A stretch of DNA of 64,000 nt from Sphingomonas quercus (lineage in GTDB: Bacteria; Pseudomonadota; Alphaproteobacteria; Sphingomonadales; Sphingomonadaceae), in contig NZ_JAHKRT010000002.1 in the NCBI RefSeq assembly GCF_018863195.1, forward strand, positions 496,001 to 560,000, given 5' to 3'. A program made the position numbers and the translations under genes. The notes under the pieces are model-generated. The model saw only the letters and a program-made list of their open reading frames with translations. It was not told the DNA's origin and made no database searches. This document shows positions 1-64,000 of the stretch, one piece after another (within the stretch, counting starts at the first letter, position 1; every line of letters begins with the position of its first letter).

Positions 1-189
1 AGGGGGACATCGCCGGGGGCCTGCGTCGCCGGCGCTCTTGCGGGGAAGCGCACCAAATAGCCGGATTTCAGAAGGTCAGGTGAAGTTGTGCAACGTATAA
101 TTAACAGGTTGGAGGCTAAAAACACGCAGATTCTTGAGGATTGCGTTCACTTCTTTGCCGAACGCCCTCTCTGCGCGAGGAAGTGGCCA

Positions 190-2061
190 ATGAATTTGCC
201 GAACATGCCTATCTCAAAAAAGATCATGGTGGCGCTTGGCCTCTTCGTGTTTCTTTGCGCCGGCCTCACCGCCTTCGCGGTCAACAGGATGAACGTCCTC
301 GCCACCAACGCAAATCGCCTCGGCACGGTACTCGGCGGTGAGGCCCGCTTGTTCGCCGGCGTGAGCGAAAACCTCACGAAGATGCAGCAGCTCGGCTTCG
401 AAACCATCGTGGAGTCCGACCCGGTTCGTCGGGCGACGCTTCCCGGCGAAATCGAAGAGGAGATCAAGGCGCTCAACCAGCGCTTCGAGGAACTCCATGC
501 GATCATACCCGACGAGGACAAGGCGCTTGTTTCCAGCATCGAAGACGGTGCGGCGAAGTACGAGGAGAGCCTGCGCAAGAGCGTGGCACTTGCCGTTCAG
601 AACAAGGATCAGGAAGCCGAGGATATCATCCAGGACGTTGCGGGCGCGCAGTATGACAAGCTCGACACGCCGCTCGACAAGGTCCGGAAAGAGAAGAAAG
701 AAGCGTTGAACGCCGGTGTGACTGAGGCGGCCGCGATTGCGAACACGGCGCTGTGGTCGATGCTCGGCGTCGCCACGTTCGGCCTCATCTCGATTGGCAT
801 TATCGCGCTCACTATCGTTCGTCGCCAGATCGTCCGCCCGCTCATCCGGATCAACGGCATCATGACGACGCTGGCAGCCGGCGATAACACCGTCGAGGTT
901 GCGCATATGGACCGGCTCGACGAGATCGGCAGCATGGCAAAAACCGTGCTCGTGTTCCGTGATGCCGCGATCGCGAAGGAGCGGAGCGACGCCGATCAGA
1001 AGCGCGTCGTCGAAAGCGTAGCGACGAGCCTCAATAAGCTGAGCGCGGGCGATCTCACGGTTCGTCTTGCCGACTTCCCGCCATCATATGCGCAGCTAGA
1101 GCACGACTTCAACAGCGCGGTGGAGGGGCTGCGCCAGACGATGATCTCAGTCAACGCTAGCGCCGTCGGTATCCAAACCGGTGCAGGCGAGGTGCGCGAG
1201 GCGTCCAATGATCTTTCGCAGCGTACCGAGCAGCAGGCGGCAAGTCTTGAGGAGACCGCTGCTGCCATGAATGAAATCACCAGCACGGTCCAGGGTACGG
1301 CGGAAAGCGCATCCACGGCGAAGTCGGTCGTTGAACAGGCGAGAGGCGATGCCGAGGAGAGCGGCATCGTGGTTCAACGCACGGTCGACGCCATGAACGG
1401 CATCGAGCGATCCTCGCAGGAAATCTCCGAGATCATCTCGGTTATCGACGGCATCGCCTTCCAGACCAATCTTCTCGCTCTCAATGCTGGTGTCGAAGCA
1501 GCGCGCGCCGGAGATGCCGGGAAGGGGTTCGCCGTGGTTGCATCCGAGGTCCGGGCTCTGGCTCAGCGATCGGCGGACGCCGCCAAGGACGTCAAGGAGA
1601 AGATCAACGCCAGCGGTCAGCAGGTGCAGGCCGGCGTCCAGCTGGTTGGTGAGACTGGCCAGGCACTCACGCGTATCATCGAGCGCGTAAAGCAGATCAG
1701 CGAGCATATTTCCAAGATTGCGGCGGGGGCTGAGCAGCAGGCGACCGGGCTCCAGCAGGTCAACACGGCGGTCTCTGAAATGGACGGGGTAACTCAGCAG
1801 AACGCCGCAATGGTCGAAGAGGCGACCGCCGCAGCCCGTTCGCTTGCCAGTGAAGCCGAGCAGCTGGCGCACCAGGTCGCGCAGTTCAAGCTTGGGGAAA
1901 GCGGCTCCGGCCCGACTGTCGCCAGCCAGCCGCGGTCCAATAAGGTGCAGAAACTGCATACGCGCGTGAGCACCGGGTCCCATGGCCGCATGGTGAACCG
2001 GGGGAATCTGGCTCTTGCTTCAGCTCCTGCAGTCGGGGAAGACGACTGGTCCGCGTTTTGA
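190..2061 (+). CDS. Methyl-accepting chemotaxis protein
   Basis: Transmembrane chemoreceptor that signals through CheA/CheW. In the 623-residue form there is a first membrane helix at about 12-31, a four-helix-bundle-type sensor region, a second membrane helix at about 187-210, HAMP sequence from about 211, a second HAMP-like segment, and the conserved hairpin tip ([19 protein letters not shown]). The protein ends in DDWSAF, whose W-x-x-F matches the tether to which CheR or CheB binds in other receptors. An in-frame ATG at 88 would add 34 residues that look non-coding. ATG 190 is preferred because GAGGAAG lies just upstream and the first helix then starts near the N-terminus. CheW follows 46 bases later, so the two are probably cotranscribed. 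The ligand cannot be predicted. Confidence 0.93.
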
Positions 2062-2107
2062 TGTTCGAGATCTCAACTGCGCGTCACCATAGTCAGGAAA
2101 GGGCTGC

Positions 2108-2557
2108 GTGATGACCCGGCAATTCATCACTGTCGAAATAGCCGATCAATGGCTGGGTGTCGACATCATGGCCGTGCGTGAAATCCGCGCATGGTCGCCC
2201 GCGACGCCACTGCCCAACACGCCCGAACACATCCGCGGGGTGGTGAACCTTCGTGGCGTGGTGCTGCCGGTACTCGACCTGAGCGGCAGGCTCGGATGGG
2301 GCACGACATCCACGACCGAGCGGCACGCCATCGTGGTGGTGGAGATTGGCAGTCAGCTGCAAGGGATCATTGTTGATGGAGTCAATGACATCGTCAGCGT
2401 TTCGCCCGATGATCTTCATTCCGTGCCGGATACCGGCACGACCAAGTCGCCGACGTTGCTCGAAGGCTTGGCCCATGTCGATGGGCGCCTCGTCCTCGTC
2501 CTCGCGCTTGACCAGTTGGGGTTGAACGACACGGAGGCGTGGAAGGAGGCCGCCTGA
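2108..2557 (+). CDS. cheW: Chemotaxis coupling protein CheW
   Basis: A 149-residue single-domain CheW. It links chemoreceptors to the histidine kinase CheA in the cytoplasmic array. The whole protein is the SH3-like CheW fold, with the usual signatures VRGVVNLRGVVLPVLDL and the late GIIVDGVNDIVSV strand. Translation may start at GTG 2108 or at the adjacent ATG 2111; AGGAAAG at 2096-2102 serves either. It lies directly behind the receptor gene and no cheA, cheR, cheB or cheY is in view. This looks like a receptor-CheW pair added to a main chemotaxis cluster elsewhere. Confidence 0.93.
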   Translation: MMTRQFITVEIADQWLGVDIMAVREIRAWSPATPLPNTPEHIRGVVNLRGVVLPVLDLSGRLGWGTTSTTERHAIVVVEIGSQLQGIIVDGVNDIVSVSPDDLHSVPDTGTTKSPTLLEGLAHVDGRLVLVLALDQLGLNDTEAWKEAA

Positions 2558-2573
2558 CCGGCGGCCGGTCAGG
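2553..2573. terminator. Hairpin between convergent cheW and SPINDLY genes
   Basis: A perfect 9-bp stem (CCTGACCGG at 2553-2561, CCGGTCAGG at 2565-2573) with a 3-base loop covers the cheW stop codon and sits just before the 3' end of the opposing gene. It has no T-run, so it is a bidirectional terminator candidate by position and symmetry only. Confidence 0.5.
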
Positions 2574-2581
2574 TCTGGATC

Positions 2582-4813
2582 CTATGGTCTGTTGCCGAAA
2601 GCCTCGATGAGCGCCGCCGCGAAGGCCCTGACGGCCTCACGATTTCCATCTGCAAGCAAGGCAGCAGCGCGGATCCGCGATCGCCACCCGGCCGCGCCCT
2701 CGCCGGCACGGCAGCTTTCCGCTGCCGCAACCGCTTTATCGACATAATCGGCGCGGCTGGAGGCAATGGTGTCAGTAATGCCGATTTGTCGCAGCAGCCC
2801 CGCGGCAAGCCGCTGACGCATGAACTGCCCCTCCAAGGTGATCAGCGGCAGGCCCCGGGCGAGCGCGCCATGGGCAGTCGTGTAGCCAGAGAAGCTCGGG
2901 CAATCGAGATACACGTCCATCGCCTCGAGGAAACCGGCGAAAGCATCCGGGGCAAGCCATGGCACCTGACGCAGCACTTGCGAGGGATCGATGCCGCCAG
3001 CACGCAGGGCTCTCGCCAGCCGGTCGCTGACGGCCTCGCTCGCCCAGCGATGCTTTCGGGACGCAACGAGCCACATCTCGCACCTGCCGACCCGCCGCGC
3101 TATTTCGACGATCAGCGCGTCGTCACCAGGGTCGAACTTGGTGGACTGGTGGCAAAGCGCAAAGCGCACCGTACCCGGCTGCCGCCCCGGATCGCCCCAT
3201 GCCTCCACCGCCTTGGATGGTGGCTGAGTGCAGACGCCGGTGCCGGGCAGTCTGACCAGTTGTTCCCGATAATGGCGATCCCCGTCCGCCGGCTCGATCA
3301 GGTCCCCGGACATGTACAGGTCGATCGTCGGCAGGCCACTCGTAATCGGATGACCCCATGCCGCGACCTGAAGCGGTGCCAGGCGCAATGCGGCGAGGGC
3401 CGTTGTCGCGGCGTCCATCCCGATCTCGGGAAAGAACAGGATATCCGGTCGTGCCTCGGTGACGGCATCAATCCAGGCGGCGAGCGGCATCGGTCCCTGA
3501 AGAAACCGGTCGGCCCGGCTCCGTGCCCAATCGGTTTCCCCGTCGATCTGTGCGCCGGTATGAAAGATCATCAGCTCGAACACCGCAGGGTCGAGTTCGG
3601 CGACGATCCCTCGCAGGATCATCTCCCAGACCGGATGCTCTCGAACCTGCGCACTGACGACGACAAGGCGAAGGCGGTCGCGCCCTTCGGGCCGCTTTCC
3701 GAGATCGGAGCCGGGCCGGAAATATTCATGCGCCGCCTTGCTCATCAAGTCGCCATAGCGCGCCAGAGGTTCCGTCACATCGAATGGCCGATACGCAAGG
3801 TAGAATGGCTGCGCGCTGCCAACAGCGGGGCCCAGGCGCGCTGTATCGGGCAGCGCCCAGGAGGCGAGCTCGTCCGTCGCACGCGCAAAGGCCTGGGGTG
3901 CCGCAGCGCTTTCCTGCGCCGTCCGCACGAACAGTGGCACCGATCCAATTGCGATGCCGAGCCTCGCGCCGGCGCTGTCCGGGAACAGATGGAGTGCCTG
4001 ATCGCAGACCGCTTGCGCTTCCGTCGCCTGTCCCTGGTCACGCAGGATGGCTGCCAGCAACACATAGGGGTCTGCGGAACCTGGTTTGGACTGGATGGCG
4101 CGGCGGCAGAGTGAAGCCGCCTCCTCGGCGGCGTCCCGTTCGAACAACAGAAGCGCCAGATTGTAGGCGGAGTCCGCGGCCTGCGGCGATGCCTGGAGGG
4201 CACGACGATATGCTTCCTCCGCGCCGCGGGGATTCCGGGTTGCACGCAGGGCGTTGCCCAGGTTGTTGAGTATCGCTGGATCATGAGGCCGGGCAGCGAC
4301 CGCGGCCCGAAGGGCGGCGACGGCCTCATCGTTTCTTCCCTGCCTGACCAGGACGGTGCCCAGGCCCGCAAGCGCATCAGGGTGGTTTGGCTGTAAGGCA
4401 AGGGCTCGCCGAAAGGCCATAGCAGCCTTCTCCAGCTCACCTTGCGCGATACGAACGGTGCCAAGACCGTGGTGCGCGTCGCCATGGTTGGGATTCAGCC
4501 GCAGCGCCTGTTCGAACGCGCGGGCTGCGGGTTCCAGGGCGCCCTGCGCCCGCAATGCATTGCCGAGATTGTTGTGAAAGCTAGGCACCATGGGGTTGGC
4601 CGCAATGGCCTGTTCGATCATGCGAACGGCGCCAGCATGATTTCCGCGCTGGTGGGCCACCACACCAATAAGGTGAAGGGCGTCCGCCTGCCCCGGAGCG
4701 ATCCGCAACGCGGACTGATAGAAATTCTCGGCTTCGTCCAGGCGCCCGGCGCGGTGGTGCGCCAAACCTTGCTCGATCATGGCGCGGATGCCCGCCTGAC
4801 CATTTCCGGTCAT
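2582..4813 (-). CDS. TPR / SPINDLY-family O-GlcNAc transferase-like protein
   Basis: Predicted cytoplasmic glycosyltransferase of the GT41 (OGT/SPINDLY) family, which moves a sugar from a nucleotide donor to Ser/Thr of proteins. Residues about 7-278 form eight consecutive 34-residue TPR units. The C-terminal half carries the GT41 signatures: the His of VREHPVWEMI, GHPITSGLPTIDLYMSGD, the Lys of HQSTKFDP and PSFSGYTTAHGALARGLPLI. The frame stays open to 5053, but the extra 80 residues are Arg-rich and look untranslated, so ATG 4813 is chosen; no strong ribosome site is visible. It is convergent with the chemotaxis pair. Bacterial relatives often glycosylate flagellin or other surface proteins, but no target gene is in this window. 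Confidence 0.85.
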   Translation of the reverse strand: MTGNGQAGIRAMIEQGLAHHRAGRLDEAENFYQSALRIAPGQADALHLIGVVAHQRGNHAGAVRMIEQAIAANPMVPSFHNNLGNALRAQGALEPAARAFEQALRLNPNHGDAHHGLGTVRIAQGELEKAAMAFRRALALQPNHPDALAGLGTVLVRQGRNDEAVAALRAAVAARPHDPAILNNLGNALRATRNPRGAEEAYRRALQASPQAADSAYNLALLLFERDAAEEAASLCRRAIQSKPGSADPYVLLAAILRDQGQATEAQAVCDQALHLFPDSAGARLGIAIGSVPLFVRTAQESAAAPQAFARATDELASWALPDTARLGPAVGSAQPFYLAYRPFDVTEPLARYGDLMSKAAHEYFRPGSDLGKRPEGRDRLRLVVVSAQVREHPVWEMILRGIVAELDPAVFELMIFHTGAQIDGETDWARSRADRFLQGPMPLAAWIDAVTEARPDILFFPEIGMDAATTALAALRLAPLQVAAWGHPITSGLPTIDLYMSGDLIEPADGDRHYREQLVRLPGTGVCTQPPSKAVEAWGDPGRQPGTVRFALCHQSTKFDPGDDALIVEIARRVGRCEMWLVASRKHRWASEAVSDRLARALRAGGIDPSQVLRQVPWLAPDAFAGFLEAMDVYLDCPSFSGYTTAHGALARGLPLITLEGQFMRQRLAAGLLRQIGITDTIASSRADYVDKAVAAAESCRAGEGAAGWRSRIRAAALLADGNREAVRAFAAALIEAFGNRP

Positions 4814-5151
4814 GGCTTCACGCGTGGCGCGCTGCCGTCCTCCATTTGCGGCAAGGGGCGCTCCGCGCAGGACCGGCCTGCAAAGCTCATTCGCATTCCG
4901 CTTTCTCCTGGCAAGCCGCCGCGTGGCGGTGAGCGGAGCCTTTCCGTTATGCATGGCAGGACGAGTGTCAACTGACGGTCGGGAGCTGCGGGTTTTATGA
5001 CCGCAGCGGTCGTCGTCACCTTCGCCTGTCGGCCCAGTGCCGGGAACGATCATTATCGTCGGAAGCGGATGAAATGACTTGGAGTAAGCGTCATCCCGCC
5101 GCGCGACAAATTGAACGGCAGTTCAGGCGCTACTCCTCGGCGAGGCAGCGC
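4814..5151. other. 338-base gap without a convincing gene
   Basis: Lies upstream of the SPINDLY gene and downstream of the PAS-GGDEF-EAL gene. It holds only the untranslated-looking 5' extension of the former (to 5053). I see no clear promoter hexamers or hairpin. Any promoter for the transferase should be here. Confidence 0.5.
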
Positions 5152-6888
5152 TCAGCTGCGACAGATCCTGTCGGCAGCGGGCTTCTGGATAAACGCATCG
5201 AGGATCGCAGCGGCCGGCATGGCGCGTCCGTAGCGGTACCCCTGGGCTTCTGAGCAACCCAGGGCGATTAGCGCAAGCTCCTCCTCCGCGGTTTCGACGC
5301 CTTCGGCGATAACGGTCAGCCCAAGGCTCGACGCCATGCCGATAACGGCTTTTACGATCGCAGCGTCGCCAACCTTCCGATCGATCGAGGCCACAAAGCT
5401 GCGATCTATTTTGAGTCGCGTAATCGGATATTTCTGCAACAGGCTGAGCGATGCGAAGCCTGTGCCGAAATCATCGAAAGCGATCCCGACGCCCAGGGCC
5501 TTGAGCTTTCGGAGCGCCTCAGTGGACTGCGCGCTGTGCCGAAGAACCGTTGTCTCCGTAATCTCCAGTTCGAGCTGGTTGGGAGAAAGACCGTGCTTCT
5601 CCAATGCCGCCGACACGCTGGCGAATAACTGCCCCGAGCGCAATTGGGCCGCGAACAGATTGATCCCAACTCGAAGCGTTCCCAGGCCGGCCCGCGACCA
5701 GCCGGCTGCGGCCGCGCAAGCCTGATCGACGATCCACTCGCCCACCTCTCCTGCGATGACACTTTCCTCTAGGACCTCCATGAAGGTCCGGGGCGTCAAC
5801 AAACCGTGGTGCGGATGACGCCACCGCAGAAGCGCCTCCACTCCGGTCAACGAACGGTCGGCCAGGCAGAGCTGTGGCTGATACCAGAGCTCGAATTCGT
5901 TCCGCGCGAAAGCCTGTCGAAGCTCGGAGGCAAGGCGATGCCGGTGCTGGGAGCTATTCTGCATCGCGCGAACGAAGAAGGTTCGGACACCGCCGCCTTC
6001 GGCCTTCGCACCGTATAACGCCAGGTCGGCACAGGAGAGGAGCAACTCGACCTCCAGTGCGTCCTTTGGCGACATGGCGATGCCGATGCTGGTGCCGACG
6101 TAGATCGACTGTCCACCAAGCTCGAACGCGGGGTGCAGTGCGTCGAATATTCGCTTGCTAAGCTCGTCGACCCGCAGCGGATCGGCGCAATCAGACATTA
6201 ACACAGCAAACTCGTCGCCGCCGAGACGCGCGACGAAGGCCTCTCCCCCGGCGGCATGCGTCAACCGCTCCGCGACGGCAGCCAATAGTGCGTCCCCGAC
6301 CGAGTGGCCGAGGGTGTCATTCACATGCTTGAATCCGTCAAGGTCGAGCAGGAGCAATGAACATGGCACACGGCCAATGTCGGCCACGAGCCGCTCCTGA
6401 AGCGCATTGCGGTTGGGCAGTGACGTGAGGGTATCGCAGTGCGCGAGATGCTCCAGTCGCTTCTTCGCCGTATGTCGATCGGCGATGTCGCGCAGCAGGG
6501 CGCCGAACATCGGCTTGCCGTCCTCGAACCACATCGACAGCGAGAGATCGACGGGGATCTCGGTTCCGTCCGCATGTCGCGCGAGCACGTCGACCGAGTG
6601 GCCGGAAAGGCGCGCGTGTCCGGTCTGAACCGCTCTTGCAAGACCCGCATCATGCGAGGCCTGAAGCCTCGCAGGAATGATGATCGAGAGGGACTTGCCG
6701 ATCGCGTCCTCCGCCCTGTGGCCGAAAAGCTCCTCGGCTCCAGTGTTCCACGACACAATCAAATTATCCGCGCCGGCGCAGACAGCCGCGGTTCCCGAAT
6801 TCGCCAGCATCTGCTCGTAACGACGGCCAGCCGGGTCCCGCGCAGTGGAACCCGCCTCGCTCCCGTCGTGATGTTGCTCTCGATGCAT
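5152..6888 (-). CDS. PAS-GGDEF-EAL cyclic-di-GMP protein
   Basis: Cytoplasmic second-messenger enzyme of 578 residues. A PAS sensor (about 24-145) is followed by a GGDEF cyclase domain with an intact ARLGGDEFAVL site and an EAL phosphodiesterase domain with VEALLRW, DDFGTGFASL, the Lys of RLKIDRSF, AEGVET and a final QGYRYGRAMP. No Rxx(D) inhibitory site is visible five residues before GGDEF. Both catalytic motifs look intact, so net activity cannot be predicted. No membrane segment. ATG 6888 is chosen over 6930 because GGGAGG sits a few bases upstream and the longer N-terminus has no domain sequence. Confidence 0.92.
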   Translation of the reverse strand: MHREQHHDGSEAGSTARDPAGRRYEQMLANSGTAAVCAGADNLIVSWNTGAEELFGHRAEDAIGKSLSIIIPARLQASHDAGLARAVQTGHARLSGHSVDVLARHADGTEIPVDLSLSMWFEDGKPMFGALLRDIADRHTAKKRLEHLAHCDTLTSLPNRNALQERLVADIGRVPCSLLLLDLDGFKHVNDTLGHSVGDALLAAVAERLTHAAGGEAFVARLGGDEFAVLMSDCADPLRVDELSKRIFDALHPAFELGGQSIYVGTSIGIAMSPKDALEVELLLSCADLALYGAKAEGGGVRTFFVRAMQNSSQHRHRLASELRQAFARNEFELWYQPQLCLADRSLTGVEALLRWRHPHHGLLTPRTFMEVLEESVIAGEVGEWIVDQACAAAAGWSRAGLGTLRVGINLFAAQLRSGQLFASVSAALEKHGLSPNQLELEITETTVLRHSAQSTEALRKLKALGVGIAFDDFGTGFASLSLLQKYPITRLKIDRSFVASIDRKVGDAAIVKAVIGMASSLGLTVIAEGVETAEEELALIALGCSEAQGYRYGRAMPAAAILDAFIQKPAADRICRS

Positions 6889-6944
6889 CCGGCCTCCCGG
6901 ATGGCACCATAGCGATGGGAAGTTAAGCATTCGTCGTTCTCAAT

Positions 6945-6966
6945 CGGATATCCGCTCTGGTATCCG
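6945..6966. promoter_or_regulatory. Inverted repeat upstream of PAS-GGDEF-EAL gene
   Basis: CGGATA at 6945-6950 and TATCCG at 6961-6966 form a perfect 6-10-6 dyad 57 bases before the chosen start. It could be a regulator site. No second copy was noticed. Confidence 0.3.
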
Positions 6967-7187
6967 GATAATTTGCGTGGCCGGCGCGCAAGTGGCGCCG
7001 ATGACTAAGTGCACATGAGGTGGACCGGCGGCGGGCATTGGCTTGCCACCAGCCCGCGGCGGGCACGCCGCGCTTAGCTGGCAGTGGAGGTGGCGGAGAC
7101 GGGATCACCGTTGAACGCGGGTCCCTACAGGCTCCGTGGAAACCGGTCGCGCGGCGCCTGAGGACCTCGCCGCCAGGGACCGGCCTT

Positions 7188-8426
7188 TCAGTCAGTCCGC
7201 TCAGTCAATGAAGCCGGCAGGGCGCTCGCCTCGTCCAGAGACAATGGCCTTCCCAGCAGGAACCCTTGAACCTTGGTCACCCCGATGTCGCGCAGGGCCG
7301 CCAGCTCCGCGCCGGTTTCCACACCCTCGGCCACGATCTCGCTGCCGATCGCCAGGCCGAAGGCGGTCAGCGCCAGCGCCAGCGCGCGCCGGGCCGGGTC
7401 TCGATCAACGTCGCGGGTCAAGCTCATGTCGAGCTTGATGATGTCGGGGTTGAGATCGAGGACGTGGCGAAAGCTCGCATGGCCCGCGCCGGCATCATCC
7501 ACCGCCAGACGCAGGCCACGCGCGCGCATGGGCTGAAGCGCGGCCGCGAGGGCGGCATAGTCGGCGACTTTGGCATGTTCGGTCACTTCGAGGATCAGCC
7601 GATCGGCCGGCAATCCGTCGAACAGCGTGGTAAAACCGGGCTCGGTGATCACCGAAGGAGAGAGATTGACCGAGAGCGACGTGCCTCTCGGCAGCCTTGC
7701 CAGCCCGGCGCAGGCCTGACGTAATGCTGCGATCTCAAGGTCGCCCCCCAAGCCCGCATGCAATGCCTCGGCGAACCATAGATCGGGAGCCCGGTGGGGC
7801 TCCGCGGCGAAGTGGGTGAGCGCCTCGAAGCCGGTCAGCCGATTGTCCCGAAGATCATAGATCGGCTGATAGACGGTCGTGAACTCGGACCGGGTGATCG
7901 TGCCGGTGATGCGGGCCCTGCATTCGTCCTGCGTACGTTGGGCCTCAATGTCCCCGTAGATTATTTCGGCCATCAAGTCGGCAAAGGCCCGCAGCGTCGC
8001 CAGATCGCGCCTGCCGAGGGTGCGGTCGGGCTGGCGCGCGAAGCAGCACAATGTGCCGTAAACGCAGCCATCGCGCAGGCGCATCGGCACACCGATATAC
8101 GCGCCGATCGACAGCGCCCTGGTGACCGGCAGCTTCGCCGTTGCGGTTGTGGCGCCTGCGTCGTGAATGATTTCTGGAAGCCGGCCGTCGACAATGCGCT
8201 GGCAATAGCTTTCCTCCAGGGGATCGGACGCGCCGGCAACGACCGCCGTCTCCACTCCGGCATCCACTAGCCGGAACACGCGCCGCCCTTCCGCGAATTC
8301 CGAGACGAATCCGACATCCATGCCGAGATGAGCGCGCACGATCGCCAGCATCTTGCGCAAACGCACCCCGGCGGGATCGCCAGCATCTTCCCGGAATTTG
8401 CTCAGCACCGATGCGACGTCATCCAT
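7188..8426 (-). CDS. GAF-EAL cyclic-di-GMP phosphodiesterase
   Basis: A 412-residue soluble protein. The N-terminal 150 residues are a GAF sensor. The rest is an EAL domain with the metal and substrate residues present: the E of GFEALTHF, SVNLS, LEVTE, DDAGAG, IKLDMS, AEGVET and QGFLLGRP. The Arg usual after EAL is His here (EALTH), and DDFGTG has become DDAGAG, so activity may be modified. There is no GGDEF domain, so it should hydrolyse cyclic-di-GMP if active. ATG 8426 is preferred; the open frame to 8549 adds 41 residues with no family similarity. The gene follows another cyclic-di-GMP gene on the same strand, separated by 299 bases. Confidence 0.9.
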   Translation of the reverse strand: MDDVASVLSKFREDAGDPAGVRLRKMLAIVRAHLGMDVGFVSEFAEGRRVFRLVDAGVETAVVAGASDPLEESYCQRIVDGRLPEIIHDAGATTATAKLPVTRALSIGAYIGVPMRLRDGCVYGTLCCFARQPDRTLGRRDLATLRAFADLMAEIIYGDIEAQRTQDECRARITGTITRSEFTTVYQPIYDLRDNRLTGFEALTHFAAEPHRAPDLWFAEALHAGLGGDLEIAALRQACAGLARLPRGTSLSVNLSPSVITEPGFTTLFDGLPADRLILEVTEHAKVADYAALAAALQPMRARGLRLAVDDAGAGHASFRHVLDLNPDIIKLDMSLTRDVDRDPARRALALALTAFGLAIGSEIVAEGVETGAELAALRDIGVTKVQGFLLGRPLSLDEASALPASLTERTD

Positions 8427-8584
8427 AGCGCCTTGAACGCGTGATCGGCAGCTTTGCCCCACATCCCCGTCGCCCCCCAACCGATCCCGGACCACTGGAT
8501 ACCCGGCGCGGAGAGCGGCAGTTCCCCCCTCTCCGTGGCGCGCGATCATGTGCGGGTTCGAACAGCGGGTGGCCGACCGGCCCT

Positions 8585-11500
8585 TTACCTGGGCGCCGCC
8601 GGCTCAGGCAGGCTGTCCAGCGCCTGTTCGGAGAGTGGCGGGCGCTTCGCCCGGGCCAGCACCGGATTGACCTTGGCGAAACCCTCGGCCGTGGCCTTGG
8701 CATAGGCGGCCTGCTCCACGCCGAGACGTTGGTGGAGCTGGTCGTAGATGGTGTAGAATTGTTGCGGCGGCGCGCTGTAGCCGCGCATCATCTTGGCCCC
8801 CAGCGCCGCGATCTGATTGTTGAGCTTGATCGGGAAGTTGAGCGGATCCTGACCGCTGCGGTTGCGGGTCTGGTAGAGATTGCCCTCGATCACCGCCAGC
8901 TTCGCCAGGAACGGCGCCGCCGCCGACTTGACCGCGGGATCCGTCGCCAGTGCCTCGCGGATCTTGCGGATGTTGAGCACGATCGTGTTCGCCGTCGAGA
9001 AATCGGCATTGATTCTGGTCGCGAGGTCGAACTGCTTCTGCAGGTCGGCCTGGGTGACCTCGGGATAGCGCGGATCAATGAGCAGCTTGAGCGGCTGGGT
9101 CTGCGACTGGCCATCGGCGGTGATGCGCACCTGATAGTCGCCCGGCACCGCGCGCGGCCCCAGAGCCGCCTGCGCGCCCCACACGATCATCCCGGGGAAG
9201 GTGGCGGGCCCGGCATATTGGCCGTTCCAGGTGAAGCGGTTGAGCCCGGCGGCGGTCGCCGGGGGACGCGCCCGCCCGCGCCGGCCGTCTTCCTCCTCAT
9301 CATCGTCGCCATCGCCGGCATCGGCGCCGCCCCTGGCCGCGCTGGCGAAGCTGTTGACGACGGCGCCGTCCTTCAGGATGTCGATCGTCACCTTGTTGGC
9401 AGGCCTGGCGAGGCTATAGTCGATGACCGCCTGGTTGACCTGCAAAGTCATCGGCCGCGGCGTGAAAAGATGCAACGGCGCAGACGCCGTCTCACCCGAA
9501 TATTGTCGCAGCCAGTCGACATCGTCGAGGATGTAGAGCGAGCGGCCGTGGGTCGCGATCACCACGTCCGAATTCTTGATGACGAGATCGGGGACCTGGG
9601 TATCCGGCAGGTTCAGGCGCAATGACTGCCAATGATCGCCATCGTCGAGCGAGAAATATATGCCGTGCTCGGTGCCGGCATAGAGCAGGCCCTTGCGCAC
9701 CGGATCCTCGCGGATCACGCGCGGGAAGTCATCGCCGGGAATGCCGGTGACGATCTTGGTCCAGCTCTTGCCGTAATCGTGCGTGCGATAGAGATAGGGC
9801 GAGCGATCCCCCATCTGATAGCGGTTGGCGGCGAGATAGGCCGTGGCCGGATCGTGCGGCGAGGCATCGATGATGCTGACGCGCGCGAAATCCTTGAGGT
9901 CGGGCGGCGTGATCTTCGCCCAGTTCTTGCCGCCGTCACGGGTGATGTGGACATAGCCGTCATCCGACCCGGTCCAGATCAACCCTTCCGTGATCGGCGA
10001 CGGCGCCACCGCGAAGATTGTGCCGTAGATTTCAGGCCCGTTCTGGTCATGCGTGATCGGCCCGCCGGAATCGCCGAGCGTCGCCGGATCGCCTCGCGTC
10101 AGGTCCGGGCTGATCTGCGTCCAGCTCTGCCCCTTGTCGGTGGTCATCCAGAGATGCTGGGAGGAGGTGTAGAGCCGGTTCGGGTCATGCGGATCGAACA
10201 CGATCGGGAACGTCCACTGCCAGCGCTCCTTCAGGTCGCTGGCTGGCATGCCGGAGAAGAACAGAGGATAGGGCTCGACATCGTCCGACCGGCCGGTGCG
10301 CCGGTCATAGCGGGTGAGGAGCGCGCCCTGGCTGCCGGCATAAAATATGTTCGGGTTCTTCGGATCCGGCGCGATATAGCCGCTCTCGCCGCCGCCGACA
10401 CCATAGAGCCAGTCGCCCGGCTTGCTGCCCATCGGGTTGCGGAAATTGACGCCGGCATCGCTCGGCACGCAGAGCGTGCTATTGTCCTGCTGCGCGCCGC
10501 ACACCTGATAGGGAATGTCGGCGGTGGTGGCGACGTGATAAAGCTGCGCCGTGGGATAATTCTGCAACGTCCAGCTCTTGCCGCCATTGACCGATACGCT
10601 GGCGCCGCCGTCATTGGCCTCGATCATGCGGTCGGGATCATTGGGATCGATCCACAGATCGTGATTGTCGCCGTGCAGCGTCGGAATCGCCGCGAACGTC
10701 TTGCCCCCGTCAGTCGAGCGAAAGAAGGACGTGTTCATCGCATAGACGACGTCCTTGCGCTTCGGGTCGGCGTAGACACGGGTATAGTAGAAATTGCGCT
10801 GGCGGACCTTGCGCTCGTCATTGGTCTTGGCCCACGTCACACCGCCATCGTCGGAGCGGAAGACCCCGCCATCGCGGTTCTCAATCATCGCGTAGACGCG
10901 ATTGCCGTCCGCCCCTGAGATGGACACGCCGATCTTGCCGATGACGCCGGCGGGAAGGCCGCGATTGCGCGTGATCTCCTTCCACGTGTCGCCGCCATCG
11001 GTCGACTTGTAGAGGCCGGACTCCGGGCCGCCGCTGGTCAGCTGCCAGGGCTTGCGGTTCACATCCCAGATCGCGGCGAACATCACGTTGCGATTGTGCG
11101 GGTCAATCGTCAGATCGACGGCGCCGGCGCTGTCGCTCTTGTACAGAATCTTCTGCCAGCTGGCGCCGCCATCGCGGGAGCGGAAGATGCCGCGTTCGGC
11201 ATTCTTATCATAGGGATGGCCGAGCACCACGGCATAGACAAGGTCGGGATTGGCCGGATCGACCAGGATGCGGGCGATGGACTGGCTGTCCTTCAGTCCG
11301 ACATTCTTCCACGTCTTGCCGCCGTCGCTTGTCTTGTAGACGCCGTCGCCCTGGATGATGTTGCCGCGCAGCTCCGTTTCGCCCGTGCCGATATAGACGA
11401 TGTCCGGATTGGAGGCGGAGATGGCCACGGTGCCGACCGAGGAACTGGCGATCTTCTGGTCCGTCACCGGTTGCCAGCTGATGCCGCCGTCCGTCGTCTT

Positions 11501-11713
11501 CCACAGGCCGCCGCCGGTCGCGCCGAAATAATATTCGAGCGGCCGGTTCGGGCTGCCCGCCGCGCCGATCGAGCGGCCGCCGCGATTGGGGCCGATATTG
11601 CGCCATTTGAGCGAGCCGAAGGATACCGGCTGCTGCGCGACCACGGAAACCGGGCAGACCGAGGCCAGCAGGCCAGCCGCCACCCCGCTTAAAAGACAAG
11701 TTCTCATGCGCAT
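8585..11713 (-). CDS. Secreted VPS10/sortilin-like Asp-box (BNR) propeller protein
   Basis: A large exported beta-propeller protein of 1042 residues. A signal peptide spans the first 27 or so residues (hydrophobic stretch ending VVAQQ). I count about ten Asp-box-like repeats of the form S/T-x-D-x-G-x-x-W (TTDGGISW, TSDGGKTW, STDGGDTW, SDDGGVTW and others) spread over residues 60-720, as in the sortilin/VPS10 and exo-glycosidase propellers. After them come a linker with an acidic GDGDDDEEEDGRR run and an alpha-rich C-terminal region. GGGGAG five bases before ATG 11713 decides the start. The substrate is not predictable; relatives include both xyloglucanase-like and peptidase-associated proteins. 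It stands alone, with long gaps at the 5' side. Confidence 0.88.
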   Translation of the reverse strand: MRMRTCLLSGVAAGLLASVCPVSVVAQQPVSFGSLKWRNIGPNRGGRSIGAAGSPNRPLEYYFGATGGGLWKTTDGGISWQPVTDQKIASSSVGTVAISASNPDIVYIGTGETELRGNIIQGDGVYKTSDGGKTWKNVGLKDSQSIARILVDPANPDLVYAVVLGHPYDKNAERGIFRSRDGGASWQKILYKSDSAGAVDLTIDPHNRNVMFAAIWDVNRKPWQLTSGGPESGLYKSTDGGDTWKEITRNRGLPAGVIGKIGVSISGADGNRVYAMIENRDGGVFRSDDGGVTWAKTNDERKVRQRNFYYTRVYADPKRKDVVYAMNTSFFRSTDGGKTFAAIPTLHGDNHDLWIDPNDPDRMIEANDGGASVSVNGGKSWTLQNYPTAQLYHVATTADIPYQVCGAQQDNSTLCVPSDAGVNFRNPMGSKPGDWLYGVGGGESGYIAPDPKNPNIFYAGSQGALLTRYDRRTGRSDDVEPYPLFFSGMPASDLKERWQWTFPIVFDPHDPNRLYTSSQHLWMTTDKGQSWTQISPDLTRGDPATLGDSGGPITHDQNGPEIYGTIFAVAPSPITEGLIWTGSDDGYVHITRDGGKNWAKITPPDLKDFARVSIIDASPHDPATAYLAANRYQMGDRSPYLYRTHDYGKSWTKIVTGIPGDDFPRVIREDPVRKGLLYAGTEHGIYFSLDDGDHWQSLRLNLPDTQVPDLVIKNSDVVIATHGRSLYILDDVDWLRQYSGETASAPLHLFTPRPMTLQVNQAVIDYSLARPANKVTIDILKDGAVVNSFASAARGGADAGDGDDDEEEDGRRGRARPPATAAGLNRFTWNGQYAGPATFPGMIVWGAQAALGPRAVPGDYQVRITADGQSQTQPLKLLIDPRYPEVTQADLQKQFDLATRINADFSTANTIVLNIRKIREALATDPAVKSAAAPFLAKLAVIEGNLYQTRNRSGQDPLNFPIKLNNQIAALGAKMMRGYSAPPQQFYTIYDQLHQRLGVEQAAYAKATAEGFAKVNPVLARAKRPPLSEQALDSLPEPAAPR

Positions 11714-12270
11714 GCCGGCTCCCCGCTTTTCCAATGCCTATGTCGTCTTGATCAGGACGCCCGCTCCTGGACTATTCCATCGGACCGATCCGCCGAGCGA
11801 AGCATCTGAACAGAGAGCACGAAGTTGCCGATCCAGTCATGATCTTGCCGAAAATGTACGGGACATCGCGTCCTAAAACAGGTCGCGACCGCATCCAGCA
11901 AGAAGATACACGGATATAATGGCAGACATCCTGCGACACGGATTGCCACTGTCAAGCAGATTCCGCTTTATCGATCCTGTATAGTGGAATTTTTCTGGAA
12001 AATAGACCGATGCCAGCCCGGCATGACGGATTCCGCGAAGACGAGCTGCGCATTTTGCCGCGGATATATGCTACTGACATTCATTATTTGTCCATTGTCC
12101 ACTGGCATTGCGAGGAAGGACATGGCCCTGGCCGCCAGCCGTTCCAGTCCTTCATGCCCATTCTGCGACCTTCCATCGCGCGATGTCAGGGCCGGTCGAG
12201 CCGCGCGCGCCGCCCCGGGCCCTCCATCGGGAGGAGGGCTTTTCATAAGGACGGCCGCGCGGCGCCGCCC
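11714..12270. other. 557-base non-coding gap, partly AT-richer
   Basis: Between the start of the propeller gene and the end of the isochorismatase-like gene. The middle (about 11750-12160) is visibly poorer in GC than its surroundings and has only short, unconvincing reading frames. On the minus strand a TTGACA hexamer (complement of 11950-11955) could be a distant -35 element for the propeller gene, but no good -10 follows. An orphan plus-strand terminator closes the right end. Confidence 0.5.
12219..12243 (+). terminator. Orphan rho-independent terminator
   Basis: GCCCTCC at 12219-12225, a 7-base loop and GGAGGGC at 12233-12239 are followed directly by TTTT. The T-run shows plus-strand orientation, yet no plus-strand gene precedes it in the gap. 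Confidence 0.6.
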
Positions 12271-12888
12271 TTATCTGGTGTAGTTCGCGACGATCTGGCC
12301 GACGAGCTTCGCCCAGGGCATGTCGAGCGCGTCGTAGACGGCAGCCGCTTCCGGCGCGCCGTTGTCGCGCAGGATTTCGACCATGAAGGTGGCATAATCC
12401 GAGAGGATGACTCCGGCCTGCTGCAGACGGAGCAGGTTAACGTCATGCTTGGTCTTGCTGAACGTGCCCGAGGCGTCGACGGCGACATAGGCGTCATAGC
12501 CCTTCGCTACTGCCGTCATCGCCGGAAAGCCGGCGCAGACCTCGAGCGAAATGCCGGCGAAGATAAGCTTCCTGCGGCCCGTAGCCTCGATGGCGGCGGC
12601 GACGCGCGGATCGTCATAGGCGTTGACGGTGGCGCGGTCGATGATCCCGATCCCGTCCAGCGCCTCGACCAGCTCCGGGAAGGTCGGGCCCCACAGGCTG
12701 TCGCGGGCCGTGCTGGTGGCGACGATCGGCAGGCCCAGCGCCTTGGCGGCGCGGGCGAGCGCCACGACATTGTGCTTCAGCTCGCCGGTCTCATAGTCGC
12801 GCACGCCGGTCATCAGGTTCACCTGGTGATCGACGAGGATTACGGCGGCATTGTCCCTGGTCAGCGGCTCATAGATACGGGTCGTCAT
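12271..12888 (-). CDS. Isochorismatase-family (YcaC-like) hydrolase
   Basis: A 205-residue cytoplasmic cysteine hydrolase of the isochorismatase superfamily, closest in layout to E. coli YcaC (about 208 residues). Visible features are the Asp of VILVDHQ (D20), the nucleophile-bearing ISLEVCAGFPA (C118), and the conserved ASGTFSKTKHDVNL segment. ATG 12888 is chosen over ATG 12894 because GGAG then sits six bases upstream. YcaC-like enzymes have no firmly known substrate, so the reaction is left open. It is divergent from a LysR regulator, the usual arrangement for a regulated target, with a TCACGA-N7-TCGTGA dyad next to its start. Confidence 0.9.
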   Translation of the reverse strand: MTTRIYEPLTRDNAAVILVDHQVNLMTGVRDYETGELKHNVVALARAAKALGLPIVATSTARDSLWGPTFPELVEALDGIGIIDRATVNAYDDPRVAAAIEATGRRKLIFAGISLEVCAGFPAMTAVAKGYDAYVAVDASGTFSKTKHDVNLLRLQQAGVILSDYATFMVEILRDNGAPEAAAVYDALDMPWAKLVGQIVANYTR

Positions 12889-12919
12889 CTTCATCTCCAG
12901 CCAAAAGTCCGATGGGGGC

Positions 12920-12938
12920 TCACGATCATCGGTCGTGA
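12920..12938. promoter_or_regulatory. Dyad in the hydrolase/lysR divergent promoter
   Basis: TCACGA at 12920-12925 and TCGTGA at 12933-12938 form a perfect 6-7-6 inverted repeat 32 bases upstream of the hydrolase start. It differs from the AGCGTCCA motif, so it may bind another regulator or be a secondary LysR contact. Confidence 0.4.
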
Positions 12939-12993
12939 TAGCTGGAAGCTAGATGGTGGACGAGCGGCCCAGAAGTCGTCAAAACCGCAACCC

Positions 12994-13012
12994 AGCGTCC
13001 AAGCTGATGGAC
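12994..13012. promoter_or_regulatory. Candidate LysR operator at lysR gene
   Basis: AGCGTCCA (12994-13001), six bases, then TGGAC (13008-13012), immediately upstream of the lysR ribosome site. The left half and spacing match the perfect copy at 13984-14005 before the pirin gene, suggesting autoregulation by the LysR protein. Confidence 0.6.
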
Positions 13013-13023
13013 AATGAGGCAGG

Positions 13024-13938
13024 ATGATGCTGGACCTGAACGACTTCTTCTACTTCGTCCAGGTGGTGGACCGGGGCGGCTTCACCGCCGCCGGCCGGAC
13101 CTTGCGCATGCCGAAGTCGACGTTGAGCCACCGTATTCAGCAACTCGAGACCCAGCTTGGCGTGCGCCTGCTCAATCGGACCTCGCGGCGCTTCGGGATG
13201 ACTGACTCCGGGGAGGATTTCTACCGGCACGCGGTGGCCATGCTGCGCGAGGCGGAACTTGCCGAAACGACGATCCGCGGGCGTCTCACCGAGCCGGTGG
13301 GCACCGTCCGCTGCACGGCAGGCTCGGCGACGATGCAGTTCGCGCTCGCCGACATCATCGCGGATTTCCTCACGCAGCACCCCAAGGTCAACGTCGTTGC
13401 CCATGCGGCGGATCGCACCGTGGATATCGTCGGCGAGAATTATGACATTGCGGTGCGGGCGCATTCGGACCCGTTGCCGGATTCCAACCTGGTCCAGCGC
13501 ACGCTTGCGCCCGCGCCGTGGTTCCTGTTCGCCGGCTGCGATTATGTGAAGGAGCATGGTGCTCCGAAGACGCCGCAAGATCTGCGGGCGCATCCTTCGC
13601 TGTTCATGATGCGCACGGGCGTGCCGCCGGTCTGGCGACTGCGCCACGCCCGTCAGAAGCGGGACGAGATCATCATGCCGCTCACACCGCGGCTGCATGG
13701 TGACGACATGGTCGGATTGAAACAGGCCGCCATCAGGGGCCTCGGGGTGGTCGCGCTGCCGGGTTACATCTGCCGCCCCGAAGTTCATTCAGGTGCGCTG
13801 GAGCGGATCCTGCCCGACTGGCTGGCAGGCGATTCCACGCTCACCGCGCTGATCCCGTACCGCCAGGGCCTGCTGCCGTCCGTTCGTGCATTCCTCGACC
13901 ATCTGGCTGCCGAGTTCCCCAGGCGGGTACTGATGTAG
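13024..13938 (+). CDS. LysR-family transcriptional regulator
   Basis: DNA-binding regulator of 304 residues, a normal LysR length. Residues about 1-62 are the winged helix-turn-helix (DLNDFFYFVQVVDRGGFTAA, then SRIQQLE-type recognition sequence and LLNRTSRRF). The rest is a periplasmic-binding-protein-like effector domain. Either ATG 13024 or ATG 13027 may be used; GAGG at 13016-13019 fits the second slightly better. It sits between a divergent YcaC-like hydrolase and a downstream pirin gene. Copies of AGCGTCCA-N6-TGGAC lie before both this gene and pirin, so it probably controls itself and pirin. Confidence 0.92.
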   Translation: MMLDLNDFFYFVQVVDRGGFTAAGRTLRMPKSTLSHRIQQLETQLGVRLLNRTSRRFGMTDSGEDFYRHAVAMLREAELAETTIRGRLTEPVGTVRCTAGSATMQFALADIIADFLTQHPKVNVVAHAADRTVDIVGENYDIAVRAHSDPLPDSNLVQRTLAPAPWFLFAGCDYVKEHGAPKTPQDLRAHPSLFMMRTGVPPVWRLRHARQKRDEIIMPLTPRLHGDDMVGLKQAAIRGLGVVALPGYICRPEVHSGALERILPDWLAGDSTLTALIPYRQGLLPSVRAFLDHLAAEFPRRVLM

Positions 13939-13983
13939 CGGCGTATCACCTCATCGCCGCGAAAGCGCTGCACTGCCTTATCC

Positions 13984-14005
13984 AGCGTCCAGTGGATTGG
14001 ACGCT
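13984..14005. promoter_or_regulatory. Candidate LysR operator at pirin gene
   Basis: AGCGTCCA at 13984-13991 and TGGACGCT at 13998-14005 form a perfect 8-6-8 palindrome 84 bases upstream of the pirin start. It repeats the element in front of lysR. Confidence 0.65.
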
Positions 14006-14089
14006 AGGTTTCAAACTCATCGACTTCTCGAACAGCGCGGCGACTTCATAATCAGCCTTATCGAACAGGCCGTTTAGGAGTGGAGCGTA

Positions 14090-14968
14090 ATGGGCAGCGT
14101 CGGAAAGATCGAGCAGGCGAGGGGGCTTGCCGGGCGTCTCGGGCGGGTCGTTGCCGGGGTGCCGCACAACATCGGCACTGGCTTCTCGGCCAGGCACTTC
14201 TCGGAGGAGATGTTCTCCGGCGCGATGGACCCGCTGCTGATGGTCGACCATTTCATCATGACCGCGCCGACCTTCGAGCCGCACCTGCACGCCGGCATCT
14301 CGGCGGTCACCGCCATGTTCGAGGACTCGGAGGGCGCCTTCCTCAATCGCGATACGCTGGGCCATGCCATCGAACTGAAGGGTGGCGACCTCTACTGGCT
14401 GGCGGCGGCGAGCGGGGCCGCGCATGAGGAGAAACCGGCCCCGAACTCGCGCATCCATGCCTTGCAGCTGTTCGTGAACCTGCCGGAGCGGTTGAAGAAA
14501 TGCCCGGCCCGCTCGCTCCACGTCAGCGCCGGCGACGTGCCGATCATCGCAGGCGACGGCCATCGCGTGCGCGTTGTCCTGGGTGCGAGCGGCGACGTCA
14601 CTGGCGAAACCGGCACGCCCGAGGAGATGACGATGCTCGATGGCTTCCTGGCCGCTGGCGGCCGCTTCAGTCACGAGCTGCCCGAAGGCCGGCAGGCCTG
14701 GATCTACGCCGTATCCGGCACGGTCACGGCCACCCTTGACGGTGACGGGCGCGTGCTGGCCGCTGGCATGGCGACCACGATCGAGGCCGGTCTGCCGGCC
14801 AGCGTCGCGGTTGAGGCTGCCGCGCCGGCCCACTTCGTGCTGATGGCCGGCAGGCCGATCCGCGAGACGTTCGTCAAGCACGGGCCGCTGGTCATGTCGA
14901 CCGCAGACGACGTGCGCCGCACGCTCGCCGATTTCGCCGGCGGCAAGTTCGGGCGCATCCCGGCCTGA
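14090..14968 (+). CDS. Pirin-family protein
   Basis: Bicupin metalloprotein of 292 residues. The N-terminal cupin carries the pirin signature in the order MDPLLMVDHF, then PHLHAGISAVTAMFED with the two His ligands (usual form HPHRGFETVT), then GGDLYWLAAASGAAHEEKP with the third His and the Glu ligand. All four metal ligands are therefore present. A second pirin C-terminal cupin follows (WIYAVSGTVTATLDGDG, HFVLMAGRPIRE). Some pirins act as quercetinases and others as regulators; nothing here decides. The gene is next to a LysR regulator and its promoter carries the same palindrome, so it is likely induced by that regulator. Confidence 0.9.
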   Translation: MGSVGKIEQARGLAGRLGRVVAGVPHNIGTGFSARHFSEEMFSGAMDPLLMVDHFIMTAPTFEPHLHAGISAVTAMFEDSEGAFLNRDTLGHAIELKGGDLYWLAAASGAAHEEKPAPNSRIHALQLFVNLPERLKKCPARSLHVSAGDVPIIAGDGHRVRVVLGASGDVTGETGTPEEMTMLDGFLAAGGRFSHELPEGRQAWIYAVSGTVTATLDGDGRVLAAGMATTIEAGLPASVAVEAAAPAHFVLMAGRPIRETFVKHGPLVMSTADDVRRTLADFAGGKFGRIPA

Positions 14969-15073
14969 TCGCAATCCGCCCTCCACGCCCCAGGACCCTG
15001 ACCGGGCAACGGCGCGACCGGCTCGCCGAGCATAGGCTGTCGCCTGCCTGCCCCATTTCGAGGAGATCGAGAG

Positions 15074-16018
15074 ATGACCAACCTCAACGCCGTCCGGAGC
15101 CCTGTCGAGACCAGGGTGCCATGGCTATCGGCAACCGAGCGCGATCGCGAAGCTGCGCTCCTCGCCCACTTCGCCGATTTCTGGGGCACCGCCACCGGCG
15201 CACCCCGCGCCATCTATGACAGGTTCATCGCGGCGAGCCCGACGGTCGACGGCATCACCGTCAAGCAAGTCTCCACGGGCGCGGTGCATGGCTGGTGGGT
15301 GCGGCCGGTGCGTACGCCCGCTCCGGAACAGGCGATCCTGTTCATCCACGGCGGCGGCTACGTGCAGGGCAGCGCCAAGGCCTATCGCGGCTTCGTCAGC
15401 CAGATCGTCAGCCGGGCGGGCATCCCCGCGCTCGCGATCGACTATCCGCTGGCGCCGGAGGCCTCCTTGCCGGCGGCGCCGGACGCGGCGCTCGCTGCCT
15501 ATAGGTTTCTGATCGAGCAGGGCTTCACCCGGATCGCGATCGTCGGCGACTCCGCGGGCGGCGGCCTGTCCCTGGTCACCCTGGCGCAACTCTCGCGGCA
15601 GTCCGAGATCGCCAGGCCGATCGCGGGCGTGATGTTCTCGCCGTGGACGGACCTCGCCTTCACCGGCCGGTCGATGAAGGATCCCGAACAGGTCGATGCG
15701 CTCATCAGCTTTGATTATCTGCAGGACTGCGCAGCCAAATATCTCGGCGCCTATGCAGCCACGGACCCGCTCGCCTCGCCGTTGCACGGTGATCTGGCCG
15801 GCCTGCCGCCTCTCCTGATCCAGGTCGGCACCGCCGAGCGCCTGCTCGATGACTCGCGGCAGTTCGCGGCCAGGGCGGTGGCTGCCGGCGTACCTGTCGA
15901 GCTGGAGATGTGGGAAGGATTGCACCACGTCTTCCAGCTCGACGTCGCCCACCTCGAGAGCAGCCGCACTGCGCTCGACCGCGCGGCACGCTTCCTCGCC
16001 CGCGCCTTCAACCCCTGA
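15074..16018 (+). CDS. HSL-family alpha/beta hydrolase (esterase)
   Basis: A 314-residue carboxylesterase of the hormone-sensitive lipase (family IV) group. It shows the oxyanion HGGG motif at about 92-95, the nucleophile in GDSAGG (S160), an Asp in ERLLDD (about 259) and the final His in GLHHVF (H285). No signal peptide, so cytoplasmic. GAGGAGATCGAG directly upstream supports ATG 15074. It follows pirin by 105 bases on the same strand and could be part of the LysR-controlled group, but no AGCGTCCA copy was seen before it. Confidence 0.9.
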   Translation: MTNLNAVRSPVETRVPWLSATERDREAALLAHFADFWGTATGAPRAIYDRFIAASPTVDGITVKQVSTGAVHGWWVRPVRTPAPEQAILFIHGGGYVQGSAKAYRGFVSQIVSRAGIPALAIDYPLAPEASLPAAPDAALAAYRFLIEQGFTRIAIVGDSAGGGLSLVTLAQLSRQSEIARPIAGVMFSPWTDLAFTGRSMKDPEQVDALISFDYLQDCAAKYLGAYAATDPLASPLHGDLAGLPPLLIQVGTAERLLDDSRQFAARAVAAGVPVELEMWEGLHHVFQLDVAHLESSRTALDRAARFLARAFNP

Positions 16019-16177
16019 CAGATGCGTGCCGCCGGCACGAAGGACCTTCAGGCGCTCTCGCGAGTTTTCCTGCGGTGCGCCCTCATTCCGCGGGGCACCC
16101 GGAGCCCTAATACGTTGATCGCGCAGGATTCGCAGCGGCCTCATTCGCCCGACACGGGGTCTCTCGTATCTCAGGAC

Positions 16178-16891
16178 ATGGCAAGCATCTTCGCCGGGCT
16201 GGATGCGAGCGCCGCTCAAAGCCGGTCCGCATCGGAAGTTCGCCCGATCAATCCCTCGGGACCAGCCCGCAGACGCTGGCGGAGCTGGTCGACCATAGGA
16301 GCGATCGTGGCTGTCGCAGCCTTGGCCGCGAACACGATGCTGGCCACCGGGCGTGATCGTCCCTTGGAGCGCGCGGTGCCCGCCACCCCCGCCGCACGGC
16401 TTGCGACAGCGGCGTCACCGATCACGCCTCCGCCGCTGATGGTCATGGCGCAAGAGCCTGAGCCTCCGGCGCCCATGGTCGAGCCGACCGCGGCACCGCC
16501 CCGACCGGCAACCGCCAGGCCGGCAAGCGCAAAGCGCAAGAAATCCCGCCTCTCCGCCCCGGCCCGGAGAGTACGCGTCGCCCAGGTGACCCACCATCCG
16601 GTTCCTCGCAACTGCGAAGGCACGATCCGGATGGAGCGTGCGCGTTGCATGTACCCCGAAGTCGTCGCGGCGGATGACCTTCTCCGCGACGCCTATGCGG
16701 ACGCAGTACGTGCCGGCGTCGCCAACCGCACGCTCAACCGTTACCGGCATCGTTGGGAGCGGCTCCGCGGCCAGGCGCTGACGCAACCGGATCGGGTCGC
16801 GCGTGGATTCCGGGAGCTGGCGCGCGACCTGCAGGAGCTCGGCGCGGACACGGACGATGGCAGCGTGGGGCGGATTGCTGGTGCCTACTGA
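16178..16891 (+). CDS. Hypothetical membrane-anchored protein with Cys-pair C-terminal domain
   Basis: Unrecognised protein of 237 residues. One membrane helix (about 43-62, STIGAIVAVAALAANTML) is followed by a long Pro/Ala-rich linker and a C-terminal domain of about 80 residues. This begins with two Cys 13 residues apart (NCEGTIRMERARCMYPE) and then has alternating charged helices. The Cys spacing and helical layout recall the LprI/DUF1311 type of periplasmic domain, but the match is weak. The layout implies a periplasmic domain on a flexible stalk. An upstream ATG at 16022 is open but adds non-coding-looking sequence. Its 3' end overlaps the phosphatase gene. Confidence 0.65.
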   Translation: MASIFAGLDASAAQSRSASEVRPINPSGPARRRWRSWSTIGAIVAVAALAANTMLATGRDRPLERAVPATPAARLATAASPITPPPLMVMAQEPEPPAPMVEPTAAPPRPATARPASAKRKKSRLSAPARRVRVAQVTHHPVPRNCEGTIRMERARCMYPEVVAADDLLRDAYADAVRAGVANRTLNRYRHRWERLRGQALTQPDRVARGFRELARDLQELGADTDDGSVGRIAGAY

Positions 16892-17651
16892 TCGGCAAGC
16901 TTCAAGAGCACCCGTTGGCAGTGTTGACGGACGGTTGATCTACGCGGTCGGCGATGTCCACGGCTGTTATGACGAGCTTCGGAATCTGCTGGAAAAGATC
17001 GCCGCCGACGCCCGCGAGCGATCCGCCGGACGCCCCGTCAGCCTGATCTTCTGTGGCGACTATATCGATCGGGGACCAGCCTCCCGTGAGGTCGTGGATG
17101 CACTCTGGTGGCTGACCCGCCACGGGCCATTCGATCTCCACTGTCTCAAGGGCAATCACGAGCAGGGACTTCTCGATTATCTCGACAACCCGGCCGAAGC
17201 GGCCGGCTGGATGCAGTTCGGCGGGCTGGAGACGTTGCGCTCCTATGGGGTCGCCGCACCCGAGCTATATGACGATCCGGACGAGCATTGTCGTGCCCGT
17301 GATGATCTCCTCGAAAGCATGCCGGCCGCCCACCTGAAGTTTTTCGAGAGCCTTGAGTTGATGGTCGGCATCGGCGACTATGTGTTCGTCCATGCCGGCG
17401 TGCGTCCGGGCGTGCCGCTGGAGAAGCAGGCGGCTCGGGACCTGCTCTGGATCCGTCAGGAGTGGATCGAGAACGAGCGGCCTGCGGAGCGTATCGTCAT
17501 ACACGGGCATTCCTGGATTGACCACGAGCCGGACGTCTGCCCGCACCGGATCGGCATCGACACGGGCGCTTATGAGACCGGGGTGCTGTCGGCGGTGCGT
17601 ATCGAAGATGGACAGATCGGCTTCTTGTCCGCTCGGGCGTCAGGACGTTGA
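16857..17651 (+). CDS. PPP-family metallophosphoesterase (Ser/Thr phosphatase type)
   Basis: Cytoplasmic metal-dependent phosphatase of about 265 residues. All PPP signatures appear in order: VGDVHGCYDEL, FCGDYIDRGP, LKGNHEQGLL, FVHAGVRPGVPLEKQ and VIHGHSW, which supply the dinuclear metal site. Relatives include bacterial PrpA-like protein phosphatases and Ap4A hydrolases, and the substrate is undecided. The start is uncertain: ATG 16857 or GTG 16881 are both possible and overlap the preceding gene, while 16803 also stays open. It is convergent with the SCO gene. Confidence 0.88.
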   Translation: MAAWGGLLVPTDRQASRAPVGSVDGRLIYAVGDVHGCYDELRNLLEKIAADARERSAGRPVSLIFCGDYIDRGPASREVVDALWWLTRHGPFDLHCLKGNHEQGLLDYLDNPAEAAGWMQFGGLETLRSYGVAAPELYDDPDEHCRARDDLLESMPAAHLKFFESLELMVGIGDYVFVHAGVRPGVPLEKQAARDLLWIRQEWIENERPAERIVIHGHSWIDHEPDVCPHRIGIDTGAYETGVLSAVRIEDGQIGFLSARASGR

Positions 17652-17690
17652 TGTCCGCAGGCGTCGGTCCGGTGCGCGTCGGCCCGCGGA

Positions 17691-18320
17691 TCAGGTTTCC
17701 GTGCCGCCATGGCGCGGCTCGTCGAGCAGGCGGCGCAGGTCGTGTTCGATGCTGCCCGGATCGTCGATCCTGGGGGACAGCAACCGGATCCGTCCGTCGC
17801 GGTCGAAGATGAACAAGGTGGGCGTGTGCATCACCTCGATGTCGGCGGGATCCGGCGCCGGCGTGACGGAATAAGCGACGCGATAGCGGCGCGCGAGGCT
17901 TGCCAGCTGGTTCGGCGTTCCGCGCAAGCCGACGACCTGCGGCGCGAAGCTCTCGACATATCGCTTGAGGTCCTTCGCCGCGTCGCGATCGGGATCGACG
18001 GTCACGAAGAGGATGCGGACATCGCCGGCGCGGCCACCAAGATCACGTAGCACTCGCGAAAGCGTTGCCAGGGTGGTCGGGCAGATGTCCGGACAGAATG
18101 TGTAACCGAACTCCAGAACGACGATCTTGCCGCGAAACGTTTCTGCGGTGACGGTCCTTCCGTCCTGGACGCTCGTCATGTCGAAGGCGAGCGGCGGCAG
18201 GCGATCCTCCATTTCCACGAGGCGCCACGGATCCGGGCGATCGCAACCTGACAGGGCGAGCGACGAAAAGATGATCGCCGCCAGTCGCCACCCATGACTG
18301 TTCCGAAGGATTCTAGGCAC
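17691..18320 (-). CDS. SCO/SenC-family copper chaperone for cytochrome oxidase, lipoprotein
   Basis: Periplasmic, membrane-tethered thioredoxin-fold protein that delivers copper to the CuA site of cytochrome c oxidase. It has a lipoprotein signal (LALSGC, lipidated C26), the copper/redox pair TFCPDIC (C76, C80) and the later His of VMHTPTLFIFD, all typical of SCO. Length 209 is normal. It starts with GTG, overlaps the ctaG stop by 8 bases and has GGGAG upstream, so it is the last gene of the seven-gene minus-strand run. Its partner upstream is the CtaG-type assembly protein. Confidence 0.93.
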   Translation of the reverse strand: MPRILRNSHGWRLAAIIFSSLALSGCDRPDPWRLVEMEDRLPPLAFDMTSVQDGRTVTAETFRGKIVVLEFGYTFCPDICPTTLATLSRVLRDLGGRAGDVRILFVTVDPDRDAAKDLKRYVESFAPQVVGLRGTPNQLASLARRYRVAYSVTPAPDPADIEVMHTPTLFIFDRDGRIRLLSPRIDDPGSIEHDLRRLLDEPRHGGTET

Positions 18321-19263
18321 GGATCATGCTCCCGCTCATTGCCGTGGCCTCCACCCGTTCATCGTTCAGGCGGAGGAAGTTAAGGACAATGATCGCCCCG
18401 ACGACGCTCATCATCGAGGGTGGAATCCACAGGATCAGACCGGCAAGCTGCTGATCCTGAAGACCTGTCATCTGCATGATCCGCCCGCAGATCGCATAGA
18501 CCTGGAAATGGTCGCGCGTGCTGAAGGCGACCGCCGCCCCGAGGAGGATCTGGGGCGGCATGATCGCCAGGCAAAGCAAGGCTCGCGGCCCATAGCCGAG
18601 GCGGGCGACAGGCGCCGGCCGCGGATCGAGGATCAGCGCCCAAAACAGGATGCCGTCGATGGTGACGCTCCAGTTCATCAGCGTATAGAGCCGCGGGTCC
18701 AGCATCGCGTAGAAGTGGACGGGCGGCGCCGGCCAGAGATAGATCAACCCCACAAACAAGAGTGTCGCCACGGCGGGCTGCTGCACCATTGCCATGGCGC
18801 CTCTGATCCACGTCGCGTCGAGCAGCCGCTTAAGCCGTCGGGGCATCCCGCGTACCAGCACCCCGCCCGGATCGCCGAGCGCGATCAGAAACGGCCCGGA
18901 ATGATGCAGCACGAGATGCTGGAGCCGATGGATGAAGAACATGTGCTGCGCGGCGTAGTCGATATGGGTCTGCATCGCGGCGTAGATCAGGAACAGGCCA
19001 GCGAAATAGGCCGCGATCCGCCACCGGCGCGGCTTGCGGCTATCGGGGCATGAGGCAAAGCCACGAAGGTACCAGAGGGCTGCGAAGCTGGTGGCGAGGA
19101 ACACGCCCCACGAAAACTCGTAAGGCATCCAGAGCGGGAGGGACGCCGGATAGAGCCGCACCGCCATGAACTCTGCCGCGCCGAGCAGCAACACCGCTGC
19201 CACCAGCACCCGGTGGCGGCGGCCGGCGACCCACTGCGCGATCGCGTCGAAGCGGCCCGTCAC
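18313..19263 (-). CDS. CtaG (caa3-type) cytochrome c oxidase assembly membrane protein
   Basis: Multi-pass inner-membrane protein of 316 residues with about seven hydrophobic segments. It has the His-rich core typical of the Caa3_CtaG family (HIDYAAQHMFFIHRLQHLVLHHSGP), which is linked to copper insertion or assembly of heme-copper oxidase. This family is distinct from Cox11. GTG 19263 is chosen because its last bases overlap the TGA of the preceding small gene (GTGA), giving translational coupling; the upstream open frame to 19350 overlaps that gene and is not membrane-like. SCO follows with an 8-base overlap. Confidence 0.88.
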   Translation of the reverse strand: MTGRFDAIAQWVAGRRHRVLVAAVLLLGAAEFMAVRLYPASLPLWMPYEFSWGVFLATSFAALWYLRGFASCPDSRKPRRWRIAAYFAGLFLIYAAMQTHIDYAAQHMFFIHRLQHLVLHHSGPFLIALGDPGGVLVRGMPRRLKRLLDATWIRGAMAMVQQPAVATLLFVGLIYLWPAPPVHFYAMLDPRLYTLMNWSVTIDGILFWALILDPRPAPVARLGYGPRALLCLAIMPPQILLGAAVAFSTRDHFQVYAICGRIMQMTGLQDQQLAGLILWIPPSMMSVVGAIIVLNFLRLNDERVEATAMSGSMIRA

Positions 19264-19532
19264 GGCAGCCTGATCTGAAGATAGCGCAGGGCGAAGGGGA
19301 CAGCGAAGGTGGTCAGCAGCATCGAGAAGGCGACGAGCATGAGCAGCCAAGCCTGTCGGCGCATGCGCTGGCGAGGCGGCGTGCCGGTCCCGCGATATCC
19401 GGGGGGAACCGGCTGTTCAAGGCCGTCAGCCCTTGCCTGGCGCTCCTCAACCGACATCCTCTCTCTCCTCGCCGCCGCATTCGCACGAGCCGGACATGGC
19501 TTGGAGGACATAGATCCCTCGATACCGGTCAT
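19260..19532 (-). CDS. Small single-span membrane protein
   Basis: Unrecognised 90-residue protein. The N-terminal two thirds are charged and soluble (MSVEERQARADGLEQ, then a Pro-Gly-rich stretch), and a single membrane helix (WLLMLVAFSMLLTTFAVPFA) lies near the C-terminus. The ATG overlaps the stop of the GlxA-like gene (ATGA) and the stop overlaps the GTG of ctaG, so it is cotranslated with both. By position it may be an accessory of oxidase assembly. This is inference from context only. Confidence 0.7.
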   Translation of the reverse strand: MTGIEGSMSSKPCPARANAAARRERMSVEERQARADGLEQPVPPGYRGTGTPPRQRMRRQAWLLMLVAFSMLLTTFAVPFALRYLQIRLP

Positions 19533-20497
19533 TCATGGTGAGGGCGGCGGGGACGCTCCTCGATGCCGTCGCGGCTCATCCGCCGGATCGACTGTGGCGA
19601 CAGGCCATGGATCTTGAGAAAGGCCCGCCGCATGCGCTCGGGGTCGTTGAAGCCGACAGCGCGCGCGATTTGCTCGACCGGCTCGGCCCCGTCTCGCAGT
19701 CGGATCTGGGCGGCCTCGACCCGCAGGCGCTCGACGGCGCGGGCGGGCGTCTCACCGGTTTCTCTCCGGAACGCCCGGCCGAACTGGCGCGTGCTCAGGC
19801 TTGCCGCCTCGGCGAGACGCTCGATCGGGAGCGGCTGGTCCAGATTCGCACGCGCAAAGCCGAGGGCCCGACGGATACGATCGGATTCCGGCTCCATTCG
19901 CGACATCTCGGAGAATTGCGACTGGCCGCCCGGCCGACGATGATGGACCACCTGTTCGCGCGCGACGGCGCGCGACAGCTCGATGCCGTGATCTGCCTCC
20001 AGCACGGCGAGCGCGAGATCGATGCCGGCCGTCACCCCTGCGGATGTCCATACCGGACCGTCGGCGACATAGATCAGGTCGGGCTGGACGCGCACGGCCG
20101 GATAACGCGTCTGCAGTTCGCGCGTGGAACGCCAATGGGTCGTGGCACGGCGGCCGTCCAGCCATCCTGTCGCCGCCAGCAGCATCGCGCCCGTGCAGAC
20201 GCTGGCGATGCGCTGCGCCCGCGAGGCGAGCAGGGTAGCAGCGCGGATCGCTCCGGGCTCCCCCATCGGCGCCGTCTGCCCGCCGACGAATATCACCGTG
20301 TCGACGCGGGCTTCGGTGTAAGGGACGGTGTCGACGGACGCGCTTCGTCCCGGCACCAGGCCGCCGCCCTCCGACAGCACCGAGAGATGATAGAGTTGGG
20401 TCCCGGCCACCATCGAGGCCGATTCGAACACCGACAGCGGCCCGGCCAGATCGAGGAACCAATATCCCGGACAGATGAAGAAGCCGATGTGATGCAT
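19529..20497 (-). CDS. GlxA-type regulator (DJ-1/PfpI domain plus AraC HTH)
   Basis: Transcription regulator of 322 residues. Residues about 1-190 form a DJ-1/PfpI-like domain with the nucleophile-elbow sequence SVCTGAMLLAATG. Residues about 215-315 are an AraC-type double helix-turn-helix (LAEAASLSTRQFGRAFRRETGETPARAVERLR, then RAVGFNDPERMRRAF). Such proteins sense small molecules, usually amines or amino acids. It is embedded in the seven-gene run between a CopD/HemJ-like gene and the small membrane protein gene, with which it shares ATGA. Being inside an operon rather than divergent is unusual for this class. Confidence 0.9.
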   Translation of the reverse strand: MHHIGFFICPGYWFLDLAGPLSVFESASMVAGTQLYHLSVLSEGGGLVPGRSASVDTVPYTEARVDTVIFVGGQTAPMGEPGAIRAATLLASRAQRIASVCTGAMLLAATGWLDGRRATTHWRSTRELQTRYPAVRVQPDLIYVADGPVWTSAGVTAGIDLALAVLEADHGIELSRAVAREQVVHHRRPGGQSQFSEMSRMEPESDRIRRALGFARANLDQPLPIERLAEAASLSTRQFGRAFRRETGETPARAVERLRVEAAQIRLRDGAEPVEQIARAVGFNDPERMRRAFLKIHGLSPQSIRRMSRDGIEERPRRPHHE

Positions 20498-20513
20498 GGC
20501 GGCGCCGCGCGTC

Positions 20514-20924
20514 CTAGACCGGCTTTGCCACGACGAGGATGGCGATGATCGCGGCCGCCACGGCGATGCCGATGGCGGTGTGCTCCGGCGCGATGCGCAG
20601 CCGCAACTGCTCGCCCCGCCTGATCCGCCGCAGCCGGCCGGACTGCACGCCGTGCAGCGCCGTCAACGCCACGACGATGGCAAGCTTTCCCCACAGCCAC
20701 GGGCTCGCGAACCAGCCTCCGTCCACCGCGATCGTCGCGCCGGTCAGCCAGACCAGGAGCATAGCGGGGACCGTCACGCGGCGATCCCAATGGCTGACGA
20801 GCGCACCCGTGCCTCTATCGCCGCGCCGGCCGGCCGCAACGGCAACGCTCTGCGCGAACAAGCCGGCGATGAAGATGAGGACGGCGGCGACGTGGATAGC
20901 CTTGATCCAGAGATAGGGGATCAC
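20514..20924 (-). CDS. CopD/HemJ-like four-helix membrane protein
   Basis: A 136-residue membrane protein with four hydrophobic segments. The first carries a conserved His (YLWIKAIHVAAVLIFIAGLF), the arrangement seen in CopD and in HemJ, the haem-dependent protoporphyrinogen oxidase. A WLTGATIAV segment and HGVQSGRLRR follow. Copper uptake or a haem-related role would both fit next to cytochrome oxidase assembly genes. The ATG overlaps the stop of the DUF3817 gene (ATGA). Confidence 0.75.
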   Translation of the reverse strand: MIPYLWIKAIHVAAVLIFIAGLFAQSVAVAAGRRGDRGTGALVSHWDRRVTVPAMLLVWLTGATIAVDGGWFASPWLWGKLAIVVALTALHGVQSGRLRRIRRGEQLRLRIAPEHTAIGIAVAAAIIAILVVAKPV

Positions 20925-21277
20925 GGTCTTTCCTTCAGCGAAGCGACGACCGACGCCTGTTTGCGGCGCAGCAGCCCGGCATTGAGAAACCCGCCGAACG
21001 GGACGAAGGCGGCGAGGCTCATCCGTGCGATCTCGCTTCTGGTCCAGCCGCCTCCGGCGGATGCGGCGATCAGGGTCCAGATATAGGCCAGGAAGGCGGC
21101 CCCATGGACCGGACCGATGATCCGGACACCCGCCGAATAGCCGAACGCGTGCTTGAGCGGCACCGCCACCAGCAACAGCGCGAGCAGGGTCGTCGCCTCG
21201 GCGAACGACGCCAGGCGCAGGCGGCGGATATCTGCCACATCGTCGGCGGTGGGCGCGAAGTGGACGGATCGGTTCAT
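20921..21277 (-). CDS. DUF3817 membrane protein
   Basis: A 118-residue integral membrane protein of the DUF3817 type, with three hydrophobic segments. It begins with RRLRLASFAEATTLLALLL and has the signature GPVHGAAFLAYIWTL, including the conserved His. Function unknown; such proteins often sit near respiratory or membrane-stress genes. It lies 18 bases behind the TetR gene and overlaps the CopD/HemJ-like gene by 4 bases, so it is an inner gene of the operon. Confidence 0.8.
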   Translation of the reverse strand: MNRSVHFAPTADDVADIRRLRLASFAEATTLLALLLVAVPLKHAFGYSAGVRIIGPVHGAAFLAYIWTLIAASAGGGWTRSEIARMSLAAFVPFGGFLNAGLLRRKQASVVASLKERP

Positions 21278-21295
21278 ATGGCTCGTCTCCGGCCC

Positions 21296-21898
21296 TTAGA
21301 GATGGGAGGGATCAGCGCCGCTGCGCCGCAGGAGCGCGATCAGCGCCGTCTGCGCGCGCTCGTCGGCCTGCCGGTCGCGGCGGAAGCGCATCGCGCTATG
21401 ATGGCCGAGATAAATTCCCCACAGCTCCCACACAATCTGTTCGACGTCGGTTTCCCCGCGCAGATGCCCCAGCTCCATCGCGCGTCCGACATTGGCACGC
21501 AGCAGCTCACGCCACTCATCGTCGAGCGCGACCAGCCGGTCGCGGACCACGCCCGCCATGTCGTCAAGCTCGAACATGGCGGCGGCGGCAGGGCAGCCAC
21601 CGCAAAGCCCTGCTCGCGCCGACCAGCCGAACCAGCGGCCGACCAGCGCCATCAGTCTGGGCAGTCCCTCCGGAACCTGCATCGCCGGCTCGACGATATG
21701 GCGCCGCGCGATGCGTGCCGTCTCCTCGATCAGCGCGACCTCGAGTGCTTCCCGCGACTGAAAATGGGCGAACAATCCGCTTTTCGACAATCCGGTCGCC
21801 TCGGCGAGACGCCCGATCGTGACGGACGACAATCCGCCGCGGCTCATCGCCTGCAATCCCTCTTCGATAACCCGATGTCGTGTTCTCTCGGCTTTCAT
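21296..21898 (-). CDS. TetR/AcrR-family transcriptional regulator
   Basis: A 200-residue repressor-type regulator. Residues about 8-55 are the TetR helix-turn-helix (VIEEGLQAMSRGGLSSVTIGRLAEATGLSKSGLFAHFQSREAL order of motifs); the remainder is the ligand-binding helical domain, with GLCGGCPAAAAMFELDD. The start lies 7 bases from a 20-bp near-palindrome at 21906-21925 that is very likely its own operator. As first gene of a seven-gene run it probably controls the oxidase-assembly genes behind it. The inducer is unknown. Confidence 0.92.
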   Translation of the reverse strand: MKAERTRHRVIEEGLQAMSRGGLSSVTIGRLAEATGLSKSGLFAHFQSREALEVALIEETARIARRHIVEPAMQVPEGLPRLMALVGRWFGWSARAGLCGGCPAAAAMFELDDMAGVVRDRLVALDDEWRELLRANVGRAMELGHLRGETDVEQIVWELWGIYLGHHSAMRFRRDRQADERAQTALIALLRRSGADPSHL

Positions 21899-21905
21899 GC
21901 CGATT

Positions 21906-21925
21906 TAGTACGAACGATCGTGCTA
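21906..21925. promoter_or_regulatory. TetR-type operator
   Basis: TAGTACGA (21906-21913), ACGA, TCGTGCTA (21918-21925): a 20-bp dyad with 7 of 8 pairs matching, in the form seen for many TetR repressors. It sits just before the tetR start, so binding would block that transcript. The next plus-strand gene starts 170 bases away. Confidence 0.7.
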
Positions 21926-22096
21926 TTTGGCAACCATGTTATTGGTCAGGGTCAAGATGATCGGCGACGTCGGTTTCGAACGGCCTTTCCGGTCGAGCCG
22001 GTCCCAGCCATGGGTGACACAGTCGGCCAGCCGGTTGAGCGGCCCCGGTGACGAGGGGGCTTGGCATGCCGCGCATTTCCTGCGACCCGTCCGGCC

Positions 22097-22819
22097 ATGG
22101 GAATAGATGTCGACAGCCTCCGGTTGATGATCGACGCGTATCAACGCTTTGGTCCTTTTGGCGAAACCCTCCAGCTCGGGCGGCAGGGCCTGTATGTCGT
22201 CTCCTCGGCCGCGGATGGCTGGCTGCAGACGGCGGGGCTCGGCGAAAGTCTGGCCGAGGCCTCCGGCGGGCATCACTTCGCCGATATGGCGCTGCTCTCG
22301 CGTTTCGGCGTGACGCGCAGCGTCGCCGCCGATGCCTCGCCCTATGAGGGGGCGGCGATCGTCCACGATTTCAACCAGCCGCTGCCCGACGACCTGCATC
22401 AGAGCTTCGACACGGTGATCGACTTCGGATCGACGGAGCATATCTTCAACATCGCCCAGTCGCTGACCAACCTCATGAACCTCGTTCGGGTCGGCGGGCG
22501 GCTGATCGCCTGCGTGCCGGCGAACAACTGGCTGGGCCATGGCTTCTACCAGTTCAGCGCCGAGATGCCGTTCCGGGTGTTCACCCCGGCAAACGGCTTT
22601 CGTCTCCACGCCGTCTATTACGGCACGCTCAGCGACGCGCCGCTCCGGCCCCAGCAGGATGCGGGCGCGGATGGCGCGCGCGGGGAGATCGGCCTCACCC
22701 CGGACAAGCATTCGCTCCTCTACATCGCCGAGAAGACGGAGCATGTCGTGCCCTTCGCCCGGCGGTGGCCGCAGCAGGGTGATTATGACGCGACCTGGCA
22801 GGCGGCTGTCGCCGGCTGA
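22097..22819 (+). CDS. Class I SAM-dependent methyltransferase-like protein
   Basis: A 240-residue cytoplasmic protein that resembles the methyltransferase-like domains found beside glycan genes. Weak SAM-fold landmarks are visible: VTRSVAADASPYEGAAIVHDFNQPL in the position of the motif I-II acidic strand, DTVIDFGSTEHIFNIAQSL as motif IV, and MNLVRVGGRLIACVPANNW as the post-IV strand. The N-terminal glycine-rich loop is poorly conserved, so cofactor binding is uncertain. ATG 22097 is preferred to 22061, which adds 12 residues that overlap no feature. It stands alone on the plus strand. Confidence 0.65.
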   Translation: MGIDVDSLRLMIDAYQRFGPFGETLQLGRQGLYVVSSAADGWLQTAGLGESLAEASGGHHFADMALLSRFGVTRSVAADASPYEGAAIVHDFNQPLPDDLHQSFDTVIDFGSTEHIFNIAQSLTNLMNLVRVGGRLIACVPANNWLGHGFYQFSAEMPFRVFTPANGFRLHAVYYGTLSDAPLRPQQDAGADGARGEIGLTPDKHSLLYIAEKTEHVVPFARRWPQQGDYDATWQAAVAG

Positions 22820-23049
22820 TCACGCGCCTCCGGCATGCCGTGTGATTGCGTGATCACCGGCCGGTACCGCCCGCGCCCGGGGCTTTGCGATCGGACGCGG
22901 CCGGGCCCTCACTCAGGCATCCCATCCCCCTTCTCCCTCAGGCGCGGACGTCTGCGGCTGTGTCGCATGAACGGCTTCCTCATCGCGGTGCGCTGATTGC
23001 CCGGGAAAGCGGCGTTGACGCCCCCGCGTCCCTCTGCCAATCGTCCGCC

Positions 23050-24150
23050 ATGAGCCTGTTGAACGATCGGCAGCAACCGGCTCGTGATAAGCGCATCAGC
23101 ACGACCGCGCGGCAGGCCTTGGTGCTGACGGCGCTCATCTGGCTGGTCACCTCTTACGGCGCATATGCGGTGTCCGAGCTGATCGCGGGGCGCACGGGTT
23201 TTGTCCGCGATCTGCCCCTGGACTTGCCGGCGGTGCTGGCCGTCGCGTTGCTCGCCTTCGGCCTCTATCCGGTGGCGGTGGCGCAGGAGGCCCGCTCCCC
23301 GGTGAGACGGTGGGCGGCGATGCTCGCCGCCGCCGTCGCTATCGCCTTTGCGCAGTCGATCGTAAACATGCTCGAGAACTGGATGCTCGGCGTTATCCCG
23401 GCACTTGAAGCTGCGCACCTGCCGCTTATTCGCCAGCGCTTCGGACGCAACTTTCTGTCGCATCTGTACATGTGCATTGCGACCGGCGCATTGTTCATCT
23501 TCCTGATCGAAACCCGCCGGACGGAATTGCAGAGGCTCCAGCGGCTTCGTGCCGAACGCATAGCGGCCGATGCGCGGATGGCAGCGCTCAGCCTGCAGAT
23601 GAACCCGCATTTCCTGTTCAACGCGCTGAACAGCGTGTCGAGCCTGATCATCCTGGGTGAAACGGCGGCGGCCGACGCCATGGTCGGCCGTCTCGCCGAT
23701 TTCCTGCGCCGCTCGCTCAGCGCCGATCCGACGGTGCCGATCCCGCTCAGCGAAGAGATGGGCGCCGTTGCCTCCTATATGGAGATCGAGGAAACCCGCT
23801 TCGAGGAACGGCTGATTTTCACGCTCGACCTTCCGGACGACCTTGCCCAGCAAGAGGTCCTCCCGTTTCTCCTGCAACCGCTGGCTGAGAACGCCGTCAA
23901 ATATGGTGTTGCGCGCTCCCGCCGGCCCGTGGAGGTGAGGGTGTCGGCGCACCGCGAAGACGGGGTCCTGATCCTGCGCGTCGAGGACGATGCCGCGACC
24001 CAGGAGAGCGCGTCGCCAGGGCCAGGCATAGGGATCGCCATCGGCAATGTTCGAGAGCGCCTCGCCGTGCACTACGGGCCGCAGGCCAGCGTCACCGCCC
24101 ACGCCACGGAGTCCGGCTTCGTGAGCGAAATCCGCATCCCGCTGCGCTAG
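23050..24150 (+). CDS. LytS-type sensor histidine kinase
   Basis: Membrane histidine kinase of 366 residues in the His_kinase (LytS/YehU) family. Four hydrophobic segments occupy about residues 22-155. The phosphoacceptor box QMNPHFLFNALN (H187) follows, then a HATPase domain with LLQPLAENAVKYGV and GIGIAIGNVRERL. Its partner is the LytTR response regulator on the opposite strand; the two genes overlap tail to tail by 4 bases. ATG 23050 is used because the upstream frame (to 22846) is not protein-like. Stimulus unknown. Confidence 0.92.
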   Translation: MSLLNDRQQPARDKRISTTARQALVLTALIWLVTSYGAYAVSELIAGRTGFVRDLPLDLPAVLAVALLAFGLYPVAVAQEARSPVRRWAAMLAAAVAIAFAQSIVNMLENWMLGVIPALEAAHLPLIRQRFGRNFLSHLYMCIATGALFIFLIETRRTELQRLQRLRAERIAADARMAALSLQMNPHFLFNALNSVSSLIILGETAAADAMVGRLADFLRRSLSADPTVPIPLSEEMGAVASYMEIEETRFEERLIFTLDLPDDLAQQEVLPFLLQPLAENAVKYGVARSRRPVEVRVSAHREDGVLILRVEDDAATQESASPGPGIGIAIGNVRERLAVHYGPQASVTAHATESGFVSEIRIPLR

Positions 24151-24926
24151 GTGCGCAGCGCCGCAATCCGGGCCGCATAGCTGCGCCCGACCGAGATCCG
24201 GTCGCCCGCCCGCAGCCGCAGCACCGGCGCGCGAGATGCCGAGCGGCTGATCGCCACCACGCAATCGCGCCGGACGATGACGGACCGGTGAACCCGAATG
24301 AACACCTCCGGGTCGAGCCGCTTCTCCAGGCTGCTCAGCGGCTCGCGGTAAAGAACGGTCCGCGTCCCTATGCGCAGTCGCACATAATCGCGCTCCGCCT
24401 CGATAAGATCGACCGCATCCAGGGGGACGCGCACCGTCTCGGTGGTGCTCCTCACCCAGATTTCCCGCTCATAGCGCGGTTGCGGCACGGGCGCGGCGTT
24501 GCGGCGGAGGTTGGCGATGATCTCGCGCATCTCCTCCAGCCTCGTCGCCGCTTCGGCGCGGTCGCGGTGCTCGCGGGCGCGGTCCAGCGCGGTGTAGAGC
24601 CGCGACGCCTCGACCGGCTTCACGAGATAATCCACCGCCCTCGCATCGAAGGCGCGGCCGGCATAATGATCGAACGCGGTGACGAAGATGATAATGGGCT
24701 GCTCGTCACTCTCCAGCCGCTCAACCACCTCGAAGCCGCCCAGCCCCGGCATCTCGACGTCGAGCAGCACCACATCCGGCCGCTGGGCGCGGATCGCGAC
24801 AAGCGCCTCATCGCCATCGCGCGCAGTGGTGATCAGCCGCACGCCCTCGTACCGCTCGATGAGGAATCGCAGTCGCCGGATCGCCAGCGGCTCGTCGTCG
24901 GCCACCAAGATTGAAAGCTCGCTCAT
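24147..24926 (-). CDS. LytTR-family response regulator
   Basis: A 259-residue response regulator. The receiver domain (about 3-120) has the acidic pocket VADDEP and the phosphorylated Asp in VVLLDVEMPG (D56). The C-terminal LytTR DNA-binding domain (about 155-255) has the typical LIEAERDYVRLRIG and FIRVHRSVIV segments. LytTR proteins bind DNA as dimers through beta strands. The kinase gene lies on the opposite strand with overlapping stops. No LytTR target site was recognised. Confidence 0.93.
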   Translation of the reverse strand: MSELSILVADDEPLAIRRLRFLIERYEGVRLITTARDGDEALVAIRAQRPDVVLLDVEMPGLGGFEVVERLESDEQPIIIFVTAFDHYAGRAFDARAVDYLVKPVEASRLYTALDRAREHRDRAEAATRLEEMREIIANLRRNAAPVPQPRYEREIWVRSTTETVRVPLDAVDLIEAERDYVRLRIGTRTVLYREPLSSLEKRLDPEVFIRVHRSVIVRRDCVVAISRSASRAPVLRLRAGDRISVGRSYAARIAALRT

Positions 24927-25164
24927 CCCGGCGCCCTGATAGGAGAAGCTTTCCGTTTCACCAACATCGCGTGACGCTGGTCATCGCGATGACGCCGTTC
25001 GTCGCACGGTGCGCCCCGCCGTCGCAACTTCGCGGCTGCGGAACGCAACCGCGCTGCGGGCGACGACCCGGCCGACTACACCGCCCCCAACGCGAGGCCG
25101 GGCGGTTGTGACGACGCTCCGGATCGCGGCCACCACAGCAGCGGCGCGGGGACCGCCATGCTGT

Positions 25165-25197
25165 CGGTGCGAGGGCGCGCGATGCGTCCTCGCACCG
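25165..25197 (+). promoter_or_regulatory. Strong hairpin in leader of first PEPxxWA-CTERM gene
   Basis: CGGTGCGAGG (25165-25174) and CCTCGCACCG (25188-25197) make a perfect 10-bp inverted repeat with a 13-base spacer, ending 7 bases before the ribosome site AGAGGG. It could be an RNA hairpin affecting translation or a DNA operator. The rest of the 291-base gap 24927-25217 shows no other signal. Confidence 0.45.
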
Positions 25198-25217
25198 GTC
25201 GAACAGAGGGACACGAC

Positions 25218-26162
25218 ATGACGGACTTCACGACCTACCGGCGCGGCCTGACTGCCGGCGCGCTCGCGCTGGCGTTTGTTGCCAGCAACTCCGCGTACGC
25301 GGCAACGATGACCAACGGCAATGGCGACGGGCAGGTTTCGATCGAACTCGACGACAATGGGGCATTCAGCACCGCCATCTACAACCCGCTCGGGGCGGCG
25401 GGAGCGGCCGACGCAGTGTATGCGTCCGACCTTTATCTGCGCACGTCCAGCGGCGTGACCAGCCTGAGCGGCATTCGCGCCAACTTCGTGACTGGCGACC
25501 AGCGACAGCGCACCAGCGTCTTTACGCTCGGCTCGCTCAGCTTCACCCTCACCCAGACGCTCTCGGACCTGATCAGCGACGGCGTGCAGACCGGCACGAT
25601 GCTGACCCAGGCCTACAGCTTCACCAACCTTTCCGGGGAGTCCCAGGCGCTGAGCTTCGGCCGCTATCTCGATGGCGACCTCAATTTCGGCGCGGGCGGC
25701 AACGGCAATGACGGGGGCGGAAAGCTCGTCTCCGGCGGTCAGACAGTGCTGTTCGAGACGGACGCCGCGACCGGCCGTAACGATCTGGCGACGTTCATCG
25801 GCATCTACAATGAGGGCGGCGAGGCGCTCGGTTTCGATGTCGATCATTACGGGTCGCTCCGCCCGCGCATCGGCGGAGGCAGTTCGCTGAACAACCTCGT
25901 AAACGGCGACGGCAATGGCGACGGATTCATCGACGCTGGAGGCGGCTATGACGTCGCGCTGGGCCTCATCAACGGGTTTTCCATCGGCGCTGGCGAGCAA
26001 AGCCTGTTCACGACTCACACGATCTTCGGATCCGGGACACCCGGCTCGGTGCAGGTCCCGGGCGCTGTGCCGGAGCCGGCCACCTGGGCGATGATGATCG
26101 GCGGCTTCGGCCTTGTCGGCGCCTCAATGCGGCGGCGTCGGGTGGGCCTCGCTGCGGCCTGA
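25218..26162 (+). CDS. PEPxxWA-CTERM sorted exported protein
   Basis: Secreted or surface protein of 314 residues. It has a signal peptide (AGALALAFVASNSAYA), a beta-rich body of Gly/Asp/Asn-rich sequence without a recognised enzyme domain, and a C-terminal sorting signal: VPEPATWAMMIGGFGLV followed by MRRRR. The PEPxxWA form is characteristic of sphingomonads, where an exosortase-type system processes it. ATG 25218 follows AGAGGG by 7 bases; an upstream ATG (25158) lacks support. Expected roles are exopolysaccharide or biofilm matrix functions, by analogy. Confidence 0.9.
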   Translation: MTDFTTYRRGLTAGALALAFVASNSAYAATMTNGNGDGQVSIELDDNGAFSTAIYNPLGAAGAADAVYASDLYLRTSSGVTSLSGIRANFVTGDQRQRTSVFTLGSLSFTLTQTLSDLISDGVQTGTMLTQAYSFTNLSGESQALSFGRYLDGDLNFGAGGNGNDGGGKLVSGGQTVLFETDAATGRNDLATFIGIYNEGGEALGFDVDHYGSLRPRIGGGSSLNNLVNGDGNGDGFIDAGGGYDVALGLINGFSIGAGEQSLFTTHTIFGSGTPGSVQVPGAVPEPATWAMMIGGFGLVGASMRRRRVGLAAA

Positions 26163-26616
26163 GGGCGACCGGCGCGCCCCCTCCCGGGGGGGCGTCGGAC
26201 GCCAGGCTGCGATGCGGTCCCCGCGCGGTGAGGTCATCACCCGCCCCAAGCTTTTGCGCGTGATGCTGGGCCGCATGCCGGCCCGCACGGATCGGAGCCG
26301 CACGGCGCCCCCTATCCTGTCGAGAATTCTTACAATGTTGTTGCGACGCAAAAACAACGCTCGCGGCTTAATCGTTTCGGGAACGACGCCGGCGCGGCAA
26401 TTGGCGTGAAAAATGCGCTCAATCCATGGAACCAAGTCTGACGAGGCCGTGAGAGGCTTGGCTCGCCGGCACGATCTCGCCACTAAGTTCCATAGTGTCG
26501 GGCCTGCTGACGATGCTGGCGCAAGTAATCGGAATGCGATCCCGGAAAACGTCTTGCTCCCGCGGATTTTCGTAGGTGGCACGGCTCTTGCTAATCGGGT
26601 CGCGGAAGGATTAACC
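26163..26616. other. 454-base regulatory gap between the two PEPxxWA-CTERM genes
   Basis: Begins with a GC hairpin (CGCCCCC/GGGGGCG type, about 26174-26195, no T-run) behind the first gene. It then becomes AT-richer. It holds ATGGAAC (26426-26432) and GTTCCAT (26487-26493), a 7-bp inverted pair 54 bases apart, and a sigma-54-type promoter at 26577-26592. The paired repeats are at a distance suitable for an activator site. The open frame that crosses the region does not look coding. Confidence 0.6.
26577..26592 (+). promoter_or_regulatory. Sigma-54 (RpoN) promoter, -24/-12
   Basis: TGGCACG (26577-26583), four bases, TTGCT (26588-26592). This matches the RpoN consensus TGGCACG-N4-TTGCW exactly in both boxes. 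The expected start of transcription is about 12 bases downstream, just before the ribosome site GGAAGG and ATG 26617. Confidence 0.75.
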
Positions 26617-27285
26617 ATGACCAGAATTAGTATGCTTTTGACTACCGTGGGCATCGCCGCAGTCGCGGCCGCTGCTCCGGCCTCTGCCACCATCGTTCTT
26701 GTCGATGCGAGCTCGATCCAGGGCGACAATGTCCTGTTCAATACGGGCGTGCAGACCGGCACCACCGTTACCGGCTCCACTCTCGGCGGCAACGCCATCG
26801 CTTTCACGGGTTCGACCGTTGGAGGCGGAAACATCATTCGTGCCCAGGGCGGTCAGGCCCGGCTCGAAGGTGCACTGAACACCGCGACCCGCAACCCGAA
26901 CGACACGTTGGCGCTGAGCTCGCTGAACTTCGCGCTGGTCGGCGGCGGCACCTTCAACGACCTGGAGTTCAACCTCTTCGGCGAGGGCGCAACTGCAGTC
27001 ACGTTCGCGCTGACCGACAACCAGGGCGAGGTGTTCAACTTCGTTCAGGCGCTCGGCAACGGCCAGAACAGGTTCGGCTTTCAGGGCATCGACGGCGAGA
27101 GCATTGCCAGCGTCTCGCTGAGCTTCAACGGCACCGGCGTTGGCGACGTTCGCCAGATCCGCCTCACCGAGACGCCGGCAGCCCCGGCCGTGCCGGAGCC
27201 CGCCACGTGGGCCATGATGCTCGTGGGCTTCGGCTTCGTCGGCTACGGCATGCGTGGGCGGCGGGTGATCGCCACGCTCGCCTGA
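26617..27285 (+). CDS. PEPxxWA-CTERM sorted exported protein
   Basis: Exported protein of 222 residues with a signal peptide (ISMLLTTVGIAAVAAAAPASA), a beta-rich Gly/Asn/Thr body, and the sorting tail VPEPATWAMMLVGFGFVGYG plus MRGRR. The body differs from the neighbouring PEPxxWA protein, so they are not close paralogues outside the tail. ATG 26617 is set by GGAAGG and by the sigma-54 promoter that ends 24 bases upstream; the longer open frame from 26413 would begin before that promoter. RpoN control of PEP-CTERM genes is known in other bacteria such as Zoogloea. Confidence 0.9.
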   Translation: MTRISMLLTTVGIAAVAAAAPASATIVLVDASSIQGDNVLFNTGVQTGTTVTGSTLGGNAIAFTGSTVGGGNIIRAQGGQARLEGALNTATRNPNDTLALSSLNFALVGGGTFNDLEFNLFGEGATAVTFALTDNQGEVFNFVQALGNGQNRFGFQGIDGESIASVSLSFNGTGVGDVRQIRLTETPAAPAVPEPATWAMMLVGFGFVGYGMRGRRVIATLA

Positions 27286-27302
27286 CGCAATTTCCGATGT
27301 GG

Positions 27303-27329
27303 GGAGGGGGGCGCTTGCGCCCTCCTTTT
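27303..27329 (+). terminator. Terminator after second PEPxxWA-CTERM gene
   Basis: GGAGG with GCG paired to CGC and CCTCC (27303-27325), followed by TTTT and then ATTTT. A plus-strand intrinsic terminator 18 bases behind the stop codon. Confidence 0.7.
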
Positions 27330-27374
27330 CATTTTGAGTGCTGATTAGCGGCGATAATCCCTGTCCCCGCCGCG

Positions 27375-27399
27375 CCGCCGCTTCGCTTTCGAGCGGCGG
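27375..27399 (-). terminator. Hairpin at 3' end of mscS-like gene
   Basis: CCGCCGCT (27375-27382) and AGCGGCGG (27392-27399) form a perfect 8-bp stem directly behind the stop of the minus-strand channel gene. No T-run. Confidence 0.4.
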
Positions 27400-28647
27400 T
27401 CAGGCCCGGTTGCCCGCGCTGCCGTTCGATCGGCCCGCCTGCTGCTTCTCGTCATCGGTGACGCCGCCGGGCTCGACCGGCCGCCTCTCCGGATAGGGCA
27501 TGATCAGTGCACCGTCGGGAGCGGCGGTGAAGGTGGTCTGCGTCGGATACGGGATGGAAATGCCCTCGGCGGCGAAGCGCTTCATGATCGAGACGAGCAG
27601 CCGGTCGCGCATCGGATGGGCGATCGACCAGTCGTTGCCGGGCACGTCGACCAGAACCGCAAAGTCGAGGCTGCTGGGGCCAAACGATTCGAAACCGGCG
27701 CGGGCCGCCTTGCCGCCTTCCGCCTCGATAAGCTCGGTCAGGATCCGGGGCAGGCGGGCGAGCGTTTCGGGGGGCGTTTCGTAGGCGACGCCGATCATGA
27801 ACGACAGGCGGATATGGTCGCGCTCGGAAACGTTCAGGATTTCCTTGTCGAGCAACGCCTTGTTGGCGATCACCCGCAACTCGCCGGTATAGGCGCGGAT
27901 GCGGGTGGACTTGAGCCCGATTGCCTCGATCGTGCCCGAGCTGTTGCCGAAGCTGATCGCATCGCCGCGCGAGAAGGGCCGGTCGAAGATGATCGCCAGG
28001 GCCGCGAACAGGTCGGCAAAGATGCCCTGCGCGGCCAGGCCGATGGCGATGCCGCCGACGCCGAGGCCGGCGACCAGGCCGGTGACGTTGACGCCGAGAT
28101 TGTCGAGCATCACCACCAGCGCAATGGCAAACACCACCGCGCTGACCAGCAGGCGGATCAGCCCCATCGCGTTGAGCACGGCCTCGCCCTGATAGCCTTC
28201 CGCCGAGGTGCGATGCTCGATCGAACCGATGATCAGCTCTCGTGCCCAGATCGCGGCCTGAAACACCGCGGCGACCGTGAACAGGAAGGTGATCGCCCGA
28301 TCGAGCGCGGGCGGGGGCGCCGCATAGCCGTCGACGAGGCGAACTGCGGTCATGATGATGAAGAAGCTGGTGGTCTTGCTCACCGCGCGGCCGAGAATCG
28401 TCAACCAGTCCGTGCGCGGGCGATCGGGCCGGCACAATTTGTTGCCGAGCCCACGTAGCGCGTAGAGAGCAGACGCGATGGCGAGTCCGATCACGCCGGC
28501 GATCAGAACCTGCAGCCAGTGCAGATAAAGCCATGCGGTGGTCGAGACCCACATTTCCTGCGCCTGATGCTGAAAGCCTTCAAGCCGTTGCTGCGACGTG
28601 GCTATGCTGTTGCTGCTGGCCGTGGCGGCGGTGTTGCTGGCGGTCAT
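27400..28647 (-). CDS. MscS-family mechanosensitive ion channel
   Basis: Inner-membrane channel of 415 residues that releases solutes on hypo-osmotic shock. About four membrane helices precede the pore helix region (GLVAGLGVGGIAIGLAAQGIFADLFAALAI), which contains the Gly/Ala-rich packing pattern of MscS TM3. The beta domain (FDRPFSRGDAI, GTIEAIGLKSTRIR) and a C-terminal alpha/beta domain follow. The N-terminal region is longer than in E. coli MscS (286 residues), making this a larger family member. It stands alone on the minus strand. Confidence 0.92.
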   Translation of the reverse strand: MTASNTAATASSNSIATSQQRLEGFQHQAQEMWVSTTAWLYLHWLQVLIAGVIGLAIASALYALRGLGNKLCRPDRPRTDWLTILGRAVSKTTSFFIIMTAVRLVDGYAAPPPALDRAITFLFTVAAVFQAAIWARELIIGSIEHRTSAEGYQGEAVLNAMGLIRLLVSAVVFAIALVVMLDNLGVNVTGLVAGLGVGGIAIGLAAQGIFADLFAALAIIFDRPFSRGDAISFGNSSGTIEAIGLKSTRIRAYTGELRVIANKALLDKEILNVSERDHIRLSFMIGVAYETPPETLARLPRILTELIEAEGGKAARAGFESFGPSSLDFAVLVDVPGNDWSIAHPMRDRLLVSIMKRFAAEGISIPYPTQTTFTAAPDGALIMPYPERRPVEPGGVTDDEKQQAGRSNGSAGNRA

Positions 28648-28888
28648 GAGGTCTCTTCGTTCTTTATGTGCGTAGCAGGGCCATCGCGGTGATTGTTTCG
28701 ATCGCTTCTGGCCCGTCCACCCCGATCCAACAAGGTTCGTTGGCCGGGATGGTTCCGAGCGGGCGCCGGGCCGGACGGCAACGGCGACGGCGTGCCTTTT
28801 TACGATCGGCCGGGGAAGGCAAGCCGCCCGCGATACGTTCCGCGATGACGGGAGGTTCCCCTATGAAGCGGATCACGGGAGGATTGGC

Positions 28889-30109
28889 ATGACGGAACGG
28901 GTCGACGTCGCGATCATCGGAGGCGGGGCCGCCGGAATCGCCGCCGCGCGGCATCTGTCGGGGCAGGGGCGGACGGCGCTCATCGTCGAGGCCGGGGCAC
29001 GCCTGGGCGGCCGGGCGCACACCGTCGATCTCGCCGGCCTGCCGCTGGATCTCGGTTGCGGCTGGCTGCACTCCGCCGAGCGTAATCCGCTCGTCTCCCT
29101 TGCCGAGGCGAAAGGGCTGAAGGTCGATCGCAGCGAGGCTGCCTGGGGGCGCCAGCTGCGCAACATCGGCGCGCCGGCCGGCGACCAGCATGCCGCGTGG
29201 GCTGCCTATGAGCGCTTTGTCGAGAGCCTCGCCAGCGATCCGCCCCCGGGGGACCGGGCCGGCGATGCGCTTGCCGGCGAGCCGTGGCGCCCGTTCATCG
29301 ACGCGCTCAGCAGCTTCATCAACGGCGTCGAGACGGACCAGCTCTCCGCTCGCGACTTCACCGCCTATGACACAGCGGCGAGCGAAACCAACTGGCGCCT
29401 GCCGTCCGGCTATGGCGCATTCATCGTCTCGCTGGCGGACGGGTTGCCGGTGGCGCTCGGCACGCGGGTCGAGGCCATCGCCGAGGAGGCGGGGGGCGTC
29501 CGCGTCGACACCGCTCGCGGCACGATCCGCGCCGGGGCGGCGATCGTCACCCTCTCCACCGGCGCACTGGCGCGCGGCACGATCCGCTTCGACCCGGCGG
29601 TCGACGATCACCTCCACGCTGCCGCCCAGCTGCCGCTCGGCCTCGCCGACAAGCTGTTCCTGTCGATCGCGGAGCCGGAGGCGGTGCCGGCCGAATCGCA
29701 CCTGCTCGGCCGTTTCGACGACGCGGCGACCGGCAGCTATTATCTGCGCCCGTTCGGCCGCCCTGTCGTCGAATGCTTCCTCGGCGGCGCGCATGCCCGC
29801 GCGCTGGAGGAGCAGGACGCCGCCGCCTTTGCGATCGAGGAGCTGGGGAGCCTGCTCGGCGCCAGCTTCGCGCGCGGGCTTGCCCCGATCGCCGTGACGC
29901 GCTGGGCCGCGGAACCCGGCATCTTCGGCTCGTACAGCCACGCCCTGCCCGGCCATGCCGCTGCCCGTGCCGTGCTGGCGCGGCCGGCAAGCGAGCGGCT
30001 GGCCTTTGCCGGCGAGGCCTGTTCGGCGCAGGATTTCTCCACCGTCCACGGCGCCTGGGCGAGCGGCATCGCCGCCGCGCGGTGGATTGCGGGAGGCGGC
30101 GCGCGCTGA
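28889..30109 (+). CDS. FAD-dependent amine oxidase-type flavoprotein
   Basis: Flavoprotein of 406 residues in the flavin monoamine oxidase family, which oxidises amines to imines. The FAD dinucleotide site is at the N-terminus (VAIIGGGAAGIAAARHL, then EAGARLGGRAHTV), and the C-terminal FAD signature is FAGEACSAQDFSTVHGAWASGIAAA. No signal peptide. GGGAGG seven bases upstream fixes ATG 28889. An MFS exporter gene follows 88 bases later on the same strand. The substrate cannot be inferred. Confidence 0.9.
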   Translation: MTERVDVAIIGGGAAGIAAARHLSGQGRTALIVEAGARLGGRAHTVDLAGLPLDLGCGWLHSAERNPLVSLAEAKGLKVDRSEAAWGRQLRNIGAPAGDQHAAWAAYERFVESLASDPPPGDRAGDALAGEPWRPFIDALSSFINGVETDQLSARDFTAYDTAASETNWRLPSGYGAFIVSLADGLPVALGTRVEAIAEEAGGVRVDTARGTIRAGAAIVTLSTGALARGTIRFDPAVDDHLHAAAQLPLGLADKLFLSIAEPEAVPAESHLLGRFDDAATGSYYLRPFGRPVVECFLGGAHARALEEQDAAAFAIEELGSLLGASFARGLAPIAVTRWAAEPGIFGSYSHALPGHAAARAVLARPASERLAFAGEACSAQDFSTVHGAWASGIAAARWIAGGGAR

Positions 30110-30197
30110 TCTTTCTCGCACCGCACCTATTGCGAACCGCCCGCCGGCTCCCTTATCTGCGCCCACCGCATCCCGCATCGCAGCAAGGACCAGGCCG

Positions 30198-31388
30198 ATG
30201 ACCCAGATCGCGCGCGCCGTTCACCCCGGCCTTGTCATGATAGCGCTCGCAATGGGCGGCTTCGCGATCGGCACCACCGAGTTCGCGGCGATGAGCCTGC
30301 TCCCCTATTTCTCCGCCGGGCTGAATATCGACGCGCCGACCGCCGGCCATGTCATCAGCGCCTATGCCCTCGGCGTGGTGACGGGCGCGCCGGTGATCGC
30401 CGTGCTCGGCGCGCGCGTGCCGCGGCGGACGCTGCTGATCGGGCTGATGATCATGTTCGCCCTCGCCAACGGCCTGAGCGCGCTGGCGCCGACCTATGGC
30501 TGGATGCTCGCCTTCCGTTTCCTGAGCGGATTGCCACATGGCGCCTATTTCGGCGTGGCGGCGCTGGTCGCGGCGGGGCTGGTGCCAGCCAACCGGCGCG
30601 CGCAGGCGGTCTCGCGGGTGATGGCCGGGCTGACGGTGGCGACGATCATCGGCGTGCCGGCTGCCAACGGACTGGGGCAGCTGCTCGGCTGGCGCTGGGG
30701 CTTCGGCATCGTCGCCGTCCTCGCGCTGATCACTGCGTTGCTCGTCTGGCGCTTCGCCCCGCATGATCGCGTGGCCGAGGGCGCGAGCCCGTTGCGTGAA
30801 TTGCAGGCGCTCGGTCGGCGGCAGGTGTGGCTGACGCTGGCCACGGGCGCGATCGGCTTTGGCGGATTGTTCGCCGTCTACACCTATGTCGCCTCGACGA
30901 TGCTGGAGGTGACCCATGTCTCGCCGGCTCTGGTGCCGCTGGTGCTCGGCATTTTCGGGCTGGGGCTGACGGCGGGCAATCTCGGCGCGGCGTGGGCGGC
31001 GGACCGGGCGCTGATGCCGACGGCGGCCGGGATGCTGCTGTGGAGCGCGCTGTCGCTGGCGATCTTTCCCTTCGCGGCGGGCAATATCTGGACGCTGTCG
31101 GCGGCGATCTTCCTGATCGGCTGCGGCGGCGGGCTCGGCACGGTGCTGCAGACCCGGCTGATGGACGTCGCGGGTGAGGCGCAGACGCTCGCCGCGGCCC
31201 TCCACCACAGCGCCTTCAACATCGCCAATGCGCTCGGACCCTGGCTGGGCGGCCTGGCGATCGCTGCCGGCTATGCCTGGACGTCGACCGGCTGGGTCGG
31301 GTGCCTGCTGGCGCTGGCCGGGCTGGCGATGCTCGGCGTCTCCGCGCTCGACGACCGCCGGGCCGCCGAGGTCTGCTGCGCGCCCTAG
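30198..31388 (+). CDS. MFS transporter, AraJ-type efflux family
   Basis: Twelve-helix inner-membrane transporter of 396 residues. The first helix has GGFAIGTTEFAAMSLLPYF, typical of the AraJ/PbuE-like drug-proton antiporter group, and LGARVPRRTLLIGLM is the motif A loop between helices 2 and 3. Relatives export sugars, nucleosides or drugs. ATG 30198 with AAGGA upstream is chosen; the open frame to 29955 overlaps the flavoprotein gene. It may be cotranscribed with that gene. Its stop overlaps the 3' end of the opposing GGDEF-EAL gene by 4 bases. Confidence 0.9.
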   Translation: MTQIARAVHPGLVMIALAMGGFAIGTTEFAAMSLLPYFSAGLNIDAPTAGHVISAYALGVVTGAPVIAVLGARVPRRTLLIGLMIMFALANGLSALAPTYGWMLAFRFLSGLPHGAYFGVAALVAAGLVPANRRAQAVSRVMAGLTVATIIGVPAANGLGQLLGWRWGFGIVAVLALITALLVWRFAPHDRVAEGASPLRELQALGRRQVWLTLATGAIGFGGLFAVYTYVASTMLEVTHVSPALVPLVLGIFGLGLTAGNLGAAWAADRALMPTAAGMLLWSALSLAIFPFAAGNIWTLSAAIFLIGCGGGLGTVLQTRLMDVAGEAQTLAAALHHSAFNIANALGPWLGGLAIAAGYAWTSTGWVGCLLALAGLAMLGVSALDDRRAAEVCCAP

Positions 31389-33544
31389 GCGGTAAGCGAG
31401 GCGCGCACGAGGCCGAATTTCTCCGCAAACAGCTCCGCCGGCACCGGCCGGCCGAACAGATAGCCCTGCCCTTCCTCGCAATCCTGCTCCCGCAGAAGCA
31501 GATGCTGCGCCTCCGTCTCGACGCCCTCGGCGATCACGGAGAGGTCGAGTTGATGGCTTAGGGTGATCAGCGACAGCACGATCGCCCGGTCATGCTCGGA
31601 TTCCTGCATCGCCTGGATGAAGCTCTTGTCGATCTTGATGTGGCTGATCGGATAGCTTTTCAGCAGGTTGAGCGAGGCATAGCCGGTGCCGAAATCGTCG
31701 AAGGCGAGCGCCACGCCGCGGGCGCGCAGCGCGCGCAGCTGGGGCAGCACGAGATCCTCGCGGTCGAGCACGATATTCTCGGTGATCTCCACCTCCAGTG
31801 CGCCGGGCGGCAGATCGTGGCGGACAAGCAGTCGATCGATCTGGGCTGGCAGATCGGTGCGGAACTGGGCGGCGAACAGGTTGACGCTCATCCGGAAGTC
31901 GGGCTGCGCCGGCAGCCATTGGGCGACCTGCGCGGAGGCTGTCTCCAGAATCCACGCCCCCACCGTCGCGGCGAGCGAGCCGCCTTCCAGCGCCGGGAGG
32001 AAAGCCGCCGGCTGCAACAGGCCGCGCACCGGATGGCGCCAGCGGATCAGTGCCTCGGCGCCGGTCAGCGCGCCGTCGGCCAGCCGGCATTGCGGCTGGT
32101 AATGCAGCACGAACTCGCCGCGCTCGACGGCGCGATGCAGTTCGGCATCGTACATGCGCCGCGCGAATGCCTCTGACCGCAGCGCCGGCACGTAGAGGAA
32201 GGAGCGGCCGCGCCCGTCGGTCTTGGCCTGGAACAGCGCGAGGTCGGCGCTCGACAGCAGCTCGTCGACGGTGCCGCCATGGTCCGGGGCGATGGCGAGG
32301 CCGCAACTGCCGGCGACGCGCACCTCATGCCCGTCGATGCGGATCGGGCAGGCGATCGCGGCGATGACGGTGTCGGCGAGTTCGCTGGCGCGCGCCGCCA
32401 TGTCTGGGCCGACGAGCAGGATGGCGAATTCGTCCCCGCCGATGCGCGCGGCGACATCCTCCGGCCCGATCGCCGAGGCAAGCCGCGCCGCCACCTCATG
32501 CAGGATGGCATCGCCGACGGCGTGGCCGAGCGTGTCGTTGACGTCCTTGAAACCGTCCAGGTCGATCATGATCAGGCCCGGCGCTTCCGTCCGCAAGGCA
32601 GCCGCGGCGCGGGCGTGCAGCAGGTTGCGGTTGGGCAGGCCGGTCAGGCTGTCATAATTGGCGAGGCGGTACAAAGTCTCCGAATGATTGAGCTGATAGG
32701 TGGCATCGCGCACCACCGCGCCGAAATTGACCGCGCCGCCTTCTTTCCACCGCAACCAGGTGAATTCGGCGAGGAACAGCGAGCCGTCCTTGCGCGCGCC
32801 GGTGAGCGTTTCCGGTCCGGAATGGCCGCCCTCCAGCATCTTGCGCGCCGCCGAGTTCAGCCTCTCGCGGTCCATCGCCGCGACGAGCATGTCGATGCCG
32901 CCGGCGCAGGCGTCCGCGGCGGCGTGGCCGAACAGGGTGGCCGCCATGTCGTTCCAGACGGTGATGCGGCAGGCGCCATCGAAGCAGAAAACCGCGTCCG
33001 GCGAGTTGCTCGCGCTGGCGGCGAGGCGAGACGGCAGCGCGTCCGCCGCCACCTCCAGCCGGCGCAGTTCCAGCTTGTCGGCGGCCATCCGTGCCAGCTC
33101 CTTCAGCCGGGTGCGATCCTCGGCGGTGAAGTGGGAACGTGGCTGCGAGTCGACGATGCACAGCGCGCCCAGCGCATGACCGCTCGGCGCGCGCAGCGGG
33201 ATGCCCGCGTAGAAGCGGATCAGCGCGCCGGCGACCAGCGGATTGTCGTGGAAGCGCGGATCGGCGAGCGCATCCTCCACCACCATCACATCATCCTGGG
33301 TGATGGCATGCGCACAGAATGACACGTCACGGCGCATGTCGCACGCGCCGATACCGGTGCTCGCCGCGAAGAATACCTCGTCGCGGCCGATCATGTTCAC
33401 CGCCGCGGCGGGCACGTCGAACAGGCGGGCGGCGATCTCGACGATCGGATCGAGGCTGGGCAACGGCTTGTCGGGCGACAGGCCGTAATCGGCCAGCGTC
33501 CGCAGCCTGCCGTCTTCGTCCTCGATCGCACTTGGGCAGCGCAT
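31385..33544 (-). CDS. GAF-PAS-GGDEF-EAL cyclic-di-GMP protein
   Basis: A 719-residue soluble sensor enzyme. Order: GAF (about 25-160, with CDMRRDVSFCAHAI), PAS (about 170-290), GGDEF (ARIGGDEFAIL, intact) and EAL (AEALIRW, MSVNLFAAQF, EITENI, DDFGTGYASL, IKIDKSF, AEGVET, QGYLFGRP, all intact). Both cyclase and phosphodiesterase sites look functional. It is the third cyclic-di-GMP protein of the window. Its start is divergent from the aminotransferase gene across 269 bases. Confidence 0.93.
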   Translation of the reverse strand: MRCPSAIEDEDGRLRTLADYGLSPDKPLPSLDPIVEIAARLFDVPAAAVNMIGRDEVFFAASTGIGACDMRRDVSFCAHAITQDDVMVVEDALADPRFHDNPLVAGALIRFYAGIPLRAPSGHALGALCIVDSQPRSHFTAEDRTRLKELARMAADKLELRRLEVAADALPSRLAASASNSPDAVFCFDGACRITVWNDMAATLFGHAAADACAGGIDMLVAAMDRERLNSAARKMLEGGHSGPETLTGARKDGSLFLAEFTWLRWKEGGAVNFGAVVRDATYQLNHSETLYRLANYDSLTGLPNRNLLHARAAAALRTEAPGLIMIDLDGFKDVNDTLGHAVGDAILHEVAARLASAIGPEDVAARIGGDEFAILLVGPDMAARASELADTVIAAIACPIRIDGHEVRVAGSCGLAIAPDHGGTVDELLSSADLALFQAKTDGRGRSFLYVPALRSEAFARRMYDAELHRAVERGEFVLHYQPQCRLADGALTGAEALIRWRHPVRGLLQPAAFLPALEGGSLAATVGAWILETASAQVAQWLPAQPDFRMSVNLFAAQFRTDLPAQIDRLLVRHDLPPGALEVEITENIVLDREDLVLPQLRALRARGVALAFDDFGTGYASLNLLKSYPISHIKIDKSFIQAMQESEHDRAIVLSLITLSHQLDLSVIAEGVETEAQHLLLREQDCEEGQGYLFGRPVPAELFAEKFGLVRASLTA

Positions 33545-33813
33545 GGCCTGCTTACCCCCCGGCTCTTTGATGCTGTTGCGACGCTATCCTGACAACATCC
33601 TTACGACTGGCCAAGCGTCAAACGCTCCACGATAGCCGTAAAAACGGCGAATCTGCCCGCTTTTTTCACGAAAGTAGAGCGCGGAGGGGTTCCGGGAAGG
33701 CCGGGCGCAGCCGCCTCTCGCCAGTTGAGCGGATCTAGCGGCGTGCATCGGGCGGGCTGGCCCTCCGGCCCGGAGCGGTGCAGTGAAGGCGGACACACGC
33801 CCCCGGAGGAACG

Positions 33814-34962
33814 ATGCACCCCCTCTTTGCCGGCCTCGGCACGACGATCTTCGAGGAGATGTCCGGCCTCGCCCGCCAGCACGGCGCGCTCAATCTCGGC
33901 CAGGGGTTTCCGGACGGGGACGGGCCGGAAGATGTCCGCCGGGCGGCGGCGGACGCGCTGATGACGCGCTCCAACCAATATCCGCCGATGGCCGGCCTGC
34001 CCGAACTGCGCGAGGCCGTGGCCGAGCATTATAACCGGCTGCAGGGGCTGGCGATCACCCCGGAGCATGTCCTCGTCACCTCGGGCGCGACGGAGGCCCT
34101 CGCCGCCGCCATCCTGGCGCTGGTCGACGAGGGCGACGAGGTGCTGCTGATCCAGCCGATGTATGACGCCTATCGCCCGCTCGTGCTGCGCGCCGGCGGC
34201 GTGCCCCGCTATCTCAGCCTGCGCCCGCCGCATTGGCGGCTGACGGCAGCGGAGGTCGACGCGGCCTTTGCCGGCGGGCCGAAGCTGGTGATCTTCAACG
34301 ATCCGCTCAATCCCGCCGCGCGGGCCTTCGATGCGGGCGAGATCGCGTTGCTCGCCGCCGCCTGCCGCCGGCACGGCACCATCGCGCTATGCGACGAGGT
34401 GTGGGAGCATGTGCTGTTCGACGGGCGCGAGCATCGGCCGCTGATCGGCGAGCCCGGAATGGCGGCGCAGGCGGTGAAGATCGGCTCGGCCGGCAAGATC
34501 TTCTCGATGACGGGGTGGAAGGTCGGTTTCGTCATCGCCGACCCGGCGCTGCTCCAGCCGATCGCGCGGGCGCACCAGTTCCTCACCTTCACGACGCCAC
34601 CCGCACTCCAGATCGGCGTCGCCTATGGCCTCGCCAAGGACGAGGCGCATTTCCGCGAGGCGCGGCTCGGCTACCAGCGCTCGCGCGACGTGCTGGCGGA
34701 GGGGCTCACGCGGGCCGGGTTCCGGGTGCTGCCGAGCGAGGGCACCTATTTCCTGTGCGCCGACCTTGCCGCCTCCGGTTTCGCGGAGGCCGACCGCGCT
34801 TTCTGCATGCGCGCCGTGCATGAGGCGGGCGTGGTGGCGATTCCGGTCTCGGCCTTCTACCACGAGGCGCCGGAGACCGGCATCATCCGCCTCTGTTTCG
34901 CCAAGCAGGATGCGATGCTGGCGGAGGGCGTTGCGCGGCTGGCCAGCCTCAGGAGTCGATGA
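33814..34962 (+). CDS. Class I/II PLP-dependent aminotransferase
   Basis: Fold-type I aminotransferase of 382 residues, of the group that includes methionine and kynurenine aminotransferases and DapC-like proteins. The PLP Lys is in [15 protein letters not shown]. The NxPxNP loop appears as NDPLNPAAR. The cofactor-binding Asp is in LCDEVWEH, where the usual Tyr (DEVYE) is Trp. The C-terminal Arg is in [17 protein letters not shown] before ATG 33814 is a strong ribosome site. It converges on an FMN oxidase with a 14-base overlap. Confidence 0.92.
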
Positions 34963-36082
34963 TCGCCGGGCCGATCTGGCCGATCCGCGTCACGCCGGAC
35001 AGCGCCATGGCGACGCGCATCTCTTTCGCGATCATGTCGAGCAGGCGAGCGACGCCGGCCTCGCCGGCGGTGGCCAGCGCATAGAGCCAGGCGCGGCCAA
35101 GCAGCACACCGTCGGCGCCGAGCGCCAGCATCCGCACCACGTCGAGCCCGGTACGCACGCCGCCATCGGCGAGCACGGTCAGCCGATCGCCGACCGCCTC
35201 CGCCACTGCCGGCAGCGCCCGGGCGGTTGAGCGCACCCCGTCCAGCTGCCGCCCGCCATGATTGGAAACGACGACGCCATCGGCGCCGATCGCGGCGGCC
35301 TCCCGCGCGTCGGCCGGGTCCAATATGCCCTTGATGATCAGCGGACCCGTCCAGCGGGCGCGGATCCAGTCGAGATCCTTCCACGCGATCGACGGATCGA
35401 AATTGGCGGCGAGCCAGCCGATATAATCGTTCATCCCGCTCGCCCGCCCCAGCACGGGCGCGAGATTGCCGAGCCGGTGCGGCCGGCCGTGCAGGCCGAC
35501 ATCCCACGCCCAGCGCGGGTGGCACAGCGCCTGGATCATGCGGCGAAGCGGCGCATAAGGGCCGGACATGCCGGCATGCGCGTCGCGGTAGCGGACGCCG
35601 GGCACCGGCATGTCGACGGTGAACAGCAACGCCTCGCTCCCGGCCTCGCGCGCGCGATCGAGCAGGTCGCCCATGAAAGCGCGGTCGCGGATCACGTAGA
35701 GCTGGAGCCAGGGCGGCGCCCCGGCCCCGCCGGCCACCTCGTCGAAGCCGCACAGCGACACGGTAGACAGGCAGAAGGACACCCCCTTCGCCTTCGCCGC
35801 GCGCGCCGCCTGCACCTCGCCGCGCCGGGCATACATGCCGCCAAGCCCGATCGGCGCCAGCGCCACCGGCAGCGCGTGGCTGCGGCCGAACAATACGGTG
35901 TCGAGCCGGATGTCGGCGACGTTGGCGAGCACCCGCTGACGCAGCGCCACCTCGGCAAGATCGGTGCGGTTGCGCTCGAGGGTCAGCTCCGCGCCCGCGC
36001 CGCCGTCCATATAGTGGAAGAGGAAGGGCGGCAGACGGCGCCGCGCCGCCTCGCGGAAATCCTCCGGCGATGAGATGATCAT
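34949..36082 (-). CDS. FMN-dependent alpha-hydroxy-acid oxidase/dehydrogenase
   Basis: A TIM-barrel flavoenzyme of 377 residues in the lactate/glycolate/mandelate oxidase family, converting 2-hydroxy acids to 2-oxo acids. Motifs visible: the N-terminal [11 protein letters not shown] segment, [23 protein letters not shown] with the FMN-contacting Lys, and the active-site [13 protein letters not shown] with catalytic His and Arg, then [20 protein letters not shown]. The family's TTN loop region is less clear. Its 3' end overlaps the aminotransferase and its 5' end the start region before the mutarotase gene. Confidence 0.92.
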
Positions 36083-36149
36083 GGCCGGAGGCTTTCCATG
36101 TTTCCGCGCGCCAGTCTACCGGTTCGAGGAAGGGCGACTTGTTCGAGTG

Positions 36150-37229
36150 ATGGGGACGATGATGGTCGAAAGCCGCGATTGGGGACATTTGCCGACGGGC
36201 GAGGCGGTGCGCCTGTTCCGCTTCGGTGACGGGCATGGGCTTGAGGTCGAGGCCAGCGACTATGGCGCGCGGCTGGTGGCGATCCGTTCCCCCGATCGCG
36301 ACGGGCGGTCCGATCATGTCCTCCTCGGCTTCGATACGCTCGCCGGCTACCTCTCCCCGGCGATGGAGCGCGCGCGGCCCTATCTCGGCTGCACCGTCGG
36401 CCGTTACGCCAATCGTATTGCCGGCGCCGCCTTCACCATCGACGGCACGCGCTATCCGCTTGTCGCCAATGAGGGCGCGAACCAGCTCCACGGCGGCGCG
36501 CCCGGCTTCGATCGCGCCGTCTGGCGGACCGAGGTGCTGGCCGCCGGCGTCCGCTTCAGCCATGTCAGCCCGGCCGGCGATCAGGGCTTTCCCGGCACGC
36601 TGCGCGTCATTGCCGACATCGTGGTTGTCGCGCCCGGCGAGATCGCGCTCCGCTATGCGGCGGAGACGGATGCGCCGACCCATGTCAGCCTGACCAGCCA
36701 CGGTTATTTCAACCTCGCCGGTCGCGGCGCGCGCAGCATCGAGGATCACCGCCTGGCCATCGCCGCCGATCATGTCCTGCCGATCGACAAATCCGCGATC
36801 CCGCTGCCGGGGCCGCCGCTCGCCGTCGCCGGCACGCCGTTCGACCTGCGTCGCGAGGTCCGCGTCGGTGAGGCGCTTGCCGGCGACCATCCGCAACTCC
36901 GCGTCGCCGACGGTTTCGACCATAATTTCGTGCTGACCGGCGGCGACGGGCCCGCCGCGTCGCTCCGCGATCCGGCAAGCGGGCGCATGCTCGAGATTTT
37001 CACCAGCGAGCCCGGCATGCAGCTCTATACCGGCAACGGCTTCGACGGCAGCGTGGTGGACGATGCCGGCGGGCCGCTCGTCCGCCGGCAGGCGCTGGCG
37101 CTGGAGACCCAGCATTTCCCAGACAGCCCCAATCGGCCCGATTATCCGACGACCCTGCTCCGGCCCGGCGAAACGCTGCGTTCCGAGACGCGGCTGCGGT
37201 TCGGGGTCAGCCCCGGCCGGCCGTCTTGA
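36150..37229 (+). CDS. galM: Aldose 1-epimerase (galactose mutarotase)
   Basis: Interconverts alpha and beta anomers of aldoses. The 359-residue protein shows the GalM pattern: GCTVGRYANRIAGAAF, the NEGANQLHGG loop, the catalytic His in SLTSHGYFNLAG, DHNFVL, SEPGMQLYTGN and the catalytic Glu in LALETQHFPD. ATG 36150, 36159 or 36162 are all possible; GGGGA before 36162 favours a later one. No signal peptide. The 3' end overlaps the opposing dgoK by 23 bases. With lactonase and DgoK on the other strand it fits oxidative galactose use. Confidence 0.92.
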   Translation: MGTMMVESRDWGHLPTGEAVRLFRFGDGHGLEVEASDYGARLVAIRSPDRDGRSDHVLLGFDTLAGYLSPAMERARPYLGCTVGRYANRIAGAAFTIDGTRYPLVANEGANQLHGGAPGFDRAVWRTEVLAAGVRFSHVSPAGDQGFPGTLRVIADIVVVAPGEIALRYAAETDAPTHVSLTSHGYFNLAGRGARSIEDHRLAIAADHVLPIDKSAIPLPGPPLAVAGTPFDLRREVRVGEALAGDHPQLRVADGFDHNFVLTGGDGPAASLRDPASGRMLEIFTSEPGMQLYTGNGFDGSVVDDAGGPLVRRQALALETQHFPDSPNRPDYPTTLLRPGETLRSETRLRFGVSPGRPS

Positions 37230-38106
37230 GGATCGCCTGCCCGACGCGCCGCAGGCCGGCGATCGATGCCGCCTCGCCGGCGATCAGCTCCGGCGCCGGC
37301 CACCCGGCATGTGGCAAGGCGCGGGCATAGCGTTCCGCCAGCTTGCCGGTGGCGATGACGCTGATCCGCTCGCCGGGCGTGCCGCCACCGCCGGCGATCT
37401 CCGCCCCGATCAGCAGGCCCGAGAGATAATCGGCCAGCGCCTCCGGGGCGGTGCGGCCGGACAGCCCCTCGGTGCGCACGGTGAACAACAGGGCGGTGAG
37501 CGCCGGATCGTGAAGGGCACGATCCACGCCCCGATCGAACGCATCCCAGTCGGTACGCCCGGGCGCCATCAGCCGGCCGAGCAGCGACCGATCCTTGAGC
37601 AGCGCGAACAGCTCGCCAGTCATGAAGGTGCGGAAGGTGATGATCGCGCCGCCTTCAATCCGCACCCACTTGCCGTGCGTGCCGGGCAGCAGCACCAGTC
37701 CGTCCGCGATCCCGGCGCCGAGCAGCTGCACCTCCTCGCCGCGCATCACGTCCGCTACCCCTTCCGCATCGACGCGCGAGACGCCGGGGACGATCCAGCC
37801 GGGACCGGTGCCGGTATCGATCGGCATCGCCGCCGCCGCCAGCGCCTCGGGCCGGACGGGGCAGGGGAGATAGGGTGCCTCGCGCCAGCCCTGCCGGCTG
37901 CCGATCATGCCGCCCATCACGATCGGCGTGCCGCCATCCGTCCAGCCGCCGACCATCTCGCGCAGCACCGCGGCGAAATCGCCGTCGGTCACCGCGTTGA
38001 TGCCGCTCGGCCGCGCGGCCTGGGCGACGATCTCGCCGGCGTCGTCGAACGCCCAGCCGCGCATGTTGCTGGTGCCCCAGTCGACACCGATCATCGCCGC
38101 GTTCAT
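37207..38106 (-). CDS. dgoK: 2-dehydro-3-deoxygalactonokinase
   Basis: Phosphorylates 2-dehydro-3-deoxy-D-galactonate with ATP in the De Ley-Doudoroff galactose pathway. The 299-residue protein has the family marks GVDWGTSNMRGW at the N-terminus (phosphate loop), MGGMIGSRQGWREAPYL, VMRGEEVQLLG and LPGTHGKWV. ATG 38106 overlaps the lactonase stop (ATGA); the longer open frame to 38385 is the shadow of that gene. The companion aldolase DgoA is not in this window. Confidence 0.93.
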   Translation of the reverse strand: MNAAMIGVDWGTSNMRGWAFDDAGEIVAQAARPSGINAVTDGDFAAVLREMVGGWTDGGTPIVMGGMIGSRQGWREAPYLPCPVRPEALAAAAMPIDTGTGPGWIVPGVSRVDAEGVADVMRGEEVQLLGAGIADGLVLLPGTHGKWVRIEGGAIITFRTFMTGELFALLKDRSLLGRLMAPGRTDWDAFDRGVDRALHDPALTALLFTVRTEGLSGRTAPEALADYLSGLLIGAEIAGGGGTPGERISVIATGKLAERYARALPHAGWPAPELIAGEAASIAGLRRVGQAILKTAGRG

Positions 38107-38963
38107 CCGGCGAACCGGTTGGTCGGCAGGCCGCGCGCGCCGGGGGACAGCTCGAACAGCGCGCCGTCGGCCGGGCCGCGACCGGTGTCGAGCGCGGCCG
38201 AGGTCACGAACATCCGCTCCAGCCCATCGCCGGCGAAGGTGATGCTGGTGATATTGGTGGCCGGCAGCGCGATCGAGCGGTCGAGCGTGGCGTCGGGCCC
38301 GAAGCGGCTGATCCGTCCGCCGCCCCAGTGCGCCACCCAGAGACCGCCCTCCGCATCCGTCGTCATGCCGTCGGGATAGCCCCAATCCTCCGCAAAGCGG
38401 AGGAAAACCCGTTTCTCGGCGAGGTTGCCGTCGGCGCCCATGGCGAAGGCGTAGATGGTCCGCGCACCGCTGTCGGTGTGATAGAGGATGCGGCCATCCG
38501 GGCTGAAGGCCGGGCCGTTGGCGACCTGATAGCCGTCGTCATGGCGCGACCAGCGAAGGTCCGGGTCTAGGCGATAGAGTGCGCCGGACGCCTCCGCGTC
38601 GCGATCATCCTTGCTGCCGGCCCAGATACGGCCGGCGGCGTCGGCCTTGGCGTCGTTCAGCCGGTTGTGAGGCCTGTCGGGCTCCGGGGCACCGATCGCG
38701 GTGATCGCGAACGGATCGAGCGACAGCGTCGCGAAGCCGCTCTTCAGGCCGATCATGAAATCGTCGCGACCGGCGCGCTCGATGATCCAGCCGATGCGCT
38801 CGGGCATCGCCCAGCGCGCCACCGCGCCGTCCGCCAGCGACAGCCGACTCAGCGCAGGCGCCATGATATCCACCCAGAATAGGGCGTTGGTGGACGGCGA
38901 CCATAGCGGGCCTTCCCCCAGGATGCTCCGGCCCGCCGCCTCGATGATCCGATAATCCGTCAT
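38103..38963 (-). CDS. SMP-30/gluconolactonase-family sugar lactonase
   Basis: Calcium- or zinc-dependent six-blade propeller of 286 residues that opens aldonolactones. The metal-binding Glu is in LGEGPLWSP, and the family segments FWVDIMAPALSRL, DAKADAAGRIWAGS, GPAFSPDGRILYHTDS (with the metal Asp) and GYPDGMTTDAEGGLWVAHWGGG are present. No signal peptide. It is translationally coupled to dgoK, so galactono- or arabinono-lactone is a likely substrate. ATG 38963 is used; the extra 57 residues of the open frame are not family-like. Confidence 0.92.
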   Translation of the reverse strand: MTDYRIIEAAGRSILGEGPLWSPSTNALFWVDIMAPALSRLSLADGAVARWAMPERIGWIIERAGRDDFMIGLKSGFATLSLDPFAITAIGAPEPDRPHNRLNDAKADAAGRIWAGSKDDRDAEASGALYRLDPDLRWSRHDDGYQVANGPAFSPDGRILYHTDSGARTIYAFAMGADGNLAEKRVFLRFAEDWGYPDGMTTDAEGGLWVAHWGGGRISRFGPDATLDRSIALPATNITSITFAGDGLERMFVTSAALDTGRGPADGALFELSPGARGLPTNRFAG

Positions 38964-39410
38964 GGCCACTCCGATGGACGCAGATTGGTTGCCCGCATAG
39001 TCGCGACGAGTGAACCAACGGTTCGTGGCGGCCAATGGGGGCCGACCGAGGTTCCGATATCCCGACCCCGCTTTCACTGGCATGCGCCACGCGACACGGG
39101 AGGGGGAGGGGGCGGGCCGCTGGTGGAACGGCATGTGCCGCGGTCTCGACTTACCGGCGGCGGTGCGCCCTGGGTCGGCAAGCGGGAGGGATCGCCCCGT
39201 GCTTCTCGCCCCGCCCCGGGCTGAGGCTCGTCACCGGCGCGTGGCGACGCGCCGATCGGGGCCGGGTAGCATGGCCAACCCGAAGAATGACAAGGGCGGC
39301 AGCGCGGCTATACTGCCGCTTCCATCCCCTCCTGTGCTGCCGCCCCCGGGGCATGCCGGGCCGGCGCTGACGCCGGCATCGCAGCCGCCCTGAACAGATT
39401 TCAACCCGGC
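38964..39410. other. 447-base gap, no gene seen
   Basis: Upstream of the lactonase-dgoK operon and downstream of the small lipoprotein gene. It is very GC-rich, with several Arg-rich open frames that look non-coding. A perfect 7-bp stem with a CTGA loop (39360-39377) lacks a T-run; it may help end the lipoprotein transcript. Confidence 0.5.
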
Positions 39411-39608
39411 CTATCGGTCGTCGGAATTGCTGAAGGCGCCGACTTCCTCCGTCGCATTCGCGGCCCTGCGCGCTTCGTTGCCGGCGGCGATCGCGTTGTC
39501 GACCGCCGCCTCGACGGCGCCGGGTTCGCTGGCGCTGCCCGTCGCCGGCTTATCGCACGCCACCAGCGCCGCCAGCATGGTGGACGCGAGGACCGCGATC
39601 TTCAGCAT
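39411..39608 (-). CDS. Small lipoprotein
   Basis: A 65-residue predicted lipoprotein: signal peptide with lipobox LAALVAC (lipidated Cys near residue 18), then a short Ala-rich helical mature part. Size and make-up recall entericidin-like and other small envelope lipoproteins; I do not recognise the family. GGGAGGGA is well placed before the ATG. It is divergent from the TonB receptor gene, sharing the AT-richer 39609-39765 region. Confidence 0.7.
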   Translation of the reverse strand: MLKIAVLASTMLAALVACDKPATGSASEPGAVEAAVDNAIAAGNEARRAANATEEVGAFSNSDDR

Positions 39609-39667
39609 CCATCCCTCCCACGTGACAATCTCGAATCAGAATGGCTGTTCATCTGAATTGATTCTTC

Positions 39668-39690
39668 ACGCAGATTGCATTTTACGCAGA
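39668..39690. repeat. Direct repeats in lipoprotein/TonB-receptor divergent region
   Basis: ACGCAGA occurs at 39668-39674 and 39684-39690, 16 bases apart, and CAGAATGGC occurs both here and about 50 bases to the left. The segment is AT-rich and between divergent genes, so it may hold promoter or regulator sites. Confidence 0.35.
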
Positions 39691-39765
39691 ATGGCGCAAG
39701 CGTGCCGATGGCGCGGTCCGCGCCGCCCTGCTAGTCGCGAGTCAGTCGCGATTGAGAGGGGCGGG

Positions 39766-42045
39766 ATGCGCGTACCGATTTGGATAGCCTTCGGATGTGC
39801 CCTGCCCGTGGCGTCCCAGCCGGCGCGTTCCGAGCAGCAGATCATCGTCACCGCCCCCGGACTGGCCAGCGAGACGCCGGCCCCGGCGGTGACCGGCGTC
39901 GACTTGGCGCTCGGCGGCACCCCGGACCTGCTCGGTGGCCTCGCCCGCAACCTCGCCGGGGTGTCGCTGTCGGATGCGCAGAACAACCCGTTCCAGCCGA
40001 ACCTCGTCTATCACGGCTACAGCATCTCGCCCTTGCAGGGCAGTGCCCAGGGCCTCGCCGTCTATCTTGATGGCGGCCGTTTCAACCAGCCGTTCGGCGA
40101 CACCGTCGACTTCGACCTGCTGCCCGAGGCGGCGATCGACCGCATCACCATCGAGGCCACCAACCCGGTCTACGGCCTCAATGCGCTGGGCGGCGCGATG
40201 GTGGTCGCCACCAAGACCGGGCGCACCGCCCCGGGCCTCACCTTATGGGGTGCAGGCGGCAGCTATCGCTGGGCGGAAGGCGGCGCCGAGGCCGGCTGGT
40301 CGCGAGGCGCGTGGAGCGCCTACGCTGCCGTGCAGGAAAGCCATGATGGAGGCTGGCGGCGCCACTCGCCGTCGCGGCTCTACAATGGCTATGCCGATCT
40401 CGGCTATGACGGGCCGGGCGCCGGGGCGCACGTCAAGCTGGTCGGCGCCGACAGCGACCTGACCGGCAACGGCTCGGCGCCGGTGGAGTTGCTCGCCGCC
40501 AACCGGCGCGCCGTGTTCACCTGGCCGGACAACACCCGCAACCGCTTCGGCCGGGTCAGCGTGCATCCCTGGGTTGCGCTGTCCGAGCGGACCCGGATCG
40601 AGGCCAGCGCCTATCTCCAGCAGTTGCGCCAGCGCACCGCCAACGGCGACAACGCCGATATCGAGGCCTGCGATGACGACGACGCGGCCGGCCTGCTCTG
40701 CCTCGAATCCGCCGACGATGACGACGACAGCATGCTCCGCGACCGCAGCGGGGCGCCGATTGTCGACCTGCTCGGCGACGACGGCGCTTATGGCGTGTTC
40801 AACCGCTCGCGCACGCGCACCACGGCCGGCGGCGCGCTGGTCCAGCTCGTCGACCGTCGCCCGTTGCTGGGGGGCGATAATCTGCTCCGCCTCGGCGTCA
40901 GCCATGATCGCAGCCGCACCCATTTCCGATCCGAGACGGAACTCGGCGTGCTGACCGAAGAGCGCGGCGTCGCGGGCCTCGGCCCGGTCATCGACCAGCC
41001 GGACGGGTCAATCGCGCCGGTCAGCCTCACCGCGCGCACCCGCTATACCGGGCTGTTCGCCGCCGACACGCTGCCGCTGGGTGAGCGCCTGTCGCTCGAT
41101 CTCGGCCTGCGCTTCAACATCGCGCGCGTGCTGCTCGACGACCGCATCGGCACGGCGCTCGACGGACGGCATCGCTTCACGCGGCTCAATCCCGGCGCGG
41201 CGCTCGCCTATCGCGTCTCGCCTGCGCTGACCGTGCGGGCGGGCTATGCCGAGACGAACCGCGCGCCGACCCCGGCCGAACTCTCCTGTGCAGGGCCGGA
41301 CGACCCGTGCAGCCTGACCAACTTCTTCGTCGGTGATCCGCCATTGAAGCAGGTCGTCGCCAGGACGTGGTCGGCTGCTGGCTCCGGCGAGATCCAGGCC
41401 CATGGCTGGGCGCTGCGCTGGCAACTGTCCGCATGGCGCGCCTCCAATCATGACGATATCCAGTTCGTCGCCGCCGATGTGCGCGGCCGGGCCTATTTCC
41501 AGAATGTCGGCGAGACGCGCCGGCAGGGCGCGGACCTCGGAGTCTCGGCGACGCGCGGCGGGCTGACGCTGCGCGCGGGCTATGCGTTCACCGACGCGAC
41601 CTTCCGTAGCCCGCTGATCCTCCACAGCCCGGACAATCCCGAGGCCGACGGGGATGGCCGCATCGCGGTGGTGCCCGGCAACCGCATGCCGGGCGTGCCG
41701 CGTCACCGCGCCACCCTGTCCGCCGACTATGAGACCGGGCGGGTCACGCTCGGCGGCGACGTGCAGGCCCAGTCGGGCCAGTATCTGTTCGGCGACGAGG
41801 CCAATCTACAGCCGCGCACGCGCGCGTTCGCGGTGATCAACCTGCGCGGCAGCGTGCGGGTGGCGGGGCCGATCGCGCTGTTCGGCGAAGTCACCAATCT
41901 GCTCGATCGCCGCTATGCCAGCTTCGGCACGTTCAGCGAGACCGGTGAGGTCTATCTGTCGGAAGCGCCGCACGCCGAAGATCCGCGCAGTCTCGGCCCC
42001 GGTTCGCCGCGTCGCTGGAAGGCGGGCCTGCGCGCGCATTTCTAA
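39766..42045 (+). CDS. TonB-dependent outer-membrane receptor
   Basis: Outer-membrane transporter of 759 residues. A signal peptide (WIAFGCALPVASQPARS) is followed by a TonB-box-like EQQIIVTAPG, a plug domain (about 45-165, with LGGLARNLAGVSLSD and NPVYGLNALGGAMVVATKTG) and a beta barrel that ends in Phe (GLRAHF). An acidic loop (DDDDAAGLLC, SADDDDDSM) with Cys residues is present in the barrel region. ATG 39766 follows GAGGGGCGGG closely; the open frame further upstream runs through the promoter region. The neighbouring PQQ dehydrogenase hints at a sugar or alcohol ligand, but iron-chelate uptake cannot be excluded. Confidence 0.92.
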   Translation: MRVPIWIAFGCALPVASQPARSEQQIIVTAPGLASETPAPAVTGVDLALGGTPDLLGGLARNLAGVSLSDAQNNPFQPNLVYHGYSISPLQGSAQGLAVYLDGGRFNQPFGDTVDFDLLPEAAIDRITIEATNPVYGLNALGGAMVVATKTGRTAPGLTLWGAGGSYRWAEGGAEAGWSRGAWSAYAAVQESHDGGWRRHSPSRLYNGYADLGYDGPGAGAHVKLVGADSDLTGNGSAPVELLAANRRAVFTWPDNTRNRFGRVSVHPWVALSERTRIEASAYLQQLRQRTANGDNADIEACDDDDAAGLLCLESADDDDDSMLRDRSGAPIVDLLGDDGAYGVFNRSRTRTTAGGALVQLVDRRPLLGGDNLLRLGVSHDRSRTHFRSETELGVLTEERGVAGLGPVIDQPDGSIAPVSLTARTRYTGLFAADTLPLGERLSLDLGLRFNIARVLLDDRIGTALDGRHRFTRLNPGAALAYRVSPALTVRAGYAETNRAPTPAELSCAGPDDPCSLTNFFVGDPPLKQVVARTWSAAGSGEIQAHGWALRWQLSAWRASNHDDIQFVAADVRGRAYFQNVGETRRQGADLGVSATRGGLTLRAGYAFTDATFRSPLILHSPDNPEADGDGRIAVVPGNRMPGVPRHRATLSADYETGRVTLGGDVQAQSGQYLFGDEANLQPRTRAFAVINLRGSVRVAGPIALFGEVTNLLDRRYASFGTFSETGEVYLSEAPHAEDPRSLGPGSPRRWKAGLRAHF

Positions 42046-42078
42046 CTTGGCTTGATCAATCTCCCCCCGCCGGCATAA

Positions 42079-42102
42079 GGTTATGCAATCGATAGCATAA
42101 CC
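42079..42102. promoter_or_regulatory. Perfect palindrome before PQQ dehydrogenase gene
   Basis: GGTTATGC (42079-42086), eight bases, GCATAACC (42095-42102): a perfect 8-8-8 operator-like dyad in the 85-base gap after the TonB receptor gene and 28 bases before the dehydrogenase start. The position suits a repressor. It is AT-rich against a GC-rich background. Confidence 0.6.
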
Positions 42103-42130
42103 CGCCCGAGCGGAGTTCGAGGAGATCAAG

Positions 42131-43981
42131 ATGCCTGTACCGCCCCGTCGCCGGCGCCTGCCGCTGGCGCTTCTCCTCGTTGCCGGGGTCGCCATGTCCG
42201 GCGCGGCGGGTGCGCGCGGCGGCTCGGGCGCCAATTATGACAGTTATGGCGGCGATCAAGGCGGCACACGCTATTCGACGCTCAAGAAGATCACCAGGTC
42301 CAACGTGGCCGGCCTGACCCAGGCGTGGCGAGTCGACATGCCGGCCGGCGCGCTGGAGGTGCAGCCGATCGTGGTCGACGGCATCCTCTACACCACCACC
42401 ACCAACGGCGCGGCAATGGCCATCGACGCCGCCACCGGCAAGACGCGGTGGAGCGTCTCCTATCCGGGCGTCGGCGGCGGGCGTGGGCGCGGCCTCACCT
42501 TCTGGCGATCCGGCAATGATCGCCGCCTGCTCGTGCCGGCGGGCGGCTTCGTCTATGCGCTCAATGCCGATGACGGGCAGCTCGTCTCCTCGTTCGGCGA
42601 TGGCGGCAAGGTCAATCTTCGTCTCCAGCTGCGCGGCGACGATCCGCAGAAGAACATGGTCAGCATCGGCACGCCGCCGAGCCTGTACAAGGACGTTTTC
42701 ATCACCGCCGGCGGCGTGCCGGAAGTGTCGCCGTCCGCACCCGGCGACATCCGCGGCTGGGACGTACGCACCGGCAAGCTGCTGTGGAGCTTCCACGCCA
42801 TCCCCCACCCGGGCGAGGTCGGTTACGAAACCTGGCCCCAAGATGCGTGGAAGACCGCCGGCGGCGTCAATGCCTGGCAGGGCACGATCGTCGATCAGAA
42901 GCACGGCATCGTCTTCGCCGCCCTCGGCTCGCCTGCAGACGATTTCTGGGGTGGCGAGCGGCTCGGCGACAATCTGTTCGGCAACAGCCTCGTCGCCATC
43001 GACGCCACCACCGGCAAGCGCCTATGGCATTTCCAGACCGTGCATCACGACATGTGGGACGCGGATTTCGCCGCCCAGCCGATCCTGATGACGGTGCGCC
43101 GCAACGGCCGCCGGATCGAGGCGGTCGCCGTCACCAACAAGGCCGGCTTCATCTATATCTTCGACCGGCGCAGCGGAAAGCCGCTGTTCGATGTCAAGGA
43201 AACGCCATTCCCGCCGTCCGATGTGGAAGGCGAGGTCGCCTCAAAGACCCAGCCCATTCCGGTGCTGCCGGCGCCGCTCGGTCTCCAGAAGATCGGTCCC
43301 GAACTGCTCACCAACCGCACGCCGGAGGCCAATGCTGCCGCGCGTGAGAAGCTGGCGACGATGAAATATGGCGGCGTGTTCACGCCGATCGCCAAGGACA
43401 AGGACACGATCGTCATTCCGGGCTTCAGCGGCGGCGTGGAATGGGGCGGCATGGCCGCCGACCCGAAAGGCATCCTCTATGCCAACAGCGAGGATATCGC
43501 CTGGTACACCTCGATCATCGATCAGAACCGGCCGGGCGCCGGGCGCTCGAAGATGAATTTCTCCGGCTACAATAAATTCCGCGATGCCGATGGCTATCCG
43601 GCGACGCTGCCGCCCTGGGGCACGCTCAGCGCCATCGACATGAACACCGGCCAGTACAAGTGGAAGATTCCGTTCGGCTATTATCCCGAGCTTGCCGCGA
43701 AGGGGATGAAGGACACCGGCACCGAGAGCTATGGCGGACCGCTGGTCACCGCCAGCGGCCTGCTGTTCATCGGCGCGACCATCTACGATCAGAAAATGCG
43801 CGCCTTTGACACCGCCACCGGCAAGCTATTGTGGGAGGCCGATCTGCCGTTCGCCGGCAATGCCAGCCCGGCCACCTACGTCGCCGGCGGGGAGCAATAT
43901 GTCGTCATCGCCGCCAGCGGCGGCCGCAACATCAAGGGGCCAAAGGGCGCGAGCCTCATTGCCTTCAAGCTGCCCAAATAA
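42131..43981 (+). CDS. PQQ-dependent dehydrogenase (eight-blade quinoprotein)
   Basis: Periplasmic quinoprotein of 616 residues. A signal peptide (LALLLVAGVAMSGAAGARG) is followed by a propeller with the start motif YDSYGGDQGGTRYSTLKKI, and W-type repeats such as GAAMAIDAATGKTRWSVSY, SLVAIDATTGKRLWHFQT and FDTATGKLLWEADL. HHDMWDADFAAQP and the final GGEQYVVIAASGGRN match the glucose/quinate/alcohol dehydrogenase family. It has no membrane helices and no fused cytochrome, so electrons must go to a separate carrier; a small cytochrome c gene lies 1.3 kb away. GAGGAGATCAAG precedes the ATG. The substrate is not determinable. Confidence 0.92.
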   Translation: MPVPPRRRRLPLALLLVAGVAMSGAAGARGGSGANYDSYGGDQGGTRYSTLKKITRSNVAGLTQAWRVDMPAGALEVQPIVVDGILYTTTTNGAAMAIDAATGKTRWSVSYPGVGGGRGRGLTFWRSGNDRRLLVPAGGFVYALNADDGQLVSSFGDGGKVNLRLQLRGDDPQKNMVSIGTPPSLYKDVFITAGGVPEVSPSAPGDIRGWDVRTGKLLWSFHAIPHPGEVGYETWPQDAWKTAGGVNAWQGTIVDQKHGIVFAALGSPADDFWGGERLGDNLFGNSLVAIDATTGKRLWHFQTVHHDMWDADFAAQPILMTVRRNGRRIEAVAVTNKAGFIYIFDRRSGKPLFDVKETPFPPSDVEGEVASKTQPIPVLPAPLGLQKIGPELLTNRTPEANAAAREKLATMKYGGVFTPIAKDKDTIVIPGFSGGVEWGGMAADPKGILYANSEDIAWYTSIIDQNRPGAGRSKMNFSGYNKFRDADGYPATLPPWGTLSAIDMNTGQYKWKIPFGYYPELAAKGMKDTGTESYGGPLVTASGLLFIGATIYDQKMRAFDTATGKLLWEADLPFAGNASPATYVAGGEQYVVIAASGGRNIKGPKGASLIAFKLPK

Positions 43982-43984
43982 GGG

Positions 43985-44009
43985 GGGCGGGCCGGTCGCC
44001 GGCCCGCCC
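43985..44009. terminator. Terminator hairpin between convergent genes
   Basis: GGGCGGGCCGG (43985-43995), loop TCG, CCGGCCCGCCC (43999-44009): a perfect 11-bp stem right behind the PQQ dehydrogenase stop. T-rich sequence is weak on both sides; probably bidirectional. Confidence 0.6.
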
Positions 44010-44026
44010 GCTTCGCCCGGCGGGCG

Positions 44027-45085
44027 TCAACCCTGCCGCCGGGCCGGCAGCTCGTAGAAATCATAGACGATCTTCCATTCCATCGGCCGGCCGCGTTCGG
44101 CATGGACATGGATATAGGCCTCCGGACAGGTCGTTCGCGGCGATGTCCAGAAGACGAGGTCCGACAGCGGGCGATCGGCGGTGACGCGCACGCCGGCCCG
44201 CGTCTTCCGGTTCTCGACGCGGATGTCGTAATCCGAGGCCGACGGGCCGAAGCCCTTGAGCTGCATGCGCACCGGCGTGTCGATCGGCCGCAGATAGTTG
44301 AGCCGGTTCTCGGTCACCGCCACGGCATCGCCGCGCACGTTGAACGGCTCGAGCGTGAACGGGAAGCGTACCTCGATATCGGGTCCGCTCGGCTGGCCGT
44401 CCAGCACGAAGAAATTATGATCGTACATCTCGGTATCGATCGGATGGGCGCCGGTCGCCTCGATGCGCTGGGTGAGCGTCAGCTGCGGCTTGCCGGGGGT
44501 CAGCGCCACCGTCTTCGAATAGCGATAGCCATAGCCCGAGACCGGGTCCGACACCTCGTGGGTGAAGTCGATGGCGTTCGGCCGCACGCGCGTCGCCCAT
44601 TTGCCGCCGTCGATGATTTCCAGCGTCGGGAAGCCGCGGATCGGCTCGGCCGGCTTGCGCAGCACGCCGACGCCGATCTTGACGAACGGACCGCCGACCG
44701 CGGCCGCGTCGAAGCCCTGGCCGGTCACATACTCCTGCACCGGGCCCATGATGGCGTCGTGCGTCCTGGGATCATATTTGGCGAACCAGCGCCCGAAATA
44801 GGAATGGCCGCCGACCTGCAGATCGGCGATCGCGCCGGACCAGTCGAAACGAGTGGCGCGATAATAGCCGCGCGCGGCGTCGGGCATGAGCAGCACCGCG
44901 CTGGCGATGCCATTGCTGATGCGCACCGCCGGCGCATCCGGCGCGTCACGATCCGGGCTGGGCACGGGTTGCGCCAGCGCGGGCGCCGCGCCGAGGGCGA
45001 GGCCGGCGCCGATCGCCTGCAACACCCCGCGGCGCGTGCCCGCCAGTTCGCGGATCGCTCCGCTTCGATCCTCTACCTCGTGCAT
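44027..45085 (-). CDS. TAT-exported protein of galactose-mutarotase-like fold
   Basis: A 352-residue protein with a twin-arginine signal (TRRGVLQAIGAGLALGAAPALA). The mature part is beta-rich and resembles the mutarotase-like carbohydrate-binding superfamily (long beta-sandwich, TEMYDHNFFVLDG, EVRFPFTLEPFNVRGDAV, DIRVENRKTRAGVRV, then a C-terminal EAYIHVHAERGRPMEWKIVYDFYEL). I do not recognise a named family. Folding before export suggests a cofactor, a partner or fast folding. It is convergent with the PQQ dehydrogenase and lies 196 bases downstream of a cytochrome c gene on the same strand. ATG 45085 is used because the TAT motif then begins at residue 17. Confidence 0.7.
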   Translation of the reverse strand: MHEVEDRSGAIRELAGTRRGVLQAIGAGLALGAAPALAQPVPSPDRDAPDAPAVRISNGIASAVLLMPDAARGYYRATRFDWSGAIADLQVGGHSYFGRWFAKYDPRTHDAIMGPVQEYVTGQGFDAAAVGGPFVKIGVGVLRKPAEPIRGFPTLEIIDGGKWATRVRPNAIDFTHEVSDPVSGYGYRYSKTVALTPGKPQLTLTQRIEATGAHPIDTEMYDHNFFVLDGQPSGPDIEVRFPFTLEPFNVRGDAVAVTENRLNYLRPIDTPVRMQLKGFGPSASDYDIRVENRKTRAGVRVTADRPLSDLVFWTSPRTTCPEAYIHVHAERGRPMEWKIVYDFYELPARRQG

Positions 45086-45281
45086 CCTCTGCCGTCCTCG
45101 GCGTCGCGGTCGCCGGCCGTCCCGGCGGTCTACTCTCTCGCGCGCAATGGACAGGATGGCCGCATGACCAGCGACGTGGCAAGCACCAATGCATTCGTTT
45201 TCATGTGCCGTCTTCCGAGAGGGCTGCACGCCCGGCGAGCGACGGTATCGCCGCAGCCGGGGAAACGATTGCAGCCGAATT

Positions 45282-45590
45282 CTACTGGGGCTTGTCGGTC
45301 GAATAGGCACGGCCGAGATAGTCGAGCAGCACCTTGTAATCCTCGTCCGGGATGATCGCGCCATTGGCCTTCATCCGATCGAGGATCCCCGGCCATTCCG
45401 CATGCTTGCGCGGCTGGGAGGTGATCACGTCGAGATCGTGGCAATGGGTGCAGGTCTCCGTCATCAGCGCCTTGGCTGGCGCGTCGTCCGGCGCCGGCGC
45501 GGTCGAAGCTGCGGGCTGGGCCGACCCGGCCATGGCCAGCGACATGGCCAGAATGGCCGCGGCGCCGAGCAACGCTATCCTGCTGTTCAC
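45282..45590 (-). CDS. Small periplasmic cytochrome c
   Basis: A 102-residue monohaem cytochrome c. After a signal peptide (LLGAAAILAMSLAMAGSAQ) comes the haem motif CTHCH (about residues 47-51) followed by DLDVITSQPRKHAEW and a C-terminal helix with a candidate Met ligand in GILDRMKANGA. It is the most likely electron acceptor in this window for the PQQ dehydrogenase or for the GMC dehydrogenase. It is divergent from the glucuronoxylan operon across 194 bases. Confidence 0.88.
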   Translation of the reverse strand: MNSRIALLGAAAILAMSLAMAGSAQPAASTAPAPDDAPAKALMTETCTHCHDLDVITSQPRKHAEWPGILDRMKANGAIIPDEDYKVLLDYLGRAYSTDKPQ

Positions 45591-45738
45591 CTGATCACTC
45601 CTGTCTCTCCGAAAAAACGCCGGCGGCCATGCACGCCAAGGATCGGGGCGGCCGGTCGGGTACGACGAAACGGCCGGGCTTGTCTACGCCATCGCCGATC
45701 GGGCGCTTGACATCGCGAGGCGGGGCGAGCAGCTTCAT

Positions 45739-45750
45739 ATCATATATGAT
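45739..45750. promoter_or_regulatory. AT-rich palindrome upstream of glucuronoxylan operon
   Basis: ATCATATATGAT is a perfect 12-bp palindrome 34 bases before the esterase start, embedded in strongly AT-rich sequence in a GC-rich region. TATGAT inside it could also be a -10 box. A TTGACA at 45707-45712 is too far for standard pairing. Candidate operator of a uronate- or xylan-responsive regulator. Confidence 0.4.
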
Positions 45751-45784
45751 CAGCCGCGGACGGCGGGGCGTGGAGAGGATGCCG

Positions 45785-47218
45785 ATGCGGACGGCTCTGG
45801 GGTGGAGCGTGGCCCTCGCGGCGGGCATCATCGTCGGCAGCGCGCAGGGGCAGTCGCCCGGCACCAGCGTCGAGGCCTGTCCCGCCGCTCAGCCGGCCAA
45901 TCCGCTTGCAGCCGCGTCCGCCGCCGAGCGTACGCGCGAGATGCGGCTGCTGGGCATCGCCGCCATGCAGCCGCCGGTCGGCGCCTATGAGCCCGACAAG
46001 CCGTGCAACGCCAATTATGACGAGGCGCGCGCCAATCCCTATCCGAAGCTGCCGCCGCTGCTCGTCATGGCCGATGGGACCAGCGTGACGCGCGCGAGCT
46101 GGCCCCGGCGGCGCGCCGAGATCAAGGCGCTGTTCGACGATCAGGTCTATGGCCGCTACCCCGCCCATATCCCGGCGGTTAGCTGGCGCGTCGTCGGCAC
46201 CGAGCGCCGGACGGTCGCGGGAACGGACGCCGTGGTCCGGCATGTCGTCGGCCATGTCGACAATTCGGCCTATCCGGCGATCGCCGTCGACATCGAGCTC
46301 GACGTGGTCACCCCGGCGGCGGCGCAGGCGCGTCGCGTGCCGGTGATCATCGGCGGCGGATCGGTGCGGCCGCGGCCGAATTTCGTGCGGCCCGCGCCGG
46401 CCCCCGGCCAGATCGTGCGCGAACTCGCTGCGCCGGCGGATCCGCCGGACAGCGCGAAGCTCCTGCTCGAGAAAGGCTGGGGCTTCGTCTGGATCAACAC
46501 CAGCGACGTTCAGGCGGACAATGGCGCCGGGCTCGACAAGGGAATCATCGGCCTCGTCAACAAGGGCAGGCCGCGCGCGCTGAACGATTGGGGCGTGCTG
46601 CGGGCCTGGGCATGGGCGCAGGCCCGGGCGGTCGATTATCTGGTGACCGACGGCCATGTCGATCCGAAGAAGATCGGCGTGTTCGGCCATTCTCGCGGGG
46701 GCAAGGCGGCACTGGTCGCGATGGCTGACGATCCCCGTATCGCCATCGGCTTCATCAGCAGTTCTGGCGCGGGGGGCGCGACGCTTTACCGCCGCAATTA
46801 TGGCGAGACGGTCGCCAATCTCGCCGCAGCCAACGAATTCCACTGGTTTGCAGGAAATTTCCTCAAATATGCCGTGGTCGGCCACACGCGCGACGAGCTG
46901 CCGGTCGACAGCCATGAATTCATCGCCCTGCTGGCGCCGCGCCCGGTGTTCATCGGCGGCGGCGCGCTGCTCACCGACCCCCGCTTCATGCCCGGTGACG
47001 CCTGGCAGGATGCGCGGGGGATGTTCATGGCCGCCGCGGCCGCCAGCCCGGCCTGGGCGCTGCTCGGCCGCAAGGGCCTCGGCACCGACACGTTCCCGCC
47101 GATGAAGACGCTGGTGGACGATGGCGACATCGCCTTCCGCCAGCATGAATGGGGCCATACGCCGGCGCCGAACTGGCCGTCCTTTATTGCGTTCGCGGCG
47201 AGGTATTTCGACAGATGA
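45785..47218 (+). CDS. CE15-type 4-O-methyl-glucuronoyl methylesterase
   Basis: Exported serine esterase of 477 residues that should cleave ester links between glucuronoxylan 4-O-methylglucuronate and lignin or methanol. A signal peptide (ALGWSVALAAGIIVGSAQGQ) precedes an alpha/beta hydrolase with the bacterial CE15 nucleophile motif GHSRGGKAAL (S303), GFISSSGAGGATLYRRNYGE, an FHWFAGNFLKY segment, and the catalytic His in LPVDSHEFIALLAPRP (H377). ATG 45785 follows GGAGAGG by a normal distance; ATG 45779 is too close. First gene of the plus-strand operon, with its stop overlapping the next start (ATGA). A general acyl esterase is the alternative. Confidence 0.85.
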   Translation: MRTALGWSVALAAGIIVGSAQGQSPGTSVEACPAAQPANPLAAASAAERTREMRLLGIAAMQPPVGAYEPDKPCNANYDEARANPYPKLPPLLVMADGTSVTRASWPRRRAEIKALFDDQVYGRYPAHIPAVSWRVVGTERRTVAGTDAVVRHVVGHVDNSAYPAIAVDIELDVVTPAAAQARRVPVIIGGGSVRPRPNFVRPAPAPGQIVRELAAPADPPDSAKLLLEKGWGFVWINTSDVQADNGAGLDKGIIGLVNKGRPRALNDWGVLRAWAWAQARAVDYLVTDGHVDPKKIGVFGHSRGGKAALVAMADDPRIAIGFISSSGAGGATLYRRNYGETVANLAAANEFHWFAGNFLKYAVVGHTRDELPVDSHEFIALLAPRPVFIGGGALLTDPRFMPGDAWQDARGMFMAAAAASPAWALLGRKGLGTDTFPPMKTLVDDGDIAFRQHEWGHTPAPNWPSFIAFAARYFDR

Positions 47219-48141
47219 CGCGGCACGAGGACCATGGCGTCTCGCGCCGGGGCGTATTGGCGGGCGGGGCAACGGCCGGGTTCGTCGCCAGCGGCCGGGT
47301 CGCGCTTGCCGCGCCGCGGCTCACCGCGGGCGCGGTGGTGGAGCGGATGAAGCAGCATGTCGGCGGGCCGTGGCGGGAGGGCGGCGTCGACGGCTACAAG
47401 TCCGGCTCGGCGGAGACAGTGGTCACCGGCATCGCCACGACGATGATGGCGACCTTCGACGCGCTGAAGGCGGCGCGGCGCCACGGGCTGAACCTCGTCA
47501 TCACCCACGAATCCACCTACTGGTCGCACCAGGACAGGTTGACCGATCTTGAGGACGATCCGCTCTATCGCCGCAAGCGCGACTTTCTCGCCGCGCATGA
47601 CATGGTCGCCTATCATCTTCACGATCACTGGCATGCGCTGAAGCCGGTCGACGGGATCAATCTCGGCACGATGCAGCTCATGGGCTGGTCGCGCTATCGA
47701 CATGCCGATAACCAGCGCATGTTCACCATCCCGCCAACCACCCTGCTGGCGCTTGCCCAGGCATTCCAGCAACGGATGGGCACACGCACGTTGCGGATCG
47801 TCGGCGACCCCGCGCTGGTGGTGTCGACGGTTTATGAGAGCTGGGGCTTCTGCTCGGCCATTCCCGGGATCGACTTCCTCGAGAGCGAGGCGCAGGTGCT
47901 GGTGATCGGCGAGACCCAGGATTGGGACCTCATCGCCTATGCGCAGGACGCGGTCGCCTCCGGCCGCAAAAAGGCGCTGATCGTGCTCGGCCATGTGCTT
48001 TCGGAGCAATGGGGGATGAAGGCGTGCGCCGAGTGGCTGAAAGGCTTCGTTCCTGAAGTTCCGGTGCGATACCTGCCGATCGTCGAACCTTATTGGAACA
48101 TCGACCGGCCGGTGTTCGAGATCGACACGAGGCTTGCCTGA
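47215..48141 (+). CDS. NIF3-like dinuclear-metal protein, TAT-exported
   Basis: A 308-residue protein related to the NIF3/YbgI family, whose members hold two metal ions but have no settled reaction. A twin-arginine signal (VSRRGVLAGGATAGFVA) implies export of the folded metalloprotein, unlike ordinary cytoplasmic NIF3. Candidate ligands are H98 in NLVITHESTYW (normally a His pair), D137/H138 in HLHDHW and the H-x3-E pair H260/E264 in LGHVLSEQWGM. The ATG overlaps the esterase stop and the stop overlaps the next start, so it is cotranslated with its paralogue. In this operon a role on acidic xylo-oligosaccharides is likely but unproven. Confidence 0.78.
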   Translation: MTRHEDHGVSRRGVLAGGATAGFVASGRVALAAPRLTAGAVVERMKQHVGGPWREGGVDGYKSGSAETVVTGIATTMMATFDALKAARRHGLNLVITHESTYWSHQDRLTDLEDDPLYRRKRDFLAAHDMVAYHLHDHWHALKPVDGINLGTMQLMGWSRYRHADNQRMFTIPPTTLLALAQAFQQRMGTRTLRIVGDPALVVSTVYESWGFCSAIPGIDFLESEAQVLVIGETQDWDLIAYAQDAVASGRKKALIVLGHVLSEQWGMKACAEWLKGFVPEVPVRYLPIVEPYWNIDRPVFEIDTRLA

Positions 48142-48974
48142 TGCCTCAATCGCCGATCCGCGCCGCCGGTCCGCCGACCGCGCTCGAGATTGTCGACCGC
48201 ATCCTCGCCGACGGCGGCGTGGCGGCGCGGCCGCGGACGATCGACCGGATCGTCGCCGGCGATCCGACGACATTCGTCACCGGCGTGGCGACGATGGCCA
48301 TCGCCTCGCTGGACGGACTGCGCGCCGCGGCCGCGGCCGGGCGCAATCTGGTCGTTGCCTATGATGGCCCCTTCTGGTCCGAGACGGACGATCTGGAGCG
48401 GATGACCCGCTATCCAGGCTTTGCCGCGAAGCGGGATTTCCTGCGCGCCAAAGACATGGTGGTACTGCATCTGCGCGAGCATCTCCGCGATCGCGTGCCG
48501 GACGTCATCTCGCTCGGCATGGCCCGCACGCTCGGCTGGGAAGACCGGCGCGCCCCCGGCTGCGAGGCCGATCGCTTCGTGCTGCCGCCGACGACGCTGC
48601 TCGGTCTTGCCCGCGAGCTTGCCGGTCGGCTGGACGATCGAACGCTGCGCGTGGTCGGTGACCCGCAGCTCGCCGTCTCCCGTGTCGCGGCAAGCTGGGG
48701 CAACGCCGCGCAACTGCCGACGATCAGGCTGTTCAACAGCGAGGTCGATGTCGTGCTGTGCGGCTATACGCGCGAATGGGAAGCAGTCGAATATGCGCAG
48801 GACATGATCGCGACCGGACTGAAGAAGGGGCTGATCCTTCTCGGGCACGCGAAGTCGGTGGAGGGCGGGATGAGGGCATGCGCCGAGTGGCTGACAACGC
48901 TGGTGCCGGAAGTGCCGGTGGAGTTCCTCGCCCAGCCCGAACCTTATTGGACGCCGAAGCCATGGTCGCGCTGA
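48141..48974 (+). CDS. Degenerate NIF3-like paralogue
   Basis: A 277-residue paralogue of the preceding protein, alignable over nearly its full length (PPTTLLxLA, LRxVGDPxLxVS, RACAEW/KACAEW, VPEVPV, EPYW are shared). The first ligand His is Tyr (NLVVAYDGPFW, Y74), the HLHDHW segment is HLREHL, and the H-x3-E pair is changed to H-x3-V (LGHAKSVEGG; a Glu follows one residue later). So the dinuclear site is probably incomplete. There is no export signal, in contrast to its neighbour. It starts by TGATG overlap. It could be a partner subunit, a binding protein or a decaying copy. Confidence 0.72.
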   Translation: MPQSPIRAAGPPTALEIVDRILADGGVAARPRTIDRIVAGDPTTFVTGVATMAIASLDGLRAAAAAGRNLVVAYDGPFWSETDDLERMTRYPGFAAKRDFLRAKDMVVLHLREHLRDRVPDVISLGMARTLGWEDRRAPGCEADRFVLPPTTLLGLARELAGRLDDRTLRVVGDPQLAVSRVAASWGNAAQLPTIRLFNSEVDVVLCGYTREWEAVEYAQDMIATGLKKGLILLGHAKSVEGGMRACAEWLTTLVPEVPVEFLAQPEPYWTPKPWSR

Positions 48975-50302
48975 GCATGAGCCGCGCTGTTGCAGCGGTG
49001 CTTGCCGTGACGCTCGCCGTCGCGGCGTCGGCACAGACGCCGCCCGTCAGCTACAATCCCGCCGTCACCTTCGAGCCGTTTCACAGGAGCGGGGTCTATG
49101 CCGCCGGCGAAACGGTCGGCTGGACGTTGCGCGCGCCGCTCGGCCTTGGTCCGCAGCGCTTCCGCTATGTGATCCGCGAGAACAACATGGCCGTGCTCGA
49201 CACCGGCACCATCGACCTGAAGAGCGGCGTCGGCACCATCCGGAGCCGGCTTGATCACCCGGGAATGCTGTCGGTGCGCCTGACTCCGCTGGAGGGCGGC
49301 GAGCCGATCGATACGTCGCAGCTCACCGCGCAGGAGCGGGACCGGCTGACCGTCGCCGCCGCCGTCGCGCCGCTCTCGCTCAAACCCGGCGCTGCGCGAC
49401 CGGTCGATTTCGATGCGTTCTGGGCGGGCAAGCTGGCCGAACTCGGCCGCATCCCGATCAACCCGGTGCTGGAGCCCGCCGTCACCGCCGAGCCGGGAGT
49501 GGCGCTGTCGACGGTGACGCTCGACAGCGTCGGCGGCCATGTCCGCGGCTATCTCGCGGCACCGACCAAAGCGGGCAAATATCCGGCGCTGGTGATCTTC
49601 CAATATGCCGGCGTCTATCCGCTGGTGCCGGAAACGGCGACGGCGCGCGCCGCCGAAGGCTGGCTGACCTTCAACGTCGATTCGCACGACATGGCGCCGA
49701 CCGAGGCGACCGCCCCGCGCAATTACGCCCAGGTCGGCGCGGAGAGCCGCGAGACCTCCTACTTCCTGAACATGTACCTGCGCGACACGCGCGCGCTCGA
49801 TTATATCCGCAGCCGGCCCGACTGGGACGGGCGGACGATCGTGCTGATGGGCACCAGCATGGGCGGGCAGCAGAGCCTCGTCACCGCCGGGCTCAACCCC
49901 GATCGCGTGACGGCCGTGCTCGTCAACGTGCCGTCGGGGGCGCTTACCAACGGGGATCTGCACGGGGCGAAGGCGGGCTATCCCAACTGGGACGTCAGCA
50001 ATCCGGCGATCGCCCGCGCCGCGCTCTATTTCGACCCGGTTAATTTCGCGTCGAGGATTCGCGCGCCGGTGCTGGCCGGCGTCGGTTTTCTCGACGAAGT
50101 GTCGCCCCCGGTCGGCATCTTCACCGCGCTCGCCCAGATTCCCGGCGCCAAGGAGCCGGTGGCGATGATCGAGAGCGATCACAACCACATCACGCCGCAG
50201 AAGGAAGGCGATTATTACCGCCGCTCGCGCGAGGTGCTGGACGAGATCAGGCGCACCGGTCGCTTCGTCCCCCGACGGGACTGGACGGAGCCACAGCCAT
50301 GA
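48962..50302 (+). CDS. CE7-type acetylxylan esterase, exported
   Basis: Removes acetyl groups from xylan or xylo-oligosaccharides. The 446-residue protein has a signal peptide (AVAAVLAVTLAVAASAQ), an N-terminal beta-sandwich of about 100 residues, and an AXE1-type alpha/beta hydrolase domain with PVDFDAFWAGKL, the nucleophile GTSMGG (S299), the Asp of GFLDEVSPP (D378) and a C-terminal His (SDHNHITP). ATG 48962 overlaps the previous gene; ATG 48977 just after its stop is also possible. Its own stop overlaps the GH67 start (ATGA). It deacetylates substrate ahead of the glucuronidase. Confidence 0.88.
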   Translation: MVALSMSRAVAAVLAVTLAVAASAQTPPVSYNPAVTFEPFHRSGVYAAGETVGWTLRAPLGLGPQRFRYVIRENNMAVLDTGTIDLKSGVGTIRSRLDHPGMLSVRLTPLEGGEPIDTSQLTAQERDRLTVAAAVAPLSLKPGAARPVDFDAFWAGKLAELGRIPINPVLEPAVTAEPGVALSTVTLDSVGGHVRGYLAAPTKAGKYPALVIFQYAGVYPLVPETATARAAEGWLTFNVDSHDMAPTEATAPRNYAQVGAESRETSYFLNMYLRDTRALDYIRSRPDWDGRTIVLMGTSMGGQQSLVTAGLNPDRVTAVLVNVPSGALTNGDLHGAKAGYPNWDVSNPAIARAALYFDPVNFASRIRAPVLAGVGFLDEVSPPVGIFTALAQIPGAKEPVAMIESDHNHITPQKEGDYYRRSREVLDEIRRTGRFVPRRDWTEPQP

Positions 50303-52446
50303 GAATGCTGCGCAGCATGATCGCCGGGTTGCTCGCCGTGCTGATGCTTGCCGAGCCGGCCGCGGCGGATGACGGCTACGACCTCTGGCTGCGCTACACG
50401 CTTGCGCCCGCGCCGCAGCGGGCGGCGCTGCACGCGCGGGCGACCAGCATCGTCGCGCCCGGCCGGTCGCCGCTGCTCGCCTCCGCCGTCGGCGAGCTGC
50501 GCCGCGGCTTTGCGGGGATGACCGGCGTGGCACCGGTGATGGCGGACCGGCCGGCCGCCGGCGCGATCGTGCTTGCCGTCGCCGGATCGCGCTTGCTGGA
50601 TGGGCAGGCGCTGCCGCTAGAGGGCCTCGGGCGCGAAGGCTATGTGATCCGCAGCGCCACCATCGCCGGCGTGCCGGTCACCCTGATCGCAGCCAATGGC
50701 GAAGCGGGTCTGCTCTATGGCAGTTTCGCGCTGCTCCGCCGTGCGCAGATGGCGGACTGGCCGGCGCGGCTGGACGAGCGTTCCGCGCCCAAGGTGCAGC
50801 TGCGCGTGCTGAACCATTGGGACAATCTCGATCGTACGGTGGAGCGCGGCTATGCCGGTCAGTCGATCTGGGACTGGTGGTCGCTGCCGGACTGGAAGGG
50901 GCCGCGCTATACCGATTATGCGCGGGCCAATGCGTCGCTGGGCATCAATGGCGCCGTCCTCAACAACGTCAATGCCCGGCCGGAAAGCCTCACCGCGCCG
51001 TTCATCGCCAAGGCCGCCGCGCTGGCCGACGTGATGCGGCCATGGGGGATCAAGATCTATCTCTCGGCGCGCTTCTCGGCGCCGATCGAGATTGGCAAGC
51101 TGAACACCGCCGACCCGCTCGATCCCGCGGTGCAGGCGTGGTGGCGGGCCAAGGCCGACGAAATCTACAAGGCAATCCCCGATTTCGGCGGGTTCCTCGT
51201 CAAGGCCAATAGCGAGGGCCAGCCCGGTCCCCAGGATTATCACCGCACCCATGCCGACGGCGCCAATGTACTGGCGCAGGCGGTGCGGCGGCATGGCGGC
51301 ATCGTCATGTACCGCGCCTTCGTCTACTCGGAGGCGAACCCCGACGATCGCGCCAAGCAGGCCTATGCCGATTTCAAGCCGCTCGACGGCAGGTTCGACG
51401 ACAATGTCATCGTCCAGGTGAAGAACGGCGCGATTGATTTTCAGCCGCGCGAGCCGTTCCACCCGCTGTTCGGCGCGATGCCGCGCACGCCGCTGATGCT
51501 GGAATTCCAGATCACCAAGGAATATCTCGGCCAGAACTTCTCGCTAGCCTATCTCGGGCCATTGTTCGAGGAGGTGCTGCGCGCCGACACCATGGCCCAC
51601 GGGCGCGGCGACACGGTCAGCCGCGTGGTGCAGGGGAAGGTCGATCCCTATCGGATCACCGGCATCGCCGGTGTCGCCAATATCGGCGTCGACCGGGACT
51701 GGAGCGGCTCCACGTTCAACCAGGCCAACTGGTACGCATTCGGCCGCTTCGCGTGGGATCCCGACGCCTCATCGGCCGCGATCGCCCGCGAATGGGCGGC
51801 GATGACGTTCACGCCGGACCCGCGCTTCGTCACCCCGGCGGTGGCGATGATGCAGCGCTCGCGCGAGGCGGTGGTGGATTACATGACCCCTCTCGGCCTG
51901 CACCACCAGATGGCCACCGGCTATCATTACGGCCCGGCGCCGTGGGTGCATGCCCTGGCCCGGCCCGAATGGAACCCGGTCTATTACGCCAGGGCGGATG
52001 CGAGCGGCATCGGCTTCAATCGCACCGCCAGCGGCAGCAACGCGGTGGCCCAATATGCTCCGCCGGTCGCTGCCTTTTATGCCGATCCGAAGACGACGCC
52101 GGACGAGGAGCTGCTGTGGTTCCACCATCTGCCCTGGGATTACCGGATGCGCTCCGGCCGTATCCTGTGGGACGAGCTGGCGCTGCGCTATCAGCATGGC
52201 GTCGCTGAGGTCGCGGCGATGCGGCGGCAATGGGCGGCGCTGCGCCCCTATGTCGACGAGGAGCGCTTCGCCAAGACGGCCGCATTCCTGACCAGGGAGC
52301 AGCATGACGCGGAATGGTGGCGTGACGCCAGCCTCGCTTATTGGAGCAGCCTGTCCAGGCGCCCCCTGCCGGCCGGCGTGCCTGCGCCGGCCCACCCGCT
52401 CGAACATTATCAGTCGATCACGCTGCCGTTCGCCCCGGGCAATTGA
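50299..52446 (+). CDS. GH67 alpha-glucuronidase
   Basis: Releases (4-O-methyl)-glucuronate from the non-reducing end of xylo-oligosaccharides by inversion. The 715-residue protein has a signal peptide (MIAGLLAVLMLAEPAAA) and the complete GH67 signature set: LNHWDNLDRTVERGYAG, SLGINGAVLNNVNA, the acid Glu in LVKANSEGQPGPQDYHRTHA (E306) and the base pair in VQVKNGAIDFQPREP (D380, E385). Length is normal. It is the last gene of the operon. A dyad (CCCGGGC/GCCCGGG, 52434-52454) spans its stop codon and faces the opposing isomerase gene. Confidence 0.95.
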   Translation: MRMLRSMIAGLLAVLMLAEPAAADDGYDLWLRYTLAPAPQRAALHARATSIVAPGRSPLLASAVGELRRGFAGMTGVAPVMADRPAAGAIVLAVAGSRLLDGQALPLEGLGREGYVIRSATIAGVPVTLIAANGEAGLLYGSFALLRRAQMADWPARLDERSAPKVQLRVLNHWDNLDRTVERGYAGQSIWDWWSLPDWKGPRYTDYARANASLGINGAVLNNVNARPESLTAPFIAKAAALADVMRPWGIKIYLSARFSAPIEIGKLNTADPLDPAVQAWWRAKADEIYKAIPDFGGFLVKANSEGQPGPQDYHRTHADGANVLAQAVRRHGGIVMYRAFVYSEANPDDRAKQAYADFKPLDGRFDDNVIVQVKNGAIDFQPREPFHPLFGAMPRTPLMLEFQITKEYLGQNFSLAYLGPLFEEVLRADTMAHGRGDTVSRVVQGKVDPYRITGIAGVANIGVDRDWSGSTFNQANWYAFGRFAWDPDASSAAIAREWAAMTFTPDPRFVTPAVAMMQRSREAVVDYMTPLGLHHQMATGYHYGPAPWVHALARPEWNPVYYARADASGIGFNRTASGSNAVAQYAPPVAAFYADPKTTPDEELLWFHHLPWDYRMRSGRILWDELALRYQHGVAEVAAMRRQWAALRPYVDEERFAKTAAFLTREQHDAEWWRDASLAYWSSLSRRPLPAGVPAPAHPLEHYQSITLPFAPGN

Positions 52447-52454
52447 GGCCCGGG
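52434..52454. terminator. Hairpin between the two convergent hemicellulose operons
   Basis: CCCGGGC (52434-52440), 7-base loop containing the GH67 stop, GCCCGGG (52448-52454). No T-run; terminator by position only. Confidence 0.4.
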
Positions 52455-52456
52455 CG

Positions 52457-53509
52457 CTAGAGCCCGAGCATTCGCCGATTTGCCGCTTCGTCCGCGCCGC
52501 CAGCGGCGAAGTCGTCGAAGGCATGCTCGGTGACACGGATGATGTGATCGCGGATGAACGGGGCGCCCTCGCGCGCGCCATCCTCGGGATGCTTCAGCGC
52601 GCATTCCCATTCGAGCACCGCCCAACCGGGGAAATCATAGGCCGCCATCTTCGAGAAGATTGCCTTGAAGTCGACCTGCCCGTCGCCGAGCGAGCGGAAG
52701 CGGCCGGGCCGATCGACCCAGCTCTGATAGCCGCCATAGACGCCGCTCCGCCCATTTGGCCGGAACTCCGCGTCCTTGACGTGAAAGCACTTCACCCGCT
52801 CGTGGTAAATATCGAGAAAGGCGAGATAATCGAGCTGCTGAAGCACGAAATGGCTGGGATCGAACAGCATGTTGCAGCGCGGATGATCGTCGACCAGCGC
52901 GAGGAAACGCTCGAAGGTGGCGCCGTCGTGCAGATCCTCGCCCGGATGGATCTCGTAGGCGACATCAACGCCCTGCTCGTCAAATGCGTCGAGGATCGGG
53001 CGCCAGCGCCGTGCCAGCTCGGCAAAGGCCTCGTCGACCAGCCCGGCCGGCCGCTGTGGCCAGGGATAGAAATATGGCCAGGCGAGCGCGCCGGAAAAGG
53101 TGGCGTGCGCCATCAGGCCCAGGCGCCGGCTGGCGCGCGCGGCGTGGCGCATCTGCTGTACCGCCCAATGCTGCCGCGCCTCCGGATTGCCGCGTACCTC
53201 GGGCGCGGCGAAGCCGTCGAACGGCGCATCATAGGCCGGGTGCACGGCGACAAGCTGGCCCTGCAAATGGGTGGAAAGCTCGGTGAGGGCGAGGCCGCGC
53301 TCGCCGAGGATGCCGAGCACCTCGTCGCAATAATCCTGGCTCTCGGCGGCGCGCGCGAGATCGAACAGGCGTGCGTCCCAGCTCGGGATCTGCACGCCGC
53401 GATAACCCAGCCCCGCCGCCCAATCGGCGATCGCCGGCAGCGAATTGAACGGCGCGTCGTCGCCGGCGAACTGGGCGAGGAAGATCGCCGGGCCCTTGAT
53501 CGTCTTCAC
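52457..53509 (-). CDS. Sugar phosphate isomerase/epimerase-family TIM barrel, cytoplasmic
   Basis: A 350-residue metal-dependent TIM-barrel protein of the AP-endonuclease-2/xylose-isomerase-like family. Metal ligands are visible as Glu in AYEIHPGEDL, Asp in MLFDPSHFV, His in KCFHVKDAEF and Glu in VLEWECALKHP. No signal peptide. Family members act as sugar isomerases, inosose dehydratases, C-glycoside deglycosidases or 3-keto-sugar hydratases. It is the last gene of the minus-strand set and its ATG overlaps the Gfo/Idh stop, so a role in processing an oxidised sugar after uptake is likely. Confidence 0.88.
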   Translation of the reverse strand: MKTIKGPAIFLAQFAGDDAPFNSLPAIADWAAGLGYRGVQIPSWDARLFDLARAAESQDYCDEVLGILGERGLALTELSTHLQGQLVAVHPAYDAPFDGFAAPEVRGNPEARQHWAVQQMRHAARASRRLGLMAHATFSGALAWPYFYPWPQRPAGLVDEAFAELARRWRPILDAFDEQGVDVAYEIHPGEDLHDGATFERFLALVDDHPRCNMLFDPSHFVLQQLDYLAFLDIYHERVKCFHVKDAEFRPNGRSGVYGGYQSWVDRPGRFRSLGDGQVDFKAIFSKMAAYDFPGWAVLEWECALKHPEDGAREGAPFIRDHIIRVTEHAFDDFAAGGADEAANRRMLGL

Positions 53510-54654
53510 AGCGTCTCTCCGTCGAACGAGAGCCAGCGCCGCGTCTCGCTGGAGCGCACGGCAAGCTCGATGAACCGCATTGCCCGCAGGCCGTCGGTGA
53601 TGCCCGGAAGGCGGCCATCGAGGATACCGGGCACGCCGCCGATCGCGTCGGCGAAGTCGCGGTAGAGGGTGGCGAAGGCCTCGATCAGCCCCTCGGGATG
53701 CCCCGGCGGCAGCCGGGTGGCGGCGCGGGCTGCGTCGCTCAGGCCCGGCGCGCCGTCATGGAGAATGCGCAGCGAATTGTCTGCGTCGCGCAGGATCAGC
53801 CGATCGGGCACTTCCTGCGCCCATTCGAACCCGCCGCGTTCGCCATAAACGCGGACGCGGATGCCGTTGCGCTCACCGGCGGAGATTTGCGAGGCCATCA
53901 GCACGCCGGGCACGCCTCTGCCGAAGCGCAGCAGCACGTTGCAATCATCGTCGAGCCGCCGCCCCGGCACCACGCGCGAGAGCGCAGCGCAGAGCTCGGT
54001 GACGCGCAGCCCGCTGACATATTCGGCCATTTGCAGCGCATGCACGCCGATGTCGCCGATCGCACCGCCCGCGCCGGCGAGGGCCGGATCGGTGCGCCAG
54101 CCGGCCTGCGCGTTCGTCCCCTCGATCGGCTCGGACAGCCAGCCCTGCGGATATTCGGCGACGACCTTGCGCACCGGGCCGATCGCCCCGGCGGCGATCC
54201 GCGCCCGCGCCTCGCGGACCATCGCATAGCCGGTATAGGCATGGGTCAACGCGAACGGCACGCCGGTTTGGGCGACGACGGCGGCGACCGCCTCGGCCTC
54301 GGCAAGCGTGGCGGTCATCGGCTTGTCGCAGATCACGGCGATTCCCGCGCGCAGCGCCGCGATGGTGATCGCCGCGTGGCTGGCATTGGGGGTGGTAATC
54401 GCGATCGCCTCGATGCCGTCGTCGCGCGCCGCCTCGGCGGCGATCATCTCCTCGGCGCTGGCATAGAGGCGATCGGCGGCGATGCCCCATCTGGCGCCCT
54501 GTTCGCGGGATTTGCCGATCGACCGGCTGAGCGCGCCGGCGACGACAGCGAAGCGGTCGTCGAGCCGCGCCGCCATGCGGTGGACCGGGCCGATAAAGGC
54601 ACCTGGGCCGCCGCCGGCCATGCCCAGCCGCAAGGGTCGTTCCGCCATGTTCAA
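53506..54654 (-). CDS. Gfo/Idh/MocA-family oxidoreductase
   Basis: NAD(P)-dependent sugar oxidoreductase of 382 residues. The Rossmann loop is at the N-terminus (GMAGGGPGAFIGPVHRMA), and the family signature (usually EKP) reads VICDKPMTATLAEA, followed by the C-terminal beta-sheet domain (GDIGVHALQMAEYVSGLRV with the candidate catalytic His). No export signal, so cytoplasmic. GGGAGGTTG precedes the ATG. Beside a GMC dehydrogenase and two sugar isomerases, it probably reduces or oxidises a keto-sugar at C3 inside the cell. Confidence 0.9.
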   Translation of the reverse strand: MNMAERPLRLGMAGGGPGAFIGPVHRMAARLDDRFAVVAGALSRSIGKSREQGARWGIAADRLYASAEEMIAAEAARDDGIEAIAITTPNASHAAITIAALRAGIAVICDKPMTATLAEAEAVAAVVAQTGVPFALTHAYTGYAMVREARARIAAGAIGPVRKVVAEYPQGWLSEPIEGTNAQAGWRTDPALAGAGGAIGDIGVHALQMAEYVSGLRVTELCAALSRVVPGRRLDDDCNVLLRFGRGVPGVLMASQISAGERNGIRVRVYGERGGFEWAQEVPDRLILRDADNSLRILHDGAPGLSDAARAATRLPPGHPEGLIEAFATLYRDFADAIGGVPGILDGRLPGITDGLRAMRFIELAVRSSETRRWLSFDGETL

Positions 54655-54668
54655 CCTCCCTGGCCGGC

Positions 54669-56351
54669 TCAGATCGCGCCGGCCCTGAACTGCTTCACCG
54701 CGGTGTCCGCCGCACGCGACGTCAGCGCCATGAAAGTGAGCGACGGGTTGACGTTGGACACGGACTGCATCTGCGCGCCGTCGGTAACGAACAGATTGGC
54801 GGCATCATGCGCCTGGCTCCATTTGTTGAGCACCGAGTTGCGCGGATCATGGCCCATGCCGGCGCCACCCATCTCGTGGATGCAGTCGCCCGGCACATGC
54901 TCGCGCCGGCTGCTGGTGACGTTGGTGAGGCCGGCCCTGCGCAGCATCTCCATACCCTGCTCCTGCGCGTCGTCCATCATCCGGATCTCGTTGTCACGGA
55001 AGCGGACGTCGAAGCGCACCAGCGGAATGCCGTAGCGATCGAGCTTGTCGGGGGAAAGCGAGACGGTGTTGTCGTCATAAGGCAGGCATTCGCCAAACGC
55101 GCTCATCCCGAAGCGCCACGGACCATAGCGGCGCATTCCTTCCTTCATCGACGCGCCGAAGCCGACCGGCCTGGCCGGATCGCGCCGCGCCGCGCCCTGA
55201 AAGCCGTAGCCGCGCCTGAAGCCGAGGCCCTCGTCACCGTCGATATTGCGGAATCGCGGCACATAGACCCCGCCCGGCCGGCGGCCATATTCGATATATT
55301 CCTCCATGCCGGGGATATCGCCCGACACGCTGACGCGCAGAATGTGGTCCATCACCGCGCGTCCGAGCCTGCCGCTGCTGTCGAAATGGCTCCGGCCGCT
55401 GCCCGCAGGACGCGAGTTGAGCAGGATCTGGTTCGACGCCATGGCCGACGCGCAGAGGAAGACCAGCCGCGCCGGGATCACTTCCGCCAGCCCGGTTTTG
55501 GCATCGACGACCCGCACGCCGGTGACCCGCTTCGTCGCGCTGTCATATTCGAGATTGCTGACCACCGAATCCGGCCGCAACGTCAGCCGCCCGGTCGCCC
55601 GCGCCGCCGGCAGCGTCACCGCCTGGGTCGAGAAATAGGCGCCGAACTGGCAGCCGCGGCTGCACTGGTTACGCATCTGGCATTTGCTGCGGTTCTGCGC
55701 CGGCTTGTCCTCGGTCATGTTGCTGAGCCGGGTGTTGATCAGCTTGCGGCCGGGGAACTCTGCTTCCAGCCGCGCCTTCAGCCATTTCTCCGCGACGTTC
55801 ATCGGCATCGGCGGCTGGAATTCGCTGTCCGGCAGATAGGGCAGGTTTTCCCGCGAGCCCGAAACGCCGATATAATTCTCGACATAGCTGTACCAGGGCG
55901 CCAGATCCTCATAGCGGATCGGCCAGTCGATGCCGACGCCCTCGCGCTTGTTCGCTTCGAAATCCGCGGGGCTCCAGCGGAAGCACCAGCGACCCCAGAT
56001 CAGGGATTTGCCGCCCACCGCCGCCGGGCGGACCCAATAGAATTTGTTCGGCGCATCGTAATCATAGGGGTTGATCTTGTCGTTATTGTAGAAAGCGAGG
56101 TTGCTCGGCGACGGATAGCCGTTTCTGGCGATGAAATATTCATTCTCGACCAGCGCGCGCGGCATCGTGTCCCGCGCCGGGATCTCATAGGGGGGCTTGC
56201 CGTCATAGGTGTAGCCCTCGCCATGCTCGACCATGAAACCACGGTCGAGCATCAGCACGCGCAGGCCCTTTTCGGTCAGCTCCTTGGCGGCGAAGCCGCC
56301 GCTGACGCCGGAGCCGATGACGATCGCGTCGAAACGGTCGGTCGATGCCAT
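54669..56351 (-). CDS. GMC-type FAD sugar dehydrogenase, large subunit
   Basis: Flavoprotein of 560 residues in the glucose-methanol-choline family. The FAD site is VIGSGVSGGFAAKEL; the catalytic pair is H492 in DCIHEMGGAGMG and N535 in NVNPSLT. A Cys cluster C-x5-C-x3-C (C224, C230, C234) resembles the iron-sulfur motif of bacterial FAD glucose dehydrogenases and glucoside 3-dehydrogenases. It has no signal peptide, but its small subunit two genes upstream has a TAT signal, so hitchhiker export is expected. The proposed reaction is oxidation of a glycoside at C3, with electrons passed to a cytochrome c. Confidence 0.88.
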   Translation of the reverse strand: MASTDRFDAIVIGSGVSGGFAAKELTEKGLRVLMLDRGFMVEHGEGYTYDGKPPYEIPARDTMPRALVENEYFIARNGYPSPSNLAFYNNDKINPYDYDAPNKFYWVRPAAVGGKSLIWGRWCFRWSPADFEANKREGVGIDWPIRYEDLAPWYSYVENYIGVSGSRENLPYLPDSEFQPPMPMNVAEKWLKARLEAEFPGRKLINTRLSNMTEDKPAQNRSKCQMRNQCSRGCQFGAYFSTQAVTLPAARATGRLTLRPDSVVSNLEYDSATKRVTGVRVVDAKTGLAEVIPARLVFLCASAMASNQILLNSRPAGSGRSHFDSSGRLGRAVMDHILRVSVSGDIPGMEEYIEYGRRPGGVYVPRFRNIDGDEGLGFRRGYGFQGAARRDPARPVGFGASMKEGMRRYGPWRFGMSAFGECLPYDDNTVSLSPDKLDRYGIPLVRFDVRFRDNEIRMMDDAQEQGMEMLRRAGLTNVTSSRREHVPGDCIHEMGGAGMGHDPRNSVLNKWSQAHDAANLFVTDGAQMQSVSNVNPSLTFMALTSRAADTAVKQFRAGAI

Positions 56352-56361
56352 GTCCTGCCCC

Positions 56362-57213
56362 TCAGCCGCTCGCCAGCAGCGTGCGCAGGTTCCGGAAGCT
56401 GGTGGTAATGTCGGGGATGTAGGGCGCGGGCGCCTGATCATTCTCGACATAATAACGCTGCACGCCTGCCACGCTGTCCAGCTTGAAGATGCTGGCGAAA
56501 TCGATGGTGCCGGTGCCCACCGCGGCCATGCGGCCGTCCGGGGTCATGTCCTTGACGTGGTAGGAATAGATCTGCCCGCCGAGCGTCCTGATCATCGCCT
56601 TCGGATCCTGCCCGGCCTTGATCGCCCAGTAGAGGTCCAGCTCGAAGCGGACGAGCGCCGCGTCGCGATCCTTGACCAGCCGATCCCACAGCGAGACGCC
56701 GTCCGGCTTCACCAGGAATTCGAAATCATGATTATGATAGGCAAAGCCGATGCCGGCCTTTTTGAGCTTCTCCGCGAAGCGATTGAAATTGGCGACCGCC
56801 TCGGTCCAGGCGGGTGCGTTGCGGAACGGCTCGCCGAGATGCGGCAGCACCGCCGTCTCGGCGCCGAGTGTCCGGATCATCGCCAGCGCCTTGTCGAAAT
56901 CATTGAGCAGGAGGTCGTAGGCGACGTGGAGCGAAGGCGCGGTCAGCCCAAAGCGATCCATCGCCTTGCGCAGCATCGCCGGGTCCATCGCGTCAAAGCC
57001 GCCGCCCCCGAATTCGACCTGGGTGTAGCCGGCCTTGCGCACCTTTTCGAGCGTGCCCACCGGATCGCTCTGGAAGATCTGGCGTACGGTGTAGAGTTGC
57101 AGGCCGATGCGATCGACCTTCGCCGCCGATGCGCGGCCGACGAGCGGGCCGAGGCCGGCGAGGGACGCGAGGCCGAGGCTCGCGGACAGGAAAGTGCGGC
57201 GGGTCGCGATCAT
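56362..57213 (-). CDS. Sugar phosphate isomerase/epimerase-family protein, TAT-exported
   Basis: A 283-residue TIM-barrel protein with a twin-arginine signal (ATRRTFLSASLGLASLAGLG). Metal ligands appear as Glu in YHNHDFEFL, Asp in FELDLYW, His in YSYHVKDM and Glu in YYVENDQ, so the site is complete. Periplasmic members of this family beside DUF1080 proteins act on 3-keto sugars as hydratases or isomerases in other bacteria. Only distantly similar to the cytoplasmic family member at 52457-53509. The ATG overlaps the stop of the subunit 3 gene. Confidence 0.88.
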   Translation of the reverse strand: MIATRRTFLSASLGLASLAGLGPLVGRASAAKVDRIGLQLYTVRQIFQSDPVGTLEKVRKAGYTQVEFGGGGFDAMDPAMLRKAMDRFGLTAPSLHVAYDLLLNDFDKALAMIRTLGAETAVLPHLGEPFRNAPAWTEAVANFNRFAEKLKKAGIGFAYHNHDFEFLVKPDGVSLWDRLVKDRDAALVRFELDLYWAIKAGQDPKAMIRTLGGQIYSYHVKDMTPDGRMAAVGTGTIDFASIFKLDSVAGVQRYYVENDQAPAPYIPDITTSFRNLRTLLASG

Positions 57214-57776
57214 GCCGAAAACACCTTGTTGACGCTGGAATAGGGATAGGCGCCGTCATAGCGGCCCGGCACCGGCAGATATTCGCGTTCCTGCGTGATG
57301 CCGATCTCCGAGGTGAAATAGCCGGTGACCACCAGCTGGCGGAAATTCTCGAAGAAAGCGGCGCCGCCGGGCAGCGCGCCGTTCATCGCCAGCGTGAGCA
57401 GCGCGTCCTGCTGTTCGGGCGAGGCGCTGGCGGCGCCGGCGCGATAATCGCGCCGGCTGCGCGCCTCGATCGCGGCGAGCCCGTCGAGGATCGTCGCGCG
57501 ATCGTCGTCGACCGCCCAGTCGGACAGCATGTGCTCGATATAGTCGGGAACGCCGGCGGCGATCGCGCCGGGCGTGTCCGTGGTCGGCATCACCCGCTCG
57601 CAGAGCGCGGTGACCAGCGCGCGCTGGTCAGGCGTGAACACCGGCGGCGACACCGGGCCGGTGTTGATCGGCGTCCGCACGCCCGGCACGAAACCGGCCG
57701 CGCGCGCCAGCGGCGCGAACAGCTGCGACCCGAACAACGCCGCCATGGTGAGGAGCGCGCCGCGCCGGTCGATCAT
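57210..57776 (-). CDS. Gluconate 2-dehydrogenase subunit 3-family small subunit (TAT)
   Basis: A 188-residue small subunit for a GMC-type dehydrogenase. A twin-arginine signal (DRRGALLTMAALFGSQLFAP) is followed by the family core: FTPDQRALVTALCERVMPTTDTPGAIAAGVPDYIEHML and a C-terminal GYFTSEIGITQ and YDGAYPYSSV. In characterised glucose and glucoside 3-dehydrogenases this subunit chaperones and exports the FAD subunit. It is separated from the GMC gene by the isomerase gene but lies in the same overlapping run. GGAGAAAAG precedes the ATG. Confidence 0.9.
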   Translation of the reverse strand: MIDRRGALLTMAALFGSQLFAPLARAAGFVPGVRTPINTGPVSPPVFTPDQRALVTALCERVMPTTDTPGAIAAGVPDYIEHMLSDWAVDDDRATILDGLAAIEARSRRDYRAGAASASPEQQDALLTLAMNGALPGGAAFFENFRQLVVTGYFTSEIGITQEREYLPVPGRYDGAYPYSSVNKVFSA

Positions 57777-58615
57777 GGCTTTTCTCCAGTGAGATCCTGT
57801 TCGATCGCCGCCGCGGGCAGGGGCCGTACCCAGATGTTGCGGAACGACACCGGGGAATCATGATCCTGCAGCTGGATCGGCAGCGCGTCCTCGTGGGCGG
57901 TGTAGGTCGATACCTGCCGCCACGCCGTCGTGCCCAGCATCGCCTGATGGTTCTGCACCAGCACGCCGTTGAGGATGGCGGTGATGTAGGCAGGGCGTTT
58001 CAGCGAGCCGTCGGCGTTGAAGCGCGGCCGCTCGAAGACGACGTCATAGGTCTGCCATTCGCCCGGCTTGCGCGCGGCATTGGCGAGCGCCGGCTTCCAG
58101 CCATAGACGCTGCCGAGCGTGCCGTCGGCGTAGGTCGGGTTCTGATAGCCGTCCAGCACCTGCAGCTCGTAGCGTTGCATGAACTGGATGCCGCTGTTGC
58201 CGCGATTCTGCGAGCTGCGCTGCGGCGGGTATGGCGACCGGAACTCGAGATGCAGCTGCACGTCGCCGAAGGCCTGCACCGTGGCGAGGTCGTTGCCGCC
58301 CTTGCCACCGTCGCGCGGCGGGACGGTGAGCGCGCCGTTGGCGACCAGCCAGGGCTTGCCGAGGGGCTTCCACTTGTCGGCGGATCGTCCGTCGAACAGG
58401 ACGATCGCGTCGGAGGGCGGCGAGGCAGCGGTGGCGCCGGGCGTCACCACGGCCGGCGCGGGGCGGGCGGGATCGTGGACGTGCCACTTGCCACCCGGCT
58501 GCATCGGCGTGTCGGTGAAGCCGAGATCGTGATTGCCTGTGGGCGGTGGCGGCGCCTGGGCGATCGCGGTGCCCGTCAGCAGCGCCACTGAGACCCACTT
58601 CCAGCCCGGCCGCAT
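57773..58615 (-). CDS. DUF1080 (3-keto-glycoside hydrolase/lyase family) exported protein
   Basis: A 280-residue secreted protein with a Sec signal (WVSVALLTGTAIAQA) and a concanavalin-like DUF1080 domain (VLFDGRSADKWKPLG at the start, then WLVANGALTVPP, FGDVQLHLEFRSPY, NSGIQFMQRYELQVLDGY, LNGVLVQNHQ and LQDHDSPVSFRNIWVRPL). Family members cleave 3-keto glycosides such as 3-keto-trehalose. GAGGAGCGAGG precedes ATG 58615. It opens the six-gene 3-keto module, which has its own candidate promoter region behind a hairpin. Confidence 0.9.
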   Translation of the reverse strand: MRPGWKWVSVALLTGTAIAQAPPPPTGNHDLGFTDTPMQPGGKWHVHDPARPAPAVVTPGATAASPPSDAIVLFDGRSADKWKPLGKPWLVANGALTVPPRDGGKGGNDLATVQAFGDVQLHLEFRSPYPPQRSSQNRGNSGIQFMQRYELQVLDGYQNPTYADGTLGSVYGWKPALANAARKPGEWQTYDVVFERPRFNADGSLKRPAYITAILNGVLVQNHQAMLGTTAWRQVSTYTAHEDALPIQLQDHDSPVSFRNIWVRPLPAAAIEQDLTGEKP

Positions 58616-58684
58616 GCCTCGCTCCTCTTGCTCGTCGCTGGTCAATCGCGGGCATGAGGCCGTTGCCGTTGCGGCACGCCATCG

Positions 58685-58717
58685 GATCCACCCCGCATCC
58701 TATTGTCTGAGTGGATC
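58685..58717. promoter_or_regulatory. Inverted repeat and -35 box before DUF1080 gene
   Basis: GATCCAC (58685-58691) and GTGGATC (58711-58717) form a perfect 7-bp dyad with a 19-base spacer. On the minus strand a consensus TTGACA (complement of 58735-58740) precedes it, so the right arm falls where the -10 box should be. A repressor site is plausible. Confidence 0.45.
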
Positions 58718-58767
58718 GCAACTCCCCCAGGCGATGTCAACGACGCACAACGGCATGCGTCCGGGCG

Positions 58768-58797
58768 CCGGCTGGTCAAAATAGTCCGACCAGCCGG
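58768..58797 (-). terminator. Hairpin behind GH3 gene
   Basis: CCGGCTGGTC (58768-58777) and GACCAGCCGG (58788-58797) form a perfect 10-bp stem just after the GH3 stop codon on the minus strand, with a 10-base loop. No T-run follows. It may reduce read-through into the DUF1080 operon or protect the upstream message. Confidence 0.55.
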
Positions 58798-58803
58798 ACG
58801 CGG

Positions 58804-61452
58804 CTATTTGGGCAGCACCACGGCGGCGGCGGTCGTGAAGTTGGCCGATTGCCCGGCGACGCCGCTCTCCGGCTGACCCGAGCCGACCGTCACCCGATAG
58901 CGTCCGACCGCCACCCGCCGCGTGCCATCCGGCGCGACGCTGCTCAGATCGCGCGGAGACAGATCGAACGTCACGGTGCGGCGCTCGCCCGGCTTCAGCG
59001 ACAGCCGCTGGAAGCCGCGCAATGCCACGCGGGGCACGCCGGGCTCGTCGGGGAAGTTCAGGTAGAGCTGCGCCACTTCACTGCCCGCGCGCTGCCCGGT
59101 GTTGGTGATCTCGGTCGTCACGCGAAGCCCCTGTTCCGGCCCGCTCGCCGCCGGCTCGAGCCTGAGCGGCGCATAGCCGAAGCTGGTATAGCTGAGGCCA
59201 TAGCCGAACGGGTAGACCGGCGTGCCGGTGAAATAGCGATAGGTGCGCCCCTTCATCGTGTAATCGTTGAAGGGCGGCAGATCGTCGATGCTGCCATAGA
59301 AGGTCAGCGGCAGCCGCCCGCCGAAATCGCTGCGCCCGGTGAGCGCGTCGGCAATGGCGAGGCCGCCCGCTTGGCCCGGGTACCACGCCTCGACGATCGC
59401 CGAGGCGTTGGCCTTGGCCCAGGCGAGGTTCACCGGGCTGCCATTCATGACGACGACGATGAGCGGCTTGCCGAGCGCCCTGGCCTTTTCCAGCAGGGCG
59501 CGCTGGTCTGCGGGGAGATCGAGCGAAGTCTTGTCGCCGCCCGCGAACCCCTCCACCTTGACCGGCATCTCCTCGCCCTCGAGGTCCGAGGTGAGGCCGA
59601 CCACGGCGACCACCACATCCGCCTTGGCCACGCCGGCGGCGAGGTCGCGATCGGGATCGGTGGACACGCGCTTCCAGAAGATGCCCGCCTGTGCGCGGCT
59701 GCCTTCCGACTGGAAGCGAAGCGGATAACGCTGCCCCTTGATCAGCCGGACCTCGGTCATCTGCAATGGTCCGTCCCGACGCGCATAGTCGGTGGCAGCG
59801 ATCGCGGCACGGCCGTCGACCGTCAGCTCGCCCTTCACCCCGGTGACCGCAATCCGATAGGTGCCGGTTTCCGGCGGCACGAGGAAACCGCTCCAGACGA
59901 CCTTGTTCTCCTCGCTGAGCTGAGCGCCGCGCGCGGCAGTGGAGATCATCGCCTGCTCGACGCGGGTCACCGTCGGCTGCGGATCATAGCTGGCGCTCAT
60001 GCCCGGCGCGGTCGGCGCTGCGCCGCGCATCGAATAATATTCCGCCTTGAGGCCGGGCTTGCCGTCAGGCGTGCGGAAGGCGGAACCGGGCACCGGGTCG
60101 CCATCGGTGATCGAGGTGCCGAACGGCACATGGATGAGGCGGCCGGCGCCGAGACGCTGACGCAGGCCCTCCAGCGCCGAGACCGGCGGCGCTGACTGGG
60201 TCGAGGAATAGTTGCCGCGCAGCACCCGCGTCGCGTCGGCGAGCGGCCCGACCAGCGCCACCTTCGCCCCGGTCTTCAGCGGCAACACGCCGTCATTCTT
60301 GAGCAGCACCAGGCTCTCGGCAGCGGCCTGAAGCGCGCGCGCCTGGTGATCGGGGGTGCCGATGGCGGCGACCGGCACGGCACTGACCGGGCGTACGCCG
60401 GGCAGATCGCCGTTGCGCAGCCGCGCCGAGAACAGGCGGACGAGCGCGCGGTCGAGATCGGTCTGGGTGATCAGGCCGCGTTGCAGCGCTTCCTTGTAGC
60501 GGTCGCCGAGATTGGTCGCGCCCCCGAGCGTCCTGGTATTGCATTCATTGTCGACGCCGGATTTCAGCGCCACCGCGACGCCCGTCGCGGCATCCGGGGC
60601 ATAGCGATGATGATCGTAGATATCGACCACCGCGTCGCAGTCCGACACGACATAGCCGGTGAAGCCCCACGCGCCGCGCAGATGCTGGCGGAGCAGCACG
60701 TCGCTGACGCAGGCCGGCTGTCCGGCGACGCGATTATAGGCGCACATGATCGAGCCGGCCTTGCCCTCGACGATGGCCGCGCGGAACGCCGGAAGATAGG
60801 TATCCTCGAGGTCATGGTCCGAGATCCAGATGTCGTCGACATGGCGGCTCGGCTCCGGCCCGCTGTGCACTGCGAAGTGCTTGGGCGTGGCGATCACTGC
60901 CGGGTGCTCGGGATCGGGGCCCTGCATGCCGGTGACGAAGGCGACGCCGAGCCGCGCCGTCAGATAGGGGTCCTCGCCATAGGTTTCCTGGCCACGCCCC
61001 CAGCGCGGATCGCGGAAGATGTTGATGTTCGGGGACCAGGTGTCGAGCCCGGTGCCGATCTTGCCGAGCTTGCCGGTCTGCCGGCCGAGCGTGTGCAGGG
61101 CGGCGACCTCGACGCTGATGACCCCGGCCACCTCATGCACCAGCGGCGCGTCGAATGTCGCGGCGAGCCCGATCGGCTCGGGGAAGTTGGTGGTCGGCAC
61201 CACGCCGATCGCGCCGTGCAGCGATTCCGTCCACCAGTTATAGGCCGGAATGCCGAGCCGCGGGATGGCCGGGGCGACATTGACGAGCTGGTTGACCTTC
61301 TCGTCCTCGGTCATCCTGGCGACGATGCCGGCGGCGAGCGCGTCGGCCGCCGCGCGCGGCGCCGTGTCTGCGGCGGGCAGGGGCTGCGCCAGGATGAGAG
61401 CGGCGCCGGCCAGCGCCATCATGCGAATAGTCCTGCCTGCTGATCCGGGCAT
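58804..61452 (-). CDS. GH3 beta-glucosidase/beta-xylosidase with PA14 insert
   Basis: Exported glycosidase of 882 residues that removes beta-linked glucose, xylose or similar sugars from oligosaccharide ends. It has a signal peptide (MMALAGAALILAQPLPAAD), a GH3 N-domain with KHFAVHSG (191) and the nucleophile Asp in GYVVSDCDAVVDIY (D271), a C-domain carrying an inserted PA14 domain (about 480-630, LKAEYYSMRG to AGIFWKRV), and a fibronectin-III-like end. WWTESLHG near the N-terminus resembles beta-xylosidase-type GH3 proteins. The real start is ATG 61452; the longer open frame overlaps the esterase gene. Confidence 0.93.
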   Translation of the reverse strand: MPGSAGRTIRMMALAGAALILAQPLPAADTAPRAAADALAAGIVARMTEDEKVNQLVNVAPAIPRLGIPAYNWWTESLHGAIGVVPTTNFPEPIGLAATFDAPLVHEVAGVISVEVAALHTLGRQTGKLGKIGTGLDTWSPNINIFRDPRWGRGQETYGEDPYLTARLGVAFVTGMQGPDPEHPAVIATPKHFAVHSGPEPSRHVDDIWISDHDLEDTYLPAFRAAIVEGKAGSIMCAYNRVAGQPACVSDVLLRQHLRGAWGFTGYVVSDCDAVVDIYDHHRYAPDAATGVAVALKSGVDNECNTRTLGGATNLGDRYKEALQRGLITQTDLDRALVRLFSARLRNGDLPGVRPVSAVPVAAIGTPDHQARALQAAAESLVLLKNDGVLPLKTGAKVALVGPLADATRVLRGNYSSTQSAPPVSALEGLRQRLGAGRLIHVPFGTSITDGDPVPGSAFRTPDGKPGLKAEYYSMRGAAPTAPGMSASYDPQPTVTRVEQAMISTAARGAQLSEENKVVWSGFLVPPETGTYRIAVTGVKGELTVDGRAAIAATDYARRDGPLQMTEVRLIKGQRYPLRFQSEGSRAQAGIFWKRVSTDPDRDLAAGVAKADVVVAVVGLTSDLEGEEMPVKVEGFAGGDKTSLDLPADQRALLEKARALGKPLIVVVMNGSPVNLAWAKANASAIVEAWYPGQAGGLAIADALTGRSDFGGRLPLTFYGSIDDLPPFNDYTMKGRTYRYFTGTPVYPFGYGLSYTSFGYAPLRLEPAASGPEQGLRVTTEITNTGQRAGSEVAQLYLNFPDEPGVPRVALRGFQRLSLKPGERRTVTFDLSPRDLSSVAPDGTRRVAVGRYRVTVGSGQPESGVAGQSANFTTAAAVVLPK

Positions 61453-61484
61453 TGCGATAATCCCCTGTTGAAGCGCCGTCGGCG

Positions 61485-62558
61485 CTAGCGGCCGTTCGGG
61501 AAAGCGAGATGCTGGCTGAAGAAGGGCAGCACGTGGTCCTGGAAGCGGAAGGCGACGTTGCTGACATGCGTCCCGGGGTAGATTTCGAACCGGTTGGCGA
61601 TGCCGTAGGAATCGAGCACGGCGTGCAGCTTGCCGGCATCGACCTTGAGCCCGTCCTCGTCGCCGACGTCGATGGCGATCGCCCGATAGCGACGCAGCGC
61701 CCCGATATACTGGTCGACGAAGGACAGCGGCGCGTTGGCCGCCCATTTGGCCACCACATCCGCCCGCACCGCGCCGTCCGTCACGGGCAGGTCGAGATAG
61801 AGGGGCGGGTTCTTCGGATTGGGCGACCAGGCGGCCGCGCTCGCCAGCTGCGCGCGCAGCCCGAACGGCAGCGCCGCCGAATCCGCCGCCGACCTGACCT
61901 GCGCCAACGGCGCCAGCGCCGCCGGGTCGAGCTGGCGGGGGTCGCGTGGCGACAGGCAGCAGGGGCTCATCATGTAGATGGCGCCGAACATGTCGGCATG
62001 CTTCATGCCGATGCGGCTGGTGCCGTAGCCGCCCATCGAATGGCCGGCGAGGCCGCGGCTCATCCGATCAGCGATGGTGCGGTAATGGCCGTCGATGAAG
62101 CGCACCAGATCACGCGCCACGAATGTCTCGAAGTCGCCCGTGGTGGGCGAGCTGGAATACATCGAGCCGTTGTGGATGGTCTTGGCATCCGGGAACACGA
62201 CGATCATCTCGTGCGCGCCCTTGGCGAAGGCGTTGGCGATCGTCTGCGGGGCGTGGATCTCCTGCAACCACTGGGCCGCGCCGATCGAGTAGCCGTGGAG
62301 CGCATAGAGGACCGGGTAGCGGCGCCCCGGGCTGGTGCGATAGCTCGGCGGGAGCGCTACGATCACGTCGCGATCCGCCGCCTCGCCTTCGAGATTGCCC
62401 TCGATGCTCGGCGCGTGGACCTTGATATGTTCCAGCGTCACCGCCGGCGCGCCGGGTACGGCCGGCGGGCTGTTGGTCACCGCCTGCGCGCCCGCCGGTG
62501 TCCCCATCGTCGCCATCAGGAGGCAGGCGAGGACGGGTCGGACATGTTGCCTTTTCAC
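61485..62558 (-). CDS. CE1-like exported esterase
   Basis: A 357-residue alpha/beta hydrolase of the esterase D / feruloyl and acetyl esterase type. Signal peptide (VLACLLMATMGTPAGAQA), YPVLYALHGYSIGAAQWL oxyanion region, nucleophile GLAGHSMGGYGTSRIG (S174), and a C-terminal His in YPGTHVSNVAFRFQDH. A Cys-pair MMSPCCLSPRDPRQ follows the nucleophile. Start codon is GTG with GAGGAG upstream, 10 bases after the GH51 stop. Context with GH51 and GH3 suggests removal of feruloyl or acetyl groups from arabinoxylan. Confidence 0.88.
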   Translation of the reverse strand: MKRQHVRPVLACLLMATMGTPAGAQAVTNSPPAVPGAPAVTLEHIKVHAPSIEGNLEGEAADRDVIVALPPSYRTSPGRRYPVLYALHGYSIGAAQWLQEIHAPQTIANAFAKGAHEMIVVFPDAKTIHNGSMYSSSPTTGDFETFVARDLVRFIDGHYRTIADRMSRGLAGHSMGGYGTSRIGMKHADMFGAIYMMSPCCLSPRDPRQLDPAALAPLAQVRSAADSAALPFGLRAQLASAAAWSPNPKNPPLYLDLPVTDGAVRADVVAKWAANAPLSFVDQYIGALRRYRAIAIDVGDEDGLKVDAGKLHAVLDSYGIANRFEIYPGTHVSNVAFRFQDHVLPFFSQHLAFPNGR

Positions 62559-62568
62559 GCTCAGCTCC

Positions 62569-64000
62569 TCAGCGCAGCGACAGGACGACCACCGAATGCG
62601 GCGGCAGTGTCGCCGTCAGCGTGCCGTTGGCGACGGTGGCGCCGGTGAAAGGGGCCGGCGCCACCTGCTGCGGCCGATCGAAGTCGTTATAGGACTGCAT
62701 CGTCGGCGCGGTGAGCACGCGGCCGGTCACCGTCGTGGCCGTGGCGCCGGCGAGGCTCACCGTGACCGGCGCCGGCTGGTTCGGATCGACATTGGTGAGC
62801 GCGACATAGATCATTCCGTCCTTGGCGCGCGCCGCGGTGGCGCTGACCGCCGGGATCGACCAGCCGTCCTTGGCGTACCAGCTGGATTTCACATCGAGCG
62901 CCAGTCGGGTCGCGTCCTGGAAGGGCTTGTACATCTCGAAGACATGATAGGTGGGCGTGAGCACCATCTTCGGCCCGTCCGTGAGGATCATCGCCTGGAG
63001 GACGTTCACCATCTGGGCGATATTGGCCATCTTCACCCGGTCGCCATATTTGGTGAAGACGTCGAGCGTCACCGCCGCGACGACCGCGTCGCGCATCGTA
63101 TTCTGCTGCTGGAGGAAGCCGGGATTGCTCCCCGGTGTCGGCGCGAACCAGGTGCCCCATTCGTCGACCGCCAGCTCGACCCGCCGCGCCGGGTCATATT
63201 TGTCCATGATCGCGATGTGCTGCTTGAGATAGTCGTCGATCTTGAGGGCGGTGCCGATCGTCCGCGCCCAGGATGCTTCGTCGAATTCGGTCGCCGACTG
63301 CTTGTTCCGCATGCCGTCGGGGAAGGTGTAGTAATGAAGCCCGAAGCCGTCGATCACGTCGCCGGCCTTGCGCATCATCCCCTCGGTCCAGACGAGGTTC
63401 TTTTCGGCGCTGTCATTGGCCGTCGCGCCGCTGGCCAGCTTCATCGTGCGGGTGCCGGCGGGCACCTTGATGAAGGTCGCGTAACGGCGGGTGACGTCGG
63501 CGGCATAATCGATCAGCATGTTGCCGCCGCAGCCCCACAGCTCGTTGCCGATGCCGAAATAAGGCAGCTTCCACGGCGCCTTGCGGCCGTTGCGCGCGCG
63601 CTCGTCCGCGAGGCTGCCGGCCGGCGCGGTGATATATTCGACCCATTCCGCCATTTCCTGCGGCGAGCCGCTGCCGACATTGCCGGAGATATAGGCATCC
63701 GCGCCGATCTGCTCGGCGAAGTCCATGAATTCATGGGTGCCGAAGCTGTTCGGCTCGGTGACGCCGCCCCAATGGGTGTTGACCTTGACCGGGCGCTTGT
63801 TGCGCGGGCCGATGCCCTCGCGCCAATGATATTCGTCGGCGAAGCAGCCGCCGGGCCAGCGGACGACGGGCACCTGCAGATTGCGGAGCGCCGCGACGAC
63901 ATCCTTGCGGATGCCGCGCACATTGGGAATGCGCGAATCCGGGCCGACCCAGACCCCGCCGTAGATGCCGGTGCCGAGATGCTCGGCGAATTGCCCGAAG
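62569..64000 (-). CDS. GH51 alpha-L-arabinofuranosidase (5' end beyond window)
   Basis: The C-terminal 477 or so residues of a retaining arabinofuranosidase; the reading frame runs open to the window edge, so the N-terminus and any signal peptide are missing. Visible GH51 features are [30 protein letters not shown], the acid/base Glu in [13 protein letters not shown] and the nucleophile Glu in [12 protein letters not shown], followed by the C-terminal beta domain. It removes arabinose side chains from arabinoxylan. It is the first visible gene of the minus-strand hemicellulose set. Confidence 0.95.

Follow-up and report, generated by a model that had tools for sequence, protein, structure and literature searches.

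A tandem pair of XynX-type NIF3 proteins, one with a twin-arginine signal and one with a lost metal site, in a glucuronoxylan operon of Sphingomonas quercus

The window, a 64,000-nucleotide stretch of Sphingomonas quercus DNA, holds a five-gene operon on the + strand, in the order CE15, NIF3a, NIF3b, CE7, GH67. A CE15-type glucuronoyl esterase (45779..47218; PF22244) is followed by two NIF3-like genes, NIF3a (47215..48141, 308 aa) and NIF3b (48141..48974, 277 aa), then by a CE7/AXE1-type acetyl xylan esterase (48962..50302; PF05448) and a GH67 alpha-glucuronidase (50299..52446; PF07488, PF07477 and PF03648). All four junctions overlap: the CE15 stop (47218) with the NIF3a ATG (47215), the NIF3a stop (48141) with the NIF3b ATG (48141), the NIF3b stop (48974) with the CE7 ATG (48962), and the CE7 stop (50302) with the GH67 ATG (50299). 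Use of an alternative CE7 ATG at 48977 would remove the third overlap. A preliminary description of this DNA had reported tandem NIF3-like genes sharing starts and stops with their CE15 and CE7 neighbours in a glucuronoxylan operon. This picture holds, with both reading frames found where it placed them and above the PF01784 cut-off, and with the CE15, CE7-type and GH67 assignments all borne out by Pfam profiles. CE15, CE7 and GH67 carry Sec-like signals and NIF3a a Tat-type one, leaving NIF3b as the sole signal-less protein of the five (N-termini read by eye).

A perfect palindrome, ATCATATATGAT (45739..45750, strandless), lies 28 bases from the chosen CE15 start and is a possible operator. 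Among 92 loci, however, it is exact in the window's own locus (L001) alone, with none in L012, and matches with up to two mismatches are not beyond chance, which argues against a shared operator. A phage origin of the region was also discarded, as no PHROGs match was obtained.

Both NIF3 proteins score above the Pfam cut-off of 23.4 for DUF34_NIF3 (PF01784; 41.2 bits for NIF3a, 31.4 bits for NIF3b), and structure predictions agree with the NIF3 fold proposed for them earlier. The nearest solved structure to either model is XynX (9g9u), with TM values, normalised by target length, of 0.92 for NIF3a and 0.89 for NIF3b; XynX is also the nearest solved sequence for each. Twenty PDB chains matched each model at E ≤0.001, all of them from one set of NIF3-type entries (XynX, SA1388, YbgI, HcgD/MJ0927, a B. 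cereus NIF3-related protein, TTHA1606 and a Sphaerobacter NIF3 protein) plus 2fyw of S. pneumoniae, which carries the title 'unknown function'. Identity with canonical YbgI/GTP cyclohydrolase was rejected because scores fall far under the relevant cut-offs: 25.1 bits (NIF3a) and 18.9 bits (NIF3b) versus 130.55 for the TIGR00486 equivalog, and 19.8 bits versus 414 for NIF3a with NF008064 (PRK10799, GTP cyclohydrolase I type 2), where NIF3b is unlisted. YbgI, SA1388 and YqfO (TIGR00486, annotated 'GTP cyclohydrolase I type 2') do share the NIF3 fold, and most site positions align. In sequence alignment, though, NIF3a has HE for the canonical dual histidine of DUF34/NIF3 proteins and HDxxH where YbgI has HxxxD.

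According to passages of PMC8469502, NIF3/DUF34 proteins occur across superkingdoms, and their reaction is disputed there and in parts of PMC8670212, the candidates being GTP cyclohydrolase, metal insertase or regulator. Because both models match XynX best, the link between NIF3 and xylan has a precedent: passages of PMC8469502 and PMC4593210, together with the title of PDB entry 9g9u, place XynX, a NIF3 protein, within a xylan cluster of Geobacillus. The association as such is hence not undescribed. No mention of 9G9U was found in the literature searched, nor was any paper on NIF3 together with xylan and glucuronidase, in a limited search that does not settle priority. By alignment, XynX has the same eight site residues as NIF3a, and the genes of its cluster include axe2 and aguA, which encodes an alpha-glucuronidase (PMC4593210). 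It differs in that the cluster table published there has a single xynX, whereas the window has a pair; in that the 9g9u construct is signal-less, because its chain aligns from its residue 3, whereas NIF3a has a Tat-type signal; and in being described as an expression regulator, with no site-less partner such as NIF3b.

The N-terminus of NIF3a, MTRHEDHGVSRRGVLAGG, fits the twin-arginine pattern (RRGVLA), in line with the export signal suggested earlier. The four candidate ligands named in the preliminary description (H98, D137, H260 and E264) stand as numbered, within a putative metal site of eight residues: H98, E99, H136, D137, H140, E233, H260 and E264. These eight are invariant in all 81 sampled site-intact rows of the NIF3a branch, and NIF3a has every one (8/8). 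An export-type N-terminus was scored in 77 of the 81 by a simple motif and hydrophobicity rule rather than by SignalP, with some N-termini perhaps overextended; among the remaining four (L017, L026, L061 and L048), three have a visible RR motif and one is truncated. The statement that NIF3 proteins are usually solitary and cytoplasmic is therefore no rule for this branch. Export of NIF3a would argue against DNA binding, as proposed for XynX, being the role that the branch shares. For NIF3a itself, the Tat-type signal also speaks against control of xylanase expression from the cytoplasm.

NIF3b has the XynX-type NIF3 fold and has lost the metal site. Its residues at the eight positions are, in order, Y, D, R, E, R, Y, H and V, so that beyond the Tyr for H98 and Val for E264 already noted, five more positions differ (H98Y, E99D, H136R, D137E, H140R, E233Y and E264V) and only the equivalent of H260 is retained (1/8 identical). 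It is thus a NIF3-fold protein but not a metal-site-bearing member. The reported lack of an export signal also stands, none being seen when the frame is extended to its most upstream start, at 48093. A mixed oligomer of NIF3a and NIF3b that completes a metal site is superfluous, because NIF3a bears the full eight-residue site itself, and this idea was dropped.

Tandems of this kind were compared in six alphaproteobacterial loci. The second copies lack a signal in 6/6 by the same simple rule, and all six directly adjoin an exported-type first copy. In the tree, first and second copies separate into two groups of six, each with support of 100/100, and the two groups have the same branching order (unrooted tree), indicating a single origin of the pair. 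Ka/Ks between the window and Sphingobium is 0.160 for NIF3a and 0.187 for NIF3b; for more distant pairs, where Ks is near saturation, values range from 0.18 to 0.51 for NIF3a and from 0.30 to 0.41 for NIF3b. A position-switch test using 26 of the 81 site-intact rows returned exactly three strict switches, in which a conserved residue gives way to another that is itself fixed. All three lie at site positions (H98Y, E233Y and E264V) and are Y74, Y209 and V240 in the numbering of NIF3b. Site loss among the second copies is uneven, with H136 retained in 4/6 and D137 in 5/6. These data indicate that the second copies are kept by purifying selection. The single clade, this selection and the site replacements fixed in 6/6 argue against random decay, and the reading of NIF3b as a decaying pseudogene was rejected.

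A kept but signal-less NIF3b might instead point to split roles, NIF3a being an exported enzyme and NIF3b a cytoplasmic sensor or regulator of the operon, as proposed for XynX in Geobacillus. XynX is listed in a passage of PMC8469502 as a negative regulator of xynA, and part of PMC8670212 has it act through binding of the xynA promoter; the two-tyrosine cleft fixed in NIF3b could bind a ligand, and the absence of a signal from all six NIF3b-type copies fits this view. Yet the site missing from NIF3b is complete in XynX, and neither NIF3 protein of the window has a DNA-binding domain over the Pfam cut-off besides the NIF3 domain. Moreover, a separate regulator would not need to adjoin an exported-type first copy, as all six second copies do. 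We consider split roles unlikely.

Genome neighbourhoods were tabulated for 79 loci, which represent the 80 relatives most similar to NIF3a out of at least 545. In this best-ranked set, a phmmer search with the window's CE15 placed a CE15 gene no more than 2 kb away in 6 of 79 loci. A profile search gave one further, weak match in L055 (E 1.4e-9), which is probably the fifth Pfam CE15 match of the near genes. Accordingly, 72 or 73 of the 79 show no CE15 at this distance, although full 2-kb flanks were available for only 60 of them. CE15 nevertheless outnumbers every other family among 99 near genes (5 matches), whereas the 93 far genes include no more than 1 match (99 of 145 near genes scanned and 93 of 145 far genes sampled from 207, in loci L012-L064). 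For L012, the overlapping CE7 gene was entered in the near set as its downstream gene in place of another, adding one to the AXE1 count; the 2-kb tabulation leaves it out for its overlap. CE15 adjacency is spread over distinct branches in the tree (L016, L039, L090 and the alphaproteobacterial set), and 2 of the 6 pairs (L015 and L020) have no CE15 alongside, none being found anywhere in the L015 genome. The direct linkage of NIF3 and CE15 is real but not general.

GH67 lies beside NIF3 in the window and one gene away in Paenibacillus, and nowhere else in the DNA examined. In the flanks of the 79 loci it was found only in L036, 5-10 kb off, and in those of the fetched pair loci only in the window's, so a general GH67 linkage was rejected. 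The claim that the NIF3 genes are locked into GH67 operons was thus too strong. The glucuronoxylan association itself gains from co-occurrence: GH67 is present in 6/6 pair-bearing genomes versus 38/296 in the order and 4/190 in the class, and CE15 in 5/6 versus 10/296 and 8/190 (8 over the cut-off, 11 at E ≤0.001). One caveat is that these counts are not independent, because of the common ancestry of the six pairs. The window's genome is among those counted for the order and for the class, and the class genome G985 appears to be that of L014; the exact tests exclude both. Twelve genomes were searched, and the comparison is limited to the six with pairs because L016, L039 and L090 were picked for their CE15 adjacency.

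The neighbours of the relatives are mostly diverse and the relatives span several phyla, a scatter that the preliminary description had set against its own proposal, yet CE15 remains the commonest family alongside. Such mixed surroundings and wide spread would suit passenger genes, with NIF3a serving a general periplasmic process and reaching the operon by chance rearrangement, and NIF3b a slowly decaying duplicate. This account is improbable in our judgement, given the purifying selection on NIF3b with replacements fixed in 6/6, the CE15 adjacency on separate branches and the co-occurrence of GH67 and CE15 with the pair.

PQQ-type dehydrogenases, which require a metal, were found at a distance of up to 2 kb in 4 of the 79 loci. 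They could be clients if NIF3a were a metal chaperone or insertase supplying periplasmic enzymes, with NIF3b as its modulator. Against this, the operon partners CE15, CE7 and GH67 are esterases and glycosidases that, to our knowledge, require no metal, and an eight-residue site invariant in 81/81 looks catalytic, not transient. We doubt that such a role, although put forward at the family level by Reed et al. 2021 (in passages of PMC8469502), applies here.

Our preferred reading, held tentatively and at somewhat less than even chances, is that NIF3a, a member of the XynX branch of DUF34/NIF3, is a Tat-exported periplasmic dinuclear-metal enzyme acting on a uronic or oxidised xylan sugar, and that NIF3b is its non-catalytic partner, perhaps co-exported in a mixed ring. 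NIF3a would most likely hydrolyse or rearrange a small sugar of this kind, freed as CE15, CE7 and GH67 strip glucuronoxylan. NIF3b would descend from a duplication within the same lineage and, having shed both signal and metal ligands, would have been retained for its partnership with NIF3a. A toroidal hexamer is a mark of the DUF34/NIF3 family. The likeliest arrangement here would be a mixed NIF3 ring built in the cytoplasm and exported by hitchhiking on the NIF3a signal, in which NIF3b may shape the ring or bind substrate in the cleft that now has two fixed tyrosines. Signal content agrees with this reading: GH67 and NIF3 are both signal-less in Paenibacillus (L007), and GH67 proteins of the Gram-negatives checked are mostly signal-bearing. 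Points against it are the uneven site loss among the second copies, the higher Ka/Ks values of the more distant comparisons, the shared ancestry behind the co-occurrence counts, the diverse neighbours of the relatives and the rarity of CE15 and GH67 beside them. Known Tat hitchhikers (PaoABC, FAD glucose dehydrogenase), as far as the source passages describe them, likewise have a signal-less partner exported with a signal-bearing one; however, they are redox enzyme complexes, whereas the passenger proposed here is a paralogue of the signal bearer and its co-export is a proposal.

A wider claim, which we regard as rather doubtful when taken jointly, is that exported XynX-type NIF3 proteins form a class of periplasmic dinuclear-metal enzymes with uronic or oxidised plant-sugar fragments as substrates, and that the alphaproteobacterial dead paralogue is carried by Tat in a mixed ring. 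If true, it would assign NIF3 proteins a defined reaction in the breakdown of carbohydrates and reveal a hetero-oligomer within the family; we know of neither in print. An exported branch would eliminate most cytoplasmic explanations (DNA binding, GTP use) and tie a NIF3 protein to a defined substrate set. The pair in its xylan operon offers a concrete place for testing the role of a widespread, unexplained family, with NIF3b as a built-in control: the same fold, a metal site naturally lost and a protein kept by selection.

The operon comprises five genes, encoding a CE15 (glucuronoyl) esterase, NIF3a (47215-48141, 308 aa), NIF3b (48141-48974, 277 aa), a CE7-type (acetyl xylan) esterase and a GH67 alpha-glucuronidase; adjacent reading frames overlap. 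NIF3a and NIF3b both exceed the Pfam DUF34_NIF3 cut-off. Read by eye, NIF3a begins with a twin-arginine signal and the CE15, CE7 and GH67 proteins with Sec-like signals, and NIF3b, alone among the five, has no N-terminal signal. These data confirm the preliminary description of a tandem NIF3-like pair in an overlapping operon, with a Tat-type signal on the first protein and none on the second. No further NIF3 match was found in this genome (99.93% complete). Of the 149 genomes searched from the family and the 10 from the genus, only this one gave a match. Matches were found in 4/398 genomes of a phylum sample, three of them weak (29-30% identity), and 1/396 genomes of the order matches the second-copy profile.

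AlphaFold models of NIF3a and NIF3b (mean pLDDT 89.0 and 88.9) have the same best structural match, XynX (PDB 9g9u), with TM-scores by target length of 0.92 and 0.89. At E values up to 0.001, each model matched 20 chains, all from NIF3-family structures with one exception by title (2fyw, titled only as of unknown function). A passage of PMC4593210 places XynX in a Geobacillus xylan cluster that also contains alpha-glucuronidase and axe2, and excerpts of PMC8469502 and PMC8670212 list it as a negative regulator of xynA. Hence the association of NIF3 with xylan genes has a precedent; what is new is the predicted export and the pairing of the NIF3 proteins.

From a scan of the genomes of 84,980 species we took the best 79 loci of at least 545 relatives; most are from Acidobacteriota, and the remainder from Bacteroidota, Alphaproteobacteria and a small number of other groups. 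Among the 81 site-intact proteins of this set, NIF3a included, the eight putative metal-site residues (H98, E99, H136, D137, H140, E233, H260 and E264) are invariant. A simple rule classed the N-termini of these 81 proteins as Tat-like (36), Sec-like (41) or unclear (4). The Tat pattern also occurs in a relative on a Spirosoma plasmid, and no obvious signal was seen at the annotated starts of relatives on plasmids of Paenibacillus, Deinococcus (two), Lactiplantibacillus and Haloprofundus. Since a periplasmic protein cannot bind a promoter, DNA binding would be an improbable common function for this branch of predicted exported proteins. When NIF3a is aligned with E. coli YbgI (E = 0.003), its HE and HDxxH pair with HH and HxxxD of YbgI, which suggests, from sequence alignment alone, a swapped ligand set.

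A site-less second copy lies directly 3' of the first in six loci (the window, L012 from Sphingobium ummariense, L013, L014, L015 and L020), with spacings, for starts as called, from a 52-base overlap to a 9-base gap. In the tree, the second copies and the first copies of these six loci fall into two separate groups (100/100 each). Three splits are common to both groups (L014 with L015, the window with L012, and those two with L020), the one joining L020 being weak among first copies (88/47). In a seventh tandem pair, at an acidobacterial locus (L024:9635-11695), both copies keep an intact site, and the pair represents a separate, independent duplication. At the eight site positions NIF3b has Y, D, R, E, R, Y, H and V. 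H140 is lost in all six second copies, and H260 is kept in one, E99 in one, H136 in four and D137 in five. Of 258 compared columns, only three combine conservation in 90% or more of 26 site-intact rows with a different residue fixed across the six second copies: H98Y, E233Y and E264V. Two of these, Tyr for H98 and Val for E264, had been noticed first. Comparison of the window with L012 gives Ka/Ks values of 0.160 (NIF3a) and 0.187 (NIF3b), close to those computed alongside for CE15 (0.15) and CE7 (0.16). For more distant pairs, with Ks near saturation, the values are 0.18-0.51 for NIF3a and 0.30-0.41 for NIF3b. NIF3b is a remodelled protein that has been maintained.

Because NIF3a carries the whole site, the mixed oligomer once proposed to complete it is not needed. 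The missing signal, the adjacency in 6/6 loci and the dead site together make a structural, co-exported partner of NIF3a the simplest account of NIF3b. Tat hitchhiking has been described for other complexes and is what we infer for NIF3a and NIF3b. It is possible instead that NIF3b is a cytoplasmic regulator. For NIF3a, the best-fitting role would be that of a metalloenzyme whose substrate is a uronic or oxidised sugar fragment. The CE15 and CE7-type esterases and the GH67 glycosidase belong to families not known to require a metal, so a role in metal delivery has no evident client here. Overall, the original observation stands and its interpretation is supported in part; the finding narrows a long-standing question about NIF3 to a compartment and a set of substrates that can be tested.

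GH67 is present in 6/6 pair-bearing genomes, versus 38/296 in the order and 4/190 in the class, and CE15 in 5/6, versus 10/296 in the order and, over the cut-off, 8/190 in the class. Exact tests against the order give 6e-6 and 6e-7, values that are too optimistic because pair-bearing genomes share ancestry. Within the best 79 loci of at least 545 relatives, CE15 lies no more than 2 kb from NIF3 in six, with a weak seventh besides, and its density is 0.020 per kb within 2 kb versus 0.003 and 0.002 further out. CE15 is the commonest family (5) among 99 near genes sampled from L012-L064, with at most one among 93 far genes. Three other proteins of the window likewise have relatives within 2 kb in some of the best 79 loci, namely the GMC oxidoreductase (3 loci), the TIM-barrel protein (3 loci) and the PQQ dehydrogenase (4 loci), and none of these was found in the 5-10 kb bin. 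On the other hand, neighbours differ from the window's in most of these relatives, and in the DNA examined GH67 is physically close only in the window, Paenibacillus (one gene away) and L036 (5-10 kb).

Convergent genes at 52457-58645 (minus strand) encode two xylose-isomerase-like TIM barrels, a Gfo/Idh/MocA oxidoreductase, a GMC oxidoreductase and a 3-keto-disaccharide hydrolase domain, a set which we take to resemble a 3-keto-glycoside pathway; some genes like these also occur in the vicinity of other loci for exported-type NIF3 proteins among the best 79 of at least 545. The product of 44027-45364 (minus strand) has no Pfam match at E up to 1 and contains a Tat-like stretch, TRRGVLQAIG, behind a probably overextended N-terminus. 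Divergent from the CE15 operon, 45282-45590 (minus strand) encodes a protein of 102 aa, probably a small cytochrome c, whose N-terminus is signal-like and which carries a CTHCH haem motif. A perfect palindrome, ATCATATATGAT (45739-45750), lies 28 bases upstream of the chosen CE15 start and is a possible operator.
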